From positions 1,015,569 to 1,079,568 of the forward strand of contig NZ_WBVQ01000002.1 in NCBI RefSeq assembly GCF_008933165.1: a DNA stretch of 64,000 nt, read 5' to 3'. Position numbers and translations under genes: made by a program. The stretch's first letter is position 1. Each line of letters opens with the position of its first letter. This document shows, one piece after another, positions 1 through 64,000 of the stretch. The notes under the pieces were generated by a model that did no database searches, had not been told where the DNA came from, and saw nothing but the letters and a program-made list of their open reading frames with translations. The stretch is from Phaeocystidibacter marisrubri (lineage in GTDB: Bacteria; Bacteroidota; Bacteroidia; Flavobacteriales; Schleiferiaceae).

Positions 1-1
1 C

Positions 2-913
2 AAGCACCTCTGGAAGGTAGACGAAATGGCCCATTCAAAAGCCTTAGAGCTATTTGGAGAAGAATCAGAATATTCCAAAAAGTTTCACAACTACGCCAAT
101 GAGAAGTTAACCAATGTAGCAGATGCTCCTCTATCGGCCAAACTGCTTGCAGCTTACTACGAACGCAAACTAGACAGTTTACAGCAGCAACAGGCCCGCT
201 TGATTCAAAAACTTCAAACCGATGTCACTCAACAAAACAAGTTGGCGGATCAAATGGTGAAACAGTACGTGACCACCGTGGTAAAAAGGAATAGATACCG
301 TCTCAAGAAATACGGATTTACCACGACCTCTTCCATTACACTGTTAACCAAGAAAAGAGCATACGCGAGAGTGGACCCCGTAGATATCAAGGTGAAAGTA
401 AACCATGCGGAAAACATGCATCTCATACGTTCCTACATCGTATTGAACACACCTAAATCGATATTGAAACTCAATAACCTAGGCACTGGTGAATTCTCTA
501 GAACCATTACTGTAGATGCGTATTTCAACACTTCAACCCAAACTGGAAATCAACTGGTAACTATAGGTTTCACCGACAATACTCCGTGGTTGAATATCCA
601 ACCTATTGAGCTTCATAAAGAAGACCAACTTATCCACATTTCTCTTGAAAAAACAAGTGATTCAGAACTGTCTTCTATTTTAAGGAAGCTTGACCAAAAG
701 AAGGAAGAATTCAATAAGATTGAAGATGACATCAGGTATCATCTCACCATTCACGCCATGCATAGGGAACGTGAAAAACTCATCGCAGAGCAAACCCTAA
801 TCTGCAAATTATACTGTGCCATTCACGAAGTAGAGTTCAAGAGATACGACATGGATTGGATGGATCAAGTAGACACGTATACTCAAAGTGAACTGTATAT
901 CTCAAAACCCTAA
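2..913 (+). CDS. Unknown protein, 5'-truncated by window edge
   Basis: The reading frame is open from base 2, and the first ATG (base 26) is preceded by plausible coding sequence, so the real start probably lies outside the window. About 303 codons are visible. The N-terminal third is helical and rich in Gln, Lys and Leu (about residues 45-85, coiled-coil-like). It is followed by a Lys/Arg/Tyr-rich stretch and a beta-strand-like middle, then a second helical charged segment (about residues 210-260). I see no signal peptide in the visible part, no membrane segment and no catalytic motif. The family is not recognised. The gene ends 84 bases before the PfkB kinase gene on the same strand, with a promoter-like box in between, so they need not be cotranscribed. 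Confidence 0.6.
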   Translation, partial: KHLWKVDEMAHSKALELFGEESEYSKKFHNYANEKLTNVADAPLSAKLLAAYYERKLDSLQQQQARLIQKLQTDVTQQNKLADQMVKQYVTTVVKRNRYRLKKYGFTTTSSITLLTKKRAYARVDPVDIKVKVNHAENMHLIRSYIVLNTPKSILKLNNLGTGEFSRTITVDAYFNTSTQTGNQLVTIGFTDNTPWLNIQPIELHKEDQLIHISLEKTSDSELSSILRKLDQKKEEFNKIEDDIRYHLTIHAMHREREKLIAEQTLICKLYCAIHEVEFKRYDMDWMDQVDTYTQSELYISKP

Positions 914-940
914 CCCTCCCTTTTCAGCACTCCGTGGGGA

Positions 941-966
941 TTTGTAAACCACGCTCCCTATCTTTG
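941..966 (+). promoter_or_regulatory. Putative Bacteroidota-type promoter for the PfkB kinase
   Basis: A TATCTTTG box at 959-966 fits the TANNTTTG -7 consensus of Bacteroidota, and a TTTG occurs at 941-944. The spacing of 14 is short for a standard -33/-7 pair, so only the -7 box is well supported. The box lies 32 bases before the ATG at 998. Confidence 0.4.
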
Positions 967-997
967 CCGCCGGTTTCATCCTTTAAACGATTTGAAA

Positions 998-1918
998 ATG
1001 AGCTTACTCATTGTGGGCACCGTGGCCTTTGATGCCATTGAAACTCCATTCGGAAAGACAGATAAGATTCTAGGCGGCGCAGCTACTTACATCGGATTGA
1101 GCGCTAGTCGCTATCTCGACAAACAGAATTTGGTTTCTGTGGTGGGCGAAGACTTCCCTCAGGAACACATGGATTTGCTTTCCAATAGAGGTGTAGATCT
1201 AGGCGGACTTCAAATCAAGAAAGGTGAAAAGACCTTCTTTTGGAGCGGAAAATACCGCAACGATATGAACACTCGCGACACACTTGACACACAGTTGAAT
1301 GTGTTGGGAACCTTTGATCCTATCGTTCCAGAAAACTACAAGGACTGTAAATACCTCATGCTTGGAAACCTTATGCCAAGCATTCAGCAACGCGTTCTCG
1401 ACCAGCTCCCTAACCGTCCAAAGTTAATTGTACTCGACACCATGAACTTCTGGATGGACAACTTTTGGGACGACTTGATCGACGCTCTTAAAAACGTAGA
1501 TGTCCTCACCATTAACGACGAAGAAGCTCGTCAGCTTTCCGGCGAATACAGCCTTGTAAAAGCCGCAAAGAAGATCTTGGGCATGGGTCCTAAGAACGTG
1601 ATCATTAAGAAAGGTGAGCACGGAGCGCTTCTCTTCAACCATAAAGAAGTATTCTTTGCTCCTGCCCTTCCGTTGGAAGAAGTGTTTGATCCAACCGGAG
1701 CGGGCGACACTTTTGCAGGTGGCTTCATCGGCTACTTGGCAAAGACAGACGACATCAGTTTTGAGAACATAAAGCGCGCCATTATTCACGGTTCTGCCAT
1801 GGCTAGTTTCTGCGTAGAAAAGTTCGGTACAGAAAGACTTCAGGGTGTAGACGAAAACGAAGTAGAAGAGCGCTTGAATGCGTTCATCGACTTGGTTCAA
1901 GTTGAGATGGCCCTTTAA
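998..1918 (+). CDS. PfkB-family carbohydrate/nucleoside kinase
   Basis: This 306-residue cytoplasmic protein belongs to the ribokinase (PfkB) superfamily, which phosphorylates sugars or nucleosides with ATP. The N-terminus (LLIVGTVAFDAIETP) is the first Rossmann strand, and GGAATYIGLSASR (about residues 28-40) is the substrate-binding glycine region. The C-terminal signature DPTGAGDTFAGGF begins near residue 231, with catalytic Asp237 in GAGD. The length is normal for the family. I chose the ATG at 998; a TTG two codons upstream in frame would add only two residues. The substrate cannot be read from the sequence. LpxH follows 24 bases later on the same strand, so the two are probably cotranscribed. 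Confidence 0.85.
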   Translation: MSLLIVGTVAFDAIETPFGKTDKILGGAATYIGLSASRYLDKQNLVSVVGEDFPQEHMDLLSNRGVDLGGLQIKKGEKTFFWSGKYRNDMNTRDTLDTQLNVLGTFDPIVPENYKDCKYLMLGNLMPSIQQRVLDQLPNRPKLIVLDTMNFWMDNFWDDLIDALKNVDVLTINDEEARQLSGEYSLVKAAKKILGMGPKNVIIKKGEHGALLFNHKEVFFAPALPLEEVFDPTGAGDTFAGGFIGYLAKTDDISFENIKRAIIHGSAMASFCVEKFGTERLQGVDENEVEERLNAFIDLVQVEMAL

Positions 1919-1942
1919 TCAAATACTAGCGCTGCACCACGC

Positions 1943-2689
1943 ATGGGCGACCGCATTTACTTCATATCCGACCTCCACCTTGGTGCTCCCGATTACGAGA
2001 GCAGCAAAGTGCGCGAACTCCGTTTCGTCCGATGGTTGGATGAGATAAAAGCAGATGCAAAAATCCTCTATGTTGTCGGCGATTTATTCGACTTCTGGTT
2101 CGAATACAAGCACGCCGTTCCCAGAGGGTTTACGCGCGCCATTGGCAAACTGGCAGAGCTATCCGATATGGGAATTGAAATCCACTTGTTTACGGGCAAC
2201 CACGACATGTGGATTTTCGATTACCTCCCCAAAGAAATTGGAGCCACTCTGCACCGCGAACCCATCGAACGCGAATACAATGGCGTAAAATTCTACATTG
2301 GCCACGGCGACGGCTTAGGTCCGGGCGACCACGGTTACAAGTTCCTCAAGAAGGTTTTTGCCAATCGCTTTTTACAGTGGTGTTTTGCCCGCTTGCATCC
2401 CAATTTCGGCATCGGCTTGGCCGACTACTTCTCCAAGCGCAGCCGAGCTCAAACGGGAGGCGAGGATGCCGTTTTTAAGGGAGAAGAAAACGAGTGGTTA
2501 TACCAATACTGCCAAGAGGTTCTTGAAGATCGCCATTTCGACTACTTTGTATTTGGCCATCGTCACCTTCCCCTCGACCTCAAAGTAGGCGAGCATTCGC
2601 GCTACGTCAATTTGGGAGATTGGATACAATATTTCACCTATGGCGTATTTGACGGAAACACACTGGAACTTAAGAAGGACGGGGAGTAG
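1943..2689 (+). CDS. lpxH: UDP-2,3-diacylglucosamine diphosphatase (LpxH)
   Basis: This 248-residue metallophosphoesterase should cleave UDP-2,3-diacylglucosamine to lipid X and UMP, the fourth step of lipid A synthesis, at the inner face of the cytoplasmic membrane. The calcineurin-type metal ligands are visible in order: DLHLG (Asp10, His12), GDLFDFW (about residue 47), GNHD (about residue 85), GHGDG (about residue 120) and GHRHLP (about residue 205). The length matches LpxH (about 240 residues). The spacing of 24 bases from the upstream kinase gene suggests one transcript. A general LpxH-like phosphoesterase is the main alternative. The gene is followed by the tRNA-Asn promoter region. Confidence 0.85.
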   Translation: MGDRIYFISDLHLGAPDYESSKVRELRFVRWLDEIKADAKILYVVGDLFDFWFEYKHAVPRGFTRAIGKLAELSDMGIEIHLFTGNHDMWIFDYLPKEIGATLHREPIEREYNGVKFYIGHGDGLGPGDHGYKFLKKVFANRFLQWCFARLHPNFGIGLADYFSKRSRAQTGGEDAVFKGEENEWLYQYCQEVLEDRHFDYFVFGHRHLPLDLKVGEHSRYVNLGDWIQYFTYGVFDGNTLELKKDGE

Positions 2690-2723
2690 GCGAAATATTT
2701 TTTCCATTTTTCAATCAATAGTG

Positions 2724-2754
2724 TTGTACAAAACAATCCGCTGTTGTAATATTG
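2724..2754 (+). promoter_or_regulatory. Putative promoter of tRNA-Asn
   Basis: TTG at 2724-2726 is followed after 20 bases by TAATATTG at 2747-2754, close to the Bacteroidota TTG-N(17-20)-TANNTTTG arrangement with one mismatch. It lies about 44 bases before the tRNA. Confidence 0.4.
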
Positions 2755-2797
2755 CAGCCGCTTTGACAGGGAAACAACCTCAATAAGCTTAAAATAT

Positions 2798-2871
2798 TCC
2801 TCCTTAGCTCAGTTGGTTAGAGCATCTGACTGTTAATCAGAGGGTCCTTGGTTCGAGCCCAAGAGGAGGAG
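2798..2871 (+). tRNA. tRNA-Asn(GTT)
   Basis: A complete cloverleaf can be drawn. The 7-bp acceptor stem pairs TCCTCCT (2798-2804) with AGGAGGA (2864-2870). The D arm is GCTC...GAGC, the anticodon stem is TCTGA/TCAGA with loop CTGTTAA carrying anticodon GTT, and the T arm is CTTGG-TTCGAGC-CCAAG. CCA is not fully encoded (GCA follows). Variable loop and stem lengths are those of a class I tRNA. It is the only intact tRNA in the window. A degenerate relative lies at about 8612-8735, and the two bracket the pair of FG-GAP genes. Confidence 0.96.
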
Positions 2872-2878
2872 CAGAAAG

Positions 2879-2906
2879 AAACCCAGCACTACGCTGGGTT
2901 TTTTTA
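2879..2906 (+). terminator. Rho-independent terminator after tRNA-Asn
   Basis: A perfect 9-bp stem (AAACCCAGC / GCTGGGTTT) with loop ACTAC is followed by a run of seven T, eight bases after the tRNA end. Confidence 0.85.
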
Positions 2907-2927
2907 TGCCCGACGGTTTGGGCGAGA

Positions 2928-2973
2928 AGTTGAGCTTGCGAAATGCTGACCATGGCGTCTGTGAGGTTGAGCA
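2928..2973 (+). repeat. tRNA-flanking repeat, left copy
   Basis: The segment AGTTGAGCTTGCGAAATG and the following bases recur with a few changes at 8690-8735, next to a degenerate tRNA copy. The two copies bracket the FG-GAP gene pair and may mark an old insertion or duplication boundary. Confidence 0.6.
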
Positions 2974-3024
2974 GAGTATCATCCACTATGAAGCAGGTGC
3001 TGTGAGGAATACGAATTAGATTCC

Positions 3025-3032
3025 TATTTTTG
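3025..3032 (+). promoter_or_regulatory. Putative -7 box for the first FG-GAP protein
   Basis: TATTTTTG fits TANNTTTG exactly and lies 17 bases before the ATG at 3050. No convincing -33 element is visible. Confidence 0.4.
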
Positions 3033-3049
3033 GAGAAACTTCGCCTCTC

Positions 3050-6025
3050 ATGCTAAAATTCCTTGTTGGATTCTCACTCTTCATTTTGACATTCTATTCA
3101 GCGATGGCGCAATCGCGAACCTTTGCTAAGGTTCCAATTCCGGGTCAACCTCTTTCCAGATTTGATGCCCCAAAAATTGGTGGTTTTGGTTTTGGCGACT
3201 TTAATGGCGATGGTTATGACGATGCTGTAATTTCCGGCCAAGGTGTAGGTTATGGTCCAGAATACGAAACATCTATCTATCTCAATGATGGAAGAGGAAG
3301 CTTGTCTGAAGGACCTTATCAATGCTTACCCGATGCCTGGGGTCGTCCTCATTTTGCTTGGGATGTTGACAATGATGGAGACGTAGATTTGCTCGTTTGT
3401 AATTTGAAAAATGATGTTTCAGCAGAGTTATACCTAAACGATGGTACAGGCTTATTTGATTTAGATACTGCAGTTGTATTTCCAGTGCTTTTTGGAGCAA
3501 CTGTTTTTGTTGAAGATGTTAATTCAGATGGCGAAAAGGACATTTTAATAAGTGGAGCCCAAAACTCAAACGGAGGAAACTTAGTTTTTCACCTATATAC
3601 TGGAAGTGCTAATGGTTCTTTTGTTAGTCAGAACAACTCATTTGCTCCTGTCTACCGAGGGGCGATGGATGTTGGGGATTTCGATGCAGATGGAGATAAC
3701 GATCTTGTTGTAGTAGGAGAATCTAATGGTTTGCCATTGCTCAAGTTTTACTCAAACCAAGGTAACTTGAACTTCACTGAAATCACGCATTTTATGTGGC
3801 CAGCTAAATCGCCAAGTAATTATACCCCTCTGGAAAGGGCAGATGTGAAATTCGGAAATATTAATGGAGATTCTTATCTCGACTTGGCAGTGATTGGGAT
3901 AGATCATAATGGCGACTCTAGAACCTCAGTATACACGAATAACTTAGGCAGTTCTTTTACGGAAGTATCAATCCCGCAACTGGCAGACTTGGAGAGTGGA
4001 GAAATTTATTTGACTGAAGTGACTGGAGATACACTCAATGATATTGTCATTCGCGGTCAAATTGATTTTTGGAACAAGGAGGCCGCTGTGATAAAACAAA
4101 CGGCTTCGGGCTGGGTTCTGCTTCCAAATGTTGGCATTGATGTTTTAGAGAGTGGGACTTCTGCTATGCATGATATTGATAATGATGGCGATATGGACTT
4201 CTTCTCTGCTGGAGGTTACCGTACCCCTCATGTAATCACCAATACAAAGCAAATTACTCGGCAGTACATGAATGAGCAAGATGGGACCTTTTCTTTAGCT
4301 CTAGGAACACAGTTCAATTCCAAGTTTGCTTCTTATAAAGCCTTTGCCGACTTTAATAGTGATGGCTATCAGGATTTTATTCTGTCAAGACAGGTTCTTC
4401 CAAGTTCAAACTCGGTTTCCATATATCTTAATAATCAGAACAATACGTTTACTGAAACCCCAACAAGTATTTCACAGCCCGTTACGTATGTATGTGTAGC
4501 AGATTTTAACGGAGATGGATTTCAAGATTTGGTGGCTCCTTCTAGAACAGGGAATAACCGGCTAAGTGTATTTTTTGGAACCTCTAACCTAGGAGTTTAC
4601 TCCAGTCCTGTAGATTACGCATTGTACGACTATGAAGGTGGTTTGCATCTAGCAGATATAAATCAAGATGGTCACATGGATATTTGCTTTTTCGATAAAA
4701 TAGGGAGTAATAATCCATTTGAGTTGAAGTTTTTGATCAATAATGGTTCGGGAGTTTTTGCCTCTGCAACTACTGTAGATGCTCCAATTATAGATCGACT
4801 AAATGCAGCGGTTAAGTATGCAGATTTTGATGGGGACGGAGAGCTAGACGTTTTTGTAACGAGCAGGTTGCCCTATACTGGAGAAGCTCACCTTTATTTG
4901 CAGAATTCCTTCAGTTTTGCAGAGGATACAGCCTTTACCTTTCCTAGTGTTCCAGCCTCTGATGCCAGAACCGCTGTTGGTGATTTTGATGGAAATGGTT
5001 TGTTAGACGCTCTAATCATAGGTGATCTTAATGGAGGAACAGGAGGGGGAGTCAGTCACTTGCTCTTTCAGGATTCTATTGGGTATTATTCTGCTCATAC
5101 ATCATCTGGCCTACCCGTTTTAGAATGGGGTACTTTAGATACTGCAGATGTTGATTTGGATGGCGATTTAGACCTCCTATACCTAGGTTATCATGATCCT
5201 GATCGAACATATAGACATGACGTTTATATTAATGATGGAACAGGGACATTCAGTCCAGGCGAGTTTGTGGATATTCATATGGTCCAGAATAGCTGGTTCA
5301 TGGATACTGATAATGATGGTGACCAAGACATCGTTCAAGCAGGTTATGCTCCAGAAATAAGTGAAGAGATTGGAGCGGTAATCGAGAATAAGTCTTGTAG
5401 CGTGCAAAATTCAACTACTCAGCTTTCAGTTTGCGATCCATATGAATGGCCTATAACAGGTTGTACATATTCTTCTTCAGGAGTTTATTCCTACTCACAC
5501 TTTGATGGCTCAGGTTGTTATGTTACTCAATCTTTAGATTTAAATTTTGAAGGCGCTTCAGCCGATGTTCGTATTCAACCTGATACAGGTCTGTTCTCAA
5601 TTGGACAATACGAATCATATCAATGGTTTTCATGTGACAGCATTTTAATGCCACTACTTGGCGACACTGCTCAGTCGTTCATTCCATCAAAATCAGGTCA
5701 ATATGCATTGGTAGTAAGCAATGGATCTTGTTCCGATACATCGGAGTGCATCCAATTCAACTTTTTGAATGTTGATGAGTTTAGAAGAAACCAGATTAGT
5801 ATTGCTCCAAACCCTACCTCAGGATTGGTCTATATCCAGAACCTGCAGAGCACTTGTAGTTACCGTTTGTATGATTCGCGTGGTGTTTTATTACAGAAAG
5901 GTTTCGTTTCACGAGATTCTGACTCTATTCGGATTTCGTCGCAACACAGTGGAATCTATGTTCTATACTTGTCTGATGCTGAAAGGGGCCTCACAGAAGT
6001 GCACAGGGTAATCCTAACAAGATAG
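3050..6025 (+). CDS. Secreted FG-GAP/VCBS repeat protein with T9SS sorting domain
   Basis: This 991-residue protein starts with a signal peptide (about residues 1-20, ending AMAQ). It then carries many calcium-binding FG-GAP/VCBS-type repeats with DxDxDG cores, for example DFNGDGYDD, DVDNDGDVD, DFDADGDND, DINQDGHMD and DVDLDGDLD, which predict one or more integrin-like beta-propellers outside the cell. A Cys-containing region follows (about residues 785-900). The C-terminus is a type A T9SS sorting domain (ISIAPNPTSGLVYI, about residue 915, to the end RVILTR). It should cross the outer membrane by the T9SS and be surface-attached or released; the ligand is unknown. A paralogue follows 30 bases downstream, so the two look like an operon. 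Confidence 0.9.
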   Translation: MLKFLVGFSLFILTFYSAMAQSRTFAKVPIPGQPLSRFDAPKIGGFGFGDFNGDGYDDAVISGQGVGYGPEYETSIYLNDGRGSLSEGPYQCLPDAWGRPHFAWDVDNDGDVDLLVCNLKNDVSAELYLNDGTGLFDLDTAVVFPVLFGATVFVEDVNSDGEKDILISGAQNSNGGNLVFHLYTGSANGSFVSQNNSFAPVYRGAMDVGDFDADGDNDLVVVGESNGLPLLKFYSNQGNLNFTEITHFMWPAKSPSNYTPLERADVKFGNINGDSYLDLAVIGIDHNGDSRTSVYTNNLGSSFTEVSIPQLADLESGEIYLTEVTGDTLNDIVIRGQIDFWNKEAAVIKQTASGWVLLPNVGIDVLESGTSAMHDIDNDGDMDFFSAGGYRTPHVITNTKQITRQYMNEQDGTFSLALGTQFNSKFASYKAFADFNSDGYQDFILSRQVLPSSNSVSIYLNNQNNTFTETPTSISQPVTYVCVADFNGDGFQDLVAPSRTGNNRLSVFFGTSNLGVYSSPVDYALYDYEGGLHLADINQDGHMDICFFDKIGSNNPFELKFLINNGSGVFASATTVDAPIIDRLNAAVKYADFDGDGELDVFVTSRLPYTGEAHLYLQNSFSFAEDTAFTFPSVPASDARTAVGDFDGNGLLDALIIGDLNGGTGGGVSHLLFQDSIGYYSAHTSSGLPVLEWGTLDTADVDLDGDLDLLYLGYHDPDRTYRHDVYINDGTGTFSPGEFVDIHMVQNSWFMDTDNDGDQDIVQAGYAPEISEEIGAVIENKSCSVQNSTTQLSVCDPYEWPITGCTYSSSGVYSYSHFDGSGCYVTQSLDLNFEGASADVRIQPDTGLFSIGQYESYQWFSCDSILMPLLGDTAQSFIPSKSGQYALVVSNGSCSDTSECIQFNFLNVDEFRRNQISIAPNPTSGLVYIQNLQSTCSYRLYDSRGVLLQKGFVSRDSDSIRISSQHSGIYVLYLSDAERGLTEVHRVILTR

Positions 6026-6055
6026 TATCCGCTTTAAGTATCTAATCTCTCAATA

Positions 6056-8560
6056 ATGAAGAAGTTTTTATTTTTCCTACTAGCATCCTTGTTGAATTTA
6101 TCGACTTTTCAGTCGATCGCTCAAGGTGTTAATTTCGAACTCATGGGAAGCTTTGGCCCACATGAACAAGTCAAAGTTGAGTTGGATCAGTTGTACGACC
6201 CTATGTCAGATATTGGTGATGTAGATGGAGATGGTGACTTAGACATCATCATTGCAGGTGAAACGGGTTCCACGAGCAGAATTACCAAGATTTACTTGTA
6301 TAACGGTAGCGATAGTTACGATAGTCTGGCTGGAATAGGTATCATTGGAGTATTGCCACGAGCTCTACGTTTGATTGACTTGGATGGTGATTCAGATTTG
6401 GATGTTTTCATAGCTGGGATTACCTCCTCCAACCAAAGCGTTACAAGAATATACACTAACGATGGCACGGGGGGTTTTACTCAAATAAGTTCTTCTCAAT
6501 TACCTTCTGATATATGGTCTGCTGAATTCGGTGATCTCGATAATGATGGAGATGTTGATCTCGTTTTATCAACTTCTAGCTTCAACGTGGTAATCTTTGA
6601 CAATGATAGCAATGCTTCATTTTCGCTTAGGAGTGGATTAAGCTTACCGCAATTAAAGGCCGACGATATTGAGCTTGCTGATATTAATTATGACTCATTC
6701 ATAGATATTGTTTACGCAGGTAGCGTGCCTGGAGGGGCAGCAGGTCAGCTTCATGCTGTTTATAATGATTCCAATTCTGGATTTACAAGTTACCTTCTAA
6801 ATCAGGCTTCATTTTTACCAAATGGAGGCATCAAATGTGCTAATTACAATGGCGACAGTTTGATGGATATACTGTACGTTGGTGATGCGGTTTCGGGACT
6901 TTTACTTCTTCAAGACTCAACAGGAGTCTTTTCGTTAAAATCAAATATTTACCCACAAGGAGTGCTCAATCCAACAATTTACGCGTATGATCGTGATGGT
7001 GATGGAGATGAGGACATCTTAGTGTTAGGAGTTAACAGAAGCGGGGTTACTGTATATCATACATTCTATGATAACTATGGAGATGGCAGTTTTAGTCCTG
7101 TTAGTGGACACGGTTTAGATGCTCGGTTGCCAAATTTTACTCCAAGATATTTTAGTTCACAATTGGCAGATTTCAATGGTGATGGTGAGTTGGATATTCT
7201 CGGGGGTAGAGACCCAGGTGTTTGGGACTTGTACCATGGTCATAGTAATGGAAAATTCTACCATGCTTCCCTGTCGAGTTTTGGTAATATTACTGCTCAG
7301 AACCAAGCTGTGGCAGATTTCAATTCTGACGGCGCCTTGGATATTGTGGTGGTTAATTATGATTCGACCCGTGTATATTTTAATTCTGGAACAGGAACGT
7401 TTCCTACATCAAAAGGCCTAGATCATTTCTCTTATTATTGGGGAGATATTGCTACTGGAGACTTCGATAATGATGGCGATGAAGATATTGTATTTTCTGG
7501 TTCCTTTGATGTGACTAAGATATTCTGGAACAATGGTTCTGGAGATTTCTCTTCCGCACCTACACTTTTTACAGAAATGTTCCAACAAGCTAATATTGAA
7601 GTGTTTGATGTAGATAATGATGCTGATTTGGATATTCTAGTAACAGGTGCATCTAACAGTAGTTATGAGAATACGGCATTGTACATCAATAATGGATCTG
7701 GTCAATTTGTGGTAAAGCAGAACTCTGGTATTCCTCCAACTTGGGGTTCAACTTCTGCTCAGGGAGATATAGATCTTGATGGTGATATTGACTTGGTTCT
7801 CACAGGAAGTCCAGGGAGTAGCATTTATTTAAATGATGGACAGGGTGTTTTCACAACTGCACCGATGCCTTTTTCAACTAATTTCATTATGCCTTTTTGT
7901 GAGTTGGTTGATTTCAATGGAGATAGCTTGCCTGATATGTTTGCTAGTAGAGGTTCAACTCCAGATGCCACAATATTTGAGAATTTAGGTGATGGTTCAT
8001 TTGCCTATCGTACGCGATTTGGCTTGCTAACTCAGATGATTATTTGTGATGCTAATCATGATGGCTTTCCAGACATCTTGACCGGAGGGAAAGTTTATGT
8101 AAACGACGGGCCAGGTAATTTTACTTTTACACTTGAATCTAATACTGGTATTCGCACAGAGAACAGCTCTGGCGGGCTCGGTATTGCTGCCGATTTTGAT
8201 GGAGATACAGATGATGATATTTTTTATGCTTCAGCATATGGATATCAGGGTAATTTCTATTTACGCTACACTCAGCTATATAGAAATATGGCAGTTGGAC
8301 TATCTGTCGTAGAGAATACAAGCCGTCAACAAGGGATTAGTCCATATCCAAATCCTATGGTGAGTGATGCAACGGTTGATCTTCCAGAAGGGACATTTAG
8401 TGGTCAAATCATTGAAGTGTCAGGCCGCATTGTTCGTCAGATTAACAATGCTTCTGGTAATCTTGTAATAGAGCGTGAGGGTTTGAACATAGGTGCTTAT
8501 GTGTTAGTGCTTACAGGGGAAAACGGCGAAAGCTTTACAACTAAGTTTTTGGTGCAGTAA
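6056..8560 (+). CDS. Secreted FG-GAP/VCBS repeat protein with T9SS sorting domain (paralogue)
   Basis: This 834-residue protein has a signal peptide (about 1-22, ending IAQG) and a long array of FG-GAP/VCBS calcium-binding loops such as DVDGDGDLD, DLDNDGDVD, DFNGDGELD and DIDLDGDIDL. It ends in a short T9SS-type sorting domain containing ISPYPNPMVSDATV (about residue 760) and a final TKFLVQ. It resembles the upstream 991-residue protein in design but lacks that protein's Cys-containing insert. The 30-base gap suggests cotranscription, and a good terminator follows at 8572-8603. The likely location is the cell surface. No enzyme motif is visible, and adhesion or matrix binding is only an inference from the fold. 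Confidence 0.88.
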   Translation: MKKFLFFLLASLLNLSTFQSIAQGVNFELMGSFGPHEQVKVELDQLYDPMSDIGDVDGDGDLDIIIAGETGSTSRITKIYLYNGSDSYDSLAGIGIIGVLPRALRLIDLDGDSDLDVFIAGITSSNQSVTRIYTNDGTGGFTQISSSQLPSDIWSAEFGDLDNDGDVDLVLSTSSFNVVIFDNDSNASFSLRSGLSLPQLKADDIELADINYDSFIDIVYAGSVPGGAAGQLHAVYNDSNSGFTSYLLNQASFLPNGGIKCANYNGDSLMDILYVGDAVSGLLLLQDSTGVFSLKSNIYPQGVLNPTIYAYDRDGDGDEDILVLGVNRSGVTVYHTFYDNYGDGSFSPVSGHGLDARLPNFTPRYFSSQLADFNGDGELDILGGRDPGVWDLYHGHSNGKFYHASLSSFGNITAQNQAVADFNSDGALDIVVVNYDSTRVYFNSGTGTFPTSKGLDHFSYYWGDIATGDFDNDGDEDIVFSGSFDVTKIFWNNGSGDFSSAPTLFTEMFQQANIEVFDVDNDADLDILVTGASNSSYENTALYINNGSGQFVVKQNSGIPPTWGSTSAQGDIDLDGDIDLVLTGSPGSSIYLNDGQGVFTTAPMPFSTNFIMPFCELVDFNGDSLPDMFASRGSTPDATIFENLGDGSFAYRTRFGLLTQMIICDANHDGFPDILTGGKVYVNDGPGNFTFTLESNTGIRTENSSGGLGIAADFDGDTDDDIFYASAYGYQGNFYLRYTQLYRNMAVGLSVVENTSRQQGISPYPNPMVSDATVDLPEGTFSGQIIEVSGRIVRQINNASGNLVIEREGLNIGAYVLVLTGENGESFTTKFLVQ

Positions 8561-8571
8561 ACGGAACTCAT

Positions 8572-8606
8572 AAAAAGCCTGGTCATCACGACTGGGCTTT
8601 TTTCGT
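8572..8606 (+). terminator. Terminator after FG-GAP genes (first copy)
   Basis: AAAAAGCCTGGTC pairs, with two G-T wobbles, with GACTGGGCTTTTTT across loop ATCAC, followed by T residues. A near-identical copy lies at 8741-8775, 169 bases further on. Confidence 0.8.
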
Positions 8607-8611
8607 TTATA

Positions 8612-8735
8612 CTCTTAGCTCAGCTGGTTAGAGTCCCGCAGCCGACCGATTAATTAGAGTCCCGCACATGCGGGATTGGTTCGAGCCCAAGTTGAGCTTG
8701 CGAAATGTTGACCGCAGCGTCAGTAAGGAGGAGCA
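8612..8735 (+). pseudogene. Degenerate tRNA copy
   Basis: The D arm (TTAGCTCAGCTGGTTAGAG, about 8615-8633) and the T arm (TTGGTTCGAGCCCAAG, 8676-8691) match tRNA-Asn at 2798-2871. The anticodon arm is replaced by a GC-rich segment in which AGAGTCCCGCA occurs twice, and the acceptor stem is lost. Sequence like the tRNA 3' end (AGGAGGAGCA) reappears at 8726-8735, after the flanking repeat. It cannot fold as a functional tRNA. Confidence 0.65.
8690..8735 (+). repeat. tRNA-flanking repeat, right copy
   Basis: This copy of the 2928-2973 segment (shared core GTTGAGCTTGCGAAATG) lies just after the degenerate T arm. Confidence 0.6.
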
Positions 8736-8775
8736 AAAAGAAAGCCTGGTCATTACGACTGGGCTTTTTTCGTTT
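8736..8775 (+). terminator. Terminator (second copy)
   Basis: The hairpin AAAGCCTGGTC-ATTAC-GACTGGGCTTTTTT repeats the terminator at 8572-8606 with a single loop change. The two copies show a duplication with a period of 169 bases around the degenerate tRNA. Confidence 0.7.
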
Positions 8776-8840
8776 ATGTGCTCAGCTCGTTTCACGCAGT
8801 AGCGGGACAGGGGATAGAGTAGGTCGGCTAACAGATTGGT

Positions 8841-9158
8841 TTGAGATCTAAAACCACGCGAAGGGATTCGCGCGGTAGCGGGGGGGGTTACAGTGCTGAG
8901 GTCGATAAATATTTGCCTGATGCAAATGACAGAGTGGATATGACAGGTTACAATTATGAAAGCAAGCCGGGATACTTTAACTTTGACTATGGATGGTATG
9001 ACGATAGGGGTGCAGGGACTTGGTGGCATGCTAATCACATGGAACCTGGAATGAAAGTTTACACGAGTTCACTGAGGTATTATTCACGACCACTTCTAGA
9101 CTTCAATCGGCAAATATTTGGAGTGGCCATTTCTACTATGCCCAAGCCAGGGCCTTAA
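8841..9158 (+). pseudogene. Orphan C-terminal fragment, possible polymorphic-toxin tail
   Basis: An open frame begins at a TTG (8841), and the protein-like part starts at about 8890. It is rich in Tyr, Trp and Gly (GYNYESKPGYFNFDYG, TWWHANHMEPG) and ends at 9158. There is no signal peptide and no good start, so it looks like the 3' end of a larger gene whose front is gone. It is followed after 10 bases by a broken lipoprotein gene, the same order (toxin-like tail, then exported small protein) seen twice more downstream. I do not recognise the domain; calling it a toxin tail is an inference from context. Confidence 0.35.
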
Positions 9159-9168
9159 TCTTTATCAG

Positions 9169-9486
9169 ATGAAACTTTTTTTTGCAACATTATTAATGCT
9201 TTCAAATTGCTATACAATGAACAATCAAGTTATGACGACTATTGAGGGTGTGGCTGGCAATTCAAAAGGTGGAGCTATGGTCATTACCGACCAAGGAACT
9301 CCTTAATTTATTGAGGGAAAGGATAACTGGAGCTTCGAAATGGTTGGAGTCAGGGTGAAGGTTACTGGGGATGTCATGGAGATAAAACATGAGGAGTCCC
9401 AGGAAACTTCTGTACAAAGCCAAAGAATAGAAGGAGGCTATTTCCTGATAAAATCTCCAACAATAGAAGTGGTTACGACCAATTAG
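9169..9486 (+). pseudogene. Small lipoprotein gene interrupted by an in-frame stop
   Basis: The ATG at 9169 opens a lipoprotein-like start (MKLFFATLLMLSNC, lipobox Cys at residue 14) that reads for 45 codons to a TAA at 9304-9306. The same frame then stays open for 59 more codons with protein-like content (FIEGKDNWSFEMVGVRVKVT) to a TAG at 9484-9486. One base change at TAA (for example from TAT/TAC) would restore a 105-residue protein. The second half reads like a small beta-strand OB-type fold, but I do not recognise the family. By position it is a candidate immunity or partner gene of the fragment upstream. Translation of only the first 45 residues is the alternative. Confidence 0.55.
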
Positions 9487-9509
9487 GGTAGCATAGGGTA
9501 ATGGGGTAG

Positions 9510-10463
9510 TGTTTACTCTGTCAAAATGCATATGGAGCAACAGTCTACAGGTTTAACGGTAAGGAGTTGGATCAAGAGACAGGGTACGCCTACTATGGGG
9601 CGAGGTATTATGATAATAGATTGAGTACGTTCTTAAGCGTTGATGCTTTGTCGATGAGAGAACCTTCCATTAATGCATATGCTTTCGTCGGGAACAATCC
9701 ACTGTCGTACGTTGATCCAGATGGTAATTTCAGGATTCCAACAGAATTTAGAAATGCTTATCCAAATTTGACTAGATACATTGAAGAAAATTTGTATCAA
9801 CAATTGAATAGTGATGAAAGGTTCTTTAACACCATGCGCGAGGCTTTCGCCTTAGGAAATTTTAGCGCGGAATTTGCAGACGTTGAACTCACTAAGGAAC
9901 TATTCGTAGAGATGTTTTCGAAAAATTCAGGCCCAACTTTAATTGCAACTAGGGCACCATGGGGCAATCCTGCGGCAAAGGGATATACCGATTCCCCTGG
10001 GGGATCTTATATACGGCCCCTTTCTGAATTAGAAATTAATTTGAATTCTGTTTTATTACAAGGTGTAGAAGATGCACTCGCAGATGAAAATCGTTCGGCA
10101 ACATCTAAACGTTATTATTTATTCATTTTATTACAAACTTTACTTCATGAACCTCTTCACGCTGCTGAAATATCATTAACAGGGGAAATGGTGAAAAGTG
10201 TTTATGGAAGTCACCTTGGTGATGAGTTTACGAAAATGATGTGGGGAGAAACACGAGAAATGAAACGATCTTCAGAGTATGAAGGTGAATCTTGGTATGC
10301 AGCATTTATTCAAAATTCTACAGCGTTGCCTATTTCAACATCTGAATGGTGTGGTACTGGTATAGATCACGACAGTCAAGCATATAAAAATGCTGGAGCA
10401 ATAATTACAATTCTCGAAGAGCATCAATCTGAAAGAGCCGAAACTTTACCGACTTATCCGTAA
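9510..10463 (+). CDS. RHS core fragment with C-terminal HExxH domain (toxin candidate)
   Basis: The frame is open from 9510 with no normal start codon (first in-frame TTG at 9567). It begins inside a classic RHS-repeat core: FNGKELDQETGYAYYGARYYD, then NAYAFVGNNPLSYVDPDGN, the site after which variable toxin domains are attached. The remaining roughly 240 residues carry LLHEPLHAAE, an HExxH zinc-protease-like motif (bases 10146-10160, His213 and His217 of the visible frame), with an acidic EYEGESW about 50 residues later that could supply a third ligand. Most of the RHS protein is missing upstream, so this is either a dead remnant or an orphan toxin cassette. The gene 12 bases downstream encodes an exported protein that could be the immunity partner. 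Confidence 0.7.
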   Translation, partial: CLLCQNAYGATVYRFNGKELDQETGYAYYGARYYDNRLSTFLSVDALSMREPSINAYAFVGNNPLSYVDPDGNFRIPTEFRNAYPNLTRYIEENLYQQLNSDERFFNTMREAFALGNFSAEFADVELTKELFVEMFSKNSGPTLIATRAPWGNPAAKGYTDSPGGSYIRPLSELEINLNSVLLQGVEDALADENRSATSKRYYLFILLQTLLHEPLHAAEISLTGEMVKSVYGSHLGDEFTKMMWGETREMKRSSEYEGESWYAAFIQNSTALPISTSEWCGTGIDHDSQAYKNAGAIITILEEHQSERAETLPTYP

Positions 10464-10475
10464 TTCATTAGTTCA

Positions 10476-11447
10476 ATGCGTTTAATAAAAATCATATATA
10501 CTCTCTTCATGCTGCTATCTTTTAGCAGCTACGGCCAACTCATTGATTCTTTGGCTATTCTAAATACAGCCATCGAGCGTGCTGTACACTCACATACTTT
10601 AGACGATCTTAAAAGGCAAATTGAATCTCGTGGGCATCAACCCGTTTTATGGAATATTTCGAAAATTAATTTATCAGAATCCAAAAAGGCTGATACTTTA
10701 TTCTATGATGACGGAACATACCTGATTTTTGAAAAGCTAAATCGAGATTTCGCTGAAGTTTTCGGTGAAAATAATGACGATATACTTCATTTAGAGTATT
10801 CCATATTTCTCGATCATGTAAAAACCAATGCGCAAGAAGGAGATATTGAATTACACTTTTCCACCATATTCGATTCAATCCGAAATTGGGTTTGCACCTT
10901 TCATTCAGACAATTTTGGTCAACCTGTCCTATTCGATTGCCAAGAGAAGATTGACTCACTTTATCTTTTAAGAAGAGGGCTGTCTGAATATTCCGGAAGT
11001 TGGCAAGGAATTTACACCCGTGCTGAAGCTCTCACCTATATCCACAAAGCACTGAAGATTTCATTCCGGCACCCTTACATCAAACAACGCATAATTGAAA
11101 ACATCGAAGAATATGACACCGCCCGAATCCTAAACGCAAGTGCTTTTGAACTTTGTGACAGCTCAACTGTACAACCCGTCTTTATTGGTCAATACGAGAT
11201 ACCATTCTACACATGCAAAACAGATATGACATTCCGGGTTCGAGACCTGTTTATTAATGGTGGTTCATATTCCTTGAATGAAGAAGCGTACAACCACTAC
11301 AAAGGCGCCATGGTTATTGGAAGAATAGAGCTCAACTCTAATGGAACGCTTGAAATAATGTTGTGCGAAATTGGAGGATTATTCATGAGGAGATACCATT
11401 TTATCCACTATCGCGGAAAGTATCCCACACTGATTAGTGTTCAGTAA
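10476..11447 (+). CDS. Exported protein of unknown function, candidate immunity protein
   Basis: This 323-residue protein has a clear signal peptide (MRLIKIIYTLFMLLSFSSYGQ). No membrane anchor or lipobox is evident, so it is probably periplasmic or secreted. The rest is a mix of helical and strand segments, rich in Asp/Glu, with scattered Cys residues (for example FDCQEK, YTCKTD, MLCEIGG). No known family is recognised. It starts 12 bases after the RHS/HExxH gene on the same strand, which is the normal position of an immunity gene in polymorphic toxin loci; that role is inferred from position only. It ends just before an insertion-like repeat at 11472. The frame is intact. Confidence 0.6.
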   Translation: MRLIKIIYTLFMLLSFSSYGQLIDSLAILNTAIERAVHSHTLDDLKRQIESRGHQPVLWNISKINLSESKKADTLFYDDGTYLIFEKLNRDFAEVFGENNDDILHLEYSIFLDHVKTNAQEGDIELHFSTIFDSIRNWVCTFHSDNFGQPVLFDCQEKIDSLYLLRRGLSEYSGSWQGIYTRAEALTYIHKALKISFRHPYIKQRIIENIEEYDTARILNASAFELCDSSTVQPVFIGQYEIPFYTCKTDMTFRVRDLFINGGSYSLNEEAYNHYKGAMVIGRIELNSNGTLEIMLCEIGGLFMRRYHFIHYRGKYPTLISVQ

Positions 11448-11471
11448 ATTTTTTAGTTTGTCCCGTCCTGG

Positions 11472-11590
11472 GCTCCCTCTTTTAGTCCGCCTACAAACGA
11501 AAAAGAAGATTGAGACAGATGAAACCGCATAAACACTAACGTCGGAAACGAGGGCTGACGCAAGGACCTGTGGCAATGGCTTCGCAATGT
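11472..11590. repeat. Interspersed repeat, left module, copy 1
   Basis: This segment from CTCCCTCTTTTAGTCCGCC to TTCGCAATGT recurs at 12562-12687 and, in part, at 12732-12776. Shared blocks include TTTAGTCCGCC, AAACGAAAAAGA, ATAAACACTA, GGAAACGAGGGCTG and CGCAATGT. It probably derives from one end of a mobile element. Confidence 0.65.
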
Positions 11591-11601
11591 CCAAAAGGGG
11601 A

Positions 11602-11686
11602 GTGAGAACTTGATACTGAATATCTGCAAGTTAAGCTGTATTGGGTTCGATAACGTATTAAAAGGGGGAGCCAGGCAAGAAGTCAT
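11602..11686. repeat. Interspersed repeat, right module, copy 1
   Basis: About 80 bases (TTGATACTGAATATCTGCAAG onward through GTATTAAAAG) match 13098-13177 with scattered changes. In copy 1 the left and right modules nearly touch, as if the middle of the element had been deleted. Confidence 0.6.
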
Positions 11687-12115
11687 ATACAATGGAGTTC
11701 CATTAGTCTATATGAAGTTAAAGGTAAATATGAAGTCTCTACAACTCAATGGCTTAATCCGGATGTGTTATTATTGCTCGATGAAGCAGCAGGATTTCCT
11801 GAAGGCGAGCATGCACTTCACGAAATAACAGAATCCTACATAGCAGGCCTAAATTCAAGTAATTCAGGTGTAGCAGCCCGTGCAAATAACGGTGAGTATA
11901 ATGCACAATATGAAAAAGCTCACAAAAGTCCTTTAGTTCCAAATATTCCGAGGCCTACTATTCGAGTAAGACATATGAATTCAAGGACTAATGAGGAATA
12001 TACTCAAGAGAACCCCTACCCTCGTGGAGGGGCGCCTTTGAGGCAAGATTATGAACTACATAACCCCAATCTAGATGAATACCAAAAATTATTCTTTATT
12101 ATCATATATTTTTAA
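11687..12115 (+). pseudogene. Toxin-domain remnant with HEITE motif
   Basis: The frame is open from 11654, with protein-like sequence from about 11687 to the stop at 12113-12115, but no sensible start. It runs from YEVKGKYEVSTTQWLNPD through DEAAGFPEGEHALHEITESY to YNAQYEKAHKSP. The HALHEITESY block resembles C-terminal domains found behind RHS or other polymorphic-toxin cores in Bacteroidota; I cannot name the family. The 5' end is cut off by the repeat module at 11602-11686, so this is a decayed cassette. It overlaps the start of the lipoprotein gene at 12075, which would then be its partner gene. Confidence 0.5.
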
Positions 12116-12602
12116 AATGCTCTTGATTTATGTTGTAGCCTCGTGCACTTTGACGGCAAAGAATCCAGCACAGAATGAAGTGAACCTTTATTGTCCAAAT
12201 GATTTAAATATTGTAGAAATTTATTGCTACTCTATTGGTGATAAATTAGATCAAGATCAATACTATACTATTGGCTTTTTTAGATACTCTATCAGTTCGA
12301 GAGAAATAACAAAAGATTCTCTGGAAACATTTCGCATGAGTGATGAATTCGTGATCTATCCATTTATGAATTCTTATAATTGCGAGTTTTACATGGCAAG
12401 TCGAGATACATTACTACTAGCAAAAGAAAAAAAAGAAATATCAAGACAGTTGATTACTAATATTCGCAAATTTGCAGATTTAACAGGAAATTGCTGTACT
12501 GATAATCATGATTCATCTGGAATTTTCTTGATTTCTTTTGACCAAGATATATGGAACCCATCTCCCCCTTTTAGTCCGCCTTTAAACGAAAAAGACGGTT
12601 AA
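12075..12602 (+). CDS. Small lipoprotein of unknown function, candidate immunity protein
   Basis: This 175-residue protein has a signal region MNTKNYSLLSYIFKMLLIY followed by a lipobox-like VVASC, so it is predicted to be a lipoprotein. The ATG at 12075 is preferred because an internal ATG at 12117 would leave almost no charged N-region. The mature part has several Cys residues (LYCPND, IYCYSIG, NCEFYM, NCCTDNH) and is not recognised. It overlaps the toxin remnant by 41 bases, a toxin/immunity arrangement. The last 14 or so residues (from SPPFSPPLNEK) are encoded by the repeat at 12562, so the original C-terminus has been replaced by an insertion. Function after that change is uncertain. Confidence 0.5.
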   Translation: MNTKNYSLLSYIFKMLLIYVVASCTLTAKNPAQNEVNLYCPNDLNIVEIYCYSIGDKLDQDQYYTIGFFRYSISSREITKDSLETFRMSDEFVIYPFMNSYNCEFYMASRDTLLLAKEKKEISRQLITNIRKFADLTGNCCTDNHDSSGIFLISFDQDIWNPSPPFSPPLNEKDG

Positions 12603-12687
12603 AACAGAAGTAACCGTATAAACACTAGCCTCGGAAACGAGGGCTGCGCAAGGACTCCGTAAGGGCTGACGCAGTGGCTGCGCAATG
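12562..12687. repeat. Interspersed repeat, left module, copy 2
   Basis: Second copy of the module at 11472-11590, with a short internal duplication (GGGCTG..CGCA occurs twice). It has invaded the 3' end of the lipoprotein gene at 12075. Confidence 0.65.
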
Positions 12688-12731
12688 TAAATGTGCTCAA
12701 GTTGACTTCATAATCCTCTAACCGCTGAGAG

Positions 12732-12776
12732 ACTCCCTTTTTTAGTCCACCAACAAACGAAAAGGAAGATTGAGTG
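12732..12776. repeat. Interspersed repeat, left module, partial copy 3
   Basis: CTCCCTTTTTTAGTCCACCAACAAACGAAAAGGAAGATTGAG-like sequence matches the first 45 or so bases of the left module and is followed directly by the transposase-like fragment on the minus strand. Confidence 0.6.
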
Positions 12777-12794
12777 ACTATAATGAGAGTCAAA

Positions 12795-13097
12795 CAGTCC
12801 CTACAAACCGAAATGAACCCCTTTTCGACACATCGAACCCGCTTATCATAGAGCAATTTAAGCTCATCCAGTTGAGCCAAAACAAGCTCGGAAAACTCTT
12901 CTCCCAGATATACATGAGCATCTTGCTTACGCCAGTAACTGGCCGTAGAATGCGGGATGACAGAAGCAAAAGAGTCGGGTAACAACTCCTTTTCAAGTCC
13001 GAGTGAATAGCATACTTTCACACAGGTGTGATACCGATTATTCCTTATTGAACTACCTAAAAAACACCCCGTTTTGATTCGATAGTCCAGATGGGAT
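12795..13097 (-). pseudogene. Transposase/integrase-like N-terminal fragment
   Basis: On the minus strand an open frame of about 100 codons contains DYRIKTGCFLGSS, then KVCYSLGLEKELLPDSFASV and IPHSTASYWRKQDAHVYLGEEF. This reads like the helix-turn-helix N-terminal part of an integrase-type transposase. It has no good start (a GTG at 13021 is internal), and the catalytic part is missing. It lies between a left repeat module (12732-12776) and a right repeat module (13098-13177), as expected for the remains of one insertion element. The family assignment is an inference from the motif style. Confidence 0.4.
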
Positions 13098-13177
13098 GTA
13101 AAAAATTGATGTTGAATATCAGCAAGTGAAGGCTGTTGGGTTTAATAAGGCATTAAAAGAAAGATCCAGACTAGTCA
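13098..13177. repeat. Interspersed repeat, right module, copy 2
   Basis: This copy of 11602-11686 (shared TGAATATC.GCAAG, TTGGGTT..ATAA, CATTAAAAG) probably marks the other end of the element that held the transposase-like fragment. Confidence 0.6.
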
Positions 13178-13250
13178 TCCGTCACCCGTCACCCGTCACC
13201 ATACACCGCCACCAGCCACCCGCCACCAAACCGCTCCAGACCACCGACTA
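13175..13250. repeat. GTCACCC-type simple repeat patch
   Basis: CATCCGTCACCC GTCACCC GTCACC followed by degenerate CACCAGCCACCCGCCACC units. The same CATCCGTCACCC words build the 21-bp array at 38359-38694, and a reverse-complement patch lies at 44158-44190. Confidence 0.6.
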
Positions 13251-13313
13251 AAAGCTACACGCCTCACTGCAATTCCAGGTGCGAGAATTCGTCGGCACTC
13301 CCCCTACTTTTAC

Positions 13314-13321
13314 TACCTTTG
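13314..13321 (+). promoter_or_regulatory. Putative -7 box for tatA
   Basis: TACCTTTG fits TANNTTTG and lies 25 bases before the tatA ATG. No clear -33 element. Confidence 0.4.
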
Positions 13322-13346
13322 CCCCCAATAATCAGTTGAGATCAAT

Positions 13347-13550
13347 ATGAACACACTCAGCATTTTTTTGGGAATGTTTGGCCCATGGCAAGTTGTCCTT
13401 ATCGTCGTGGCTCTTCTCATTTTGTTTGGAGGTCGTAAAATCCCTGAGTTGATGCGCGGCGTAGGCGGCGGAATCAAGGAGTTTAAGGATGCCGTTAAGG
13501 AAGATGAGAAGTCTTCTACACGTTCTGACGAAAAGGATAAGGAAGCTTAA
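13347..13550 (+). CDS. tatA: Sec-independent translocase protein TatA/TatE
   Basis: This 67-residue protein forms the pore-type subunit of the twin-arginine translocase, which exports folded proteins across the inner membrane. It has one N-terminal membrane helix (about residues 7-26, PWQVVLIVVALLILFGG), the hinge RKIPELMRGVG, an amphipathic helix (GGGIKEFKDAVKE) and an acidic/basic tail, all in the TatA order. The length is normal for Bacteroidota. gatA follows 18 bases downstream on the same strand, then the lytic transglycosylase. No tatC is in the window. Confidence 0.93.
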   Translation: MNTLSIFLGMFGPWQVVLIVVALLILFGGRKIPELMRGVGGGIKEFKDAVKEDEKSSTRSDEKDKEA

Positions 13551-13568
13551 TCCACGATCAATAGACGC

Positions 13569-14987
13569 ATGGAGTATACCCGATTGGCGGACTTACAAGC
13601 CGATTTAAAGAATGGTAACGCGAAGATGATCGATGTGGTGAATAACCTCCTCGAACGCATCGAAACGTATGCCGATCACAATATCTTTCTAGAAGTTTTT
13701 GCTGGTGATGCTCGCGAACGCGCGACGGTTATCGACCAGAAATTTGCACATGGATCACAGGGCAAGCTTGCCGGATTGGTGATTTCCATTAAGGATAATA
13801 TGTGCTATTCCGGCCACAAGGTGTCGGCAGCTTCTAAGATTCTTGAAAACTTTGAATCGTTGTTTACCGCCACGGCTGTTCAACGTCTTATCGACGAAGA
13901 CGCCATTATTATTGGTCGTACGAACTGCGATGAATTTGCAATGGGTTCATCCAACGAGAACAGTGCTTATGGCGCTGTGAAGAACCCTTTGAATACTGCC
14001 CTCTCTCCGGGTGGATCTAGCGGTGGCGCTGCAGCTTCAGTGGCCGCCGGACTTTGTCATGTTGCTCTGGGTAGCGATACAGGTGGCTCCATTCGTCAGC
14101 CTGCAAGCTTCTGCGGAGTGGTAGGTCACAAACCTACATATGGAAGAGTCTCTCGTTATGGCCTTATTGCCTACGCATCCTCCTTCGATCAAATTGGTCC
14201 ATTTGCCAAGAACGTGGAAGATGCCGCTTTGGTGATGGAGGTTATGGGAGGCGCAGACCCAATGGACTCTACTTGTAGTCAACGTGAAGCCGATGTACAC
14301 GGCGATTTATCACTCGATCCTCAACCTCTTAAAGTAGCAGTCTATAAAGACTTGCTCAACAGAGAAGGTATCAACCCAGAGATCGTTGCTCACATGAATG
14401 CTCAAATGGAGCAATTGAAGAGCAAAGGTCACGAGATTGTAGAAGTAGACTTCCCTCACCTCGACACCCTTGTTCCGATTTACTATATCCTCACTACGGC
14501 CGAAGCGAGCTCTAACCTAGCTCGCTATGACGGTGTTCACTTTGGATACAGGAGTGAAAATGCCACGGATCTAGAAAGCACCTACAAGCGCTCTAGAACA
14601 GAGGGCTTTGGGGAAGAAGTGAAGCGCCGCATCATGTTGGGCACCTTCGTTCTTTCCAGTGGCTACTACGACGCATACTACGGCAAAGCCCAAAGAGCGC
14701 GTAAACTGATTCAAGAGCACACCGACGCCATCTTGAAAGAGGCGGATGTAATCCTTATCCCAACATCTCCACACACGGCGTTCCCGCTCAACCAAGAGTT
14801 GAACGACCCAACAGTGATGTATTTGGAAGACATCTTTACCGTACAAGCCAACATTGCTGGAAACCCTGCTATCTCTATCCCAACAGGAAAGCATAGCAAT
14901 GGAATGCCTTTCGGTATCCAGCTGATGACCGGTAGATTTGAAGACGACAAGCTCTTACGCATTGCCAACGCAATGATGAAAGGTTAA
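13569..14987 (+). CDS. gatA: Asp-tRNA(Asn)/Glu-tRNA(Gln) amidotransferase subunit A
   Basis: GatA hydrolyses glutamine and passes ammonia to GatB, which amidates mischarged Glu-tRNA(Gln) or Asp-tRNA(Asn). The 472-residue protein has the amidase-signature triad: Lys75 in SIKDNMC, Ser150 in SPGGSSGGAAAS and Ser174 in GSDTGGSIRQPAS. GRTNCDEFAMGSSNENSAYG and GVVGHKPTYGRVSRYGL are typical GatA blocks that separate it from general amidases. The length is close to the family norm (about 480). It sits between tatA and the LysM transglycosylase; GatB and GatC are not in the window. Confidence 0.93.
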   Translation: MEYTRLADLQADLKNGNAKMIDVVNNLLERIETYADHNIFLEVFAGDARERATVIDQKFAHGSQGKLAGLVISIKDNMCYSGHKVSAASKILENFESLFTATAVQRLIDEDAIIIGRTNCDEFAMGSSNENSAYGAVKNPLNTALSPGGSSGGAAASVAAGLCHVALGSDTGGSIRQPASFCGVVGHKPTYGRVSRYGLIAYASSFDQIGPFAKNVEDAALVMEVMGGADPMDSTCSQREADVHGDLSLDPQPLKVAVYKDLLNREGINPEIVAHMNAQMEQLKSKGHEIVEVDFPHLDTLVPIYYILTTAEASSNLARYDGVHFGYRSENATDLESTYKRSRTEGFGEEVKRRIMLGTFVLSSGYYDAYYGKAQRARKLIQEHTDAILKEADVILIPTSPHTAFPLNQELNDPTVMYLEDIFTVQANIAGNPAISIPTGKHSNGMPFGIQLMTGRFEDDKLLRIANAMMKG

Positions 14988-15047
14988 GCGAGGTTTCAAC
15001 TTTCTATTGTTCAGAACTATCCGACAAATCAACTTTTGGAGGCTGGT

Positions 15048-15055
15048 TATCTTTG
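15048..15055 (+). promoter_or_regulatory. Putative -7 box for the lytic transglycosylase
   Basis: TATCTTTG fits TANNTTTG and lies 46 bases before the ATG at 15102. Confidence 0.4.
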
Positions 15056-15101
15056 TACGTTTAGCATATACGCATCTGGAATACAGTAACGTTGTTCAAT
15101 C

Positions 15102-16568
15102 ATGAAGCGCACTTTTGCAATATTATTAGGTTTGTTTACCGCAGGTCAGCTTTACGCAGATCCGGGCGACTCTACCGAGGTGGCTCATGAGGACAGCTTG
15201 GAAGAATGGTCGTTTGAAGATGATCCATTCGCGCTTAAACTCGACAGCCTTGCGAACTCTGTTCTCTTCTCGATTGAAGATTTCAGTGGACTCGACACCC
15301 TTACTACTACCGAAGATATCCCTCTTGTTGCCGATAGCATTATCGCAGAAAGAATGGCCTATCTAGATAGTCAAACTCCCTTCGACTTGGTGTACAACGA
15401 AGAGGTAAGACGTTACATCGACTTGTATGCTAACCGCAGACGTGAACAGGTTTCACGCATGCTAGGCTTGGCGGAGTACTACTTCCCTATGTTTGAAGAA
15501 ACACTGGATCAGTACGACATGCCATTGGAGATGAAATACCTCGCGATTGTAGAATCTGCATTGAATCCACAAGCGCGCAGTCGCGTAGGCGCGAAGGGTC
15601 TTTGGCAGTTCATGTACGCCACAGGAAGAATGCAAGGTCTGCACGTTAGCAGCTATGTAGACGAGCGCAGTGATCCCCTCAAATCGACGAAAGCAGCTTG
15701 CGATTACCTGACAAAACTATACGACATCTTTGGCGATTGGAACTTGGCCCTGGCGGCTTACAACAGTGGTCCTGGTAATGTAAATAAAGCGATTCGCAGA
15801 AGCGGTGGACAAAAAGATTACTGGGCTATTCGTCCATGGCTACCCCGTGAAACTGCAGGATATGTTCCTGCCTTCATTGCGGTAAACTACGTGATGAACT
15901 TCGCTCCAGAACACGGCTTGTACGCTACTCCTTCTATGTTGTCCTACTACCAAACGGACACCATTCGCGTAAAACACAAGCTTCACTTCGATCAGATTTC
16001 CACCTTTACAGGATTGGATAGAGAGGCGATTGAAATTTTGAATCCTTCGTATAAGTTGGGGATCATTCCGGAGGTAGCTGGGCAGTCTTTCTACCTGGTG
16101 CTTCCTATCGAACAAATGGGTGTCTTCATCAATAATGAAGACAGCATCTACGCCTTGGCGGCTCAACAGTTTGAAAGAGAAGAAGTGAAAGAGCCAGAAA
16201 TGCAAGAGATGGACGAGCGTATGGTACACCGTGTTCGCTCGGGTGAATCTCTGGGATTGATTGGACAAAAGTATGGCGTGAGTGTTCGCCAAATTCAAAA
16301 TTGGAACGGACTCCGCGGAACGACGATTCGCGTAGGTCAGCGATTGGTGGTTTACCCACGTAGACTGCCGCAAAGCACCACCACCACTACTACTACAGCC
16401 ACTTCGAGCAACGGTTCGGTTCGTTATACGGTTCGCTCGGGTGACACACTTTACGACATCGCGCGAAAATATCCTGGCGTTTCTGCTGATAATATCATGA
16501 ATTGGAACAATATTCGCAGTGCTTCGAGCATTCGACCAGGTCAAACTCTTGTGATACATCCGCAATGA
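15102..16568 (+). CDS. MltD-like lytic transglycosylase with two LysM domains
   Basis: This 488-residue exported enzyme should cleave peptidoglycan between MurNAc and GlcNAc, leaving 1,6-anhydro ends. The signal peptide covers about residues 1-19 (ending LYAD). The SLT domain (about 115-300) has catalytic Glu151 in AIVESALNPQA, then GAKGLWQFM and LAAYNSGPGNVNKAI, as in MltD. Two LysM modules bind glycan: HRVRSGESLGLIGQKYGVS (about 375-421) and YTVRSGDTLYDIARKYPGV (about 441-487), separated by a Thr-rich linker. The stop overlaps the next gene's start (ATGA), so it is cotranscribed with the DUF4837 lipoprotein. Confidence 0.9.
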   Translation: MKRTFAILLGLFTAGQLYADPGDSTEVAHEDSLEEWSFEDDPFALKLDSLANSVLFSIEDFSGLDTLTTTEDIPLVADSIIAERMAYLDSQTPFDLVYNEEVRRYIDLYANRRREQVSRMLGLAEYYFPMFEETLDQYDMPLEMKYLAIVESALNPQARSRVGAKGLWQFMYATGRMQGLHVSSYVDERSDPLKSTKAACDYLTKLYDIFGDWNLALAAYNSGPGNVNKAIRRSGGQKDYWAIRPWLPRETAGYVPAFIAVNYVMNFAPEHGLYATPSMLSYYQTDTIRVKHKLHFDQISTFTGLDREAIEILNPSYKLGIIPEVAGQSFYLVLPIEQMGVFINNEDSIYALAAQQFEREEVKEPEMQEMDERMVHRVRSGESLGLIGQKYGVSVRQIQNWNGLRGTTIRVGQRLVVYPRRLPQSTTTTTTTATSSNGSVRYTVRSGDTLYDIARKYPGVSADNIMNWNNIRSASSIRPGQTLVIHPQ

Positions 16569-17530
16569 AAAACGCATTCCTCCTCTTAGCCTCCATCATC
16601 GTTTTTGCATCTTGTGACAGGGAAGTAAAGGAAGTTCTCCCTTCTAGTTCAGGAACACACAACGAGATGATGCTCGTTATTGATGAGGGAATGTGGGAAG
16701 GTGAACTCGGAAACCTCCTTCGAAAAGATCTCGAAGAGCCGGTAAACGGACTTCCCAATGCTGAGCCTCTTTTCATTATTCACCAGGTAGATCAGGAAGC
16801 TTTTGGAGATTTCTTCGAGCGCTACAAAAGCATTGTTCAATTTGCTATCATTCCAGACAGCACGGGCTATTCTGTGGGCTACAATCAATGGGCCTCTCCT
16901 CAAATTGTGGTGAGCTTTATCGCTCCAAGCAAGCTGGGCTTAGCACAATTGTTCAAAGAGAAGAAAGACCAGTTCATCAACACCCTGCAGAAACACGACC
17001 GTCAGATTCTCCTCAACAGAATTCGTCAGTCTGCATATTCCACTCTTCCTCCGGCTCTTGCCAAAGTGGGTATTAAGAACATGGTACTCCCAGATGCATT
17101 CACCGTTACTCAGGAAAAAGACAGCTTAATAATCCTATACTCTCAATACCGAGAATCAAATCGAGCCATCTTCATCCACACGCGCCCTATTAGCGAACTC
17201 GCTCCGGGATCGGATATGATTAGCGTTCGTGACACCATTTTGAAATACAATTTTGAAGGCCCGAGTGAAGGAAGCTACCCTGGTACGGAAATGCGCATTC
17301 CTCCTATCTTGACCACTACTTCTATCGATGGTAAGATGGCCTTTGAACTTCGTGGATTGTGGAGAACCTACAATGACTTTATGGGAGGCTCATTCTTGAG
17401 CTATGCGATCTACGACGAAGAGCACAATCGCATTGTAACGGTAGAGAGCTTTATGTACGGCGTGAAAGCCAAGAAGTACAAGGTGATGCAAGAGCTCGAA
17501 GCCATCTTGCGAAGTGTGGAACTCAACTGA
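16565..17530 (+). CDS. DUF4837 family lipoprotein
   Basis: This 321-residue protein begins with MKNAFLLLASIIVFASC, a lipoprotein signal with lipobox Cys17. The block SSSGTHNEMMLVIDEGMWEG and the following PVNGLPNAEPLFIIHQV match what I know of DUF4837, a Bacteroidota-specific exported family of unknown function. I chose the ATG at 16565, which overlaps the stop of the transglycosylase gene by four bases. A longer frame upstream starts inside that gene and lacks the lipoprotein signal. It is probably translationally coupled to the transglycosylase, hinting at a cell-envelope role. Its 3' end overlaps the convergent recO by 8 bases. Confidence 0.85.
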   Translation: MKNAFLLLASIIVFASCDREVKEVLPSSSGTHNEMMLVIDEGMWEGELGNLLRKDLEEPVNGLPNAEPLFIIHQVDQEAFGDFFERYKSIVQFAIIPDSTGYSVGYNQWASPQIVVSFIAPSKLGLAQLFKEKKDQFINTLQKHDRQILLNRIRQSAYSTLPPALAKVGIKNMVLPDAFTVTQEKDSLIILYSQYRESNRAIFIHTRPISELAPGSDMISVRDTILKYNFEGPSEGSYPGTEMRIPPILTTTSIDGKMAFELRGLWRTYNDFMGGSFLSYAIYDEEHNRIVTVESFMYGVKAKKYKVMQELEAILRSVELN

Positions 17531-18236
17531 GTAACACGCGGATCAACTCCAACGACTTCATCGTTCCGAAAGGTTCATGATGGATTCTCAAATAGCCCAG
17601 TAGATCTTCTAGCAACTGCTGACGAATTGCACGTGTGGATTTGCCTCTTCCCGTTGCAATATCGTGCATAGCTTTGCTTTCATCTACATCCATCCAATGG
17701 TTGTGACTCGGATGGCTATCCACAAATTTTCCATCAATCATATCGAACAAGCGACCCTCTTCATACGTCTCGAAATGCGGAGAACAGCCCATGTGCTGAG
17801 CCGCTAACAAGAGCAAGCGCTGAGGAGCTGTAGCCATGGCAGAATCCTCCTCATCAAGTTCTTTAAGCCATTCCAATACACCGTTAAATAGGGCAATCTC
17901 GGGATGCTCCTCTGCAATGAGCTTTGAAACCACTTCTGCACCGAATGTGCACAATGTCATTTTGATGGGATCTGAATGGAGCGTCTTCCAATGATGGAGT
18001 GGCCGAACTTCTGTAAAGCGGAATAACGAACCCTTTACTCGTGGATTCATCACCACTTCCACTGCGGTGAGCGGAAGTGTCATGGACGGTCTAAACTGCC
18101 CTCCTTTCTTCGAACGAAGACTGTTAACCATGAAGGCTCGCATACCGAAATGAGGAGTGAACAGACGAACTACATTTCCGTGATCGCCATACTTGATCAC
18201 TCCCAAGACCAAGGCCGCCGTCTTTTCTTCCGTCAT
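17523..18236 (-). CDS. recO: DNA repair protein RecO
   Basis: RecO anneals single strands and, with RecR/RecF, loads RecA at gaps. The 237-residue protein has the N-terminal OB fold (TAALVLGVIKYGDHGNVVRLFTP, about residues 6-28; GMRAFMVNSLRSKKGGQFRP), then the helical domain (FGAEVVSKLIAEEHPE, FNGVLEWLKEL, AAQHMGCSPHF). The usual zinc-binding Cys cluster of some RecO proteins is absent, as in many Bacteroidota. Its ATG overlaps the porZ stop by one base (TGATG), so it is translated from the porZ transcript. It converges with the DUF4837 gene. Confidence 0.88.
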   Translation of the reverse strand: MTEEKTAALVLGVIKYGDHGNVVRLFTPHFGMRAFMVNSLRSKKGGQFRPSMTLPLTAVEVVMNPRVKGSLFRFTEVRPLHHWKTLHSDPIKMTLCTFGAEVVSKLIAEEHPEIALFNGVLEWLKELDEEDSAMATAPQRLLLLAAQHMGCSPHFETYEEGRLFDMIDGKFVDSHPSHNHWMDVDESKAMHDIATGRGKSTRAIRQQLLEDLLGYLRIHHEPFGTMKSLELIRVLLS

Positions 18237-20530
18237 CAGTTCCCGTTCACCAATAAGATCTTGGCAACATGTGTGTTTTCACCCAAATCATCTGTGATGT
18301 AGGCCAAGTAAACGCCAGTGGCAACGCGATGACCACTCAAATCTTCACCGTACCAAACGGCTTGGCCCCCATTCGCACGGGTTTCAAATACAATGTTTCC
18401 GGCTACATCTGTAATCTTCACTTGAGCGTCTTCAACCAATCCGCGTATGGCAATTGGGCCGGTATACCCTGGACGCACGGGATTTGGATAAACCGTTACT
18501 TCCTCCATTGTTTCAGAACCTGCGGTAGCATCCCCATTAAATGTCACAACGCCCAAATCGGTTGCGATGTACACCGTCCCATCTGCTGGATCTACTTTTA
18601 CATCCGATACTCGGTTGCTTGGCAAAGGTGAGTTCTCCTTTGTGAAATGGTGAATTTCATCCTGACCATCTTCCGAAATCAAGAAAACGCCACCGGTTTC
18701 TGTTCCAAACCACTTTCTATTCGCTCCGTCAATTTCAACAGCCAATATCCCCTCCGACCCAAGTAGTCGCTGGTAAACGCCGTCTTCTAACACAATGATA
18801 GATCGAGCATCGTAGTTTCTTCCAGAGATATACATGTTGTCGGGTGCGTACTGAACCATCACACCTTCACCTGTTCCAATCCATATCTCCCCGTCGAGGT
18901 CCTCTTCATAATCATGGACAAAAGAAGATGATAAATCTCCATTCCCTTCACCTGTAGAAAGGTGTCGAGTAGAGGTTGAACCCTCTCTGATTCGCACGGA
19001 ATAGATTCCGTCATTTCTTCCTTGAATCCAAAAATCTCCGTTTTCTAGAACTCGAATATTCTTGATCTCACTGCCATTAAACGTCCCGATGGAATGGGCC
19101 GTCCAGTTTCCTTCTCTATCGTATGAAGCCAGTGAAGTTTGACTGTTTGAACACGTTACCCACAGAACGCCATCCGCGTCAAAGTCCATTCCGCCCGTTC
19201 GCAAGTCCAACGGATTTGTGCCCGTTCCTCGCAACACTTGATTGGTTGACGCTTCATCCCACTTCTCAAAGAGAACTCCATTTCTATATTCCAAAATCCC
19301 CGAACCCATAGCCGCGACAAAAACGCGTGTGGGATCTAAAGGATCTTCAAGCACTTGAAGAATATCGTGAGAAGTGTCGGTTCGTCCCACATTAAAATGC
19401 GTCCAGCTTTGATTGAAAAGATTGTAGAACCCTTCAAAGTTGTACGTTGGAGCCCACACGCCGTTCACATTACCCGTGGCAACATAAAGTCCGTTTGTTC
19501 CGATGTAGAGTGAATAAACAAGATTCGTTCTTGGTGAAAGAGGCTTGGCACGTTGAACATAATTGGGGTTATCCACAAATATCAATCCCTGATTGGCATC
19601 ACCAATGAACCAATTGCCGCTTTCATCACGCATAGAGTAAAGAGGACTAAATCCAGGGTTTCCGCCATAATCCGAAGTCACATTATCCAAAAGGAGGCCA
19701 GACGAATTGCGCTCTTCGGAAGCAAATGCGGTCGTAACCATCAAGCGGCCACCTTCCACTTCCACCTGACGTATAGGACCTAATGTCACATCTGGAACGG
19801 CATTCCAACGGCCGTTTGAAGCTCTAGTGTAAAGCGAATCCTGTTGTGTAAATCTTCCAACCGCAAACAAGTTCCCTTCGAAATATTCAATGAACTCTCC
19901 AGGTGTGGCTAGAAATTTACTGTCCTTCGTCCAGCTTGTAAAGTAGTACAAGGCATCTTGCATATAGGCCTTATAGTAACCATCTTCAGTAGAAAGCCAA
20001 ATGGAGTCCTTCGCCTCATCAATGGCAAGGTCGAATACTTCCATTTCTGTCGCATTCGGTCCCACAATCCAAGTGTCGATGATCAACCTTCGCTTATAGT
20101 CGAGTTGAACCACTCCAAACCCGGTGAGCAAGTAGGCGAAATCTCCGTGAATCTCTATGTCGTTGATTCGTTTTCGACCTGAAAATTTTTCTGAATTGAC
20201 GATGTCCGACATATTGAACACCCTATCGCCATCCAAAATATCAATGTTTGCATTCTCATAACCGATAATCACAATTCCTGAAACAGGATCGCGTTCGATT
20301 GCCGTAACACGTGTATCGTTCAAGCCATTGGCTTTGGTGAACTTATCAATTTCTCGATTCACATAATCAAACTTGAACGTGGCCATTCCAGCCGCACACA
20401 AGTACCCATCGTTCAATGGAACAATGTCATTTACTCGATTATAGGTATATAAATCGTTCCAAACACCCAATTCTTGAGCGTTTGAGAAGAGACAAAGTGC
20501 TGCGAGAGCAAGGGTTAGGGTTTTCCTCAT
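18236..20530 (-). CDS. porZ: PorZ-like T9SS attachment-complex protein
   Basis: This 764-residue protein starts with a signal peptide (MRKTLTLALAALCLFSNAQ) and ELGVWNDLYTYNRVNDI. It then has two beta-propeller-like regions rich in two-component-regulator-propeller motifs (IWLSTEDGYY, IWIGTGEGVMVQY, KWFGTETGGVFLI, VYIATDLGVVTF). It ends with a T9SS-type C-terminal domain (VTVYPNPVRPGY, about residue 680, to the end). This is the layout of PorZ, a surface member of the PorU/V/Q/Z complex that cleaves sorting signals and attaches cargo to A-LPS. The neighbour recO is a common partner in Flavobacteriia. I chose the ATG at 20530; a longer frame upstream lacks the signal peptide at its start. A general propeller protein is the alternative. 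Confidence 0.8.
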   Translation of the reverse strand: MRKTLTLALAALCLFSNAQELGVWNDLYTYNRVNDIVPLNDGYLCAAGMATFKFDYVNREIDKFTKANGLNDTRVTAIERDPVSGIVIIGYENANIDILDGDRVFNMSDIVNSEKFSGRKRINDIEIHGDFAYLLTGFGVVQLDYKRRLIIDTWIVGPNATEMEVFDLAIDEAKDSIWLSTEDGYYKAYMQDALYYFTSWTKDSKFLATPGEFIEYFEGNLFAVGRFTQQDSLYTRASNGRWNAVPDVTLGPIRQVEVEGGRLMVTTAFASEERNSSGLLLDNVTSDYGGNPGFSPLYSMRDESGNWFIGDANQGLIFVDNPNYVQRAKPLSPRTNLVYSLYIGTNGLYVATGNVNGVWAPTYNFEGFYNLFNQSWTHFNVGRTDTSHDILQVLEDPLDPTRVFVAAMGSGILEYRNGVLFEKWDEASTNQVLRGTGTNPLDLRTGGMDFDADGVLWVTCSNSQTSLASYDREGNWTAHSIGTFNGSEIKNIRVLENGDFWIQGRNDGIYSVRIREGSTSTRHLSTGEGNGDLSSSFVHDYEEDLDGEIWIGTGEGVMVQYAPDNMYISGRNYDARSIIVLEDGVYQRLLGSEGILAVEIDGANRKWFGTETGGVFLISEDGQDEIHHFTKENSPLPSNRVSDVKVDPADGTVYIATDLGVVTFNGDATAGSETMEEVTVYPNPVRPGYTGPIAIRGLVEDAQVKITDVAGNIVFETRANGGQAVWYGEDLSGHRVATGVYLAYITDDLGENTHVAKILLVNGN

Positions 20531-20585
20531 ATCGATGCAAATTACGGGATTGCAAGACAATTCCAATCCGCGCCTTTTCGTTCGT

Positions 20586-20593
20586 TATCTTTG
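20586..20593 (+). promoter_or_regulatory. Putative -7 box for ricT-gldH-PBP1A
   Basis: TATCTTTG fits TANNTTTG; it lies 77 bases before the ricT ATG, in the porZ/ricT divergent region. On the opposite strand TAATTTGC (about 20537-20544) just before the porZ ATG is a weaker candidate. Confidence 0.4.
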
Positions 20594-20669
20594 CGCTTAA
20601 ACCCGGAACGGTAATGCCGCCTAAAAGTTGTTACATTTAGGGGTATTTGCCGGCAAATCGATATAAAAA

Positions 20670-22139
20670 ATGGGATGTACCTCATGTAGTAATGGTGGTG
20701 GCCTACCCAAAGGATGCCGGGGGAATGGATCGTGTGGAACTAGCGGATGTGACTCGCTGACTGTTTTTGACTGGCTTTCAGACATGGAAGCTCCAGCTGG
20801 TCAGCAGCCCTTTGATTGGGTTGAAATCCGCTTCAAGAACGGCCGTAAGGAGTTCTATAAAAATGTGGACGGACTCTCTCTTCACATGGGAGATATCGTA
20901 GCAGTAGAGACCCAACCGGGTCATGATATTGGACAGGTTTCACTTACCGGTGAACTCGTTCGACTGCAAATGCGCAAGAAGAAGTTCCGTCTTCAAAACG
21001 ACCAAGCCCCAAAGGTATACCGCAAGGCTACCCAGAAGGATATAGATATTTGGACTGAAGCTCAGGGCAAAGAGCACGAAACGATGCTAAAAGCTCGTGA
21101 GATTTCTGCTCGCCTGAACTTGGTGATGAAAATTAGCGACGTTGAGTTCCAAGGCGATGGCTCTAAAGCCACGTTTTATTACACCGCTGATGATCGCGTT
21201 GACTTCCGTCAACTGATTCGCGAATTGGCCAGCATGTTCCGCGTTCGCATTGAAATGCGTCAAATTGGAGCACGCCAAGAGGCTAGTCGCCTTGGAGGCA
21301 TTGGCAGTTGTGGTAGAGAACTCTGCTGCAGCACATGGCTAACGGATTTCCGAAGTGTAAACACATCTGCCGCTCGATACCAACAATTGAGCTTGAACCC
21401 TACAAAACTGGCAGGGCAATGTGGAAAACTCAAGTGTTGCTTAAATTATGAGCTCGACTCTTACGTTGAAGCATTGAAGAGTTTCCCAGATACTGGCAAA
21501 CGTCTGAAGACGGGCAAAGGTGAAGCGATGTACATGAAAATGGACATCTTCAAAGGCATGATGTGGTATGCGTATGTTGAGGAAGCCATGACGTGGATTG
21601 CACTCGACACAAGTACTGTTAGTGAGATTCAAGCCAAGAATGCCAAGGGTGAAATTCCTGCTTCTCTGGAAGAATTGATGCAAGACATCGAAGTGGAAGA
21701 ACCAGACTATGACAATGTGGTCGGTCAAGATGACATCAACCGCTTTGATCGTCAGCGCAAAACTAAGAGTAGACGCAAGAAACCAAAAGCGAAGACCAAT
21801 ACGGCTAAGCCTGCCGCCAAAGCGACGGATGCAAAACCTGTTGGCGATAACAAGGGTTCTAACAAGCCAACCGGAAACAAGCAAGGGGGGCAAAACAAAC
21901 CTGGAGGCGCTGGCAACAAGCCTAAGCCAAAGGGCCGTAGACCTCAAAACAAGCGAAAACCGAACACTACAGATGGTGGCGGAGCAAGTGCCAACAAACC
22001 ACAATCTGCCAACACGGGACAAGCGCCTAAGGCTGAAAACGGAGCTCCACGTACAGGTGGAAAGCGCCCGAACAACCGACGGAAACCAAGAGGCCCAAAA
22101 GGGAATAACAACTCCAAACCCAAAGGTGGTGATGCGTAA
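20670..22139 (+). CDS. ricT: RicT/YaaT-like PSP1-domain protein
   Basis: This 489-residue protein has the PSP1 C-terminal domain of RicT (YaaT), part of an Fe-S-containing complex tied to RNA processing in Bacillus. Cys motifs are plentiful: an N-terminal MGCTSCSNGGG...GC cluster, CGRELCC (Cys214, 219, 220) and CGKLKCC (Cys251, 256, 257), the last two being family hallmarks. From about residue 350 to the end there is a long Lys/Pro/Asn/Gly-rich basic tail that looks disordered and may bind RNA. The gene overlaps gldH by 8 bases, and PBP1A follows. A ricT-gldH-pbp1A order is familiar from Flavobacteriia. Confidence 0.85.
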   Translation: MGCTSCSNGGGLPKGCRGNGSCGTSGCDSLTVFDWLSDMEAPAGQQPFDWVEIRFKNGRKEFYKNVDGLSLHMGDIVAVETQPGHDIGQVSLTGELVRLQMRKKKFRLQNDQAPKVYRKATQKDIDIWTEAQGKEHETMLKAREISARLNLVMKISDVEFQGDGSKATFYYTADDRVDFRQLIRELASMFRVRIEMRQIGARQEASRLGGIGSCGRELCCSTWLTDFRSVNTSAARYQQLSLNPTKLAGQCGKLKCCLNYELDSYVEALKSFPDTGKRLKTGKGEAMYMKMDIFKGMMWYAYVEEAMTWIALDTSTVSEIQAKNAKGEIPASLEELMQDIEVEEPDYDNVVGQDDINRFDRQRKTKSRRKKPKAKTNTAKPAAKATDAKPVGDNKGSNKPTGNKQGGQNKPGGAGNKPKPKGRRPQNKRKPNTTDGGGASANKPQSANTGQAPKAENGAPRTGGKRPNNRRKPRGPKGNNNSKPKGGDA

Positions 22140-22602
22140 ACTTTTAGGACTGATTACATTGAGCTTGTTCGTTGCTTCATGCAGCGACAATGCCATGTAT
22201 GACGAATTCGTGAAAATACCGGAAAACGGCTGGAGTTCAGACAGTTCAGTTGTGTTCAACGTAGTGGCAAAAGACACTACGGAGAACTATGCGGTGTACA
22301 TTCGCCTCCGCCATAACACGGATTATCCCTATCAGAATATCTATCTATTCCGCTCGGTTACCATCGGGGAGGAATCTATCTACAGTGACAAAATCAACTA
22401 CCGCGTAGCCGAGCCAAACGGAAAATGGCTAGGTGATGGATTTGGAGCGCTAAAAACTGTGGATGCACCTTTCTCAAAGAGTTCACTTAAGTTCACTCGG
22501 AGAGGAACGTATCAGTTTAAAATTTCGCAGGGTATGCGAGACTCACTCTTGCAAGGGGTGGAAGAAATAGGATTGCGCATTGTACCTCTCAACAACGAGT
22601 AA
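22132..22602 (+). CDS. gldH: Gliding motility lipoprotein GldH
   Basis: This 156-residue lipoprotein starts MRKLLGLITLSLFVASC (lipobox Cys17). It contains the GldH-type blocks NAMYDEFVKIPENGW, VYIRLRHNTDYPYQNIYLF and KWLGDGFGALK. GldH is needed for gliding and type IX secretion in Flavobacterium; its exact role is unknown. The ATG at 22132 lies inside the last codons of ricT (8-base overlap) and was chosen because only this start gives a lipoprotein signal; the longer frame reads through ricT out of frame. PBP1A starts three bases after its stop. Confidence 0.88.
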   Translation: MRKLLGLITLSLFVASCSDNAMYDEFVKIPENGWSSDSSVVFNVVAKDTTENYAVYIRLRHNTDYPYQNIYLFRSVTIGEESIYSDKINYRVAEPNGKWLGDGFGALKTVDAPFSKSSLKFTRRGTYQFKISQGMRDSLLQGVEEIGLRIVPLNNE

Positions 22603-22605
22603 GCC

Positions 22606-24915
22606 ATGGCAGAATCAAAGAAAAAGAAAGTTGACAACGATTTTAGAAAGTATGTGAAGTGGCTCTGGCTACTTTTCCTTTCTCCCGCTATTGGAATCGC
22701 AGCCTGTGTCCTGCTTGCACGCTTTGGTGCATTTGGCCCTCTTCCTTCTACAGAAGAAATTGCCAACCCACAGAGCTTCTTGGCTTCTCAAATCATTTCA
22801 TCCGACAATGAACTGTTGGGTACATTCTTTCGCGAAAACCGAACACACGCGGAGTTTGAGAATCTGCCAAGCGAACTCGTAAATGCCCTTATCGCTACAG
22901 AAGATGAGCGCTTCAGAGAACACAGTGGAATCGACTTTCGCTCCTTGGCGCGAGCTGTGCTAAAAGGCGGTAGCAACGGTGGTGGATCTACACTCACCCA
23001 GCAATTGGCCAAGCAACTTTTCTCTGACGATTTTGACAACGTTGGGAAAATTGAGCGCGTGATGCAAAAATTCAAAGAATGGGTGATTGCGACGCAACTG
23101 GAAGAACGATACACCAAGGAAGAGATTATCACTCTTTACCTCAACCAATTTGACTTCACGTACAACGCAGTGGGAATCAATTCTGCAGCCCGAACGTACT
23201 TCAACTGTGTCCCTGACAGTTTAAAACTTCATCAAAGCGCCATGTTGGTGGGAATGGTGAAAAACCCTTCGCTCTACAATCCTCTTCGTTTTCCAGAAAA
23301 TGCGATGAACCGCAGAAATACGGTTTTTCATCAAATGGAACGCAATGGTTTGTTGACTTCTGAAGAAGTGGATTCCCTTTCAGCCCTTCCTTTCGATCTG
23401 GAATTCAACCGCTCTTCACATGATCGCGGTTTAGCGCCATACTTCCGTGAATATGTTCGCGCGTACATGAAAGATTGGGTAAAAGAACACAAGAAACCAG
23501 ACGGTTCCGAGTACAACATCTACACAGAAGGGCTTCGTATCTATACTACGCTTGATTCACGTATGCAGCGCTACGCGGAAGAAGCGGTTCAAGAGCACAT
23601 GTCGAACTTGCAACGCGTTTTTCAGGAAGTTGATGGCGATCGTCGAGACTTCCCTTTCTACTTCTCAGGAAATAGTCAGAGTCAGATTAACGGAGTGTTG
23701 AACTCGGCCATGAAACAAACCCAGCGTTACCGCACATTAAAGCGCCAAGGGGTTTCCGAAGACAGCATTAAAACCGTTTTTAATACGCCTATTCCATTGG
23801 AAGTGTTTTCTTGGAATGGTCCACTTGACACGGTGATGTCTCCACTCGACTCCATCCGATGGATGAAGAGCATTTATCAAGTGGGTATGATGTCTGTCGA
23901 CCCTCAAACCGGAGCCATCAAAACCTGGGTAGGAGGAGTTGATTATCGCTATTTCAAATACGATCATGTCAACCAAGGAAGACGTCAAGTAGGTTCAACC
24001 TTTAAACCATTCGTCTACGCCACCGCTATTGAGCAAAAGCACTACTCTCCATGTATGTTGGTTCCAAACGTGCTCACCTGTATAGAAAGGGGTCAATTTG
24101 GATTGATGGAAGATTGGTGTCCGAAGAACTCGGGGGATGAATACGGAGGTGTGGTAACCTTGAAACACGGCCTTGCACATTCCATGAACACCATCACAAC
24201 CTACTTGATGAAGCAAACAGGGCCTGAACCTGTCATTCGCCTAGCGCGAAGAATGGGAATTAAAGCAGATATTCCCGTAGCTCCATCTATCGCCTTAGGC
24301 ACCGTAGACCTCAGCGTTTATGAAATGGTGGGCTCGTATACCACATTTGCCAATAAAGGAAACTACACCGCTCCAATTTTCATTACCCGTATAGAAGACA
24401 AGAACGGCGTAGTACTGCAAGAATTCCACACCCAGCAAGAGCGTGTGATGAGTGAAGAAGATGCCTATGCCATTGTCAACCTCATGACCGGAGTAACTGA
24501 AGCCGGTACAGGGGTTCGATTACGAGGAGGCGGAAGCAGACCCGCATACGAACGCGGTGCCGTAACCGGCTACCCTTGGACTTTCACCAACGAGATTGCA
24601 GGAAAAACAGGCACCACCCAAAATCAAAGTGACGGATGGTTTATGGGCATGGTTCCCAACCTAATCACCGGAGTATGGACAGGGTGTGAAGACCGATCTG
24701 CCCACTTTAGATCTATCACGTTCGGTCAGGGTGCAACAACTGCGCTTCCAGTATGGGCGCTGTTTATGAAGAAATGTTACGCTGACCCAGACCTCAACGT
24801 GAGTCAGGAAGACTTTGCAAAACCAGATTACCCGATGACCATTGAATTGAACTGTGACCGATACAATTCAACTCGAAGTGGAAATTCAGGGTTACCTGGT
24901 GGAGACGAATTTTAA
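22606..24915 (+). CDS. Penicillin-binding protein 1A (bifunctional)
   Basis: This 769-residue inner-membrane enzyme polymerises and cross-links peptidoglycan. One membrane helix follows a basic N-terminus (about residues 24-45). The GT51 domain has EDERFREHSGID (Glu99 catalytic) and GGSTLTQQLAK (about 127-137). The transpeptidase domain has the SxxK motif GSTFKPF (Ser464, Lys467), the SxN motif HSMNT, and KTGTTQ (Lys667). Spacing and length fit class A PBPs. It is translationally close to gldH (3 bases), so envelope synthesis and gliding genes share a transcript. The CoA-transferase genes start 13 bases downstream. Confidence 0.93.
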   Translation: MAESKKKKVDNDFRKYVKWLWLLFLSPAIGIAACVLLARFGAFGPLPSTEEIANPQSFLASQIISSDNELLGTFFRENRTHAEFENLPSELVNALIATEDERFREHSGIDFRSLARAVLKGGSNGGGSTLTQQLAKQLFSDDFDNVGKIERVMQKFKEWVIATQLEERYTKEEIITLYLNQFDFTYNAVGINSAARTYFNCVPDSLKLHQSAMLVGMVKNPSLYNPLRFPENAMNRRNTVFHQMERNGLLTSEEVDSLSALPFDLEFNRSSHDRGLAPYFREYVRAYMKDWVKEHKKPDGSEYNIYTEGLRIYTTLDSRMQRYAEEAVQEHMSNLQRVFQEVDGDRRDFPFYFSGNSQSQINGVLNSAMKQTQRYRTLKRQGVSEDSIKTVFNTPIPLEVFSWNGPLDTVMSPLDSIRWMKSIYQVGMMSVDPQTGAIKTWVGGVDYRYFKYDHVNQGRRQVGSTFKPFVYATAIEQKHYSPCMLVPNVLTCIERGQFGLMEDWCPKNSGDEYGGVVTLKHGLAHSMNTITTYLMKQTGPEPVIRLARRMGIKADIPVAPSIALGTVDLSVYEMVGSYTTFANKGNYTAPIFITRIEDKNGVVLQEFHTQQERVMSEEDAYAIVNLMTGVTEAGTGVRLRGGGSRPAYERGAVTGYPWTFTNEIAGKTGTTQNQSDGWFMGMVPNLITGVWTGCEDRSAHFRSITFGQGATTALPVWALFMKKCYADPDLNVSQEDFAKPDYPMTIELNCDRYNSTRSGNSGLPGGDEF

Positions 24916-24928
24916 ACTCGAATAACCC

Positions 24929-25627
24929 ATGATTCGAAAAGTAGTAGCCAACGCGGATGAAGCCATTGAAGGAATTCAAGATGGTATGACCGTGATGTTT
25001 GGTGGATTTGGCCTTTGTGGCATCCCCGAAAAAGCCATCGATGCTATTCAGAAGCACGGTGCAAAAGACCTCACTTGTATTTCTAACAATGCAGGTGTAG
25101 ATGATTTTGGATTGGGTCTCCTTCTCCAAACTCGTCAAGTGAAAAAGATGATTTCCTCATACGTAGGAGAGAATGACGAATTTGAGCGTCAGATGCTTAG
25201 TGGCGAACTCGAAGTAGAGCTCATTCCTCAGGGAACTTTGGCCGAAAGATGCAGAGCAGCAGGCGCTGGTATTCCAGCCTTCTTTACTCCAGCGGGCTAT
25301 GGTACCGAAGTAGCGGAAGGGAAAGAAGTTCGAGAATTCAACGGAAAGCCACACATCTTAGAACATGCTTTTGATGCGGAGTACGCCTTCGTAAAAGCTT
25401 GGAAAGGTGATGAAGCCGGCAACCTCATCTTTAAAGGAACCGCTCGCAACTTTAACCCAATGATGGCAATGGCAGGTAAAATCACCGTTGCCGAGGTTGA
25501 AGAACTCGTCCCTGCAGGTCAACTCGACCCCAATGAAATACACACCCCAGGAATATTCGTTCAACGCATCTTCCAAGGAGAAGGGTATGAGAAGCGGATT
25601 GAGCAGAGGACGGTGAGAGAGAAATAG
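24929..25627 (+). CDS. scoA: 3-oxoacid CoA-transferase subunit A
   Basis: This 232-residue protein is the alpha subunit of a succinyl-CoA:3-oxoacid CoA-transferase, which moves CoA between succinyl-CoA and acetoacetate or similar 3-oxoacids. The family blocks are [19 protein letters not shown] (about residues 18-36), [16 protein letters not shown], and [20 protein letters not shown] (about 115-134). The length is typical. Subunit B follows only after a 613-base gap that holds a four-helix-bundle gene, whereas the two subunits usually abut. The extreme C-terminus runs into a G-rich patch right after the stop. Confidence 0.9.
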
Positions 25628-25700
25628 GTTTGTTGGGTGTAAGGCGTTATAGATGTTTTAGGGGGTATAGCAGTTTCAGGTGTTAGCAGCTGTGATACAC
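25628..25700. repeat. G/T-rich patch left of the inserted four-helix-bundle gene
   Basis: A low-complexity stretch starts right after the scoA stop (GGGTGTAAGGCGTTATAGATG, TTTTAGGGGG). Its reverse complement resembles the C-rich patch at 26166-26229 and the patches flanking the 21-bp array near 38.2 and 38.7 kb. Confidence 0.5.
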
Positions 25701-25770
25701 TTGAATATGTTAAAGGATGTTGAGATTCGACTCTTTGTGAATTAAATACCATTGATTGCCTCTAAAAACA

Positions 25771-26145
25771 ATGGCAACCATAAAACACTTTAAAGAATTA
25801 AACAGCTGGAAATCTGCCTTATTACTGTTCCAAGCCTTGCATTCGCGCTTCAGAACTTCTCCTAAGCTGAGAAGAGAATATGAATTAAAAAATCAAATCA
25901 TCAGAGCCTCACTGTCAATTATGAACAACATTGCAGAAGGTTTTGGTAGAAAATCAAATAAAGAGTTTTTAAGGTTTTTAAGTATCGCTAGAGGAAGCTG
26001 TTTTGAAGTTGAGAGTATGATTTATGCAATGGATAGTACCAGATTGATTAGCCCTTCCGAATTGGAAGACTATCTTGAGCATATTTCTTCGATTAAGGGT
26101 AATTTGGCAGGACTTTCTAAGTACCTCCACTCCATATCCAAGTAA
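25771..26145 (+). CDS. Four-helix-bundle protein (S23/IVP family)
   Basis: This 124-residue, all-helical, basic protein has the family marks FKELNSWKSALLLFQALH, IIRASLSIMNNIAEGFGRKS and FLRFLSIARGSCFEVESMIY. The family is known as four-helix-bundle or 23S-rRNA intervening-sequence protein and is related in fold to Avd of diversity-generating retroelements; its cellular role is not established. I chose the ATG at 25771 over a TTG five codons upstream. The gene splits the two CoA-transferase subunit genes, and its codon use and AT-richness differ from them by eye. The G-rich patch before it and the C-rich patch after it suggest insertion as a cassette. Confidence 0.85.
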   Translation: MATIKHFKELNSWKSALLLFQALHSRFRTSPKLRREYELKNQIIRASLSIMNNIAEGFGRKSNKEFLRFLSIARGSCFEVESMIYAMDSTRLISPSELEDYLEHISSIKGNLAGLSKYLHSISK

Positions 26146-26165
26146 ATTCGTCTAACTCTTTCATC

Positions 26166-26229
26166 AAAACCCCGCTCCCCACTAAACACCATAAACACCT
26201 AAAACCCCTAAAACCTCTTAAACACCACA
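26166..26229. repeat. A/C-rich patch right of the inserted gene
   Basis: AAAACCCCGCTCCCC, AAACACC and CTAAAACCCCTAAAACC words. This is roughly the inverted counterpart of 25628-25700 and closely resembles 38707-38752. Confidence 0.5.
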
Positions 26230-26240
26230 AATTCCAAGTC

Positions 26241-26900
26241 ATGCTCGACAAAACCGGTATCGCAAAAAGAATCGCTAAAGAAATGAAAGACGGTTGGTAT
26301 GTCAATCTTGGTATTGGTATTCCAACTTTGGTAGCCAACTATATTCCCGAAGGTATTTCGGTAGAGTTTCAAAGTGAAAATGGCATCTTGGGCATGGGCC
26401 CTTTCCCATTCGACGGGGAGGAAGATGCCGACTTAATCAACGCAGGTAAACAGACCATTACTGCTTTGCCAGGTGCGTCGTTCTTTGACAGTGCAACGAG
26501 CTTCGGGATGATCCGTGGTCAACATGTACAAATGACGGTGCTAGGTGCCATGGAAGTGGCAGATAACGGCGACATCGCCAACTGGAAAATTCCTGGAAAA
26601 ATGGTGAAGGGTATGGGTGGCGCCATGGATCTCGTCGCTTCGGCCGAGAATATCATCGTTGCCATGATGCACACCAACCGAGCGGGTCAGAGCAAGCTTC
26701 TCAAAGAATGTACACTTCCCATTACAGGAGTTCAGTGTGTGAAGAAAGTAGTGACCGATTTAGCCGTCTTGGAAATTGATCCAGAAGGCAAGGGATTCAT
26801 TCTAGTAGAACGAGCGCCAGGCGTAAGTGTGGATCAAATTCGCGCAGCCACAGAAGGAAGGTTGATCGTAGAAGGAGAGATTCCTGAGATGGATATTTGA
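26241..26900 (+). CDS. scoB: 3-oxoacid CoA-transferase subunit B
   Basis: This 219-residue beta subunit carries the catalytic glutamate: Glu46 in FQSENGILGMGP, which forms the glutamyl-CoA thioester. Other family blocks are YVNLGIGIPTLVANYIP (about residues 18-34), GASFFDSATSFGMIRG and MVKGMGGAMDLVASA. The length is normal. It pairs with subunit A at 24929-25627, from which it is separated by the four-helix-bundle insertion, so it may now need its own ribosome loading or even its own promoter. The last codons overlap nothing; the membrane protein gene starts 8 bases later. Confidence 0.92.
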   Translation: MLDKTGIAKRIAKEMKDGWYVNLGIGIPTLVANYIPEGISVEFQSENGILGMGPFPFDGEEDADLINAGKQTITALPGASFFDSATSFGMIRGQHVQMTVLGAMEVADNGDIANWKIPGKMVKGMGGAMDLVASAENIIVAMMHTNRAGQSKLLKECTLPITGVQCVKKVVTDLAVLEIDPEGKGFILVERAPGVSVDQIRAATEGRLIVEGEIPEMDI

Positions 26901-26908
26901 TTCTCTCA

Positions 26909-28396
26909 ATGCCTACGCACAGGAACCTCCATTCTATTCTGGCAACGATTGCTTTCGTTGGGGCGATTGTCTTCCATTTTACCATCTTCACGTCCTATAA
27001 TATCAAGTGGACCGATAGCGACCAAACCGTTATGTGGACTGCTAGTGAAGACATGGCGAATGGACATTTCCACGAACCTAGATTCTATGGTCAAGACTAT
27101 GGAAACATGGCCGAAGCACTGTTGGCAGCTCCTTTGGTAGCTCTCGGAGGTGAACCTTATCAAGTCGTTCCGCTGATTACCCATTTGATGGTCCTCTCCA
27201 TCATTTTTAACCTCTTTTATTTCTTTTGGAAAGAAGGAAAAAGAGAGTGGGCGATCTCCATTGTTGCCTTATCAGTTACGCTCGCTTATTACACCGATAT
27301 TCAGATGAGTCTTCCCCGGGCATATATCCCGGGAATTGCCCTTTCGAGCTTTAGCATTTATTTTCATCAGAGAAAAAGTGCCCTGGCCTTTCTAACACTC
27401 GGACTTCTCTCCATTCTCTCGTTGAGTTTGAATGTGAGCGCGATTTTCCTCCTTGCTCCCATTCTTCTGCATCAGTTCTTTCAATCCGTAGTGAAGAAGA
27501 CCTTTCTCATCTACTTTTCAGTGGGCGCGATGATAGGAGTAATCATACATCTCGGAATTCAGCACTTTTATACCCTCCACCCAGAGATTATTGTGCACTC
27601 CTTTAAATTCCGATTATCTACCTACGATTTTGGCGAGTCCATTAAAAAGCTTCACGAGACCTTTCGAGGATTTATTCCACTCATCCACACCCGTGGACTA
27701 GGGTTCCTTGTTCTCCTATTGATCGTCATCCTGTATAACTTCATTCGAAAGAATACTCAAACTGCCCTTATTGGCCTTTCTGTTCTGATCATTCTTTTGT
27801 TCAGCTTAACCAGCAATAAAGCGCACGATGGGTTTGAATCGGTTTACTTCAGTACGAGTAGGATGTACTTGGCACTTCCCTTTACATTACTCCTCGTATT
27901 GGGCTTTTCGTTCAAGAAGGTTCCAATCCTTGTGCCTATTCTTCTGATACCCATATCTGGTATATCCGCTTGGAGTAAAATCAACACAGGTTATGAGGAC
28001 TTTCATCTCTTTGGCTACAGAATGGTGCAAGTCCGATCTGTGGAGCAACTACAAGAAGAGTGTGAGTCTTTGTATCAAGCCTGCGAACAACACCAAACAG
28101 AATTGATCATCTTTGGGACCGATGGACCTGACATCCTCAACTACGGCTGCAGTGTGTTAAATGACCCCTCCCTTATTAGCGTTAGATTGGGTAAGGAAAG
28201 GCGAAGATGGATTTGGGAGGAAACCAGCTCAACGAAACACTCAAACATCTTGTTTTATGGGGGGCTAGATGAAGACCTCCTCGAGGAAGAAATAGAGGTC
28301 TTACAGATTGGTGAAAGGCAATTCATCCTATCTGGCCCTAGCCATTCTCCATCAGAGTGGGCAAGCATATTGGGATGGCCTGTTGACAAGACATAA
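26909..28396 (+). CDS. Multi-pass membrane protein, GT-C-like
   Basis: This 495-residue protein has about ten hydrophobic segments (first at residues 8-26) and a soluble C-terminal domain (about 370-495). After the first helix an acidic loop, WTDSDQTVMWTASEDMANG, resembles the first periplasmic loop of GT-C glycosyltransferases, which use polyprenyl-phosphate sugars. HEPRFYGQDYGNMAEALLAAP continues that loop. The family is not certain. I chose the ATG at 26909 rather than an upstream TTG that overlaps scoB. It is the first of three same-strand membrane proteins of this general build, suggesting a surface-glycan role, which is inference. Confidence 0.6.
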   Translation: MPTHRNLHSILATIAFVGAIVFHFTIFTSYNIKWTDSDQTVMWTASEDMANGHFHEPRFYGQDYGNMAEALLAAPLVALGGEPYQVVPLITHLMVLSIIFNLFYFFWKEGKREWAISIVALSVTLAYYTDIQMSLPRAYIPGIALSSFSIYFHQRKSALAFLTLGLLSILSLSLNVSAIFLLAPILLHQFFQSVVKKTFLIYFSVGAMIGVIIHLGIQHFYTLHPEIIVHSFKFRLSTYDFGESIKKLHETFRGFIPLIHTRGLGFLVLLLIVILYNFIRKNTQTALIGLSVLIILLFSLTSNKAHDGFESVYFSTSRMYLALPFTLLLVLGFSFKKVPILVPILLIPISGISAWSKINTGYEDFHLFGYRMVQVRSVEQLQEECESLYQACEQHQTELIIFGTDGPDILNYGCSVLNDPSLISVRLGKERRRWIWEETSSTKHSNILFYGGLDEDLLEEEIEVLQIGERQFILSGPSHSPSEWASILGWPVDKT

Positions 28397-28410
28397 TGCG
28401 TAATTAGATT

Positions 28411-28441
28411 GAGCGAAAAGAAAATCTAGCACTTTTTGCTC
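28411..28441. other. Intergenic hairpin
   Basis: GAGCGAAAAG pairs with CTTTTTGCTC (one G-T pair) across an 11-base loop. There is no T-run beyond the stem, so it may be a weak terminator or an mRNA-end structure between the two membrane-protein genes. Confidence 0.35.
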
Positions 28442-28499
28442 AGAGCATCTGTCGTTCAAAATACAGGAGAATATCAAACTGATTTTTTAAGTCCATTCA

Positions 28500-29834
28500 A
28501 TGTCTTCACTCTCAAAATATTCCATTCTCCTCATTGTGCTCATAGGAGCCATCTTTTATAAAATAGATGATCCGTTGGATTCTGAATACAATTGGAAAGT
28601 GATATCCTTTGATGTTGCAGGCTACTATTCGTACTTACCGGGATATCTCATTTATGACGACCCCGGACTTGAGCACGATTTTGATGGCGACAAGCTAATC
28701 CACTATTACGGTCCACAAGGTTCGCCAGGCAAACCCTATGCGACCAAATACACCATGGGCCTAGCCTATCAATATGCACCCGGCTTTTTGATTAGCCATT
28801 GGATCATTAAAACCTTCACGGATTATCCGCCCAATACACTCTCACCACCTTACCATAGGGCATTGCTTTATTCAGGTTATTTGAGTTTTCTCATCGGTTT
28901 GATCTTCTTAAGGAAAGTACTTCTCTTCTTCTTTTCAGAGAAAGTAACAGCAACGCTACTCGTGCTCTATTTTATCGGGACCAATCTACTCACCAACGTA
29001 CTTTTCAAAGCAGCACTTCCGCACGTATGGCTCTTTACGGATGTATGCATATTGATGTGGCTAGCCATTCGATATTCCCAGAGTCGTAAAGCACATTTCC
29101 TGTGGATGATTGGCCTCCTTTCTGGAGTGATTGTCCTAACTCGTTATACCGATGCATTGATTATAGTTACAATTGGGTTAGCCATTCTCTGGTACAACAA
29201 GGAAGAGCTTCGCAAACAGAGCTTCTGGATAAAAGGAATATTACCTGCTCTTTTTCTATTTGCACTTGTGTTTGTGCCACAAATCTATCATTGGAAAACC
29301 ATCACAGGTCAATACTTCTATGATGGTTACTACGACGAAGGCTTTCATTGGCTAGATTCCAAAGTCTGGTGGGGCCTATTCTCTTCCTTTAAAGGGTGGT
29401 TCATCTATAGTCCAATTATGCTTTTAGTGATTCCGGGGTTCATACTCCTCTACCAAAGAGAGAAGGCTGCATTTCACGTTCTCTTCTGGCCTTTTGCCCT
29501 GACCATCTATGTCATTTTTGCTTGGTGGTGCTGGTGGTATGGTGGAGCATATGGTTGTAGGCCTCTGATCGAATGGATGCCGTTACTGGCCTTACCTGTA
29601 GGGTTGACTTTAGATTGGATAATAAAGAGACCGAAAGTTCTCATCCTACTTACTCCACTTCTAGCAGGAGCTTGTTATCACTCTCTGTTCATGAGCCATC
29701 ATTACATGATCAAGACCTATCATTCGGATAAATGCACATTTGAAGTGATCGAACAACTATACATCGATGGGAACAGAACACAAGAATTAATTGATGCAGA
29801 AGGGAGTTTATACAGGTCTAAACTGCCTCAATAA
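28500..29834 (+). CDS. Multi-pass membrane protein, unknown
   Basis: This 444-residue protein has about ten membrane segments (first at residues 5-21). Its first loop (DDPLDSEYNWKVISFDVAGYYSYLPGYLIYDD) lies where GT-C enzymes keep their acidic catalytic residues. A Trp-rich helix (FAWWCWWYGGAYGCRPLIEW, about 340-359) is a feature I associate with a Bacteroidota membrane family of unnamed function. No firm family can be given. It begins 104 bases after the previous membrane protein, with a hairpin between, and the next one starts 47 bases after its stop. It is likely part of the same surface-polysaccharide-type locus. Confidence 0.6.
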   Translation: MSSLSKYSILLIVLIGAIFYKIDDPLDSEYNWKVISFDVAGYYSYLPGYLIYDDPGLEHDFDGDKLIHYYGPQGSPGKPYATKYTMGLAYQYAPGFLISHWIIKTFTDYPPNTLSPPYHRALLYSGYLSFLIGLIFLRKVLLFFFSEKVTATLLVLYFIGTNLLTNVLFKAALPHVWLFTDVCILMWLAIRYSQSRKAHFLWMIGLLSGVIVLTRYTDALIIVTIGLAILWYNKEELRKQSFWIKGILPALFLFALVFVPQIYHWKTITGQYFYDGYYDEGFHWLDSKVWWGLFSSFKGWFIYSPIMLLVIPGFILLYQREKAAFHVLFWPFALTIYVIFAWWCWWYGGAYGCRPLIEWMPLLALPVGLTLDWIIKRPKVLILLTPLLAGACYHSLFMSHHYMIKTYHSDKCTFEVIEQLYIDGNRTQELIDAEGSLYRSKLPQ

Positions 29835-29880
29835 ATTGTCTTTTCTTTGTTATCTGACTCTTTTAATTGAAACTGTATTC

Positions 29881-31428
29881 ATGCACTACGCGAAGAAACT
29901 TCTCTTACTCTTTACACTTCTTCTAGGCATATTCTTCGCCAGTGAAAGCTACAAGTACTTGGAATTGCGACCTCAAGGTCCGCACCAATGGAGGCAGACA
30001 GACTGTGCATCGTTCACACTGAATTACGCAAAAGACGACCTACCCCTTCTGGAACCGTCCATTCACAAACTTTTCTCAGACAATGGAACTACAGGCAAAA
30101 CAGCAGGGGAGTTTCCTCTACTCTATTACTTTGTAGGTCAAGTTTGGAAGGTTACAGGACAGAATGAGCCCTTGTACAGAATCATCAATTTGTCCATTTT
30201 CTGCTTGGGACTACTCGCATTGTTCCGTGCAATTTATCCCTTCATTCGCCATCGAGCACTAGCCTATCTACTGGCAGCACTCCCTTTGTCCATACCCGTT
30301 ATAACCTATTACGCCCCCAATTTTCTGCAAAACAGCACCGCATTGAGCATGGTGTTCATCGCATGGTCTTTCGTTTCTGCATTTATTCGAAATCCGAAAA
30401 TAGGCTATGCCTTGCTGGCGACCCTCTTTTTCGCACTTGGGGGTCTATTGAAAATTACAGCACTCATCAGCTTCCTGGCGTTACTGGGAACCTTAGCCAT
30501 CGACCTTCTCTGGAAGTTCGATAGTCGCGTGATCTTCAAAACAAAGAAGCGCGCCATCACCATACTTTCAACGAGTGCCGCATTCGTTCTTGGATCCTCT
30601 GCCCTTTGGTATAAAATGGCTCGAGATTACTGTACCGAACACGGGGGTTGGTTCACTTTTAACGATTTATGGCCCATTTGGAGAAGTACACCGGAATATA
30701 TCAAATCAACATTTGACAGGATTACGGACTACTGGAAATTTGAATTTTTTACAGGGGCTCAGTACATTTTACTGGTTCTTGCCATTGTGTTTGTCCTTAT
30801 AAAATTCAAGCGACTCCGCTTTTTTGAAAAGGGCATGATCGGTTTTCTCGTCATTGGAAACCTCAGTTATTTCCTCTTGTGGTTTAATGCGGCCTATGAC
30901 CACGACTACTATTTCATCAACCTCTATGCGCTTCCTGTCTTTTTACTATTCGTGCTATTCAAGTACACGGATTTAAGTCGGTGGTTACCGAAAAAGGCAT
31001 CCACTCCAGTGTTATGGGTTCTGACTATAGTCGCCTTGGGTTGGTCGGCGTCTTCTGCAAGCAAGAGCCTGCACATGCGCTACAACGGCTGGATAAACGG
31101 CAATGGACACAATCAGTTTGAAGACTTTTTTGATATCACTCCTTATCTTCGAAACGAACTGAAGATTGATAGAAAAGTTCCTGTTATCGTTTACCCTGAT
31201 CCAAGCTATAGCATCTCTTTGTACTTGGCAGATCAAGTGGGTTGGCCCATTCGAAGGAGTGCCAACGCTGCTGAGCTTTGGTACAGTATCAACCTGCATC
31301 AGCCCGCCTACATCCTCGTAAATGACACCACCGATTTCAATCGCAGAAACTACGCAGAGGATCTACCCATTGAGCGTGTAGGTAACCATAAGAGTGTGGA
31401 TATCTATCAGATTTCGAGGGAGCAATAA
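29881..31428 (+). CDS. Multi-pass membrane glycosyltransferase-like protein
   Basis: This 515-residue protein has an N-terminal helix (HYAKKLLLLFTLLLGIFFA) and about nine to ten further membrane segments. The first loop contains LRPQGPHQWRQTDCASFTLNYA, a pattern (HQWRQxD) typical of a family of GT39/PMT-like membrane proteins in Bacteroidota. A soluble C-terminal part (about 430-515) follows. I chose the ATG at 29881, because the longer upstream frame overlaps the previous gene and adds no sensible signal. It probably transfers a sugar from a lipid carrier outside the inner membrane; substrate unknown. It converges with the minus-strand gene at 31430 with only one base between. Confidence 0.65.
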   Translation: MHYAKKLLLLFTLLLGIFFASESYKYLELRPQGPHQWRQTDCASFTLNYAKDDLPLLEPSIHKLFSDNGTTGKTAGEFPLLYYFVGQVWKVTGQNEPLYRIINLSIFCLGLLALFRAIYPFIRHRALAYLLAALPLSIPVITYYAPNFLQNSTALSMVFIAWSFVSAFIRNPKIGYALLATLFFALGGLLKITALISFLALLGTLAIDLLWKFDSRVIFKTKKRAITILSTSAAFVLGSSALWYKMARDYCTEHGGWFTFNDLWPIWRSTPEYIKSTFDRITDYWKFEFFTGAQYILLVLAIVFVLIKFKRLRFFEKGMIGFLVIGNLSYFLLWFNAAYDHDYYFINLYALPVFLLFVLFKYTDLSRWLPKKASTPVLWVLTIVALGWSASSASKSLHMRYNGWINGNGHNQFEDFFDITPYLRNELKIDRKVPVIVYPDPSYSISLYLADQVGWPIRRSANAAELWYSINLHQPAYILVNDTTDFNRRNYAEDLPIERVGNHKSVDIYQISREQ

Positions 31429-31429
31429 C

Positions 31430-32791
31430 TCACTTCCGAACTAGAAAAGAGACAAGTGTTTTTTCTCTTACCGTAACAGAATCTAGTCGTTCCAAATGAG
31501 GATCAGCCTGAACCCGCTCCCAAGTCATACGACCTTCTCTTGTTCCTGTCATGCTATCCCAAATCAACAGATCTCCATTCTTTAGTTTCCCGCTAGGTTG
31601 AGCATCTAAATCGATCGACCAAAATCTTTGAATTCTGTCCCTATTAAATGGATCTAGATTCATGTAATACGCTGTGGCGGAAAACTGATAGGCTACCTTT
31701 TTGGATTCCCAATCCATCCCGCGATCTTTCAGCTTCTGAGTTATTTGCTCCGCCGCCTCTTGACCGCCATCTACCACTAAAGGGAATCTGTTATTCTCAT
31801 AAGCCTGAATACCAAAAATCAATGCGATCAATCCTATAGCAAACACAGGTTTAGGTAGGATATCAGACATGAAGAAACCTGCACAAAGTGCAAGTCCTGG
31901 CAGCGCAGTTGTCATGGTTCGAGCCAATCCAGCAGATCCCATCCAACCGTACCTCCACAAAACAACGTGTAGCGCTACAATTCCAAATGAGGCGATGAAT
32001 AAAAAGAGATGAAAAATCCTCTTTTCTCTTAGGATACTTACCAATGATAGTACTGCGAGAATCAACATAATCCACGGAGAAATCCGATGCCATTGATGTA
32101 TATAATGAACCCAATCACCGTGACCATAGGGCTGAGAAGTAGCACCATAAGGTTGATTGGTAATGATCCAATGCCAGTCGTAATCCGCAACGATCATCCC
32201 CATAATAGTAAAGAGGCCTGGAACTACTAATCCGTAAAACGCATACTTGATTTTTGCATTCAACAGACCGTAGATGGTGAACACTGGAAGTATGACAATT
32301 GCCTCAGGTCGCACTAAAAGACTTGCTCCCAGGAGGGTATACATCAAAGACCAATTTCCTTTTATTGAATAATATATCACACCCGAGAAGATCACCATGA
32401 ACAAGGGCTCGGTTAAGCCTCCTAAAACAACATAAGTGATGGAATTGCCAATTCCTGCGAATACACCAATCAACCAAGCTCCTTTTAAATTCAACTCCTG
32501 GGCAGATCGAGTGATTGCATAGCTCGTGATTGCGATAAACAGTACGTTCATCAAACGAATGCCTACCATACCCATCATCGCTGGCCCAGCCATAATAACT
32601 GTATAAAGCGGCTTAGCCCAATGATTAAAGGCATTCTCCGGATGCGCAAAAATGAATTTAGCGAATTGATAGTGCAAGATGCCGTCGGCTTGATCTACTA
32701 TCCCTTTTTGTTGAAGAAGAAGGAAAAGTAAAACAATCGCAGAAAGAGCGGCGGCTAGATAGGGCTCTTGTTTAGAAGACCAACGATTCAT
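31430..32791 (-). CDS. Multi-pass membrane protein, GT-C-like
   Basis: This 453-residue protein has about ten membrane helices, starting at residues 11-27 (LAAALSAIVLLFLLLQQ). The first loop has DQADGILHYQFAKFIFAHPE and NHWAKPLYTVIMAGP, an arrangement like that of mannosyltransferase-type GT-C proteins. LLGASLLVRPEAIVILPVF (about 160) is also common in that group. A soluble tail of about 110 residues follows. No exact family is recognised. It is encoded opposite to the three membrane proteins at 26.9-31.4 kb and is followed by 379 bases without a recognisable gene. Confidence 0.6.
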   Translation of the reverse strand: MNRWSSKQEPYLAAALSAIVLLFLLLQQKGIVDQADGILHYQFAKFIFAHPENAFNHWAKPLYTVIMAGPAMMGMVGIRLMNVLFIAITSYAITRSAQELNLKGAWLIGVFAGIGNSITYVVLGGLTEPLFMVIFSGVIYYSIKGNWSLMYTLLGASLLVRPEAIVILPVFTIYGLLNAKIKYAFYGLVVPGLFTIMGMIVADYDWHWIITNQPYGATSQPYGHGDWVHYIHQWHRISPWIMLILAVLSLVSILREKRIFHLFLFIASFGIVALHVVLWRYGWMGSAGLARTMTTALPGLALCAGFFMSDILPKPVFAIGLIALIFGIQAYENNRFPLVVDGGQEAAEQITQKLKDRGMDWESKKVAYQFSATAYYMNLDPFNRDRIQRFWSIDLDAQPSGKLKNGDLLIWDSMTGTREGRMTWERVQADPHLERLDSVTVREKTLVSFLVRK

Positions 32792-33170
32792 GAGAGCAAG
32801 ATTGAACGTATGAGAGTCATCTGAATAATCACTTTTAATACTGGAATAGTATCATCCTTCATGGTGAATCCAGTTTACCTTGACTTCAAAGTTAATCTTC
32901 TATTCGGGAATGGAGTATGATGCATGAAGTCCTATTTACTCATGTCAGTCATGCTCTACAGAATTGCGGTCTTACTTACCGCAGTCCCTACCTAAGTCAT
33001 TTGGATTCTCAACAACCGAATTTCCTCAAGACGATATCTATAGATAGTGAGAAAATAAGTACTGAACACGTTCAAGGAAACTCACGATGTTATGGTGGCA
33101 GACTCTATGATCATGAGGGAAGAATGCCTCTTCTTGATGTTGCCCACAAAAGCCAATAGTCCTAAGCCCT
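32792..33170. other. Intergenic stretch without a supported gene
   Basis: I see no RNA gene, strong hairpin or repeat here. An 80-codon plus-strand frame (32917-33159) has no family features or usable context, and I treat it as chance. The promoter of the minus-strand gene ending at 31430 should lie just right of 32791. Confidence 0.5.
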
Positions 33171-34289
33171 CTATCGAGATAACTCTAGATTTAAATCCTG
33201 AATAATTCCATACGGCACCTCCTTCAAGTTACTCTCCGTTCCCATGATCACCACGGCATCACGAGAAAAGAGCTCACTCCAGCGGTCTAGGCTATCCACG
33301 GGAACGATGCCATGTTCGGTGTCGTAATTGGTGTTGTTGTAGTACCAAAAGCTGTGCTGGTCCGACAACATGCGATGGTTCAATTTGAGCGAGTTAATGG
33401 TCCAAAAGTAACTGTCGGAAATAAAGAGAATATTAGGTCGCTTTCGTCCCATCGTATCCACTTCTACATCAAACATAAACTGACGATTCATGGAAGGAGG
33501 CCACCAGACATTCAAATGTTCCGCCAACTCTATGTCGCCATCCACAATGCTATCGGTCCACTGCCCTGTTTCGTAATGCAACTCTGTGTATTCAGAATGC
33601 TTAAATCTGCGCATAATGCTATCCATGGCCATGGTTGCTCCGTAAGCTGACCAATGGGTTCCGGTATTGGGAAATAGATCAACTCTCGACCTTCCTTTCA
33701 TTTCCAAGAACACTTGGTTCAGGTCGAGGAAATTCACATTGCTCTTTTCACACTCCTTCACAAATCGTTGCCAATTCGAGGTTGCTCCAGGTTCGTGTTT
33801 CAAATGATCCGGCAATTTCTCAGGCATGTATCTAACCTTGTTGGGCGCAATGACTACCAACATCTCGATTCCGGCGGTAGACAAGGTGTCTTGTAATCGT
33901 TTTAGCCCTCCAGCAATTTGCTCCCAATGCTCAACCTCCTTCAAATCGAATGCACGGAAGGATGGAAAGTAGTTGTATGCGAAGAGCTGATTGTCTTTCC
34001 CCACCAATACGTAGGTCTTAGATTCATTGTACAGGGAATAGAACAGCTGATTATGGGTTCGAATGAAAAGTGGACGCGTGCCCAAGGTGCGCTTGAACTG
34101 TGCTGTCACCCTATTTTGTAAGGATTCATCCATCCAAGAATCGAGCGTCCATTCCACTTCCTCTACCGCGTATTCCGCACCGTTCACATCAGCAACTTGA
34201 GGCCACTTTACGATGTTCTGAAGAAAGACGAGCACCATTGATCCGAAGACCAGAGCAAAGAGAATGCTATAGAGTCGAGGAGTTCTCAA
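33171..34289 (-). CDS. AlgJ/AlgX-like SGNH O-acetylation protein
   Basis: This 372-residue protein has one N-terminal membrane anchor (about residues 8-26) and an extracytoplasmic domain like those of AlgJ/AlgX, which acetylate polysaccharides together with an MBOAT partner. Signs are LVVIAPNKVRYMPEKLP (about 145), LFPNTGTHWSAYGA (about 208; the normal DxHW motif reads GTHW here) and ILFISDSYFW (about 285), the GDS-type serine region. The change at the first Asp of DxHW is worth noting. Its ATG overlaps the stop of the MBOAT gene by four bases, so the two are coupled and should act as a pair. The polymer that is modified is unknown. Confidence 0.78.
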   Translation of the reverse strand: MRTPRLYSILFALVFGSMVLVFLQNIVKWPQVADVNGAEYAVEEVEWTLDSWMDESLQNRVTAQFKRTLGTRPLFIRTHNQLFYSLYNESKTYVLVGKDNQLFAYNYFPSFRAFDLKEVEHWEQIAGGLKRLQDTLSTAGIEMLVVIAPNKVRYMPEKLPDHLKHEPGATSNWQRFVKECEKSNVNFLDLNQVFLEMKGRSRVDLFPNTGTHWSAYGATMAMDSIMRRFKHSEYTELHYETGQWTDSIVDGDIELAEHLNVWWPPSMNRQFMFDVEVDTMGRKRPNILFISDSYFWTINSLKLNHRMLSDQHSFWYYNNTNYDTEHGIVPVDSLDRWSELFSRDAVVIMGTESNLKEVPYGIIQDLNLELSR

Positions 34290-35692
34290 AACCGGAAGTA
34301 GATAAATGGATTGAAATCAGAACTCATCACAAAGGAAGCCGACAAGCTTAACAGTACCAATGACACCAGAGTGATTCGAATGGCCTTTCTAGGATTCAGG
34401 CTTTCAAATGGTGTAGACTCCGTTCTATCGGATCGAATGAACGCAACACGGAACGAAAGGAAGATCGCCAATGCGAGAATAATCCATTGGTGAGGATCAA
34501 TTGTAGGCCATCCATTCCAACTGCACATGGCATTTAAATAAATGGTGAACGTATCAGCATCCTCCAATCGGAACACCAGCCAGCCGAGCATGGCTATGAA
34601 GAAGGTAAATACGATGCGAACAAAGGCCGGGACGCGTGACATCCATTTCAGTAAGAAGGCGCGTTCGGTTACCAACCAAAATCCGTGAAATGCTCCCCAA
34701 ATCACAAAATTCCAACTGGCTCCGTGCCACAGTCCGCTCATCAAAAAAACCAACCAAAGGTTGATGTAGGTACGGCTAACAGAACCTCGATTTCCTCCTA
34801 AAGGAATGTACAGATAATCCCGCATCCAACTGCTTAGCGTAATGTGCCAACGGCGCCAAAATTCCGTGATGCTCTTGGAGATATAAGGATAGTTGAAATT
34901 CTCGGGGAAGTGGAAGCCCATCATCCGCCCCAATCCTATAGCCATGTCGGAATATCCCGAGAAATCGAAATAGATCTGGAAAGTATACGCTGCCAAAGCG
35001 ATCCAAGCCTCCCCAAAGTTCGGATCAGAAACATCGTTGTAATAGTGGTCTGCCACCTCGCCCAAGACGTTGGCAATTAGGACTTTTTTAGCTAACCCAA
35101 TGATGAAACGATAAATGCCTAACAATCGCTCTGATGGAATCAAGTTGGCTCTTCGGTCTACAATTTCATCCGCTATGTCCTTAAAACGCACAATAGGTCC
35201 CGCAATTAACTGAGGGAAAAGAACAACGAAAAGGGCATAGTCCACCCAACTTCGCATGGCTTCCTTCTCTCCTCTAGAAACATCAATGAGGTAGCTAATC
35301 TTTTGAAAGGTGAAGAAGGATATTCCAATGGGGAGTGCTACATCGGTCCAATGTACACCTGTCATGCCCAAAGCCATCAACAGACTGTTGAAGTTCTCTA
35401 CAAAGAAGTTGGCGTACTTGAAATAACCTAGTAAGCCCACGTTCAGTATCAGGCCGAGCGCCACCCATCTTCGCTTGCTCTGTCCTTTGTTCTGCGCAAT
35501 TTGATGACCGATGAAATAATCGGCTGTAATACTCGCGAACAACACAAGAACAAAGGCTGGGCCACCCCAAGCATAGAAAAACGTAGAGCCCAAAAGAGCC
35601 CAAACATTCTTGTACTTATACGGCAGTACGAAGTAGATCAAGAAGAAAATGGGCATAAACCCAAACATGAAAAAGATGCTACTAAATACCAT
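34286..35692 (-). CDS. MBOAT-family O-acyltransferase (AlgI-like)
   Basis: This 468-residue membrane enzyme moves acyl groups across the inner membrane for polysaccharide acylation. The family blocks are STFFYAWGGPAFVLVL (about 36-51), GYFKYANFF, LPIGISFFTFQKISYLIDV (about 120-138), PQLIAGPIVRF, YFDFSGYSDMAIGLGRMMG, FWRRWHITLSSWMRDYLYIP and LMSGLWHGASWNF with catalytic His323. The length is as in AlgI. It is translationally coupled to the AlgJ/X-like gene. The ABC-transporter gene upstream on the same strand ends five bases before its ATG, so all three may share a transcript. Confidence 0.93.
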   Translation of the reverse strand: MVFSSIFFMFGFMPIFFLIYFVLPYKYKNVWALLGSTFFYAWGGPAFVLVLFASITADYFIGHQIAQNKGQSKRRWVALGLILNVGLLGYFKYANFFVENFNSLLMALGMTGVHWTDVALPIGISFFTFQKISYLIDVSRGEKEAMRSWVDYALFVVLFPQLIAGPIVRFKDIADEIVDRRANLIPSERLLGIYRFIIGLAKKVLIANVLGEVADHYYNDVSDPNFGEAWIALAAYTFQIYFDFSGYSDMAIGLGRMMGFHFPENFNYPYISKSITEFWRRWHITLSSWMRDYLYIPLGGNRGSVSRTYINLWLVFLMSGLWHGASWNFVIWGAFHGFWLVTERAFLLKWMSRVPAFVRIVFTFFIAMLGWLVFRLEDADTFTIYLNAMCSWNGWPTIDPHQWIILALAIFLSFRVAFIRSDRTESTPFESLNPRKAIRITLVSLVLLSLSASFVMSSDFNPFIYFRF

Positions 35693-35697
35693 TTGGG

Positions 35698-37350
35698 CTA
35701 ATCAATTTGTGGAATAGAATCAATCAGCTTTCGCGTGTATGCCGAAGAAGGATTCGAATACACATCATCTGCATGACCGTATTCTTCCAGTACGCCACGC
35801 CGCATTACCATAAGGTGATCACTCATGTATTTCACAACGCTCAAATCGTGCGATATGAAGAGATACGTAAATCCAAATTCTTCCTTCAGTTCATTCAACA
35901 AATTGAGCACTTGAGCTTGAACACTTACGTCGAGAGCTGAAACAGACTCATCGCAGATCACCAATTCTGGCTCTACTGATAAGGCGCGAGCAATTCCAAT
36001 ACGCTGACGTTGTCCTCCTGAAAATTCGTGGGGATATTTATTCAAGGCTTCTTCACCAAGTCCCACTCTTTTCAACAGTGCTATAGCCTTTGCCTTTCGC
36101 CCATTTGAATTGCCATTAAGTCCGTGAACTTCCATGGGCTCCGTGAGTATTTGAAGAACTTTAGCTCTGGGATTGAGCGATGCAAACGGATCTTGGAAAA
36201 TCATTTGAATTTCCTTTCTCAAGGATCTTAGAGCGCTGCCCTTCAACTTCGTGATATCTCTTCCTTTCCAAAAGATTTGTCCAGCGTCGGCTTCATGAAG
36301 GTGTACCAGGCATCTGCTTAAGGTAGACTTCCCACAACCCGACTCACCGACCAAACCAAGGGTTTCTCCCGGATAGAGGACGACGTTCACATCATTAACG
36401 GCCTTGTAGACCTCTGACGTTCCAAAAAGCGTTGTCTTTCCAAGCGGAAACCACTTCTCGAGATGTTGAATTTCCAGTAGTGGACTTCGGCTTTCTATTT
36501 CTTCAAAGTTGGATTTCACTTCGTGTTTATCCACTTCTGCGTTCGTAAGGACGTCCTCAACTGTAGTGAGACGAAATGGTCGGGTGTGAAGTGGTGGTCT
36601 GCATTCTAGCAATCCTTTGGTGTATTCGTCTTTCGGAGATTTCAACACCCGTTGAACCGGCCCAAACTCGCGAACCACGCCGCGAAAGAGCACCAAGACC
36701 TCATCAGCCACTTGCGCTACCACACCTAAATCGTGCGTAATAAAGAGCACGGCCATATTGCGGTTTACTTGTAACTCCTTGATAAGTCGGAGGATTTCTC
36801 CCTGCACCGTTACGTCCAGTGCGGTAGTGGGTTCATCCGCAATGAGTAGCTCAGGAGAGCACGAAAGCGCCATGGCAATCATCACACGTTGCCGCTGACC
36901 TCCACTCATTTCATGGGGCCATGCATTGTACTTTGCTTCTGGCTCTGGAATACGCACTTCGGTAAAGAGATCAATAACGCGTTGCTTTGCTTCCTCTTTT
37001 GAGATCGACTCGTGCTGTAAAATCATTTCACAAACCTGCTCTCCACAGCGCATAGAGGGGTTAAGGGCGGTCATGGGCTCTTGAAAAATCATCGCCATGC
37101 GCTTTCCTCTAATCAATCGATGTTCTTCAGGGGATAGATGAAGTAAGTCGAGGTCGTCCAACTTCATCTCGTCAGCATCAATAATAGCCTTAGGCCCCAA
37201 CAATCCCATCACAGCCAAACTCGTAACGGACTTACCACTGCCTGATTCACCAACTAGAGCCATCGTAGTGCCTCGTTTCAGCTCAAAACTCAAGTTGTGG
37301 ATCACACGGGTTTCTCCGAATGAGATATTCAAATTGCGGATGGAAAGCAT
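35698..37350 (-). CDS. Double-ATPase peptide ABC transporter protein (YejF/DppDF-like)
   Basis: This 550-residue cytoplasmic protein fuses two nucleotide-binding domains of the oligopeptide/dipeptide type. Domain 1 (about 1-260) has Walker A GESGSGKS (34-41), signature MSGGQRQRVMIA and Walker B LLIADEPTTALD. Domain 2 (about 290-550) has GESGCGKST, FSGGQRQRIGIARAL and LVICDESVSALD. Both domains carry all motifs and should hydrolyse ATP. No permease or binding protein is in the window. The start is supported by a promoter-like TATCTTTC ending four bases before the ATG. Confidence 0.92.
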   Translation of the reverse strand: MLSIRNLNISFGETRVIHNLSFELKRGTTMALVGESGSGKSVTSLAVMGLLGPKAIIDADEMKLDDLDLLHLSPEEHRLIRGKRMAMIFQEPMTALNPSMRCGEQVCEMILQHESISKEEAKQRVIDLFTEVRIPEPEAKYNAWPHEMSGGQRQRVMIAMALSCSPELLIADEPTTALDVTVQGEILRLIKELQVNRNMAVLFITHDLGVVAQVADEVLVLFRGVVREFGPVQRVLKSPKDEYTKGLLECRPPLHTRPFRLTTVEDVLTNAEVDKHEVKSNFEEIESRSPLLEIQHLEKWFPLGKTTLFGTSEVYKAVNDVNVVLYPGETLGLVGESGCGKSTLSRCLVHLHEADAGQIFWKGRDITKLKGSALRSLRKEIQMIFQDPFASLNPRAKVLQILTEPMEVHGLNGNSNGRKAKAIALLKRVGLGEEALNKYPHEFSGGQRQRIGIARALSVEPELVICDESVSALDVSVQAQVLNLLNELKEEFGFTYLFISHDLSVVKYMSDHLMVMRRGVLEEYGHADDVYSNPSSAYTRKLIDSIPQID

Positions 37351-37354
37351 GGCG

Positions 37355-37362
37355 GAAAGATA
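37355..37362 (-). promoter_or_regulatory. Putative -7 box abutting the ABC-gene start
   Basis: On the minus strand TATCTTTC (one change from TANNTTTG) is separated from the ATG by four bases, which would give an almost leaderless mRNA. Confidence 0.35.
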
Positions 37363-37449
37363 GGGAAAGTTGAGGGTTGGAAGGTTGTGAATTCGGGGGT
37401 TAGAGTTCGGAGTGGAATGATAGGCATTGTCTCAGCATCCGTTTAGAAA

Positions 37450-38151
37450 TTAGAGTAGTGAGTTTTGGAAAATGCTTTCATCCGCTGGTTTTTCTCCAAC
37501 CAAGAATTGATAGACACGGGCAAGCGTGATTACATCCTTTTCACAATAGCGGGCAATTCGATCCAAGTCGTTCTCCAACCAATAGGTAGGCCCTACCATA
37601 CTGCCATCGATGTCGTCTTTGGGTGTAGGTATTCCGAAAAGTGCGGCTAGAAGTTTCAGGGAGGTAAAGTTCTTCCTATCCCCAAACTTCCACATTTCCA
37701 TCGTATCTAGGTGGGGAATTTCCCAAGGCTTTTTACCGGCCAACTGCAAATGACGAGGCAATGAAATGCGGTTTATCACCATGCGCCGAGCCAAATAAGG
37801 AAAGTCAAACTCTTTCCCATTATGAGCACAGAGGTAAAAGTTGGAAAAGTGTTGATCGAGCAACTCTGACAATTCCCCTAAAATCAATTTCTCATCGTGG
37901 TTGAAGAGACTTTTGACTCTAAACTCTAAATCAGCACCATGGCCTTTGAAGTAACCCAGCGATACACAAACCACCTTTCCAAATTCAGCTAAAATCCCCG
38001 CTCGATCTTTGTAATACTCCGCCGGAGTGATTTCCTCTCCGCGCTGCCACCTCGTTTTCTCCTCCCACAAGTGTTGCCACTCCGGTGTGAGTTCTGAAAA
38101 ATCTGGCTGATTGGAAACGGTTTCGATATCGAGGAAGAGAATGGGATTCAT
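37450..38151 (-). CDS. Predicted 3'-5' exonuclease (PolB-like, RNase H fold)
   Basis: This 233-residue protein is of the predicted PolB-like 3'-5' exonuclease family found in Bacteroidota. The DEDD-type residues are visible: FLDIETV (Asp8, Glu10), CAHNGKEFDFPYLARRM (about 109-125) and YCEKDVITLARVYQFL (about 202-217). These bind two metal ions that cut DNA or RNA ends. There is no polymerase domain. The natural substrate is unknown. The gene stands alone, between the ABC gene downstream and the G-rich patch and 21-bp array upstream. Confidence 0.82.
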   Translation of the reverse strand: MNPILFLDIETVSNQPDFSELTPEWQHLWEEKTRWQRGEEITPAEYYKDRAGILAEFGKVVCVSLGYFKGHGADLEFRVKSLFNHDEKLILGELSELLDQHFSNFYLCAHNGKEFDFPYLARRMVINRISLPRHLQLAGKKPWEIPHLDTMEMWKFGDRKNFTSLKLLAALFGIPTPKDDIDGSMVGPTYWLENDLDRIARYCEKDVITLARVYQFLVGEKPADESIFQNSLL

Positions 38152-38188
38152 GGGGTTGTGTTTAAAGTTGACAGTATTGGTGGTTATT

Positions 38189-38252
38189 TGTTTTAGGGGT
38201 TTAATGGGTTTTAGGGGTTTTAGGCGTTAGGCGTGTTGGGCGTTAGGGGTTG
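38189..38252. repeat. G-rich patch left of the 21-bp array
   Basis: TTTTAGGGG units recur (TTTTAGGGGTTTAATGGG, TTTTAGGGGTTTTAGGCG), followed by GGCGTTAGGCG words. It is the approximate inverted complement of 38707-38752 on the other side of the array. Confidence 0.6.
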
Positions 38253-38358
38253 GTCGTATTGGAGGTTGACCGTTACAAGCGTTCTCCATGTTCAATACCC
38301 CCAATCTATAAAAGCTTAAGATTACATACCCGAATCTCAGTTGTTTTTTGAACAACAG

Positions 38359-38694
38359 AAATCAGTCTCCCATCATCAAACATCCGTCACCCGTCACCAG
38401 ACATCCGTCACCCAACATCAAACACCCATCACCCGTCACCAGATATCCATCACCCATCATCATACATCCGTCACCCATCACCAGACATCCGTCACCCAAC
38501 ATCAAACACCCATCACCCATCACCAGACACCCATCACCCATCATCATACATCCGTCACCCATCACCAGACATCCGTCACCCAACATCAAACACCCATCAC
38601 CCAACATCAAACACCCATCACCCATCACCAGACATCCATCACCCGTCACCAGACATCCATCACCCATCATCAAACATCCGTCACCCGACATCCA
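38359..38694. repeat. 21-bp tandem array, 16 units
   Basis: Fifteen units of exactly 21 bp start at 38380 (core ACATCCGTCACCC then RTCACCAG, AACATCAA or ATCATCAT), preceded by one degenerate unit at 38359. Units differ at a few fixed positions, and unit types alternate (for example ...CACCAG, then ...AACATCAA, then ...CACCAG, then ...ATCATCAT). Because 21 is a multiple of three and the words lack stops, three frames stay open through the array. There are no unique spacers, so it is not a CRISPR. The flanks are G-rich on the left and C-rich on the right. Confidence 0.9.
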
Positions 38695-38706
38695 ACACCG
38701 TAAACA

Positions 38707-38752
38707 CATTAAACCCCCAAACCCCCTAAAACCCCTAAAACTCATCAAACCC
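38707..38752. repeat. C-rich patch right of the 21-bp array
   Basis: ATTAAACCCCC, AAACCCCCTAAAACCCC and TAAAAC words, roughly the inverted complement of 38189-38252, and similar to 26166-26229. Confidence 0.6.
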
Positions 38753-38814
38753 TTCATTCCTCTTAACCTCCTCCCCCTATTTACCATTCCACAATAGTTG
38801 TCTACTTTTCCAAA

Positions 38815-40245
38815 ATGAATCTGCCTGCACATACATGGGGAATACTCCTCGCATCAGTAGTCGTGTTCGTGATGAGTTTCCGCATTAGAAACGTGAAACT
38901 GCAGTACGCACTCATCTTCCTAGCAGGTGCAGGGATTCGTTTGGCATTCGCCACCACCGTTGAACTCCTAAACACGTGGGATGAGCAGTATCACGCAGTG
39001 GTTGCTAAGCACATGTCAGAACATCCTTTTCACCCTACTCTGTACGATCAACATGTGCTTTCATACGATTATACGGATTGGAGTAGCAATGGAGTCTGGT
39101 TGCATAAACCTCCTTTCTTTCTATGGTTAATGGCTATCAGCATTAAGCTATTTGGAACCTCAGCATTAGCCGTCCGAATCCCATCCATCGTCATTTCGGG
39201 TATCATTCCAGTGGCTTTGCTTTCCATCTCAAGAAGGCTGGCTTCGCCTTCTGCCGGATGGTGGGCTGCTGCAATCTGGATATTTAATCCCATGTCTGTT
39301 TTACTAGCAACTGGCAGGTATCCTACAGATCACAACGATTTGATTTTTACCGGCTGCATTACTCTGTCGTTTTGGGCTTGGATGAAATACGAGGAGGTTC
39401 GAAATGTGAAATGGGCCGTTTTCATTGGGCTTCTCGTAAGTACAGCGGTTCTTACCAAATGGCTTACTGGACTTTGGGTTTTTCTTCCCTGGATACTGCG
39501 AATGGTGAGAACTAGAGATGTGGCAGATCTAAAACTTCTCGTGCTATCACTCACAATTGCTGCTCTGCCTGTGCTTGCATGGTACAGTTGGACCTTCTAC
39601 GCTTTCCCTCTTGAAGCAGCCTATGAGATGGCCTACAATTCTGAGCATTTTTGGGTTGCTGTAGAAGGTCACGAGGGACCATGGTGGTATCATTTCAATG
39701 AGATTTTCTGGCACTTTGGAGTGCTTACAGGTGGACTCTGTATCCTGGGACTATATCCACTCTATAGAAAGAGATGGGAACTCATCGTTAGCCTACTGTT
39801 TGTCTATGTCTTTTTCGCTTTCGCCGCAACAAAAATGTCGGGTTTTACCTTTATGATGGCGGCACCTATGGCGCTTTCAGGAGGTTATGTTATTGCGTGG
39901 TTACAAGGCAAATGGAAGAAGTGGGTTGTTTTCAGCGCGGCCCTTATCGCCTTACTCCTACAGTTGAACGCTCCACACCTATCATCGGTACTGAATGTGG
40001 ATGAAAACCCGTACCGAAAAGGTCGGCTAGAGATGACACAAACCCTCTTGAATTGGACCGAAACCGATCGTAGAGACGATTGGGTAATCTTCAATGTTCC
40101 CAATGACCAAAGAGCACTCTTTCTCTTCTATTCTGACGCCATTCCATATTCTGAACCCCTAACCGAATTCAAAGGGATGAAGAGATATAACATTGGTACT
40201 TGGAAAGACGGGAATATTGTTCCCTTACAATCCGCACAAGATTAG
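38815..40245 (+). CDS. GT39/ArnT-like membrane glycosyltransferase
   Basis: This 476-residue protein has about eleven membrane helices. The first loop carries NTWDEQYHAVVAKHM (Asp56, Glu57), the acidic pair used by GT39 (PMT/ArnT) enzymes, then WSSNGVWLHKPPFFLWLMA, the HKPP motif common to this family. ALAVRIPSIV follows, as in ArnT. It should take a sugar from a polyprenyl-phosphate donor and place it on a lipid or protein outside the inner membrane; the acceptor is unknown. The serine-hydrolase gene starts 23 bases after its stop, so they may be cotranscribed. Confidence 0.82.
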   Translation: MNLPAHTWGILLASVVVFVMSFRIRNVKLQYALIFLAGAGIRLAFATTVELLNTWDEQYHAVVAKHMSEHPFHPTLYDQHVLSYDYTDWSSNGVWLHKPPFFLWLMAISIKLFGTSALAVRIPSIVISGIIPVALLSISRRLASPSAGWWAAAIWIFNPMSVLLATGRYPTDHNDLIFTGCITLSFWAWMKYEEVRNVKWAVFIGLLVSTAVLTKWLTGLWVFLPWILRMVRTRDVADLKLLVLSLTIAALPVLAWYSWTFYAFPLEAAYEMAYNSEHFWVAVEGHEGPWWYHFNEIFWHFGVLTGGLCILGLYPLYRKRWELIVSLLFVYVFFAFAATKMSGFTFMMAAPMALSGGYVIAWLQGKWKKWVVFSAALIALLLQLNAPHLSSVLNVDENPYRKGRLEMTQTLLNWTETDRRDDWVIFNVPNDQRALFLFYSDAIPYSEPLTEFKGMKRYNIGTWKDGNIVPLQSAQD

Positions 40246-40268
40246 GGTTTTTTCACGAACTTGCTCTC

Positions 40269-41414
40269 ATGCGTAAGTTCTTCAAAGGCCTCATCTATAC
40301 CGTCATTGGATTGGCCGTTCTCGTTTTTATTGTTTCCCTCACTCCTTTAAATTATCTCATTAAGGGGGTGTATGCTACATACCTTCACGGTGAAAACTCT
40401 GCTACCATAAACGACAAGGAGTTCTTCGAAACGGAACTCGTTCGTTCCGATGCGCGTACAACACTGCCTTGGCCTGAAAATCTGCGAAGTGGCTTACAAC
40501 CCTCTCCATCGTTAGACACCCTTCTTCACGAAACACGAACCGTTGCCTTTGCCGTATTTCAGCATGACACCTTGGTGTATGAAGAATATGCTCAAGGGTA
40601 TTCCCGAACCTCTCGAACGAATTCGTTCTCCATGGCCAAAACGGTTACCGCTATGCTGGCGGAAATTGCCATAGAAAATGGAAGCTTGCACGGATGGGAC
40701 CAACGTGTAATTGAACTCTTACCCGATCTTCAAGGACCCTATGCCGAAGAACTCACATTAGACGATTTGTCGAAAATGCGAGCGGGATTGGATTGGAACG
40801 AACATTACACCAACGCCTTTGGCATTACGGCGAAAGCCTACTATGGTGAAAACGTCCATGAACTCCTCATGAACGAGGTTGCCGTGATTAATCCACCTGG
40901 AGAAGTATATGAATACCAAAGCGGTGCGACCCAACTCTTGGGAGAATGTGTAGAAGCCGCTACAGGTCGCTCTTTAGCTGAGCTCGCTTCAGATTGGCTG
41001 TGGACACCTGCTCGCGCTGAAGATGATGCCGAATGGAGCACCGACGATTCCCATCAAATTTTGTCTTATTGCTGTTTCCATTCTAACGCATTGGACTTTG
41101 CCCGATTGGGACACATCCTACTGCACAAAGGCTATTGGAAGAATCATCTTTACATGGATTCATCGGCTACCAAGGATTTCTTCAACCCTATTTCTACTGA
41201 CTTTTACGGAAGATCGATTTGGCTAGGAGAGGTAGACCACCATCCCTTCTCGTACTTCAGAGGAGTGAATGGACAATTTATCATAATGGTACCCGATATC
41301 GATGCCGTCATCGTTCGATTGGGACATGATAGAGGTCCGTTTGACGGAGAATCTACCGTTCCACTGATTGTGAGTCGAATGGTAAAAGAATATCTAGAAA
41401 AGCTTAAAGAGTAG
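40269..41414 (+). CDS. Beta-lactamase-family serine hydrolase
   Basis: This 381-residue protein has an N-terminal membrane anchor (about residues 7-25) and a class C beta-lactamase/D-alanyl-peptidase-like domain facing the periplasm. The SxxK motif is SMAK (Ser121, Lys124), and the Tyr motif is YEYQSGA (YQS in place of YxN). LDDLSKMRAGLDWNE and HSNALDFARLGHILL are family blocks. It may be an esterase or peptidase; true beta-lactamase activity is not implied. I chose the ATG at 40269 because the longer frame starts inside the preceding gene. It ends one base before the convergent lipB stop. Confidence 0.85.
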   Translation: MRKFFKGLIYTVIGLAVLVFIVSLTPLNYLIKGVYATYLHGENSATINDKEFFETELVRSDARTTLPWPENLRSGLQPSPSLDTLLHETRTVAFAVFQHDTLVYEEYAQGYSRTSRTNSFSMAKTVTAMLAEIAIENGSLHGWDQRVIELLPDLQGPYAEELTLDDLSKMRAGLDWNEHYTNAFGITAKAYYGENVHELLMNEVAVINPPGEVYEYQSGATQLLGECVEAATGRSLAELASDWLWTPARAEDDAEWSTDDSHQILSYCCFHSNALDFARLGHILLHKGYWKNHLYMDSSATKDFFNPISTDFYGRSIWLGEVDHHPFSYFRGVNGQFIIMVPDIDAVIVRLGHDRGPFDGESTVPLIVSRMVKEYLEKLKE

Positions 41415-41415
41415 G

Positions 41416-42120
41416 CTATTTCTCTACAAAAGTCACGTTGAAGAGATCTGCCAAATGGCCTTTAACGCGCGCTTTCACTTCATCCATGTCGGGAACATAG
41501 CCCAACTCAACATCAAGAGAAGCCACCGCTTTATCCGCAATTCCACAAGGAACGATATAATCGAAGTACTTGAGGTCAACATTGATATTAAAAGCAAAAC
41601 CGTGCATAGTTACCCACCTACTTGCGCGCACACCCATTGCACAGATTTTTCGAGCCATTGGCGTTCCTACATCTAACCAAACGCCCGTTTCACCCGGACT
41701 TCTTTCCCCCTTTAAGCCGTAATCAGCAAGGGTTAGAATGATCGCCTCTTCTAGGTATCTCAAGTACTTGTGAATATCGGTAAAATGCTCATCCAGGTCG
41801 AAAATGGGATAGCCCACCAATTGTCCAGGACCGTGGTAAGTTATATCTCCCCCTCGGTTGATTTTAAACCAGTCGATTCCCTCTTCGCGCATGCGCTCTT
41901 CACTGATCAGCAAGTGCTCTACCTTGCCGCTCTTTCCCAGCGTGTACACGTGAGGGTGGTGAACAAACAAGAGTTTATCTACCGTAGGAACACGTTCGGC
42001 TACTTCAACCTTTCTATTACTGGATTTGGTTTGAACAATCTCATCGAACAAAACTTCTTGGTAATCCCAAGCTTCCTTGTAGCGCATGATTCCCAAATCC
42101 TCAAATCGAACTTCTCTCAT
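41416..42120 (-). CDS. lipB: Octanoyltransferase LipB
   Basis: LipB moves octanoate from acyl-carrier protein to lipoyl domains in the first step of endogenous lipoate synthesis. The 234-residue protein has FVHHPHVYTLGKSG (about 52-65), INRGGDITYHGPGQLVGYPI (about 87-106), then Lys158 in ARKICAMGVR and catalytic Cys192 in VPCGIADKAV. All key residues are present, and the length is normal. Its ATG overlaps the stop of the beta-barrel gene upstream (shared base 42120), so it is probably translated from the same message. Confidence 0.93.
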   Translation of the reverse strand: MREVRFEDLGIMRYKEAWDYQEVLFDEIVQTKSSNRKVEVAERVPTVDKLLFVHHPHVYTLGKSGKVEHLLISEERMREEGIDWFKINRGGDITYHGPGQLVGYPIFDLDEHFTDIHKYLRYLEEAIILTLADYGLKGERSPGETGVWLDVGTPMARKICAMGVRASRWVTMHGFAFNINVDLKYFDYIVPCGIADKAVASLDVELGYVPDMDEVKARVKGHLADLFNVTFVEK

Positions 42121-42659
42121 TACAAAAAGACTTGTAGTCCTAGTCCTAAACCGAATTGCGTTGTATTTGTTCCAGCAGAAAAAGCGCCGTCTCCTCGCTG
42201 AACTTTGCTGAGTCGAGAATTGTGGAAAAGAAACAAATCCAAACTCACATTCTCAGTGAGCCGGTTGAGATAACCTCCTCGAAAACCCCAAACCCATGCG
42301 AATCGATGAAACGGTAACGAATTGAATACATCCGTGTCCCATCCCCAGCCATAGCCTGCTCTTCCGCCTACATAAGCCGCATGCCTATCATTAAAGAAAA
42401 CGTAGTAACGAAGAACAGGGACAGTTTCATAATACTGAGAACCCACTGTAAACTGCATTCTCAATTCACCACCAAGAAGTAACCCTTTGTAGAGGAATAC
42501 CCCAGACGTAGTGCCCACTTCAAAATTATAGAGGGTTTGATCGTAAGCCGTTTCCGCCATAAAAGTGCCATCAAGAGAAATCAACCAACTCGGACGCTCT
42601 TCTTGAGCAGAGAGAGAGGTTACAAGAAATAGGCAAATGACGGTGAGGCTATGCTTCAT
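42120..42659 (-). CDS. Small outer-membrane beta-barrel-like protein
   Basis: This 179-residue protein has a signal peptide (MKHSLTVICLFLVTSLSAQ). The rest alternates hydrophobic and polar residues with many aromatic and Gly residues (SGVFLYKGLLLGGELRMQF, AAYVGGRAGYGWGWD, FAWVWGFRGGYLNRL) and ends in FGLGLGLQVFL, like an outer-membrane barrel with a terminal aromatic-strand signature. No family is recognised. It lies between the isomerase and lipB in an overlapping three-gene run (each stop overlaps or abuts the next start). Confidence 0.6.
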   Translation of the reverse strand: MKHSLTVICLFLVTSLSAQEERPSWLISLDGTFMAETAYDQTLYNFEVGTTSGVFLYKGLLLGGELRMQFTVGSQYYETVPVLRYYVFFNDRHAAYVGGRAGYGWGWDTDVFNSLPFHRFAWVWGFRGGYLNRLTENVSLDLFLFHNSRLSKVQRGDGAFSAGTNTTQFGLGLGLQVFL

Positions 42660-43645
42660 TAATGGGCCTCTTCTAATTTGGCTTTAAGTTCTTCAATGAC
42701 TCGAATGTCCATGATATCACATCCCTTCATTTCTGATAAATGTAGTGAAATGTAATCTCCCAAGTGAATCAAATACAACACTCTAGCAATTGGAGAATTT
42801 CCTTTCGCTCGAATTTCAATCACCGTTGATGTGTATTCCGCGATTAACTTGGCATTGAGATCCGCTCTCATGGCCACGCGTTCGTGCTCATCTTCACTTC
42901 TGAGAATGACGGCTGCAATTTCGTCGCTACCGCCAGCCCAGCCCACCAACTCGTTGTGGTTCATCTCTGGAATCACAGAGTCCCATCCGAGCATTTTTGC
43001 GTTCTCGTTAAACTGCTGACGCCAACGAGTAGCCACTCCGCCTAAGCCATTCACGGCATAGGTTGCAATCACTTTATTCTCCAAAGCTTCTGCGTACTGC
43101 TTAGCTTCAGCAATGATGTTTTCTTGTTCCGATTCTAGGAAGGCTGCAGCCTCCGCAATTTCGGTTTGATAGTCTGGAGTGTGAACACTGTAATCGCTGA
43201 GGATGCGGAACAACTGAACAAAAGAGTAAGCCAACATACTTCTAGGAGGATTTCCCCCTGGAATCAAGATGTGATTTAGTCCTCTTTCCTTGGCTAGTTC
43301 TTTGAGTTTACCGCCGCTAGTGACTGCGGCCAACATAGCACCATATTCCAGTGCCTGAGCACTAGCTTCTAACGTCTCTTCTGTATTACCTGAATAACTT
43401 GAAGCAACCACTAAGGTATCTGCTCCCACCCAATGAGGTACATTGTACCCCTTGTTAACCGCGATGGGAATACGCGCAGTTTGCGCACATAAATCCGCTA
43501 CAATGCTACCGCCAATTCCCGAACCACCAAGTCCTGTAATCAAGACATTGGCAGGGCGTTTTCCAACGTGGCGAAGCTTAGCTTCTTCAGCGATTTTAAG
43601 AGCGCTCTTTAATTGCTTAGGAAATTCCTTTATAAGGTCTTTCAT
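42659..43645 (-). CDS. Bifunctional phosphoglucose/phosphomannose isomerase
   Basis: This 328-residue cytoplasmic SIS-domain enzyme should interconvert glucose-6-P or mannose-6-P with fructose-6-P. The blocks are VLITGLGGSGIGGSIVADL (about 49-67), VVASSYSGNTEETLEA (about 98-113) and FNENAKMLGWDSVIPEMNHNELVGW (about 218-242), the last being the signature of the bifunctional PGI/PMI family rather than classic Pgi. The length fits. Mannose-6-P made here could feed surface-glycan synthesis. It starts 72 bases from the divergent elaA-like gene. Confidence 0.88.
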   Translation of the reverse strand: MKDLIKEFPKQLKSALKIAEEAKLRHVGKRPANVLITGLGGSGIGGSIVADLCAQTARIPIAVNKGYNVPHWVGADTLVVASSYSGNTEETLEASAQALEYGAMLAAVTSGGKLKELAKERGLNHILIPGGNPPRSMLAYSFVQLFRILSDYSVHTPDYQTEIAEAAAFLESEQENIIAEAKQYAEALENKVIATYAVNGLGGVATRWRQQFNENAKMLGWDSVIPEMNHNELVGWAGGSDEIAAVILRSEDEHERVAMRADLNAKLIAEYTSTVIEIRAKGNSPIARVLYLIHLGDYISLHLSEMKGCDIMDIRVIEELKAKLEEAH

Positions 43646-43717
43646 TTATGCTATTGTGGATTTGTGGCGAAAATACGACTTTGCGACGGTCTGATACACA
43701 GGATAAGCGAGGAATAC

Positions 43718-44158
43718 ATGAAATGGACAACCAAAAGCTGGTCGGAACTCACGAAAGATGAGCTGTATGACATCCTTCATCTGCGACAGGAAGTGTTCTG
43801 TGTGGAGCAAGATTGTCCGTACATCGACTGCGATTATCACGATCAAACCTCTACCCATATTTGGGCTACGGATGATGCCGGAATTATCGCATATACACGC
43901 ATCGCTCCTCCCGGAGAAATCTACAAAGAGGTCAGTATTGGTCGAGTGATTACCGCCATGCGAGCTAGGCGTATTGGACTTGGCAAAGAGGCCATGGAAT
44001 TTAGCATTGCATATTGTAGGGAGCATTACCCAGGTCCTATTCGAATTATGGCTCAGAGCTATCTCCTCGAATTTTATGAGTCCTATGGCTTTGAGCGAGA
44101 GGGTAAGGAGTTCTTGGAAGACGGACTACCACATTGGGAGATGGTGCTGGGGGTCTAG
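43718..44158 (+). CDS. elaA: ElaA-like GNAT N-acetyltransferase
   Basis: This 146-residue protein has the ElaA order: LYDILHLRQEVFCVEQDCPYID-like N-terminus (Leu-Arg-x-Glu-Val-Phe, Val-Glu-Gln), HDQTSTHIWA, then GNAT motif A VSIGRVITAMRARRIGLGKEA and a C-terminal AQSYLLEFYESYGF block. It should use acetyl-CoA to acetylate an unknown small molecule or protein. I chose the ATG at 43718; the longer frame upstream runs over the isomerase start and lacks the family sequence. A GTCACC-type repeat patch follows directly after its stop. Confidence 0.88.
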   Translation: MKWTTKSWSELTKDELYDILHLRQEVFCVEQDCPYIDCDYHDQTSTHIWATDDAGIIAYTRIAPPGEIYKEVSIGRVITAMRARRIGLGKEAMEFSIAYCREHYPGPIRIMAQSYLLEFYESYGFEREGKEFLEDGLPHWEMVLGV

Positions 44159-44190
44159 TGACGGGTGTCTGGTGTATGGTGACTGTAGAC
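44158..44190. repeat. Reverse-strand GTCACC-type repeat patch
   Basis: GTGACGGGTGTCTGGTGTAT and the following GGTGACTG read, on the minus strand, as the same CACCAGACACCCGTCAC words that form the 21-bp array at 38359-38694. Confidence 0.55.
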
Positions 44191-44193
44191 TAA

Positions 44194-44238
44194 ATAAAAA
44201 AAGGACAGGCAGCCGAGACCTGGTGGCTACCTATCCTT
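44194..44238 (-). terminator. Terminator of the PID-CTERM-like gene
   Basis: On the minus strand AAGGATAGGTAGCC pairs with GGCTGCCTGTCCTT (two G-T pairs) across a 10-base loop and is followed by seven T. It lies 64 bases beyond the stop of the small gene at 44302. Confidence 0.75.
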
Positions 44239-44301
44239 AAAAACATCCTGAGCGGATGCTTCGTAAAACCACCGCCTATTGGGAGGTGGTCAAATATGTC
44301 T

Positions 44302-44475
44302 TTACGCTTGTTGCTTGCGTTTGTCGTAGAACTTCTTTCCACCTAGTGCAGCACCCGCAGCAATAAGCAAGCTCACGCCTCCATCAATGGGAGCTGGAGC
44401 ACTAGGGTTACCCGGTTGAGCAGAAACTGAAATTGCCGCTAGGAAAAACGCGAAAATCAATATTCTCTTAGTCAT
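44302..44475 (-). CDS. Small PID-CTERM-like protein
   Basis: This 57-residue protein was found by translating the gap. It has a signal peptide (MTKRILIFAFFLAAISVSAQ), a short Pro/Ala-rich stretch (PGNPSAPAP), then IDGGVSLLIAAGAALGGKKFYDKRK: a Pro-Ile-Asp motif, a short membrane helix and a basic tail. This matches the PID-CTERM tripartite sorting-signal design known in Bacteroidota. Almost the whole mature protein is the sorting signal. It lies 26 bases after the large T9SS cargo gene on the same strand and has its own terminator, so the two form an operon. Function unknown. Confidence 0.8.
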   Translation of the reverse strand: MTKRILIFAFFLAAISVSAQPGNPSAPAPIDGGVSLLIAAGAALGGKKFYDKRKQQA

Positions 44476-44501
44476 GTCTTTTGTCTTTTGAGGTCTCTAT
44501 C

Positions 44502-47057
44502 TTAGAATGTCTTTACTACCAATGCGCGGTTGTCTGCCCAAACACGAACTACAAGTGGTCCATTAACAGGAGCAGTTAGTCTGCCTTCACCCGCGCTGAA
44601 TTGAACATGGTCTGAAACAACCACTCTGCCGGTCATGTCCATGATTTCTACATGGTGACTTCCATTGAGTTCGCTTCCTTTCAATACCAATTGTCCATTG
44701 TTTCTAAAAGCATCCAATGGCTCTTCATTCGCGTACTCGATGAGAGATACCGCGTTGTTTGTCATGTGCAAGATGAAGCGTTGCTTTGGAGCATTAATGT
44801 CGTTCGTGAAGGTGTAGGAGGTTGTATTCAAGTCAACAATCATCCCTGTCTCTGTATCTTCTAGGTAAGCATCAATACCATTAGGCAGGTAAGAGTTATC
44901 TAGAGAGATGGTTGCACTTTCTCCATCCGTTGCAAAGTCGAAGGTCAAGTAGATGTCTTCAGTTGGATTAGGGAAAGCGAGCTGGTTGATGGAAAGTGCT
45001 GTGCTATCCGCACTCACCGAACAGAACGAAATTCGATCTGGATTAACGCCTCTGAAGTACGCGTCAAACTCTCCGTCAAAGTTGCTAGACGCATTGTCGT
45101 CGAACAAAATATGCGTGTCTGTAGACTGAGATGCTGTAGTAGCAGTCAAGATCATCTGAGGCTTCACATTCGCAACTTTGCTGAATACGTTGTTGGAAGC
45201 TCCGTCAAAAACCGAAGACTTGCCTCTTGTAAAATTAGCGCTAGCTGCAGCGTTACCTGCTTTGGCAAAGTAGCTGAGCAGTGGAATGATATCGTACTTG
45301 TTCGTCGCTGTACCATTGCTCCAAGAATCATATGCTCCTGAAGCGGGATTCCAGTAGTAAACCGCATTATCAAGTCCTGCTGGCAAATTGTCATCGATGG
45401 TTTCCCAAGAAATGTGACCCCAGAATGGGTTCTTCACCATATTCCAGCCTGCGTTGTCTGCAGGATTACCCGAAGCCCAACCCACAGCGGCATTCACCGG
45501 AACTGAAGTTGGAACGTGATAGCGAACTGTATAATCGTTATCACCGTTTACAACGTCGGCATCCATATCGTCTGCCACGTATGCAAGATTGATTGTCGTA
45601 GGGATCACACTTGCAGGCATGTACACGGTGAAAGCAGAATCTCCAAAATCAGAGGTTGCTTTCGTGTAAAACCACCCAGAGCGAGATGCATCCCAACGAT
45701 AAATATTTCTGTTTGCTCCTGTGAATTCCAAAGCCATGGAATTATTAAAGCTCACTTTATCAAACGTGATAGACCCCGGAGCACTGAGGTGGTGCCAACC
45801 TGCATTGGCAAAATGCATTTGAGCATTGATCGTACCTGTACCTTGTATCAATTGATCGCCGTCTCCATGAAGACCTAAAGTGGAGAAACCTGTAGCATCC
45901 GCAGCCAAAGTCATGGTTCCGTCTACAATGAGGTTGCCTTCAAAATCCAAGTGAGCGCCTGCTTGAATATTGGCAATTCCACCTGCATCAACATCAAAAT
46001 CACCACCTAGATAAACCGACGCGGTTCCATTCATCTCGAATACCCCCGCATTGGTCACTTGAATTCCGTAAACCGTTTGGATAACACTTCCTGCGCCTGC
46101 TGTAACAGTGGTTGGAGTAGACCCATCACCTACAACAATACCCGCGATATCCAAAGTATCTCCACTTGCCAAAGCGTAAGAAGTTGTCACCACCACCACT
46201 GTGTGTGTACGGTTAGGATCGATAGCCAGTGTAGTGAAAGCAGGATCTGTATACCAATTCCCATCTGCTGGGTTGTAGTATCGGTTAGAAGGTTGAGGAA
46301 CAATGGATCCCAAACGCAAATCACCAGATGCTGAAATGTCGTTCAAGGTGTAGTTAACATCGAAAAGGTAGTTCGCTGGATTGCCGAGATCTACCAAAAT
46401 ATCATCGATCGTACCGTTGAAGTTAATCAACGAAGGATCTGGGCCGAGGAACTTGTAGTTACTGTTCCCGTTATCAAAGAAGTTGGCAGTAAGACCAGAT
46501 GTCAAACCCCAATTGGAAATTCGTGTAAGGTTGGCTGCTGTTGTAGGTTCAAAAACTGAAACACTGCTACCGCCAAGGCCGTCTGCACCAATACCGTAAA
46601 CAAAACGTGAAGCTTGGGTAGATGTTCCTTGGTACAATATCAAATCGTCACCCCCCTGACCAAATGACAAGGTAAAGGCTCCACCCCATTGGATGTTGGT
46701 AACCTCCGCTGTTGTAACGCTACTTCTAGCAGCCACCAAAGTAGGAACGCCTGACTTGGACGTTAAACCGTTGATGACCCAAGTATCGCCAACATTCAAG
46801 CCATTCGCACCTACAGTGAAAGACAACCATGAGTCTTTCGCGTCTGTATCCAATGTGAATGGAGCAGTAGCAGAAATGCCGTGATCGGTCATATAGACAA
46901 CTTCGCCCGCGTCAATTGGGGCTAAAGCGAGGAACCAAACTTCATCAATGGATTGGCTACTCTCAAAGCCAAGGATAATAATCTCACCTGGGTTCACTTT
47001 GGCCAAGGCAGAAACGCCAAAAGCAAGTGAAAAAATGAGCACGAAAAACTTTTTCAT
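44502..47057 (-). CDS. Large secreted T9SS cargo protein
   Basis: This 851-residue protein has a signal peptide (MKKFFVLIFSLAFGVSALA) and a first domain (about 22-190) of the type GEIIILGFESSQSIDEVWF...GEVVYMTDHG, seen in other secreted Bacteroidota proteins. Then comes a beta-rich middle with GAGSVIQTVYGIQVTNAGVF and similar strands (about 290-400), like a pectin-lyase-type or head domain. The end (LVLKGSELNGSHHVEIMDMT ... RALVVKTF) looks like a T9SS type A sorting domain, although the usual YPNP is replaced by FPNPTED at about residue 690. No enzyme motif is seen. Its operon partner is the PID-CTERM-like gene. Confidence 0.8.
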   Translation of the reverse strand: MKKFFVLIFSLAFGVSALAKVNPGEIIILGFESSQSIDEVWFLALAPIDAGEVVYMTDHGISATAPFTLDTDAKDSWLSFTVGANGLNVGDTWVINGLTSKSGVPTLVAARSSVTTAEVTNIQWGGAFTLSFGQGGDDLILYQGTSTQASRFVYGIGADGLGGSSVSVFEPTTAANLTRISNWGLTSGLTANFFDNGNSNYKFLGPDPSLINFNGTIDDILVDLGNPANYLFDVNYTLNDISASGDLRLGSIVPQPSNRYYNPADGNWYTDPAFTTLAIDPNRTHTVVVVTTSYALASGDTLDIAGIVVGDGSTPTTVTAGAGSVIQTVYGIQVTNAGVFEMNGTASVYLGGDFDVDAGGIANIQAGAHLDFEGNLIVDGTMTLAADATGFSTLGLHGDGDQLIQGTGTINAQMHFANAGWHHLSAPGSITFDKVSFNNSMALEFTGANRNIYRWDASRSGWFYTKATSDFGDSAFTVYMPASVIPTTINLAYVADDMDADVVNGDNDYTVRYHVPTSVPVNAAVGWASGNPADNAGWNMVKNPFWGHISWETIDDNLPAGLDNAVYYWNPASGAYDSWSNGTATNKYDIIPLLSYFAKAGNAAASANFTRGKSSVFDGASNNVFSKVANVKPQMILTATTASQSTDTHILFDDNASSNFDGEFDAYFRGVNPDRISFCSVSADSTALSINQLAFPNPTEDIYLTFDFATDGESATISLDNSYLPNGIDAYLEDTETGMIVDLNTTSYTFTNDINAPKQRFILHMTNNAVSLIEYANEEPLDAFRNNGQLVLKGSELNGSHHVEIMDMTGRVVVSDHVQFSAGEGRLTAPVNGPLVVRVWADNRALVVKTF

Positions 47058-47257
47058 GACGATGCAGCTAGTAGTGTAAGGTTATAGAGCCCAGGTCAAC
47101 TCTGCATCGAAAGTAGATTGAGTTATAGCAACAACTAGATGCCATTCGACGAATGGAATTAATTGTTCGATAAATGGACAGGTTGTCTCGATTAGAGAGA
47201 ATCCCGTTTATTGAATAGAACTAACATTTCAACATCATCCATGGATACAAACCGCTA

Positions 47258-47292
47258 CAAACGCAAGAAGGGAGACCATTGGCCTCCCTTCT
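47258..47292 (-). terminator. Terminator of paaE
   Basis: A perfect 9-bp stem AGAAGGGAG/CTCCCTTCT (47266-47274 with 47284-47292) lies 24 bases past the paaE stop. On the minus strand it is followed by TGCGTTTGT, a weak T-rich tail. Confidence 0.6.
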
Positions 47293-47315
47293 GTGACATA
47301 TATATTGCGATTCAA

Positions 47316-48461
47316 TTACTCGTCGTACGACACAACAACCTTCTCTGAGGTTGGGTGACTTTGGCAAGTGAGAATATATCCCTCTTCCACTTCTTCGTCG
47401 GTGAGTGCATAGTTCATTTCCATTTGAACCGTTCCTTCCAAAACCTTAGCTCTACAGGTACAACAAACGGCACCTTTACAAGCGTATGGAACATCTGCAC
47501 CTGCATCCAACGCAGAATCAATGATGGTCTTGCCTTTGGTAGAAACCTCCATATGCGTTTCGTCACCGTCAAGAATAACGGTAACAGAACTCAAGATATC
47601 TCCAGTAGCTGCGGAGGTATCTGCACTTTGTGGTTTGTTGGTAGTCTCTGCAGAAGAAGTAAAGAGTTCAAAGTGAACCTTGCTTTTTGGCACTCCCAAG
47701 TCTGCCAAGGCCTTTTCTGAAGCGTGAATGATTTCTTCCGGACCACACAAGAAATACGCTTCTGTTTGATCGAGATCAAAGAACTTATCGGCAAAGGCCT
47801 TCACTTTTGCTTCATCGAGACGACCTTTCATCAAATCGCTACCTTGATCTTCACGACTCAACACGTGATGAACTTCAAGCCGGTTCATGTAGGCGTCTTT
47901 CAAATCCTCGATTTCATCCTTAAAGATAACCGAAGCACTATTGCGGTTGCCATAGATCAAAATGAACTTGCTTTCTGGCTCCGTTTTCAAAGCCGTTTTA
48001 ATCAAACTCATGACCGGTGTAATACCAGAACCCGCAGCAATGGCCACATATTGTTTTGGTCGATCTGCAACAAACTCAGTCGTGAAATTCCCGATGGGCG
48101 TCATCACATCTAATTCCATTCCCTCTTTCAGTTCCGTATTGGCATAGGTGGAGAACACCCCTCCTTCTACACGCTTGATAGCCACACGAAGTTCACCGTC
48201 AAATGGGCTTGAACAGATGGAGTAGGATCTGCGAACATCTTCACCATTAAGGGTGGTGCGCAGGGTAACATACTGACCAGGTTTGAAGTGGTAAAAGTTC
48301 TCCACATCAGCTGGAAGATCAAATGCTACAGAAACACAATCTGTAGTTTCTCTTCTCACATCACTTACCACCAACTTGTGGAACTTTGGAGTGTGACGTT
48401 CGTTCGATTTATCGATAAGCGAAGAAGTGGATTCCTTCTTGCGGGAAAAGAATTTCAACAT
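47316..48461 (-). CDS. paaE: Phenylacetyl-CoA epoxidase reductase subunit PaaE
   Basis: PaaE passes electrons from NADPH through FAD and a [2Fe-2S] centre to the di-iron PaaA. The 381-residue protein has the FAD domain (FKPGQYVTLRT, RRSYSICSSP, about 60-90), the NAD domain (AIAAGSGITPVMSLI, about 147-161; LIYGNRNSASVIF) and a C-terminal plant-type ferredoxin with CKGAVCCTCRAKV (about 335-347) and a later ILTCQSHP. I chose the ATG at 48461; a TTG four codons upstream is possible. It is encoded divergently from paaABC, with the shared control region at 48462-48721. Confidence 0.92.
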   Translation of the reverse strand: MLKFFSRKKESTSSLIDKSNERHTPKFHKLVVSDVRRETTDCVSVAFDLPADVENFYHFKPGQYVTLRTTLNGEDVRRSYSICSSPFDGELRVAIKRVEGGVFSTYANTELKEGMELDVMTPIGNFTTEFVADRPKQYVAIAAGSGITPVMSLIKTALKTEPESKFILIYGNRNSASVIFKDEIEDLKDAYMNRLEVHHVLSREDQGSDLMKGRLDEAKVKAFADKFFDLDQTEAYFLCGPEEIIHASEKALADLGVPKSKVHFELFTSSAETTNKPQSADTSAATGDILSSVTVILDGDETHMEVSTKGKTIIDSALDAGADVPYACKGAVCCTCRAKVLEGTVQMEMNYALTDEEVEEGYILTCQSHPTSEKVVVSYDE

Positions 48462-48691
48462 GAGCCTTTTCAATTGAAAGTCCGTAGACTATCTGAATAG
48501 TTATTTCGCTACAAAAGTAGCACTTTGAATGTAAGAACCTTTCTCTTGGGAGTGGATTCATATCAAACCCAAGAAAACCCATGTTCCAAAACACTTCTCC
48601 ATGAATTGTTGTTTAGCGATAAGATGTTAGGCTCAATCACTTCTAAGTCTATATAGAGTGATTCCAAGCTGACTCTTCGATTGAACTTTCG

Positions 48692-48699
48692 TACATTTG
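48692..48699 (+). promoter_or_regulatory. Putative -7 box for paaABC
   Basis: TACATTTG fits TANNTTTG and lies 22 bases before the paaA ATG, in the paaE/paaA divergent region. I found no clear inverted-repeat operator. Confidence 0.45.
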
Positions 48700-48721
48700 A
48701 GCACGCAAAATCGCTTATCCC

Positions 48722-49672
48722 ATGGGTGAAACGCATTCATTAGAAGAAAGATTTCAGGCGTATGTAGACGCCGAAAACAAGGTAGAACCAAAAGATTGGA
48801 TGCCTGAGAAATACCGCAAGACGCTTATTCGTCAGATTTCTCAGCATGCCCATTCTGAAGTAGTTGGCATGTTACCAGAAGCAAACTGGATTACACGTGC
48901 TCCATCTCTTCGTTCTAAGTTGATTCTACTCGCTAAAGTACAAGACGAAGCAGGTCATGGATTGTATCTCTACAGCGCCGCAGAAACGCTAGGCGCCGAT
49001 AGAGAAGACATGATCAAGGACCTTCTTTCGGGCAAAGCCAAGTATTCCTCTATCTTCAACTATCCAACTATTTCTTGGGCGGATATGGGAGCTATTGGAT
49101 GGTTGGTTGACGGTGCTGCCATTGCCAACCAAGTCATGTTGTGCCGTACCAGCTATGGACCTTATGCACGTGCCATGGTGCGCATCTGTAAAGAAGAGAG
49201 TTTCCACCAACGCCAGGGTTACGAGATTATGATGCAATTGGCCAGAGGTTCCGAAGAACAGAAGGCAATGGCACAAGACGCTCTCAACCGTTGGTGGTGG
49301 CCATCTATTATGATGTTTGGACCGCGCGACGAAGATTCTCCAAACTCGGCTCAAAGCATGAAATGGAAAATCAAGCGAAAGTCGAACGACGAACTTCGTC
49401 AGGAGTTTATCGATAAAACCGTTCCTCAAGCGGAGTTCATTGGCCTTACTATCCCGGACCCAGACTTGAAGTGGAACGAAGAAAAAGGTCAGTACGACTA
49501 CGGCGAGATCAATTGGGAGGAATTCTACCAAGTGATTAAAGGCAATGGCCCGTGTAATGCACAGCGCCTAGCTGCCCGCCAAAAAGCCTACGATGATGGC
49601 AAGTGGATTCGCGAAGCAGCGAATGCCTACGCAGAAAAAGAGAGCAAACGCAAAGCTGAAAAAGTAGCTTGA
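48722..49672 (+). CDS. paaA: Phenylacetyl-CoA epoxidase catalytic subunit PaaA
   Basis: PaaA is the di-iron monooxygenase subunit that converts phenylacetyl-CoA to its 1,2-epoxide. The 316-residue protein shows the ferritin-like ligands in [17 protein letters not shown] (about 78-94) and [19 protein letters not shown] (about 157-175), and the family blocks [10 protein letters not shown]-like ([13 protein letters not shown]), [14 protein letters not shown] and [12 protein letters not shown]. The length is as in known PaaA. paaB follows 19 bases later and paaC 20 bases after that, forming a compact operon. Confidence 0.96.
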
Positions 49673-49691
49673 TCTAATACCCGCCCTACAC

Positions 49692-49982
49692 ATGAGCGAC
49701 AAGAGCAACTGGAAAATCTGGGAAGTATTCATCCGTAGCAAAAACGGATTGAGTCACAAACACGCTGGTAGCCTACATGCACCTGATGCAGAAATGGCGA
49801 TTAAAAATGCCCGCGACGTTTACACCCGAAGAAGCGAAGGAGTGAGCATTTGGGTTGTCCCAAGTGAAGCGATCACCGCTTCAAGTCCAGATGAAAAAGA
49901 ACCATTGTTCGCCCCATCCGACGACAAAGTTTACCGTCACCCTACGTTCTACGAAATTCCCGACGAAGTAGGTCACATGTAA
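49692..49982 (+). CDS. paaB: Phenylacetyl-CoA epoxidase subunit PaaB
   Basis: PaaB is a small subunit that bridges PaaA-PaaC dimers in the epoxidase complex. The 96-residue protein has WEVFIRSKNGLSHKHAGSLHA (about 9-29), MAIKNARDVYTRRSEGVSIWVVPS and the C-terminal YRHPTFYEIPDEVGHM, all characteristic. The length is normal. It lies between paaA and paaC in the operon. Confidence 0.96.
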   Translation: MSDKSNWKIWEVFIRSKNGLSHKHAGSLHAPDAEMAIKNARDVYTRRSEGVSIWVVPSEAITASSPDEKEPLFAPSDDKVYRHPTFYEIPDEVGHM

Positions 49983-50002
49983 ACCCCCGCAAAGGCTCAA
50001 CA

Positions 50003-50758
50003 ATGAACAATTCCGATCTATACGAATACACCCTACGTCTCGGTGATACCGCTTTGATTCTTGGTCAGAGACTTTCTGAATGGTGTGGCCACGGCCCCGT
50101 TCTAGAACAAGATATCGCATTGACGAATATTGCGCTTGATCAAATTGGTCAAGCTCGTCAGTTTTTACAGTACGCAGCTGAGTTAAAAGGAGGCGACACT
50201 ACTGAAGATTCGCTCGCATATCACCGCGATGCTCATCAGTTCAGAAACCTTCTTTTGGTGGAGCAGGACAACGGCCATTGGGGCGATACACTCGCTCGCC
50301 AGTTCTTCTTTGACACCTACAACTACTTCCTTTTTGAAAGGTTGATGAAGTCATCCGACGAGCGCATTTCATCGATTGCTCAAAAGGCTATGAAAGAAAT
50401 TACCTACCATGCACAGTGGAGTGCGGAGTGGATTATCCGCTTAGGTGATGGCACGGAAGAAAGTCACGATAAAATCCAGAAATCCATCAACGATATTTGG
50501 ATGTGGACGGGTGAAATGCTAGAGGCAGACGAATTAGATCTTCGCATGCACGAAGCTGGTATTGGAGTAGACCTTACGGAAGTGACTGCACTTTGGAATG
50601 ATAAGGTGGATGAAATTCTCAAGCTTGCGACGCTTGAAAAACCGGAATCTGCACAACATCAAAGAGGCGGAAAACGAGGAGTACACTCAGAAAAATTGGG
50701 ATACGTGCTTGCCGAAATGCAACACATTCCCAAGTCTTATCCAAATTCTAAGTGGTGA
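50003..50758 (+). CDS. paaC: Phenylacetyl-CoA epoxidase structural subunit PaaC
   Basis: PaaC is the ferritin-like partner of PaaA without its own active iron centre. The 251-residue protein has LRLGDTALILGQRLSEWCGHGP (about 11-32), EDIALTNIALDQIGQARQFL-like sequence (EQDIALTNIALDQIG), FDTYNYFLFERL and AMKEITYHAQWSAEWIIRLGDGT, all PaaC blocks. The gene ends one base before the stop of the convergent regulator-like gene, so paaD is not part of this operon, unlike the usual paaABCDE order. Confidence 0.95.
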   Translation: MNNSDLYEYTLRLGDTALILGQRLSEWCGHGPVLEQDIALTNIALDQIGQARQFLQYAAELKGGDTTEDSLAYHRDAHQFRNLLLVEQDNGHWGDTLARQFFFDTYNYFLFERLMKSSDERISSIAQKAMKEITYHAQWSAEWIIRLGDGTEESHDKIQKSINDIWMWTGEMLEADELDLRMHEAGIGVDLTEVTALWNDKVDEILKLATLEKPESAQHQRGGKRGVHSEKLGYVLAEMQHIPKSYPNSKW

Positions 50759-50759
50759 T

Positions 50760-52148
50760 TCACTGCGTAAAGTGAAGTGAGTCCCTCAACAATCTGAATC
50801 CATCGGGATTGAGTCGGTATACCCGTTCGCGCTTGTCGTGCGGATCCCGTTCTCTCACAATCAACTCTTCTATATTAAGGTGCTCCATAGATCGTCTATT
50901 GAGCTCCTTAATGAGGTTGTTTCTCCATTTTCGCTGATTGTCCCACGATTTATCTTCCCATCCCATAATTTGGGTGATCGGTCCAGATTTCAACCCTTCT
51001 CCTCGCATTTCCGACCTGAGCAGTGCCCGGAGTAAGGTTACTTCTAATTGATCTAGGGAATTGAAGAAGGCTTCTTCGGCCTGAACGGTTGCCCCTTTCA
51101 CAAAGGGTTGCTTCAATTTCTTGTAGGCTCGGATGAGCATATAGATGAATAACCCAAAACCGAGGGTCATCAGCAACCAAACCCACCAAGCCCATCCTTC
51201 ACGGTACACCGCTGTGGGCTGCCTTCTAGCATTGATAAAGTCAGAGTAACGGTAAATGAACCCAACACTTTTATCCAGATTGCTGGAAGTGGGAATCATG
51301 TAGTTGTATAAGGCCTCACTTGTTGTGAAGTGACCATTCCCATTAAACTCATCGGTATTTGGAGTAAGCCTAGCGTCGCAAATCGATGGATCAATGTAAT
51401 CCATTCTGTTGTTGACTAAATCAATCAGAACGCGTTTCTCCCCCGCAACAAAATATCCAATAGGCAATGGTACAGATGGCGTATTCAGTTTTAAAACCTC
51501 AGTAACCTCATCACTTAACGTCCCCAATTCCTGCCACTTTTTGCTGCGCAGGTTCAATTTCCACAGCTTGGTAGAGCGCTCCTTTTCTGCTCCGTTCACC
51601 TCACTGGACCACGACACGTACAAGTTCAACCTCGACTCATCCCATTGATACAGGTGGCTGGCTATGCTCTCTGGACCTCCAACTGTGGGGAGAATCTCCC
51701 ACTCTTTGGATTCTGGACGGAAGTAAGTGAGAATGGCGTTCGTGTGCCAGAATCCATATCCTCCCAGAGAAAAAAGAGTATCGTTGGAATACCATTGGAT
51801 GGCATTGAAGTTATAGCCGCGATAGTACGTCTTGTCTACACGTCTAAAGGTGGACGCTAAAGTATCGAGAACGTAAACTTGTTGGGTTCCTTCACCCGTA
51901 AAATGGATAGGATCACTACCGGGTATGTAGTTCAACTTCATCCGAGAACGGAAATCAGCACGCTCAATTCCTTCAAACTGCAGCGTGTCTACCACTTTCC
52001 ATTCGCCAGACGACCATTCTTGTAGGGTGGAATCGCCCGAAATAGAATACACGTGATTGGAATGCAGCCATTCAATAGATGGCCACGTTTGAGCTTCACA
52101 AAGTGCTGAAAACCCAATGAATAAACTGATATTCAATAGAAACTTCAC
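50760..52148 (-). CDS. Membrane-anchored putative regulator: periplasmic propeller plus cytoplasmic winged-helix-like domain
   Basis: This 462-residue protein starts, from a GTG, with a signal peptide (KFLLNISLFIGFSALCEAQ). Its large extracytoplasmic part (about 21-315) has Kelch-like beta-propeller features (LFSLGGYGFWHTNAILTYF, STKLWKLNLRSKKWQELGT). One membrane helix (about 318-339, WWVWLLMTLGFGLFIYMLI) leads to a 123-residue cytoplasmic domain with LDQLEVTLLRALL, ITQIMGWEDKSWDNQRKWRNN and a beta-hairpin-like RVYRLNPDGF, which reads like a winged helix. This would be a one-component, membrane-bound regulator, but the DNA-binding claim is inference. It lies downstream of paaD on the same strand and converges with paaC. 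The in-frame TTG at 52187 would add 13 residues before the signal. Confidence 0.6.
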   Translation of the reverse strand: MKFLLNISLFIGFSALCEAQTWPSIEWLHSNHVYSISGDSTLQEWSSGEWKVVDTLQFEGIERADFRSRMKLNYIPGSDPIHFTGEGTQQVYVLDTLASTFRRVDKTYYRGYNFNAIQWYSNDTLFSLGGYGFWHTNAILTYFRPESKEWEILPTVGGPESIASHLYQWDESRLNLYVSWSSEVNGAEKERSTKLWKLNLRSKKWQELGTLSDEVTEVLKLNTPSVPLPIGYFVAGEKRVLIDLVNNRMDYIDPSICDARLTPNTDEFNGNGHFTTSEALYNYMIPTSSNLDKSVGFIYRYSDFINARRQPTAVYREGWAWWVWLLMTLGFGLFIYMLIRAYKKLKQPFVKGATVQAEEAFFNSLDQLEVTLLRALLRSEMRGEGLKSGPITQIMGWEDKSWDNQRKWRNNLIKELNRRSMEHLNIEELIVRERDPHDKRERVYRLNPDGFRLLRDSLHFTQ

Positions 52149-52274
52149 GATACGTGAAAATAGCGGAAAACCTGCTTCCAGACTCAATTTTGCAGAAAAA
52201 GTTATAGAATCCCCGAAAGTTTGCAGACTTTCGAAGAAGAGGAGTCATAGAGAGATGTTTCCTCCAATTAACCT

Positions 52275-52305
52275 AAGTGAATGAGCGCCGCTTTGCGGGG
52301 CTCAT
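52275..52305 (-). terminator. Hairpin after paaD
   Basis: AATGAGC pairs with GCTCATT around a second stem (CCGC/GCGG), just past the paaD stop. The T-run is weak, so read-through into the regulator-like gene is possible. Confidence 0.4.
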
Positions 52306-52311
52306 TTACAT

Positions 52312-52797
52312 TTAGAGGCATTTGAAATAATCGAAGGGCTCCTTACAGTCGTTGCATTGATACAACGCCTTGCAAGCCGTAGACCCAAACTGACTTATTC
52401 GGCTTGTATTTTCAGACTTACACTGAGGGCAGCGAACAGTGGGCTGGGCACCAAACAAGGCGCGCTTATCTGCTGATTCATCCACTGGAGGTGCAATTCC
52501 GTACTCTTCCAATTTTCTCCTTCCATCTTCCGAAAGCCAATCCGTTGTCCATGCCGGACTAAGAACCTCTTTCACAAACACCTCATCTACACCTTCAGCT
52601 TTGAGCCTTTTCACAATGTCGTTAGCGATCACATCCATGGCCGGACAGCCCGTGTACGTTGGGGTTATATCAATGTGAAGAGCCTCCCCTTCCCAGTGAA
52701 TTCGACGAACCACTCCCATATCGAGAATCGTGAGAACTGGAATTTCTGGATCGGTCACATCCTGGAGGAAACCGCGAATTTCTTCTTCTGAAAACAT
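52312..52797 (-). CDS. paaD: Phenylacetyl-CoA epoxidase maturation protein PaaD
   Basis: PaaD is needed for epoxidase activity, probably in Fe-S or metal-centre assembly. The 161-residue protein has an N-terminal MIP18/DUF59 domain (TDPEIPVLTILDMGVVRRI, about 14-32; ITPTYTGCPAMDVI) and a C-terminal zinc ribbon (CPQCKSENTS, CKALYQCNDCKEPFDYFKC). The length and both halves match PaaD. It is unusual that it is encoded on the opposite strand to paaABC, with the regulator-like gene between. A TACCTTTG box ends four bases before its ATG. Confidence 0.93.
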   Translation of the reverse strand: MFSEEEIRGFLQDVTDPEIPVLTILDMGVVRRIHWEGEALHIDITPTYTGCPAMDVIANDIVKRLKAEGVDEVFVKEVLSPAWTTDWLSEDGRRKLEEYGIAPPVDESADKRALFGAQPTVRCPQCKSENTSRISQFGSTACKALYQCNDCKEPFDYFKCL

Positions 52798-52801
52798 ATA
52801 T

Positions 52802-52809
52802 CAAAGGTA
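52802..52809 (-). promoter_or_regulatory. Putative -7 box abutting the paaD start
   Basis: On the minus strand TACCTTTG fits TANNTTTG and is separated from the paaD ATG by only four bases (ATAT), which would give a leaderless or nearly leaderless mRNA. Confidence 0.45.
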
Positions 52810-53003
52810 CCATGATTCAACTAAAAACCACCTGATCGACAGCATCCTTTAGAGAAAATGCCGAACTTTTCTGTGCCCAATAGTCTTACTACACACAGAT
52901 ACCCATCTCCAAAAATCTAATGATCAACCCTAGCCGAAGATTGGAAAAGCGATCGCTTTTGAACTCAACGCTTGATTGGAGTAGTGAAACGTAACATCTT
53001 CAC

Positions 53004-53011
53004 TATCTTCG
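53004..53011 (+). promoter_or_regulatory. Putative -7 box for paaG-paaH
   Basis: TATCTTCG (one change from TANNTTTG) lies 16 bases before the paaG ATG. Confidence 0.3.
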
Positions 53012-53027
53012 GCGCAAATACCCACAT

Positions 53028-53804
53028 ATGTCATACATACAGCAAGAATTCTCTCAGGGAGTGTGCACATTGCGCATGAATCGCCCAGAAAAGTTCAACA
53101 GCTTTGTACGCGATATGGCCATGGATCTTCAAGTAAAATTGGACGAAGCGGCCGCAGATGATAGTGTAAGATGTATCGTCCTCACTGGAGTAGGCAAAGC
53201 CTTTTGTGCCGGTCAGGATTTAGCTGAGGCGACAGATCCAAATGGACCTGAACTCTCCAACATTGTGAGCGAACACTATAACCCCATCATCCAAAGAATT
53301 AGACGTATTGAAAAACCCGTTATCGCCGCCGTGAATGGTGTTGCAGCGGGAGCGGGCGCAAACATTGCCCTTGCATGTGATATCGTATTGGCTACAGAAA
53401 GTGCCTCTTTCATACAGGCGTTCTCTAAAATCGGTCTTATTCCAGACAGTGGCGGGACCTTCTTCCTCCCTCGTCTTGTGGGTTGGCAGCGTGCCTCGGC
53501 GCTTATGATGACAGGCGAAAAAGTATCTGCTACAGACGCTGTTTCGATTGGCATGATTTACAAAGCTATTCCTGACGATCAATTTGAAGCATCCGTATTA
53601 GAGATGGCTAATCAACTTGCACAAATGCCTACAAAGGGACTTGGACTTACCAAGCGTGCATTGAATCAAAGCTTTGGCAATAACCTCAGTCAACAGCTAG
53701 ATTTAGAAGACGAGCTACAATCACAAGCAGGCCGAACAGACGATTACGCAGAGGGAACTCGTGCTTTCCTTGAAAAGAGAAAACCTGAATTCAAAGGTCA
53801 CTAA
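53028..53804 (+). CDS. paaG: 1,2-epoxyphenylacetyl-CoA isomerase PaaG
   Basis: This 258-residue crotonase-family enzyme should turn the epoxide into the oxepin-CoA and also shift double bonds later in the path. The blocks are CIVLTGVGKAFCAGQDLAE (about 49-67; oxyanion hole), AAVNGVAAGAGANIALACD (about 103-121) and SKIGLIPDSGGTFFLPRLVG (about 133-152) with the Asp of IPDSGG as the PaaG-type catalytic acid. It is followed directly by paaH, whose ATG touches its stop (TAAATG). A separate PaaF-type hydratase is not present. Confidence 0.92.
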   Translation: MSYIQQEFSQGVCTLRMNRPEKFNSFVRDMAMDLQVKLDEAAADDSVRCIVLTGVGKAFCAGQDLAEATDPNGPELSNIVSEHYNPIIQRIRRIEKPVIAAVNGVAAGAGANIALACDIVLATESASFIQAFSKIGLIPDSGGTFFLPRLVGWQRASALMMTGEKVSATDAVSIGMIYKAIPDDQFEASVLEMANQLAQMPTKGLGLTKRALNQSFGNNLSQQLDLEDELQSQAGRTDDYAEGTRAFLEKRKPEFKGH

Positions 53805-54965
53805 ATGGACAAGATGGAAATTGGCGTCATTGGAGCAGGCGCTATGGGTAATGGCATTGCCCAAATTGCCGCACAAAGCGGTCACGTGGTATATGTATAC
53901 GACACCAAGACCAACGCCCTAGAAAGAGCAGCTTCTAAACTCAAGGCGGTTCTCGATCGCCTTGTTGAGAAAGAAAAAATATCCAACGAAGAAGCAACGG
54001 CCACATATAATAGAGTTCGATACGTAGACTCACTGAGCCCACTAAAAAACGTAGGACTTGTTATTGAAGCCATCATTGAGAACCTCTCTGCAAAACAGAG
54101 CGTGTTCAAGTTGCTTGATGATCTCGTTGCCCCAACCACTGTTCTCGCTTCCAATACCTCTTCACTTAGCATCGCTTCCATTGGAGCTGGAATTGAGAAC
54201 CCCGAGCGCGTTATGGGAATTCATTTCTTCAACCCTGCGCCATTGATGCCGTTGGTAGAAATCGTTCCTTCCATGAGCACGGACATGAAGCTCGTAGAGG
54301 AAATTCGCGCACTCATCAATTCTTGGAAAAAAGTCACCGTACTTGCCAAGGACACCCCGGGGTTCATTGTAAACCGAGTGGCCCGTCCATTCTATTCTGA
54401 AGCCATCAAAATGATGGAAGAAGGAGTAGCCGACATGGCGACCATCGATTGGGCAATGCGCGAAATTGGCGGGTTCCGGATGGGGCCATTTGAACTGACG
54501 GACCTCATTGGTCACGATGTGAATTACGTGGTGACGGAAACCGTTTGGGAACAGTTTTATTACGATCCACGCTTCCGTCCATCCATCAGTCAAAAACGCC
54601 TTGTAGAGGGGCAATTGTTCGGACGCAAGTCGGGCAGAGGTTGGTTCGACTATACAGAGGGCGCTGCAAAGCCAACTCCAGTAGAAGATACTGAACTCGG
54701 TCAAATGATCGTAGATCGAATTGTAGCCATGCTTGTAAACGAAGCCGCTGATGCCCTGCTCTTGGGAATTGGAACCGCAGAAGAAATTGATCTGGCTATG
54801 ACCAAAGGTGTGAACTATCCAAAAGGCCCACTCACTTGGGCCAATGAAATAGGATTGGACGTTGTGTTAGGTCGACTGAACACACTCTTCGAGGAGTATG
54901 GAGACGATCGTTATCGACCATGTGTACTTCTCAAAAGAACAGTAGCCGCTGGCGAGAACTTCTAA
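53805..54965 (+). CDS. paaH: 3-hydroxyacyl-CoA dehydrogenase PaaH
   Basis: PaaH oxidises 3-hydroxyadipyl-CoA to 3-oxoadipyl-CoA with NAD. The 386-residue protein has an N-terminal Rossmann fold (IGVIGAGAMGNGIAQIAAQ, about 6-24), ASNTSSLSI, MGIHFFNPAPLMPLVEIV (about 137-154) with the catalytic His, and DTPGFIVNRVARPF. The C-terminal domain is duplicated, as in longer PaaH proteins. The start touches the paaG stop; a second ATG three codons in is also possible. A hairpin follows the stop. Confidence 0.92.
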   Translation: MDKMEIGVIGAGAMGNGIAQIAAQSGHVVYVYDTKTNALERAASKLKAVLDRLVEKEKISNEEATATYNRVRYVDSLSPLKNVGLVIEAIIENLSAKQSVFKLLDDLVAPTTVLASNTSSLSIASIGAGIENPERVMGIHFFNPAPLMPLVEIVPSMSTDMKLVEEIRALINSWKKVTVLAKDTPGFIVNRVARPFYSEAIKMMEEGVADMATIDWAMREIGGFRMGPFELTDLIGHDVNYVVTETVWEQFYYDPRFRPSISQKRLVEGQLFGRKSGRGWFDYTEGAAKPTPVEDTELGQMIVDRIVAMLVNEAADALLLGIGTAEEIDLAMTKGVNYPKGPLTWANEIGLDVVLGRLNTLFEEYGDDRYRPCVLLKRTVAAGENF

Positions 54966-54973
54966 CCCATCAG

Positions 54974-55007
54974 CAGACCTTTCAATTCAACTGGGTTGGA
55001 AGGTCTG
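54974..55007. terminator. Hairpin after paaH
   Basis: CAGACCTTTC pairs with GAAGGTCTG (one wobble) across a 14-base loop. There is no strong T-run beyond it, so it may be a weak terminator. It is followed by an independent promoter box at 55065. Confidence 0.45.
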
Positions 55008-55064
55008 ATTGGAAAACTTAAAGCGATAAACCCCTCGTTAACAGACGCCTCCCCCCAAACCCCC

Positions 55065-55072
55065 TATCTTTG
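55065..55072 (+). promoter_or_regulatory. Putative -7 box abutting the 55077 gene
   Basis: TATCTTTG fits TANNTTTG and ends four bases (AATT) before the ATG at 55077, implying a leaderless or almost leaderless transcript. Confidence 0.45.
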
Positions 55073-55076
55073 AATT

Positions 55077-55583
55077 ATGCATAACGACGCACTCGAAAGC
55101 GCGATTCGCGAACTCAAACTCACTAGCGAAGCCCAGTGGACTCAAATGTTAGGTGAAGTGATGGATGAGCAACCTCATCTCATGTCTTTCATCATGAATT
55201 TGGCGGACGATTTTTCGGAAGAAGTGCACGAACAACTCATGCGTGCCACGGTGCTTCTTTCCATCGCATTTAAAAAGACCGGCATTCAGATTGAACTCAT
55301 CACGCCCGCAGGACTCGACAAGGTATTAGAAGAAAAGGTTGAAGCCTATGAATCCTTAGCTGAAGGTGAAGATCTGAACCCTGAATTGTTGAGTGAAGTT
55401 GCGAATAGTCCACTCGTTTTTGAGAGAGTTCGTCAGTGGTTTGTTGCCGAGCTTGGTGAATACATGCCACTTCTGGAAGAATCTCAAAACAATATAGGTC
55501 TCCTAGTAGATGTTATTATATCTTCCATGGAGGAATTTGCCGTTGACCCGAACAGCAAAACCAATACACCAACTGATGCCTAG
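55077..55583 (+). CDS. Acidic protein of unknown function in the paa cluster
   Basis: This 168-residue, mostly helical, strongly acidic cytoplasmic protein (MSFIMNLADDFSEEVHEQLM, EKVEAYESLAEGEDLNPELL, VDVIISSMEEFAVD) has no signal peptide, membrane segment or metal motif. I do not recognise the family. It is expressed from its own promoter-like box and overlaps paaI by 8 bases, so it is probably coupled to paaI, the histidine kinase and paaJ. A regulatory or chaperone-like role in phenylacetate metabolism is possible but unsupported. Confidence 0.75.
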   Translation: MHNDALESAIRELKLTSEAQWTQMLGEVMDEQPHLMSFIMNLADDFSEEVHEQLMRATVLLSIAFKKTGIQIELITPAGLDKVLEEKVEAYESLAEGEDLNPELLSEVANSPLVFERVRQWFVAELGEYMPLLEESQNNIGLLVDVIISSMEEFAVDPNSKTNTPTDA

Positions 55584-55998
55584 TAGATCCGAAGCCATTG
55601 TCGATTATATGATGACCAACGACGCTTTTAGTCGATGGTTAGGAATTGAAGTGATATCCGTCCGAGAAGGCGCTGTCACTTTGAAAATGACGGTGAGGGA
55701 TGAAATGACCAATGGCTTCAAGATTGCGCATGGAGGGATTAGCTACAGTCTAGCTGACAGCGCTCTCGCTTTTGCATCGAATGGATATGGCCATCAGGCT
55801 GTGAGTATTGAAACCTCAATCTCGCACACGCGACCAGTTTTTGGAGGCGATGTGTTGACCGCCCAAGCGCGAGAGTTAAATCGTTCTAAACGAATAGGAA
55901 TCTACGAAATCACCGTCACCAACCAAAAGAATGAAACAGTAGGACTTTTTAAAGGCACCGTTTTCATTCGACCCGAAGAATGGCCAACCAATCTCTAA
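55576..55998 (+). CDS. paaI: Hotdog-fold thioesterase PaaI
   Basis: PaaI hydrolyses aberrant aryl-CoA or ring-hydroxylated CoA thioesters, freeing CoA in the phenylacetate path. The 140-residue protein has WLGIEVISVREGAVTLKM (about 20-37), NGFKIAHGGISYSLADSALA (about 44-63; Gly-Gly and Asp of the hotdog active site) and SIETSISHTRPVFGGD. The ATG at 55576 was chosen because the hotdog domain starts right after it; the longer frame starts inside the preceding gene. It overlaps the histidine-kinase gene by 19 bases. Confidence 0.92.
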   Translation: MPSRSEAIVDYMMTNDAFSRWLGIEVISVREGAVTLKMTVRDEMTNGFKIAHGGISYSLADSALAFASNGYGHQAVSIETSISHTRPVFGGDVLTAQARELNRSKRIGIYEITVTNQKNETVGLFKGTVFIRPEEWPTNL

Positions 55999-56903
55999 GC
56001 ACACCGAATTCGAAACGAACCTGGCTCAACCCGGGTAAGGCAACCCTATTTACATCCCTGCTTTCCACAGGTGTCTACATTTTGATTTGGATTTTCCCCC
56101 TTCAACTCGATCCAAACGGATGGGTGGGGATTCCCATTTCGGCTTGTATTCCCGTTGTATTGGGTTATCCTCGAATTCGCTACGCCAACAAGTTAATGCG
56201 CGAAGTGGAGGAGCTCAATGAAAGATTGAGTGAACAAAATGTGCTTCGCGAAAAATTACTAGCCATTATTGGTCATGATGTTCGCGGACCACTTGCCAGT
56301 TTAGCGGGACTTGTCGATCTGATGGATTCCGAAGGAATGTCGCCTGCCGAATTTAAAAAGTGGCTAGACAAGGTCCGTCCAGAACTCGAATTCACCAGAG
56401 AAACCCTAGATCGATTGGTGTATTGGGCCAAGCTCCAAATGACAGGCATAGTTGAAGATAAAGAGTTCCGCCTTGGAGAAATCAGGAGCGTTGTTGAAAG
56501 TAACGCCAACCAAATGGCAGCAGGAAGAAACATCGATATAACCTTTGATTGGGATCAGAACACCTTCATTTCGGGAGATCGAATGGCCATTCAAATCACC
56601 TTGAGCAACTTGCTGCACAACGCTGTGAAACACAGTCCAGATAACAGCTCCGTTAGCGTTCGTTCTGAAACTGGAAACAAAGAGATCATGATCCTCATAG
56701 AAGACAGTGGTCAGGGCATTACCCAAAGTGAGTTAAACCAACTGTTTCTAGGGCCTATCGACAAAAACGACCACTACGCTACAGGACTTGGAGTTGGTCT
56801 ATTCCTATGTAAAGAATTTGTGCAAATGAATGGTGGAACCATAACTGCCGAGAATGTGTTAGGTGGGGGTGCCCGATTCTGCATAACTTTGAAGCTCGCT
56901 TAA
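55980..56903 (+). CDS. Membrane-associated sensor histidine kinase
   Basis: This 307-residue protein has two membrane helices near the N-terminus (about 21-40 and 49-64) with almost no periplasmic loop, then a coiled linker. The H box is IIGHDVRGPLASL (phospho-acceptor His99), followed by a HATPase domain with the N box LLHNAVKHS, EDSGQGI and GLGVGLFLCKEF. All key residues are present. No response regulator lies next to it. It is embedded between paaI (19-base overlap) and paaJ (14-base gap), so it should be made together with phenylacetate enzymes and may sense an internal or membrane signal linked to the pathway. Confidence 0.9.
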   Translation: MANQSLSTPNSKRTWLNPGKATLFTSLLSTGVYILIWIFPLQLDPNGWVGIPISACIPVVLGYPRIRYANKLMREVEELNERLSEQNVLREKLLAIIGHDVRGPLASLAGLVDLMDSEGMSPAEFKKWLDKVRPELEFTRETLDRLVYWAKLQMTGIVEDKEFRLGEIRSVVESNANQMAAGRNIDITFDWDQNTFISGDRMAIQITLSNLLHNAVKHSPDNSSVSVRSETGNKEIMILIEDSGQGITQSELNQLFLGPIDKNDHYATGLGVGLFLCKEFVQMNGGTITAENVLGGGARFCITLKLA

Positions 56904-56917
56904 ACCCACATTTTCCC

Positions 56918-58129
56918 ATGAAAGAAGCCTATATCGTAGATGGAATCCGAACAGCCGTAGGCAGTTTTGGAGGAACACTAGCAGCTGTACGAACAGACGA
57001 TTTAGCCGCGCATGTAATTCGCGCCTTGGTTGAAAGACATCCCAACTTAGATAAATCTGCCATTGACGACGTCATCCTTGGCTGTGCCAATCAAGCCGGT
57101 GAAGACAACCGAAATGTTGCAAGAATGGCCTTGCTTTTAGCTGATTTGCCGTGGACAGTTCCCGGAGAAACCGTGAATAGACTTTGCGCCTCAGGTATGA
57201 GTGCTGCCATTCACGCATCTCGGGCTATTGCTCACGGAGATGGTGATCTGTTCATCACGGGAGGAGTTGAAAACATGACTCGCGGCCCTTATGTGATGAG
57301 CAAACCTAGTAAAGCCTATGGTACAGATAGCAAGATGTATGATTCTAGCTTTGGATGGCGCTTTGTCAATCCCAAGATGAAAGAACTGTACGGCACAGAT
57401 GCAATGGGCGAGACGGCGGAGAACTTGGTGGACAAGTACAACATCTCTAGAGAAGATCAAGATGCCTTTGCCCTCCGTTCTCAAATGAAGGCTTCGGAAG
57501 CTCAAAGAAATGGCCGACTTGCCCTTGAAATCACACCTGTGAGCATTCCTCAACGAAAGGCTGATCCTATCGTATTTGAGGCAGATGAATTTGTGAAAAG
57601 CAATTCAACTCTAGACATTCTTGCTAAACTTCGCCCGGCATTTAGACCGAATGGAAGTGTTACCGCAGGAAACAGCTCTGGCCTTAACGACGGTGCAGCA
57701 GCTTTGCTCATAGCCAGTGCCGAAGGTTTGAAAAAGCACAACTTGACTCCAATGGCTAAAATTGTGTCGAGTGGTGTTTCCGGTGTTGAACCGAGAATCA
57801 TGGGTATAGGACCTGTTTACGCTTGTCAAAAAGCACTAGACAAGGCAGGTTTAACTCTGGATGACATGGATATCATCGAGTTGAATGAAGCATTCGCTGC
57901 ACAAGTTTTGGCTTGTACAAGAGAAATGGGTCTTGCCGACGACGATCCGAGAATTAATCCGAATGGTGGTGCCATTGCCATTGGACACCCATTGGGCGTA
58001 ACAGGATCTAGAATTCTTCAAACGGCAGCCCTTGAGCTCATCGCTCAGAAGAAAAGATATGCGTTGGTTTCCATGTGCATCGGCGTTGGCCAAGGCTATG
58101 CTACCATTTTGGAAAATCAACAGCTGTAA
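56918..58129 (+). CDS. paaJ: 3-oxoadipyl-CoA thiolase PaaJ
   Basis: PaaJ cuts 3-oxoadipyl-CoA to acetyl-CoA and succinyl-CoA, the last step of phenylacetate breakdown. The 403-residue protein has catalytic Cys90 in NRLCASGMSA, the Asn-Glu-Ala-Phe motif in LNEAFAAQVLA, GGAIAIGHPLGVTGSR with the catalytic His, and CIGVGQG with the second Cys. The length is normal. Assignment as PaaJ rather than a general thiolase rests on its position. The YdeI-like gene starts three bases after its stop with a GTG. Confidence 0.92.
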   Translation: MKEAYIVDGIRTAVGSFGGTLAAVRTDDLAAHVIRALVERHPNLDKSAIDDVILGCANQAGEDNRNVARMALLLADLPWTVPGETVNRLCASGMSAAIHASRAIAHGDGDLFITGGVENMTRGPYVMSKPSKAYGTDSKMYDSSFGWRFVNPKMKELYGTDAMGETAENLVDKYNISREDQDAFALRSQMKASEAQRNGRLALEITPVSIPQRKADPIVFEADEFVKSNSTLDILAKLRPAFRPNGSVTAGNSSGLNDGAAALLIASAEGLKKHNLTPMAKIVSSGVSGVEPRIMGIGPVYACQKALDKAGLTLDDMDIIELNEAFAAQVLACTREMGLADDDPRINPNGGAIAIGHPLGVTGSRILQTAALELIAQKKRYALVSMCIGVGQGYATILENQQL

Positions 58130-58132
58130 ACC

Positions 58133-58729
58133 GTGTCTTCTGCGAGTCAAAAAATAGACGAATACATTGAGAAAAAAGGCGAAGGATGGAAAGGAGAATG
58201 TCTGAACCACCTTCGTCAAATTCTCAATTCATGTGACGTAGAAGAAGCGGTGAAATGGGGCATGCCCACTTATGTGAACCATGGGAATGTGGTAGGATTG
58301 GCCGCTTTCAAAAATCACGTTGCCTTGTGGTTCTTTCAAGGTGTATTCCTTCAAGATGAAGCAGGGATTCTCACCACCAGTGATGGGACTTCAAAAGCCA
58401 TGCGCCAGATTCGATTTGAAGAAGGTGATGTTATCCCTGACGAATTGCTGATCGCTTACATTCGTGAAGCCATTTCCAATTCAATTGAAGGAAAATCACT
58501 GCCTCCTGAAAAGAAAGAAGAACTCCCTCTTCCCAAAATGCTTGAAACAGCGCTATCCGCTGACGAGTTGCTTCGAGAGAAATTCTATGCGCTCACCATG
58601 ACCCAGCGAAACGAATATGCGGAACACATCGGCAGTGCTAAAAGGGAAGAAACCGCAAAACGTCGATTGGAAAAGTGCCTCAACTATATTCGCGAGGGAC
58701 TGGACCTCAACCATAAGTACCGAAAGTAA
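58133..58729 (+). CDS. YdeI/OmpD-associated, DUF1801-type protein
   Basis: This 198-residue cytoplasmic protein has a DUF1801-like N-terminal half (RQILNSCDVEEAVKWGMPTY, VGLAAFKNHVALWFFQGVFL) and a C-terminal YdeI-type helical region (LETALSADELLREKFYALT, RNEYAEHIGSAKREETAKRR). The family is broadly linked to stress or cationic-peptide tolerance, but its molecular function is not settled. It starts with GTG three bases after paaJ, and its stop overlaps the paaY ATG by one base, so it is firmly inside the paa operon. Why is unclear. Confidence 0.8.
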   Translation: MSSASQKIDEYIEKKGEGWKGECLNHLRQILNSCDVEEAVKWGMPTYVNHGNVVGLAAFKNHVALWFFQGVFLQDEAGILTTSDGTSKAMRQIRFEEGDVIPDELLIAYIREAISNSIEGKSLPPEKKEELPLPKMLETALSADELLREKFYALTMTQRNEYAEHIGSAKREETAKRRLEKCLNYIREGLDLNHKYRK

Positions 58730-59316
58730 TGGCTATCTACAAATTCAACGGGTTCACCCCTGTCATCCACCCAAGTGCGTTTGTACATCCACAAGCGAAT
58801 GTGACCGGAGATGTCATCATTGGCCAGGATGTTTACATAGGGCCGGGCTGCGTATTGCGCGGAGATTGGGGTAGAATTGTAATTGAAGACGGCTGTAATG
58901 TCCAAGAAAATTGCACGGTGCACATGTTTCCTGGAGTAACCGTTACCCTGCACAAAGGCGCACACATTGGGCATGGAGCCATTGTTCATGGCGCTTCGGT
59001 TGGAGAAAATTGCCTGGTAGGAATGAACGCAGTCTTAATGGATGAAGTGGTAGTAGAAAAAGAGTGTATCATCGGAGCTCTCTGCTTTGTTCCTCAGAAG
59101 ATGCACATTCCAGAAAGAAGTGTGGTGGTGGGTAATCCTGCCAAAATTGTGAAAGAGGTTACCGACGAAATGATTGAATGGAAAACGGAAGGAACAAAAA
59201 TCTACCAAGGCCTTCCAAAAGAGCTTCACGAATCCTTGGAAGAAGTAGAGCCACTCACTGAGATCGAATCCAATCGCCCCCTTCACAAAACCAACTACGC
59301 TCCTAGAAAAAAATAG
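58729..59316 (+). CDS. paaY: PaaY-like left-handed beta-helix (gamma-carbonic-anhydrase type) protein
   Basis: This 195-residue protein has hexapeptide repeats forming a left-handed beta-helix (VTGDVIIGQDVYIGPGCVL, IEDGCNVQENCTVHM, HKGAHIGHGAIVHGASVGEN). The metal-binding His residues of the gamma-carbonic-anhydrase type are at positions such as HMFPG, HIGHG and VHG. PaaY acts as a thioesterase or helper for PaaI in phenylacetate metabolism. Its ATG shares the last base of the preceding stop, so it is translationally coupled. It is the last gene of the cluster in the window. Confidence 0.9.
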   Translation: MAIYKFNGFTPVIHPSAFVHPQANVTGDVIIGQDVYIGPGCVLRGDWGRIVIEDGCNVQENCTVHMFPGVTVTLHKGAHIGHGAIVHGASVGENCLVGMNAVLMDEVVVEKECIIGALCFVPQKMHIPERSVVVGNPAKIVKEVTDEMIEWKTEGTKIYQGLPKELHESLEEVEPLTEIESNRPLHKTNYAPRKK

Positions 59317-59408
59317 TTTCAATTGAAATTATTTCAGTTTTATCTAGATAATCTGTTAGGATTGAGTGCCTTTTGCTAACTTGGGTCGCGGAAGATCGAA
59401 CAATCTAC

Positions 59409-60938
59409 ATGCGCCTAACTCGCACTTCTTCTATTTGGACACTTATCGCTTTAGCGATCGGGCTGACCTCTACTGTTAAAGGTCAGACAAATTCGTGTGT
59501 CCCACCCACTCAATTCAAGCAAGCTTCCCTTTTGGTTGAAGCTGCAGGCATCACATGGAAAAATAACGGCTCAGCCCAAGAGTGGATTGTAGCTTGGGGC
59601 CCTGCCGGCATTCCGCCAGATAATATGACTCTGCGCTCGAACACTTTCGAACCGCATTTCATCGTGCCTCTTTCCAACGCACAATCTCAAACGGAAGCTT
59701 ACGTCAAGTCCATTTGCGGTATGTCAAGCAGTGATTGGGTTGGACCTATTTCCTTATCCGACCTTTCATCGTGCGCTAATCTCCCTCTTGCGTATAGTAT
59801 CAATGACACCATTTGTGGTGCAGCCGAGGTGCTTTTGGAAGAACCCAATCACGAAAATGTGATTTGGTGGTACGCAGGTTTACCGAGAGCCTACGACCAT
59901 TCGCTTCTCACCGACAGCATCCAAAGCAGTACAACGTACTGGATGATGGCAACGAAAGAAAATGGCAACGATCAACGAATTGGCCCCGATTATGGAAGTC
60001 AGCAGGGAGGGTATGTCAATTTCAACAACAGTCAGGTAATCACCGTAATGGACACCATCCTATTGGATAGTACCACCCTTATTTCCGATGCCGCCGTTTC
60101 TGGTTCAATTCGTCTGCTCAACATCTCGGGAAACATTGTTTATCAAGAGCGTTCATTCTTCTTAGATTCAGATGGCGAACATCGAATTCCCATTCGATTC
60201 CCTCTACTTCCAGGAAGGTATCGCCTTCAAGTCTTGCCCAATCCAGGGGGAGGTCGATTGTTCAGAAGTTCCACTCCGCAGCATTATCCATACGTCCTGC
60301 CCGGACTTCTGTCGGTAGATAGTACCAGCATCGGAATCATCAATCGATATTACTACGCCTTTAATCTATCGGTAAAATCGCTGTGTACAGGCCAAATTGC
60401 TCCCGCACACATCACTGTAGGTCAACAACCATACTCCGGCCCTGACGTACGTGATTCTCTTTGTCTAAGAGATAGTTTATTCATTTTGAATGATCTGCTG
60501 CCCAACCTTCCATTATCCAGTGGGGGGTATTGGACGAGAAAGGGAATGTCCAACCCGATCACCACATTAGATCTTTCCGTGTTCAGTCCGGGTGATCATC
60601 TTCACCTGCAATACATCACCCAAGGCACAATGCACTGTTCGGACACAGCAGAATACAACATTCAATTTTACGATTGCAAAATCGGGCTCACTGAGAATCA
60701 AAAAGACGCTATTGCCATCTACCCTAACCCGGCGGTGAGTCATATTGAAATCGACCTTCCTCACGACGTCAATCTCCAATCCATAACCATTGCTAGCATA
60801 GATGGGAAATCTATGGTTGAAATTGATTCTTACGAAGCCTCTCGCAAAATCGATTTGAGCACATTCTCCAAAGGAGTTTACCTCATTCGTCTTCAATTCG
60901 AAAACGAAGTGATTCACCGCAAATTGGTTATTCGTTAA
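59409..60938 (+). CDS. Secreted T9SS cargo protein, unknown
   Basis: This 509-residue protein has a signal peptide (LTRTSSIWTLIALAIGLTS ... KGQ) and two Ig/fibronectin-like beta regions (about 30-120, with an FN3-like VEAAGITWKNNGSAQEW). Cys residues may pair in the mature protein. The C-terminus is a type A T9SS sorting domain (IAIYPNPAVSHIEIDL, about 434, to the end HRKLVIR). No enzyme motif is visible. I chose the ATG at 59409; the frame upstream has only a TTG. A weak terminator follows. Confidence 0.8.
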   Translation: MRLTRTSSIWTLIALAIGLTSTVKGQTNSCVPPTQFKQASLLVEAAGITWKNNGSAQEWIVAWGPAGIPPDNMTLRSNTFEPHFIVPLSNAQSQTEAYVKSICGMSSSDWVGPISLSDLSSCANLPLAYSINDTICGAAEVLLEEPNHENVIWWYAGLPRAYDHSLLTDSIQSSTTYWMMATKENGNDQRIGPDYGSQQGGYVNFNNSQVITVMDTILLDSTTLISDAAVSGSIRLLNISGNIVYQERSFFLDSDGEHRIPIRFPLLPGRYRLQVLPNPGGGRLFRSSTPQHYPYVLPGLLSVDSTSIGIINRYYYAFNLSVKSLCTGQIAPAHITVGQQPYSGPDVRDSLCLRDSLFILNDLLPNLPLSSGGYWTRKGMSNPITTLDLSVFSPGDHLHLQYITQGTMHCSDTAEYNIQFYDCKIGLTENQKDAIAIYPNPAVSHIEIDLPHDVNLQSITIASIDGKSMVEIDSYEASRKIDLSTFSKGVYLIRLQFENEVIHRKLVIR

Positions 60939-60942
60939 AATT

Positions 60943-60973
60943 TGAAGACCTCGTTAATTTAGGTCATCTTTTC
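60943..60973 (+). terminator. Weak terminator
   Basis: GACCT (60947-60951) pairs with AGGTC (60961-60965) across a 9-base loop, with a T-rich tail (ATCTTTTCC). Confidence 0.4.
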
Positions 60974-61193
60974 CTTGACCTGCATAACTTTCCTTCCGTC
61001 CTTTGTTCCGTATTTACTGGGCTTTACAAGGTGTAAAGAAGTGAAATCTTATTAAAGAAATTCGCAACCTTTCACTTGTTTGTCGCGTAAGTACAATGAC
61101 CGAAGTTTAGAAATAAGCGGAGGTTGAACCCTGATTTTGTGAATTGAGAGGTGAGCAGGATCAGGAAACAACAAAACACAACAAAAACACAAA

Positions 61194-64000
61194 ATGCACA
61201 AATTCAAACTCGTTTCTCGAGTTTGGCTGGTCGCTATGCTCGGTTTTTTGCCAGCGTTAGTGAGTGGTCAAACTTATGTTGCTCAGTATCTTGATCAAGG
61301 CGGTTATCCTGGGTCATTACACAGTGAGTATTACACATCATCTTCAAACTGGGACAACCTTCTCCCTGCGGGTATCACGACCAATCAATGGTCACCAGAG
61401 GATACCATTCCATTCAACTTTGTATTTCACGGAACTCAAGTCAACACCTTCCGTGTAAGCGGTAATGGTTTGCTAACGTTCTTGAAGAACCCTGGCGCCC
61501 TTCCTCCTAATCCTGCGAACGACTCCACACCAACTATTGCTGACGCAAACATGTTGGACAGCACAGTAGCGGCGTACTGGACAGCCTTCAATTCCAATAC
61601 GCAATCAACAGACCGTGTAATTACCAAAACATTTGGTACCGCACCGAATCGTCAGCATTGGATCAAATGGTACAGCTACGCTTGGGGGGCAAACAACGGG
61701 TCAGCAGATTACCTTTACATGGCTATCGTTTTAGAAGAGAGCACCAACAACATCTACGTTGTGGGTATGTACTCCGACGTTGACGTTCGCAATGTTCCTT
61801 GTGTTGTTGGGGTAAAGGTAGACGCAAGCAATGCGTATGAAATATCAAACCCATCGTTTCCAGACCTCTCATCTACAACGATTTCGAATTACGACAACTA
61901 CAACTTCCTCTATTCCAGCACCACTTGCATTGCACCGTTGTTCCCGGTTGATAGTACTTCTTACTACAACTCAAAGGTAACGGCATCGCTTTTCGGAACT
62001 CCCACTGGTATTGAATTACAATACGGCCCGCAAGGCTTCGCTTTAGGTTCAGGGACAACCGTTACTTCAACCACTAATGAGGTAAACATAAGTGGCTTAA
62101 CACCTGGAACGAAATACCATTACTACTTGCGCAGCGATTGTGGTGGATCTTATTCAGCTTGGTCAGGCCCACACACGTTCAAAACCCTTTGCGTAGCTGG
62201 CGCAGCGCCTTTTGCTGAGTCATTTGATAACAATGCTATTTGGGACATCGATGTGTCCATCGACTCTTGTTTCTATACCCTTCCGGTTGACGGTCGTTTT
62301 ACGTGGAATGCGGATAGCAACAACACTCCTACTTCAAGCACCGGCCCTGACTTTGCAGCGAACCCAGGTGGTCAGTATATGTTTGTTGAATCAACTTATG
62401 GTTCTGCAGGCAGCAAGGCATATCTTCAGCTTCCTGCAGTAGATGCGAGTGCGTTGACGAATCCTTCTCTAGGATTCTTCTATCACATGTACGGTTCAGG
62501 AATCGGGACACTTACAGCAGAGTACTCTACAGATACAGGTGCAACTTGGACAACAGCTTGGACACACTCTGGTGCAATCCAAGGCTCAAGTACCGATGGA
62601 TGGCTATTGGCGAATGTCACTTTGCCAAATTCTCCGTTCATAGTGATTCGCTTTGTAGGAGAAAGAACTTCTTCTGGATATGGCGACATGGCCATTGATG
62701 AAGTCACCATAGACGAGGCGCCAAGCTGTGCACATCCAGGTTTAGTTAGCGTGGAAGATGCATTAAGTGCAAACGTCCTTGAAGTAAACTGGACAAACAA
62801 AGTAGGTACCTACCGCATTGAATGGGGTATCAAAGGCTTTACACAGGGAACGGGTACGCCAAACACCGCGCTTGTTACTAATGATAGTACCTACACCATC
62901 ACAGGCTTGTTTAAAAACACCGAGTATGATGTATATGTATACGGTGATTGTACTGGTAGTGGTAATGGACTTTCGTTCATCGGCACACCAACAACTGGTC
63001 AAACGCTACCATCCGTTCCTTACCTAGAAAACTTTGACGGATCTTGGTTGCCTGACAGCAGATGGGAAGAACCTACAGGTACATGGGAGGACACTATCAG
63101 CTTTTCTTCTTCATTCTCTGGATGGGGTTATGACGACTGGCTAAACGTTATCGGGTCACCGAACAACTCAGCAAGACTACCGGTTTACTCTTCAAGTTCA
63201 TCGGCATCCCAAGACGACTGGCTACTTACTCCACTCTTTGATTTAGGCTCAGGTGGTAACTACCAGCTTACCTTCCGTTCTGCACTTACAGAAACTTCTG
63301 GAAGCAACACCTCTTTCATGCAGAGTGATGACTCACTTATGGTGGTGATCAACACAGACACTAGCGTTGTTTGGAGCAAGAATGACATGGTGTTCTCTGT
63401 AAATTCATCCAACGAACCAACCGCAGCCGGAACTGTATACCGCGTTAACCTCTCTAGCTATTCAGGTTTGATTCGCGTAGGTTTCTTCTTGAAGTCAACG
63501 GTTCAGAATACGGCGGCATACAACTTCTACATTGACGATGTAAGACTGTCGAACATTCCGGCTTGTCAATCTCCTGCCAACGTCAACATTCCGGCTATCA
63601 CTTCATCAGATGTTAGCGCAACATGGGACCCGGTTCAAGGAGCGACTCAATACATCGTTTACGTCACAGAGCACGACAGTTCCATTGCGTCATCTGCAAC
63701 CATTACGGATACCGTCACTACAGATAGTGCATTCATTTCTGGTTTGAACCCGAATAGAGAATACGACTTCTACGTAACCACCATTTGTGGAACCAACCTC
63801 TCTTCGATCACCGGCCCTGTACCATTCGTGACGAATTGTATCACTGTAATTAGTGCACCATTCTTCGAAAACTTTGACGCACTACCAGAGGGTGGTTCGA
63901 ATAACGGACGTTTTGAAAACTGTATGTCTTCAAATTCATTCTCTGGATTTGAATGGATCGTTGAAGAGTCCTCGGGCGTTAACTACTCAACAGGCCCTGC
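61194..64000 (+). CDS. Large secreted MAM/fibronectin-III protein, 3'-truncated by window edge
   Basis: Translation from the ATG at 61194 stays open to the window end (935 residues visible). It has a signal peptide (about 1-23, ending LVSGQ), a first beta domain (about 24-255) typical of secreted Bacteroidota proteins (NGLLTFLKN, AAYWTAFNS), then an FN3 module (TGIELQYGPQGF, LTPGTKYHYYLRS). A MAM-like domain follows (FTWNADSNNTPTSSTGPD to YGDMAIDEVTI, about 365-510), then FN3, a second MAM-like domain (ASQDDWLLTPLFDL to FYIDDVRLS), FN3, and the start of a third MAM-like domain. It should be a T9SS surface adhesin, but the sorting domain lies outside the window. The roughly 250-base leader upstream has no obvious terminator-antiterminator structure. 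Confidence 0.85.
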   Translation, partial: MHKFKLVSRVWLVAMLGFLPALVSGQTYVAQYLDQGGYPGSLHSEYYTSSSNWDNLLPAGITTNQWSPEDTIPFNFVFHGTQVNTFRVSGNGLLTFLKNPGALPPNPANDSTPTIADANMLDSTVAAYWTAFNSNTQSTDRVITKTFGTAPNRQHWIKWYSYAWGANNGSADYLYMAIVLEESTNNIYVVGMYSDVDVRNVPCVVGVKVDASNAYEISNPSFPDLSSTTISNYDNYNFLYSSTTCIAPLFPVDSTSYYNSKVTASLFGTPTGIELQYGPQGFALGSGTTVTSTTNEVNISGLTPGTKYHYYLRSDCGGSYSAWSGPHTFKTLCVAGAAPFAESFDNNAIWDIDVSIDSCFYTLPVDGRFTWNADSNNTPTSSTGPDFAANPGGQYMFVESTYGSAGSKAYLQLPAVDASALTNPSLGFFYHMYGSGIGTLTAEYSTDTGATWTTAWTHSGAIQGSSTDGWLLANVTLPNSPFIVIRFVGERTSSGYGDMAIDEVTIDEAPSCAHPGLVSVEDALSANVLEVNWTNKVGTYRIEWGIKGFTQGTGTPNTALVTNDSTYTITGLFKNTEYDVYVYGDCTGSGNGLSFIGTPTTGQTLPSVPYLENFDGSWLPDSRWEEPTGTWEDTISFSSSFSGWGYDDWLNVIGSPNNSARLPVYSSSSSASQDDWLLTPLFDLGSGGNYQLTFRSALTETSGSNTSFMQSDDSLMVVINTDTSVVWSKNDMVFSVNSSNEPTAAGTVYRVNLSSYSGLIRVGFFLKSTVQNTAAYNFYIDDVRLSNIPACQSPANVNIPAITSSDVSATWDPVQGATQYIVYVTEHDSSIASSATITDTVTTDSAFISGLNPNREYDFYVTTICGTNLSSITGPVPFVTNCITVISAPFFENFDALPEGGSNNGRFENCMSSNSFSGFEWIVEESSGVNYSTGP

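What the first reader, a model, noticed from the sequence alone, without database searches (positions are those of the whole stretch)
9510..10463. RHS-linked putative metalloprotease toxin domain (HEPLH)
Downstream of the canonical RHS core (ending in DPDGN) sits a roughly 240-residue domain with LLHEPLHAAE, an HExxH motif, and an acidic EYEGESW region about 50 residues on that could complete a zinc site. I do not recognise the family, so it may be an unlisted zincin toxin.
Basis: partly seen in the sequence, partly recalled or inferred. Interest (0 to 1): 0.65.

Follow-up and report, generated by a model that had tools for sequence, protein, structure and literature searches.

The report
Orphan Rhs metalloprotease-like toxin cassette
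The stretch is a detached toxin tip of a bacterial Rhs weapon, distantly related to a catalogued family of zinc-protease toxins but altered at its presumed metal site, followed by a likely secreted antidote gene; it is a new, possibly worn-out member of a known kind.

Summary
In detail: one open frame (9510-10463, +) carries the last ~60 residues of an Rhs core and then a 244-residue tail with HEPLH at residues 213-217. But there is no Rhs gene in front of it. It is an orphan tip, one of 8 in this genome beside three giant Rhs frames, with shared sequence at both ends (core 3' end upstream; an ~80-bp repeat downstream).

The tail is not a wholly unlisted family. Its only found close homologue (31%, behind a different Rhs core, motif HETAH) matches Pfam Tox-MPTase3 just under threshold and scores E 1e-15 against a profile of seven Tox-MPTase3-type sequences. 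The window tail itself scores weakly (E 9e-4), above every shuffle. Of the published signature (K, HExxH, F[DE]) it keeps only HExxH, with a proline inside, and has FT where relatives have an acidic residue. Two AlphaFold models were too poor to judge the fold.

In 10 of 10 such loci the next ORF begins with a signal-peptide-like segment, which suggests a toxin acting in the cell envelope, like VgrG2b.

Best reading: a silent, possibly eroded, Tox-MPTase3-like toxin/immunity cassette. Moderately low interest.

The parts
9534..9728 (+). 3' end of an Rhs core (YRFNGKELDQETGYAYYGARYYD...DPDGN), detached from any full Rhs gene; 5' boundary of the cassette
   Evidence: TIGR03696 E 9.2e-19 and 72.9 bits in the genome search; DNA 73-92% identical to core ends of other Rhs tails of the same genome from 9546 on
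9729..10463 (+). 244-aa C-terminal toxin-like domain, divergent relative of Tox-MPTase3 (PF15639), with stop codon
   Evidence: 31% to L014 over residues 3-175 of the query, E 6.1e-14; profile-profile of this pair against five Tox-MPTase3-type sequences E 5.5e-10, score 67 against at most 17.8 in 200 shuffles; the tail alone 15.6 bits against at most 7.5 in 2000 shuffles
10146..10160 (+).
   Evidence: aligned with HETAH, HESAH, HEFVH, HEYVH, HELVH, HESVH and HELAQ of the relatives
10218..10247 (+). GDEFTKMMWG, counterpart of the family's G..F[E/D]...[YF]G; Thr168 (10230-10232) stands where relatives have Glu or Asp
   Evidence: published signature 'K, HExxH, F[DE]' read in PMC3482391
10476..11447 (+). 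323-aa ORF with a signal-peptide-like start, candidate immunity gene
   Evidence: 12 bases after the toxin stop; uncharged hydrophobic core 2.23; no family at a convincing score; no true relative found
11473..11557 (+). repeat at the 3' end of the cassette; further copies at 12562-12646 and 12733-12774
   Evidence: 8 copies in the genome, all within the three cassette loci
8841..9158 (+). remnant of another tip: fragment resembling the C-terminal part of microbial transglutaminase
   Evidence: PF09017 E 9.3e-4, 19.1 bits, below its cut-off of 25
9169..9486 (+). candidate immunity remnant for the previous module, signal-peptide-like start, one in-frame stop inside
   Evidence: frame reading
11765..12115 (+). 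fragment of a further tip (ALHEITESYIAGL...)
   Evidence: sequence reading only; no family match above chance
12075..12602 (+). 175-aa ORF with a lipoprotein-like start, candidate immunity gene of the further tip; ends inside a copy of the repeat

Best explanation
This is an orphan Rhs toxin/immunity cassette: core 3' end, toxin tip, candidate immunity gene, 3' repeat. The tip descends from the Tox-MPTase3 zincin-like peptidase toxins. Shown here: the anatomy, the homology chain window - L014 - Tox-MPTase3, the cassette ends shared with other cassettes of the genome, and the signal-peptide-like start of the downstream ORF. Inferred: such tips act as peptidases in the envelope (periplasm) of a rival cell and are held off by an exported immunity protein; the cassette is silent where it lies because it has no N-terminal delivery part, and would be deployed only after recombination onto a full Rhs gene. 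In this copy the metal site looks eroded (Thr for Asp/Glu, proline inside HExxH), so I expect little or no peptidase activity from it.
For: Rhs core end and tail in one frame. Homology: L014 E 6.1e-14; L014 hits PF15639 at E 1.5e-4, 22.4 bits, cut-off 25; a profile of seven Tox-MPTase3-type sequences gives L014 54.4 bits, E 1.1e-15, and the window 15.6 bits, E 9e-4, best of 2000 shuffles 7.5; profile-profile E 5.5e-10. Orphan state: 11 Rhs core ends in the genome, 3 in frames of 3429-3610 aa and 8 in frames of 280-421 aa, this one 317. Cassette ends: core homology upstream and 3' repeat downstream shared with other cassettes; 8 of 8 genomic copies of the repeat lie in the three cassette loci. 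Envelope action: downstream ORF with a signal-peptide-like start in 10 of 10 Tox-MPTase3-type loci against 15 of 41 background ORFs. Precedents: orphan CT/immunity modules are real toxin/immunity pairs and generally lack translation starts (PMC3150448, passages read); a zincin toxin acting in the periplasm with an envelope immunity protein, VgrG2b/Tpe-Tpi (PMC6899460, passages read).
Against: The window tail alone does not reach Pfam (no family at E up to 1), and its direct profile score is modest. No structure supports a zincin fold: models of mean pLDDT 41.8 and 46.2, no PDB fold match, no solved relative by sequence. The signal-peptide call is a home-made hydrophobicity rule whose threshold was set after seeing the candidates; some loci are related (L021, L022, L026), and 15 of 41 background ORFs also pass. 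Erosion is inferred from two residues; an undisturbed 244-codon frame argues that decay, if real, is recent or that the tail is still under selection.
Confidence: 0.6

Rival explanations
1. The tail is a working zincin with a rearranged metal site: Asp165 or Glu166, within a turn before Thr168, or a more distant acid supplies the third ligand, and proline in HExxH is tolerated.
For: Asp165 is conserved in L014 (GDNLD); L018, L020 and L024 also have Glu at that place; the frame is intact over 244 codons.
Against: Asp165 is not conserved in L021, L022, L026 or L023; the F[DE] residue is the published one and is replaced only in the window copy. That proline is not found inside active HExxH motifs is recalled; my paper searches for it gave nothing or only the motif description without proline.
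Confidence: 0.28
2. The tail has another fold and HEPLH is a chance motif.
For: No confident structure; no direct Pfam match.
Against: Expected chance count 0.011; HExxH lies in the same alignment column as in the relatives; profile scores above all shuffles.
Confidence: 0.07
3. The domain is a processing peptidase that releases another toxin.
For: Peptidase domains of this role exist in polymorphic toxins (PMC3482391, passages).
Against: It lies at the very C-terminus with nothing behind it; [quoted passage not shown]
Confidence: 0.05

Closest known systems
Tox-MPTase3 (PF15639), Zhang et al. 2012, PMC3482391
   Same: Rhs-linked C-terminal tail in Bacteroidota, YP.LT.Y start, G.GP (only GP in the window), HExxH, G..F...[YFW]G
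   Different: Window copy: Thr for the acidic residue of F[DE], no Lys at the aligned place, proline in HExxH, about 70 extra C-terminal residues, below Pfam detection
VgrG2b C-terminal domain / Tpe-Tpi (PMC6899460)
   Same: Antibacterial HExxH toxin domain at the end of a delivery protein; small downstream gene for an envelope-located immunity protein
   Different: Different family (DUF4157) and T6SS delivery; solved gluzincin with a Glu third ligand, which this copy lacks at the aligned place of its own family
Orphan CdiA-CT/CdiI and Rhs-CT/RhsI modules (PMC3150448)
   Same: Tip fragment with the end of the core, no proper start, immunity gene behind
   Different: Here the orphan cassettes share a ~80-bp 3' repeat, and two of the loci (window, L029) have no full Rhs gene in the stretch read
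Peptidase M91 and DUF4344 (Pfam)
   Same: Weak matches of L014 around HExxH (E 0.038 and 0.0034)
   Different: Below cut-off; the window tail does not match

Membership tests
Tox-MPTase3 (PF15639) | Pfam gathering score | tested here: not met
   Window: no match. L014: 22.4 bits, cut-off 25.
Tox-MPTase3 (PF15639) | HExxH | tested here: met
   HEPLH in the aligned column, with an unusual proline.
Tox-MPTase3 (PF15639) | F[DE] after the motif | tested here: not met
   FT in the window (Thr168), LD in L014; F or W followed by E or D in the other seven rows.
Tox-MPTase3 (PF15639) | conserved Lys before the motif | tested here: inconclusive
   The likely column (IK.AL..G.GP) is Val in the window, Glu in L014, and also Tyr in L023 and Arg in L020; the paper's own alignment was not seen.
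Tox-MPTase3 (PF15639) | Common descent over the domain | tested here: met
   Window-L014 E 6.1e-14, L014-profile E 1.1e-15, pair-profile E 5.5e-10.
Zincin fold (clan MA) | Both His and the Glu on one helix, third ligand near | tested here: inconclusive
   Models of mean pLDDT 41.8 and 46.2; Foldseek best E 1.9.
Orphan Rhs-CT/RhsI module | Core end plus variable tip plus small downstream gene, without a full Rhs gene in frame | tested here: met
Orphan Rhs-CT/RhsI module | Toxicity neutralised by the downstream protein | not testable with these tools
   Needs expression tests.

The most novel reading that the evidence does not exclude
Tox-MPTase3-type tips as a group are envelope-acting peptidase toxins paired with exported (often lipoprotein) immunity proteins, for which no immunity was listed in 2012; this genome moves such tips as cassettes bounded by the Rhs core end and a dedicated ~80-bp 3' repeat; and the window copy is a tip whose metal site has been lost or rebuilt around another residue.
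Probability: 0.35. Interest if true: 0.5.

Novelty: new member of a known kind. Interest (0 to 1): 0.32.

Why it matters
It gives a place to a tail that profile libraries miss, suggests where a poorly studied family of toxin peptidases acts (the envelope, from its exported antidotes), and shows a compact cassette layout with repeats at the 3' ends that could be tested as units of toxin exchange. As a single finding it is one more polymorphic toxin tip, possibly inactive.

Tried and rejected
Direct Pfam, NCBIfam, PHROGs and PADLOC scans of the tail: nothing beyond the Rhs core end and weak chance-level rows. Tail against plasmids (one match at E 1) and phages (none); L014 tail, L021 and L018 against plasmids (none). 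Genome contigs: first scan nothing, second two loci: L016, the same contig as L014, and L017, which I rejected because the matched ORF reads as a polysaccharide export protein (family name recalled). Viral contigs: none; one search was not run (alignment not conserved enough).

Rows dropped before counts: L025 (HELVH in an ORF I take for an ArdC-like protein, recalled) and L027 (near-identical to L022). L019 was counted for its downstream ORF only, because its toxin is frameshifted; it is not in the alignments. L020 is partly masked upstream of the domain; the domain itself is not.

Weak matches of the 323-aa downstream ORF in two genomes turned out to be ORFs I recognise as methionyl-tRNA formyltransferase (recalled): rejected as chance. 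An alignment of five downstream ORFs (L021, L022, L026, L018, L014) shows only two invariant columns, so a common immunity family is not claimed.

Fold: two AlphaFold2 jobs (and 71/79) were too poor; one Foldseek run was meaningless, as expected for such a model.

Synteny: in both same-genus genomes the region upstream of the gatA-like gene holds none of the cassette genes, nor the genes on the other side of the cassettes, so there is no informative empty site.

Full report
Observation. The frame 9510-10463 (+) is open. Its first part is the end of an Rhs core: TIGR03696 matches residues 9-71 of the 9513-10460 frame with E 9.2e-19. By composition 0.011 HExxH are expected in such a tail, and it is the only one among 96 stop-free frames of 100 codons or more in the window. 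The upstream sequence has stops in all frames; the first start in frame is a TTG at 9567.

Genome setting. The genome (3.35 Mb, 22 contigs) has 11 core ends over the family's cut-off: three in frames of 3429, 3488 and 3610 aa, eight in frames of 280-421 aa, this one 317. DNA from 9546 onwards matches core ends in loci L028, L029 and L030 at 73-92%. Behind the candidate immunity gene lies a repeat (11473-11557) with further copies at 12562 and 12733. It occurs 8 times in the genome, and all 8 lie in the three cassette loci: 3 in the window, 3 at C2:1318843-1326877, 2 at C3:10733-12801. So the unit here is core end, tip, downstream ORF, repeat. The neighbours look like remnants of further units: a transglutaminase-like fragment (PF09017 E 9.3e-4, below cut-off) with a signal-peptide-like ORF broken by one stop in front, and a tip fragment with a lipoprotein-like ORF behind. 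In the two same-genus genomes none of the cassette genes lies upstream of the gatA-like gene, and neither of the two has a match to the tail.

Relatives of the tail. Among 88 genomes of the family, 2 match at E <= 0.01: the own genome and G023 (E 6.1e-14, 31%, residues 3-175). With the pair profile, 1 of 395 genomes of the phylum sample (own) and 2 of 395 of the order sample (own and G023) match at E <= 0.001. Its tail sits behind a different Rhs core end and carries HETAH. It matches PF15639 Tox-MPTase3 at E 1.5e-4, 22.4 bits, with the cut-off at 25, and DUF4344 and Peptidase_M91 more weakly.

Family test. PF15639 is sparse: 2 of 296 genomes of the order sample, 8 of 395 of the phylum sample, 6 over the cut-off, and 4 of 92 of the family of G361. 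From these I aligned seven tails (L018, L020, L021, L022, L026, L023, L024). L024 is itself under the cut-off (22.9 bits). A profile of the seven scores L014 54.4 bits (E 1.1e-15) and the window 15.6 bits (E 9e-4); the best of 2000 shuffles reaches 7.5. Profile-profile of the pair window+L014 against five of them gives E 5.5e-10, score 67.0, against at most 17.8 in 200 column shuffles; the window alone scores 36.8 against at most 20.3 in 200 shuffles. I conclude common descent, carried mainly by L014.

Catalytic signature. Zhang et al. 2012 (PMC3482391, passages read) give for Tox-MPTase3 'K, HExxH, F[DE]', no immunity protein, and Rhs among the associated repeats. In my alignment the acidic residue of F[DE] is Glu or Asp in all seven family rows and Asp in L014, but Thr168 in the window. 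The alignment of window and L014 is without gaps from GEMV to WGE, so the column is safe. The likely Lys column is Val in the window. The motif has proline at its third place; that proline is foreign to active HExxH motifs is recalled, and my searches did not find it in print. EYEGESW aligns with YVPKEGQ of L014 and with nothing consistent in the rest. L024 has HELAQ, so loss of motif residues is seen elsewhere too.

Structure. In both, the motif falls at the end of a predicted long helix (124-143 in the window model, 125-146 in the L016 model), at low confidence. Foldseek against the PDB gave a best E of 1.9, and sequence searches of solved structures found no relative.

Downstream genes. In 10 of 10 loci (window, L014, L018, L019, L020, L021, L022, L023, L024, L026) the ORF behind the tail begins with an uncharged hydrophobic core of mean hydropathy 2.23-3.61, some with a lipobox. 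By the same rule 15 of 41 longer ORFs of the rest of the window pass; ten of ten by chance would be 4e-5, but L021, L022 and L026 are related, the threshold (2.0) was set after the candidate values were seen, and for L024 an internal Met lies before the hydrophobic core. Of nine ORFs scored in the genome's other cassette arrays, seven pass, so the feature is not special to this family. Zhang et al. call Imm65 the only lipoprotein immunity in their collection. VgrG2b gives a tested precedent for a zincin toxin that acts in the periplasm with an envelope immunity protein (PMC6899460, passages read). The downstream ORF of the window has no convincing family match and no true relative in 296 genomes.

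Other zincin-like tips. The same genome's orphan tips include weak matches to Peptidase_M91 (E 6.7e-4 and 0.002, two overlapping frames of one tip), Tox-MPTase2 (0.02) and PipA (0.011), all below cut-off, and by eye HEVRH, HELDH and HEKQH. If they are real, this genome favours peptidase tips.

Mechanism. Shown: anatomy, descent, cassette ends, signal-like downstream ORFs. Inferred: delivery by an Rhs protein after recombination (orphan modules are known to be functional pairs that generally lack translation starts, PMC3150448, passages read), action in the envelope, and neutralisation by the downstream protein. In this copy the metal site is probably eroded; an alternative ligand (Asp165 or Glu166) is the main rival.

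Print. A search of the held library for the family names gave three papers: the 2012 catalogue, a 2024 paper on family relationships (one passage read, on Tox-MPTase5), and a 2025 T6SS survey seen in the listing only. Searches were used for context (listings; papers opened are named above). I found nothing there on immunity to Tox-MPTase3, but subscription papers are mostly not held.

Verdict. Observation confirmed; interpretation partly supported; a new, divergent and perhaps inactive member of a known kind.

Noticed in passing
window 8841-9158 and 9169-9486: Fragment like the C-terminal part of microbial transglutaminase (PF09017 E 9.3e-4) followed by a signal-peptide-like ORF with one internal stop: probably a decayed toxin/immunity module.
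   Followed up: partly
window 11473-11557, 12562-12646, 12733-12774; genome C2:1318843-1326877, C3:10733-12801: An ~80-bp repeat at the 3' ends of Rhs cassettes, 8 copies in the genome and none found elsewhere in it; in several downstream ORFs it encodes a shared ending like SP.FSPP.NEK.
   Followed up: partly
L029:7452-12248 and L028:11574-12365: Further orphan Rhs tips with HExxH-like motifs (HEKQH, HELDH, YEMSH, HEVRH) and weak M91, Tox-MPTase2 and PipA matches.
   Followed up: partly
L021, L022, L026: Tox-MPTase3 domains at the end of lipoprotein-like proteins without Rhs repeats, each followed by a small lipoprotein-like ORF.
   Followed up: partly
window 3050-8560: Two neighbouring FG-GAP repeat proteins with type IX secretion sorting tails (PF13517, PF18962/TIGR04183).
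   Followed up: no
window 8563-8621 and 8730-8788: A 59-bp direct repeat (83%) just in front of the cassette remnants.
   Followed up: no

Follow-up and report, generated by a model that had tools for sequence, protein, structure and literature searches.

We analysed a 64,000-nucleotide stretch of DNA (the window) from Phaeocystidibacter marisrubri, a member of the family Schleiferiaceae. The species has a 3.35-Mb genome and counts Phaeocystidibacter luteus among its congeners. The window carries a paa cluster for the phenylacetate pathway and, within it, a gene for a candidate membrane regulator. This gene follows paaD, is read in the same direction and is convergent with paaC, from whose end its own end is separated by 1 bp. 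The genes that define the setting are the following:

47316..48473, minus strand: paaE (TIGR02160, E 4.8e-141)
48722..49672, plus strand: paaA (TIGR02156, E 5.4e-165)
50003..50758, plus strand: paaC (assigned by position and by homology in paa clusters)
50760..52148, minus strand: candidate membrane-regulator gene (462 aa, GTG start; homologues at 178 genome loci)
52312..52797, minus strand: paaD (TIGR02159, E 1.2e-59)
53028..54965, plus strand: paaG and paaH (in sister genera they follow the regulator gene in one operon)

The wider neighbourhood comprises paaE on the minus strand, paaABC on the plus strand, paaG, paaH, a gene for a 168-aa protein, paaI, a histidine kinase gene and a 3-oxoadipyl-CoA thiolase gene. 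Altogether paaABCDE, G, H, I and J are present (window 47316-58129), and PaaZ is found at G000:C2:1091112, 11.5 kb beyond the window. The 168-aa protein (55077-55583) has no Pfam family; most Schleiferiaceae paa clusters retain it, placed between paaH and paaI. An 851-aa secreted protein with weak matches to BiPBP_C and to a T9SS tail (44502-47057) adjoins paaE, as it does in both congeners. A preliminary description of this DNA had remarked that no TetR-type regulator is encoded in the window, and this holds: TetR_N occurs three times in the genome and nowhere in the window, the nearest occurrence on the contig lying about 45 kb before the window start. TetR candidates beside paa in relatives, genes of about 190 aa beyond paaE, were set aside after inspection by eye, where they look sigma-70-like.

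The regulator gene is an open reading frame of 462 codons that runs on the minus strand from GTG 52148 to the stop at 50760, and the frame is kept in two congeners with 55% and 52% identity. An alternative start upstream, TTG 52187, would add 13 amino acids; it coincides with the predicted -33 box, and for this reason we set it aside and prefer GTG 52148 as the probable start. Searches with the protein against Pfam, NCBIfam and PDB sequences gave weak matches only, and no Pfam or NCBIfam model covers it. Its layout can be read from hydropathy and structural models (all features on the minus strand):

52092..52148, minus strand: predicted signal peptide, residues 1-19 (VKFLLNISLFIGFSALCEA followed by Q; hydropathy; helix 2-15 in the model)
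51234..52079, minus strand: Kelch beta-propeller, residues 24-305 (Kelch structural matches, Z 13.7; Kelch_6 E 1.3e-4, below cut-off)
51126..51194, minus strand: predicted transmembrane helix, residues about 319-341 (hydropathy peak 1.9 at 321; long helix 321-363 in the model)
50775..51056, minus strand: predicted cytoplasmic winged-helix domain, residues 365-458 (model pLDDT 95; MarR-family structural matches)
50877..50945, minus strand: predicted recognition helix, residues 402-424 (helix in the model; covaries with operator type)
50811..50861, minus strand: predicted wing hairpin, residues 430-446 (D438 and R440 invariant, Y444 nearly invariant)

The AlphaFold model of the full-length protein has a mean pLDDT of 88 (71 sequences). 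The predicted signal peptide, residues 1-19, is hydrophobic and ends in ALCEA ahead of a Q. Residues 25-312 are all-beta, and the best structural matches of residues 24-305 are Kelch domains, among them LZTR1 (Z 13.7 over 245 residues) and KLHDC2 (Z 13.3); the propeller is thus of Kelch type by structure, while the Kelch_6 score misses the gathering threshold. The motif RAYKKLK follows the membrane helix, which would place the helical C-terminal part inside. The resulting topology would put the propeller, on the evidence of signal peptide and charge, in the periplasm, where it may act as the sensor, and a winged helix of about 120 residues in the cytoplasm. AlphaFold, structural matches and hydropathy therefore confirm the arrangement first read from the sequence, namely a signal peptide, a Kelch-like outer region, a single membrane helix and a cytoplasmic helix-turn-helix-like domain.

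The cytoplasmic domain, modelled alone from 33 sequences, reaches a pLDDT of 95 and is predicted to have a DNA-binding fold, as the preliminary description had suspected; the fold is a MarR-like winged helix. Its best Foldseek matches are MarR proteins and it has the MarR-like core. Against MepR (4ld5) the agreement extends over 78 residues at 2.4 A (VIA Z 10.1), an alignment that covers only MepR 27-104, the DNA-binding core; in the regulator the membrane helix precedes the domain. At the sequence level the MarR models stay below cut-off (HTH_27 E 0.022-0.098; MarR_2 E 0.14) and NCBIfam gives no match, and we therefore speak of a MarR-like fold and do not file the protein as a MarR member. 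The resemblance of the modelled domain to MarR is a structural one. The motif KSWDNQR (residues 400-406) lies across the start of the recognition helix.

The protein belongs to an unnamed family that is spread through Bacteroidota and is covered by neither Pfam nor NCBIfam. Scanning genomes yielded 178 relatives, and the 80 of these that were kept carry titles of Bacteroidota lineages; a domain search detected the C-terminal domain in 18 of 395 sampled Bacteroidota genomes. The inspected domain-search matches begin with a hydrophobic segment and also have a beta region and a membrane helix; the one exception is MarR-like and has the weakest E-value. No NCBIfam model claims family members, and our literature searches found no description of the family. 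A 71-row alignment contains ten invariant columns; S127, G129, G130, Y131, G132, W134 and W150 are among them and belong to the propeller, as are D438 and R440, which belong to the wing. The propeller signature RxDxT..GYN..SxGGYGFW..EW is common to the whole family. At one locus (L130 34-3282) two family members lie within a single continuous open frame of 1223 aa, which may reflect a tandem duplication or a missed stop.

What ties this gene to the paa cluster? In Schleiferiaceae, paaA is present in 81 of 88 genomes and the C-terminal domain of the regulator in 43. The genera g1, g11 and g12 supply 22 genomes with a strong match; in 20 of them the gene is 1.4-3.7 kb from paaA, and in the remaining two the gene and paaA are on separate contigs that break there. 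In g11 and g12 the genes share a strand in the order paaABC(D)-regulator-paaG-paaH, and the regulator gene overlaps or abuts paaG; in Phaeocystidibacter the regulator gene is inverted relative to these sister genera, and two g11 genomes retain paa without it. A quick tree explains the paa-linked members with one state change, though it has open deep forks and long branches that meet. The paa link is real but local to three Schleiferiaceae genera, and taken as a whole the family is not tied to paa. Whether the gene travels with paa, a check proposed in the preliminary description, is thus answered positively for those genera (20 of 22 genomes within 4 kb of paaA) and negatively for the family elsewhere, which has other neighbours: most relatives are away from paa, and the gene precedes a TonB receptor with HmuY, DUF4403, small outer-membrane-like proteins or other genes. 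In g6, for instance, it lies outside paa and precedes a small outer-membrane-like protein. At the Chitinophagaceae-type locus L073 (9626-13959), and in its relatives L054, L083, L088 and L100, it stands before a TonB-dependent receptor and an HmuY protein.

These foreign neighbourhoods speak for a reading in which the protein is a membrane regulator of something other than phenylacetate catabolism, such as an envelope or nutrient signal, and owes its place among the paa genes to inherited synteny without controlling them. The propeller signature shared by all members points the same way, as do the inversion of the window gene with its own promoter and the enzyme content of the genome: TIGR02155, the model for PaaK (phenylacetate-CoA ligase), has no match in the whole genome although PaaZ is present, and phenylacetyl-CoA may therefore come from inside the cell or by another route. 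The absence of a PaaK match argues against simple sensing of external phenylacetate. What weighs against mere inherited synteny is that the g11 and g12 gene runs straight into paaG, in g11 genomes behind the sole operator copy, and that three genera hold the paa position although the proteins are only about 25% identical. On balance we regard a role apart from paa as unlikely. In the sister genera the position of the gene at the head of the paaG-paaH operon points to control of paa genes; nothing points to it directly in Phaeocystidibacter, where the regulator may control paa genes.

The region upstream of the window gene contains three elements:

52277..52309, minus strand: hairpin between paaD and the regulator gene (-16.7 kcal/mol, z -4.5)
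52155..52187, minus strand: predicted promoter (-33-like TTGA at 52184-52187, 21-bp spacer, -7-like TATTTTCA at 52155-52162)
52144..52160, minus strand: operator-like dyad TTTTCACGTATCGTGAA (TTTTCAC-N5-GTGAA), overlapping the predicted -7 box and the start codon

The putative promoter was read from the sequence by comparison with the Bacteroidota consensus TTTG / TAnnTTTG. The hairpin is kept in the two congeners with a different stem sequence, and its stability and conservation suggest that it is likely a terminator, which would give the gene an independent promoter. The dyad is found in all three Phaeocystidibacter genomes, and the regulator gene is the only place where all of them share it; the palindrome-only pattern TTTCACNNNNNGTGAAA has no exact match in the window and a single match with one mismatch, at the regulator gene. 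The paaE/paaA region, once suggested as the target, finds no support: no operator-like repeats were seen there in nine genomes inspected. A further repeat in the window, AGTGAA-N10-TTCACT upstream of paaG, is not conserved in the two congeners and was hence left unused.

Relatives have a more elaborate version of this element. The g11 operator consists of two GTGA half-sites 10 bp apart that face two TCAC half-sites 10 bp apart, and it ends 3 bp before the start codon. The composite pattern GTGA-N5/6-GTGA-N0-25-TCAC-N5/6-TCAC matched 20 times in 2.05 Mb of fetched sequence, in which some loci represent one genome fetched twice, and every match is directly upstream of a family gene; 20 shuffled replicates gave one match in all. 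The pattern was written after a few loci had been viewed, and the loci unseen at that point that match it are L035, L038, L080, L145, L149, L151, L152, L154 and L160. Of 17 relatives searched across their whole genomes, 10 contain the full 41-bp operator, each in exactly one copy; the placed copies are directly before the family gene, and the reversed-pattern control has zero matches. Sphingobacteriaceae use identical half-sites around a central spacer of 2 bp instead of 13 bp, a difference of 11 bp or about one helical turn. The operators are inverted pairs that measure 41 bp or 29 bp. Phaeocystidibacter and g12 lack the full operator and have reduced forms instead.

The operator type changes with the recognition helix. 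Half-sites are present in 18 of the 21 members with a [DE]NQR recognition helix and in 0 of 51 others (Fisher P 3e-14, a value inflated by kinship). In tree contrasts the independent pairs number only three or four, with traits concordant in 2.6 of 3 on average and never opposite, and the P value therefore overstates the case. One of the 18, L050, scores its operator inside the called coding region, where the start has probably been called too far upstream. Other subfamilies have different conserved repeats at their own promoters, as in the Chitinophagaceae-type group of L073 and its four relatives, whose promoter carries the inverted repeat AATAGGTTA...ACCTAT. A Cytophagaceae member with the helix motif KSVENQKQ (L040) has a perfect inverted repeat, AATAGGTTAC-N9-GTAACCTATT, upstream. 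The covariation makes predicted DNA binding at the gene's own promoter well supported, and direct contact would presumably be made by the winged helix.

Beside the computed architecture and fold, the phylum-wide family, the paa synteny in three genera and the conservation of an operator that matches the recognition helix, we place the following model, which we consider probable. The protein would be a single-pass membrane transcription factor whose outer Kelch propeller connects through a single helix with an intracellular winged helix of MarR-like fold that binds an operator at its own promoter and represses its own gene. The winged helix would contact DNA itself, with neither kinase nor phosphorelay in between. 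Assembled in the membrane as a dimer or a larger complex, the protein may lay its winged helices across the operator, over the -33 and -7 boxes, and would then block transcription of its own operon. A signal at the propeller might then alter the arrangement across the single helix so that the promoter is released; both the repression and its relief by ligand are presumptive. In the sister genera the repressed unit would be the regulator-paaG-paaH operon, while in Phaeocystidibacter, where the gene is inverted, the own promoter is the only target to which the evidence points. The one-step sensor and regulator proposed at the outset thus gains support, as a prediction, from the DNA-binding fold and from an own-promoter operator that tracks the recognition helix.

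Might binding activate the promoter rather than silence it? SusR, CadC and ToxR are membrane one-step regulators with external sensors and are mainly activators, and the Sphingobacteriaceae operator, which ends about 50-67 bp upstream of the start, would allow activation there. In g11 and g1, by contrast, the operator lies across both promoter boxes, -33 and -7, and reaches the start codon, a placement that typically goes with repression. Since the operator covers the promoter region, autorepression is the likely mode, and activation seems to us improbable. A less plausible candidate for the Phaeocystidibacter paa regulator, and in our judgement quite an unlikely one, is the membrane-type histidine kinase encoded at 55980-56903. 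It has HisKA and HATPase domains, and all three Phaeocystidibacter genomes carry it among their paa genes; yet its conservation is poor (36-39% identity), the g11 and g12 paa clusters lack it, it has no adjoining response regulator among the genes examined, and it would in any case leave room for a role of the propeller protein. It is very unlikely that the winged helix serves protein-protein contacts instead of DNA binding and that some other regulator occupies the upstream repeats: winged helices can make protein contacts and MukE/MukF are among the weaker structural matches, but the repeat type tracks the recognition-helix sequence and every tested subfamily has its own repeat at the gene's promoter.

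Our preferred reading, autorepression by a membrane-bound winged helix, can be extended tentatively, and with rather less than even confidence, to the family. Its members may form a class of one-protein membrane regulators of Bacteroidota in which the conserved-motif Kelch propeller reads one common kind of signal, for example from the envelope or a peptide, while recognition helix and own-promoter operator vary in step. Every copy would then act as a self-contained switch that serves a single local operon, with one recruitment to paa and others, elsewhere, to haem/TonB uptake. Such a family is predicted to offer a very short route from an outside signal to a promoter. With an operator predicted for each subfamily, sensing, DNA recognition and signal transfer through one helix become directly testable, and the marine Schleiferiaceae group gains a candidate regulator of its phenylacetate pathway.

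How does the regulator compare with known systems? With the MarR family (MepR, OhrR, CouR, NadR) it shares the winged-helix core and a wing with a DxR motif. It departs from that family in that only the DNA-binding core aligns, with no MarR dimerisation part aligned, and in that its sensor would be a propeller across the membrane, whereas the MarR sensor is a pocket in the same fold. The Kelch propellers of KLHDC2 and LZTR1 resemble residues 24-305 in fold (Z about 13) but are only 10-15% identical; they are eukaryotic peptide or protein binders. Bacteroidota are rich in membrane-bound regulators, of which those studied in depth are for the most part hybrid kinases or SusR, and many hybrid two-component sensors are propellers. 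ToxR and CadC carry an OmpR-like DNA-binding domain at the N-terminus and the periplasmic domain at the C-terminus. The regulator has the reverse order, with a Kelch sensor and a C-terminal, MarR-like DNA-binding domain. Transmembrane transcription regulators such as ToxR, TcpP and CadC combine an external sensor, a membrane helix and a cytoplasmic winged helix in one protein, as the regulator does too (PMC10269533). By prediction and by operator covariation, its membrane helix and DNA-binding domain in a single chain would place it among them, and like SusR or CadC it would act as a membrane switch made of one protein. Within its main text, the survey of these proteins records an enrichment in Bacteroidota and leaves Kelch and MarR types unmentioned (PMC10269533). 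Bacteroidota hybrid two-component systems likewise hold an external sensor, a membrane helix and a DNA-binding output in one protein (PMC3878776); the regulator differs in having no kinase, receiver or AraC domain, and a search of the protein with Pfam and NCBIfam found no histidine kinase or receiver domain. The SusR-like regulators of Bacteroides (SusR, BT3705) are similar in their periplasmic ligand-binding part, C-terminal helix-turn-helix, lack of a kinase, restriction to Bacteroidota and linkage to the operon they control (PMC3878776). SusR activates glycan genes from direct-repeat sites with a spacing of 67 or 77 bp (PMC3878776), whereas the operators of the regulator are compact inverted pairs of 29 or 41 bp.
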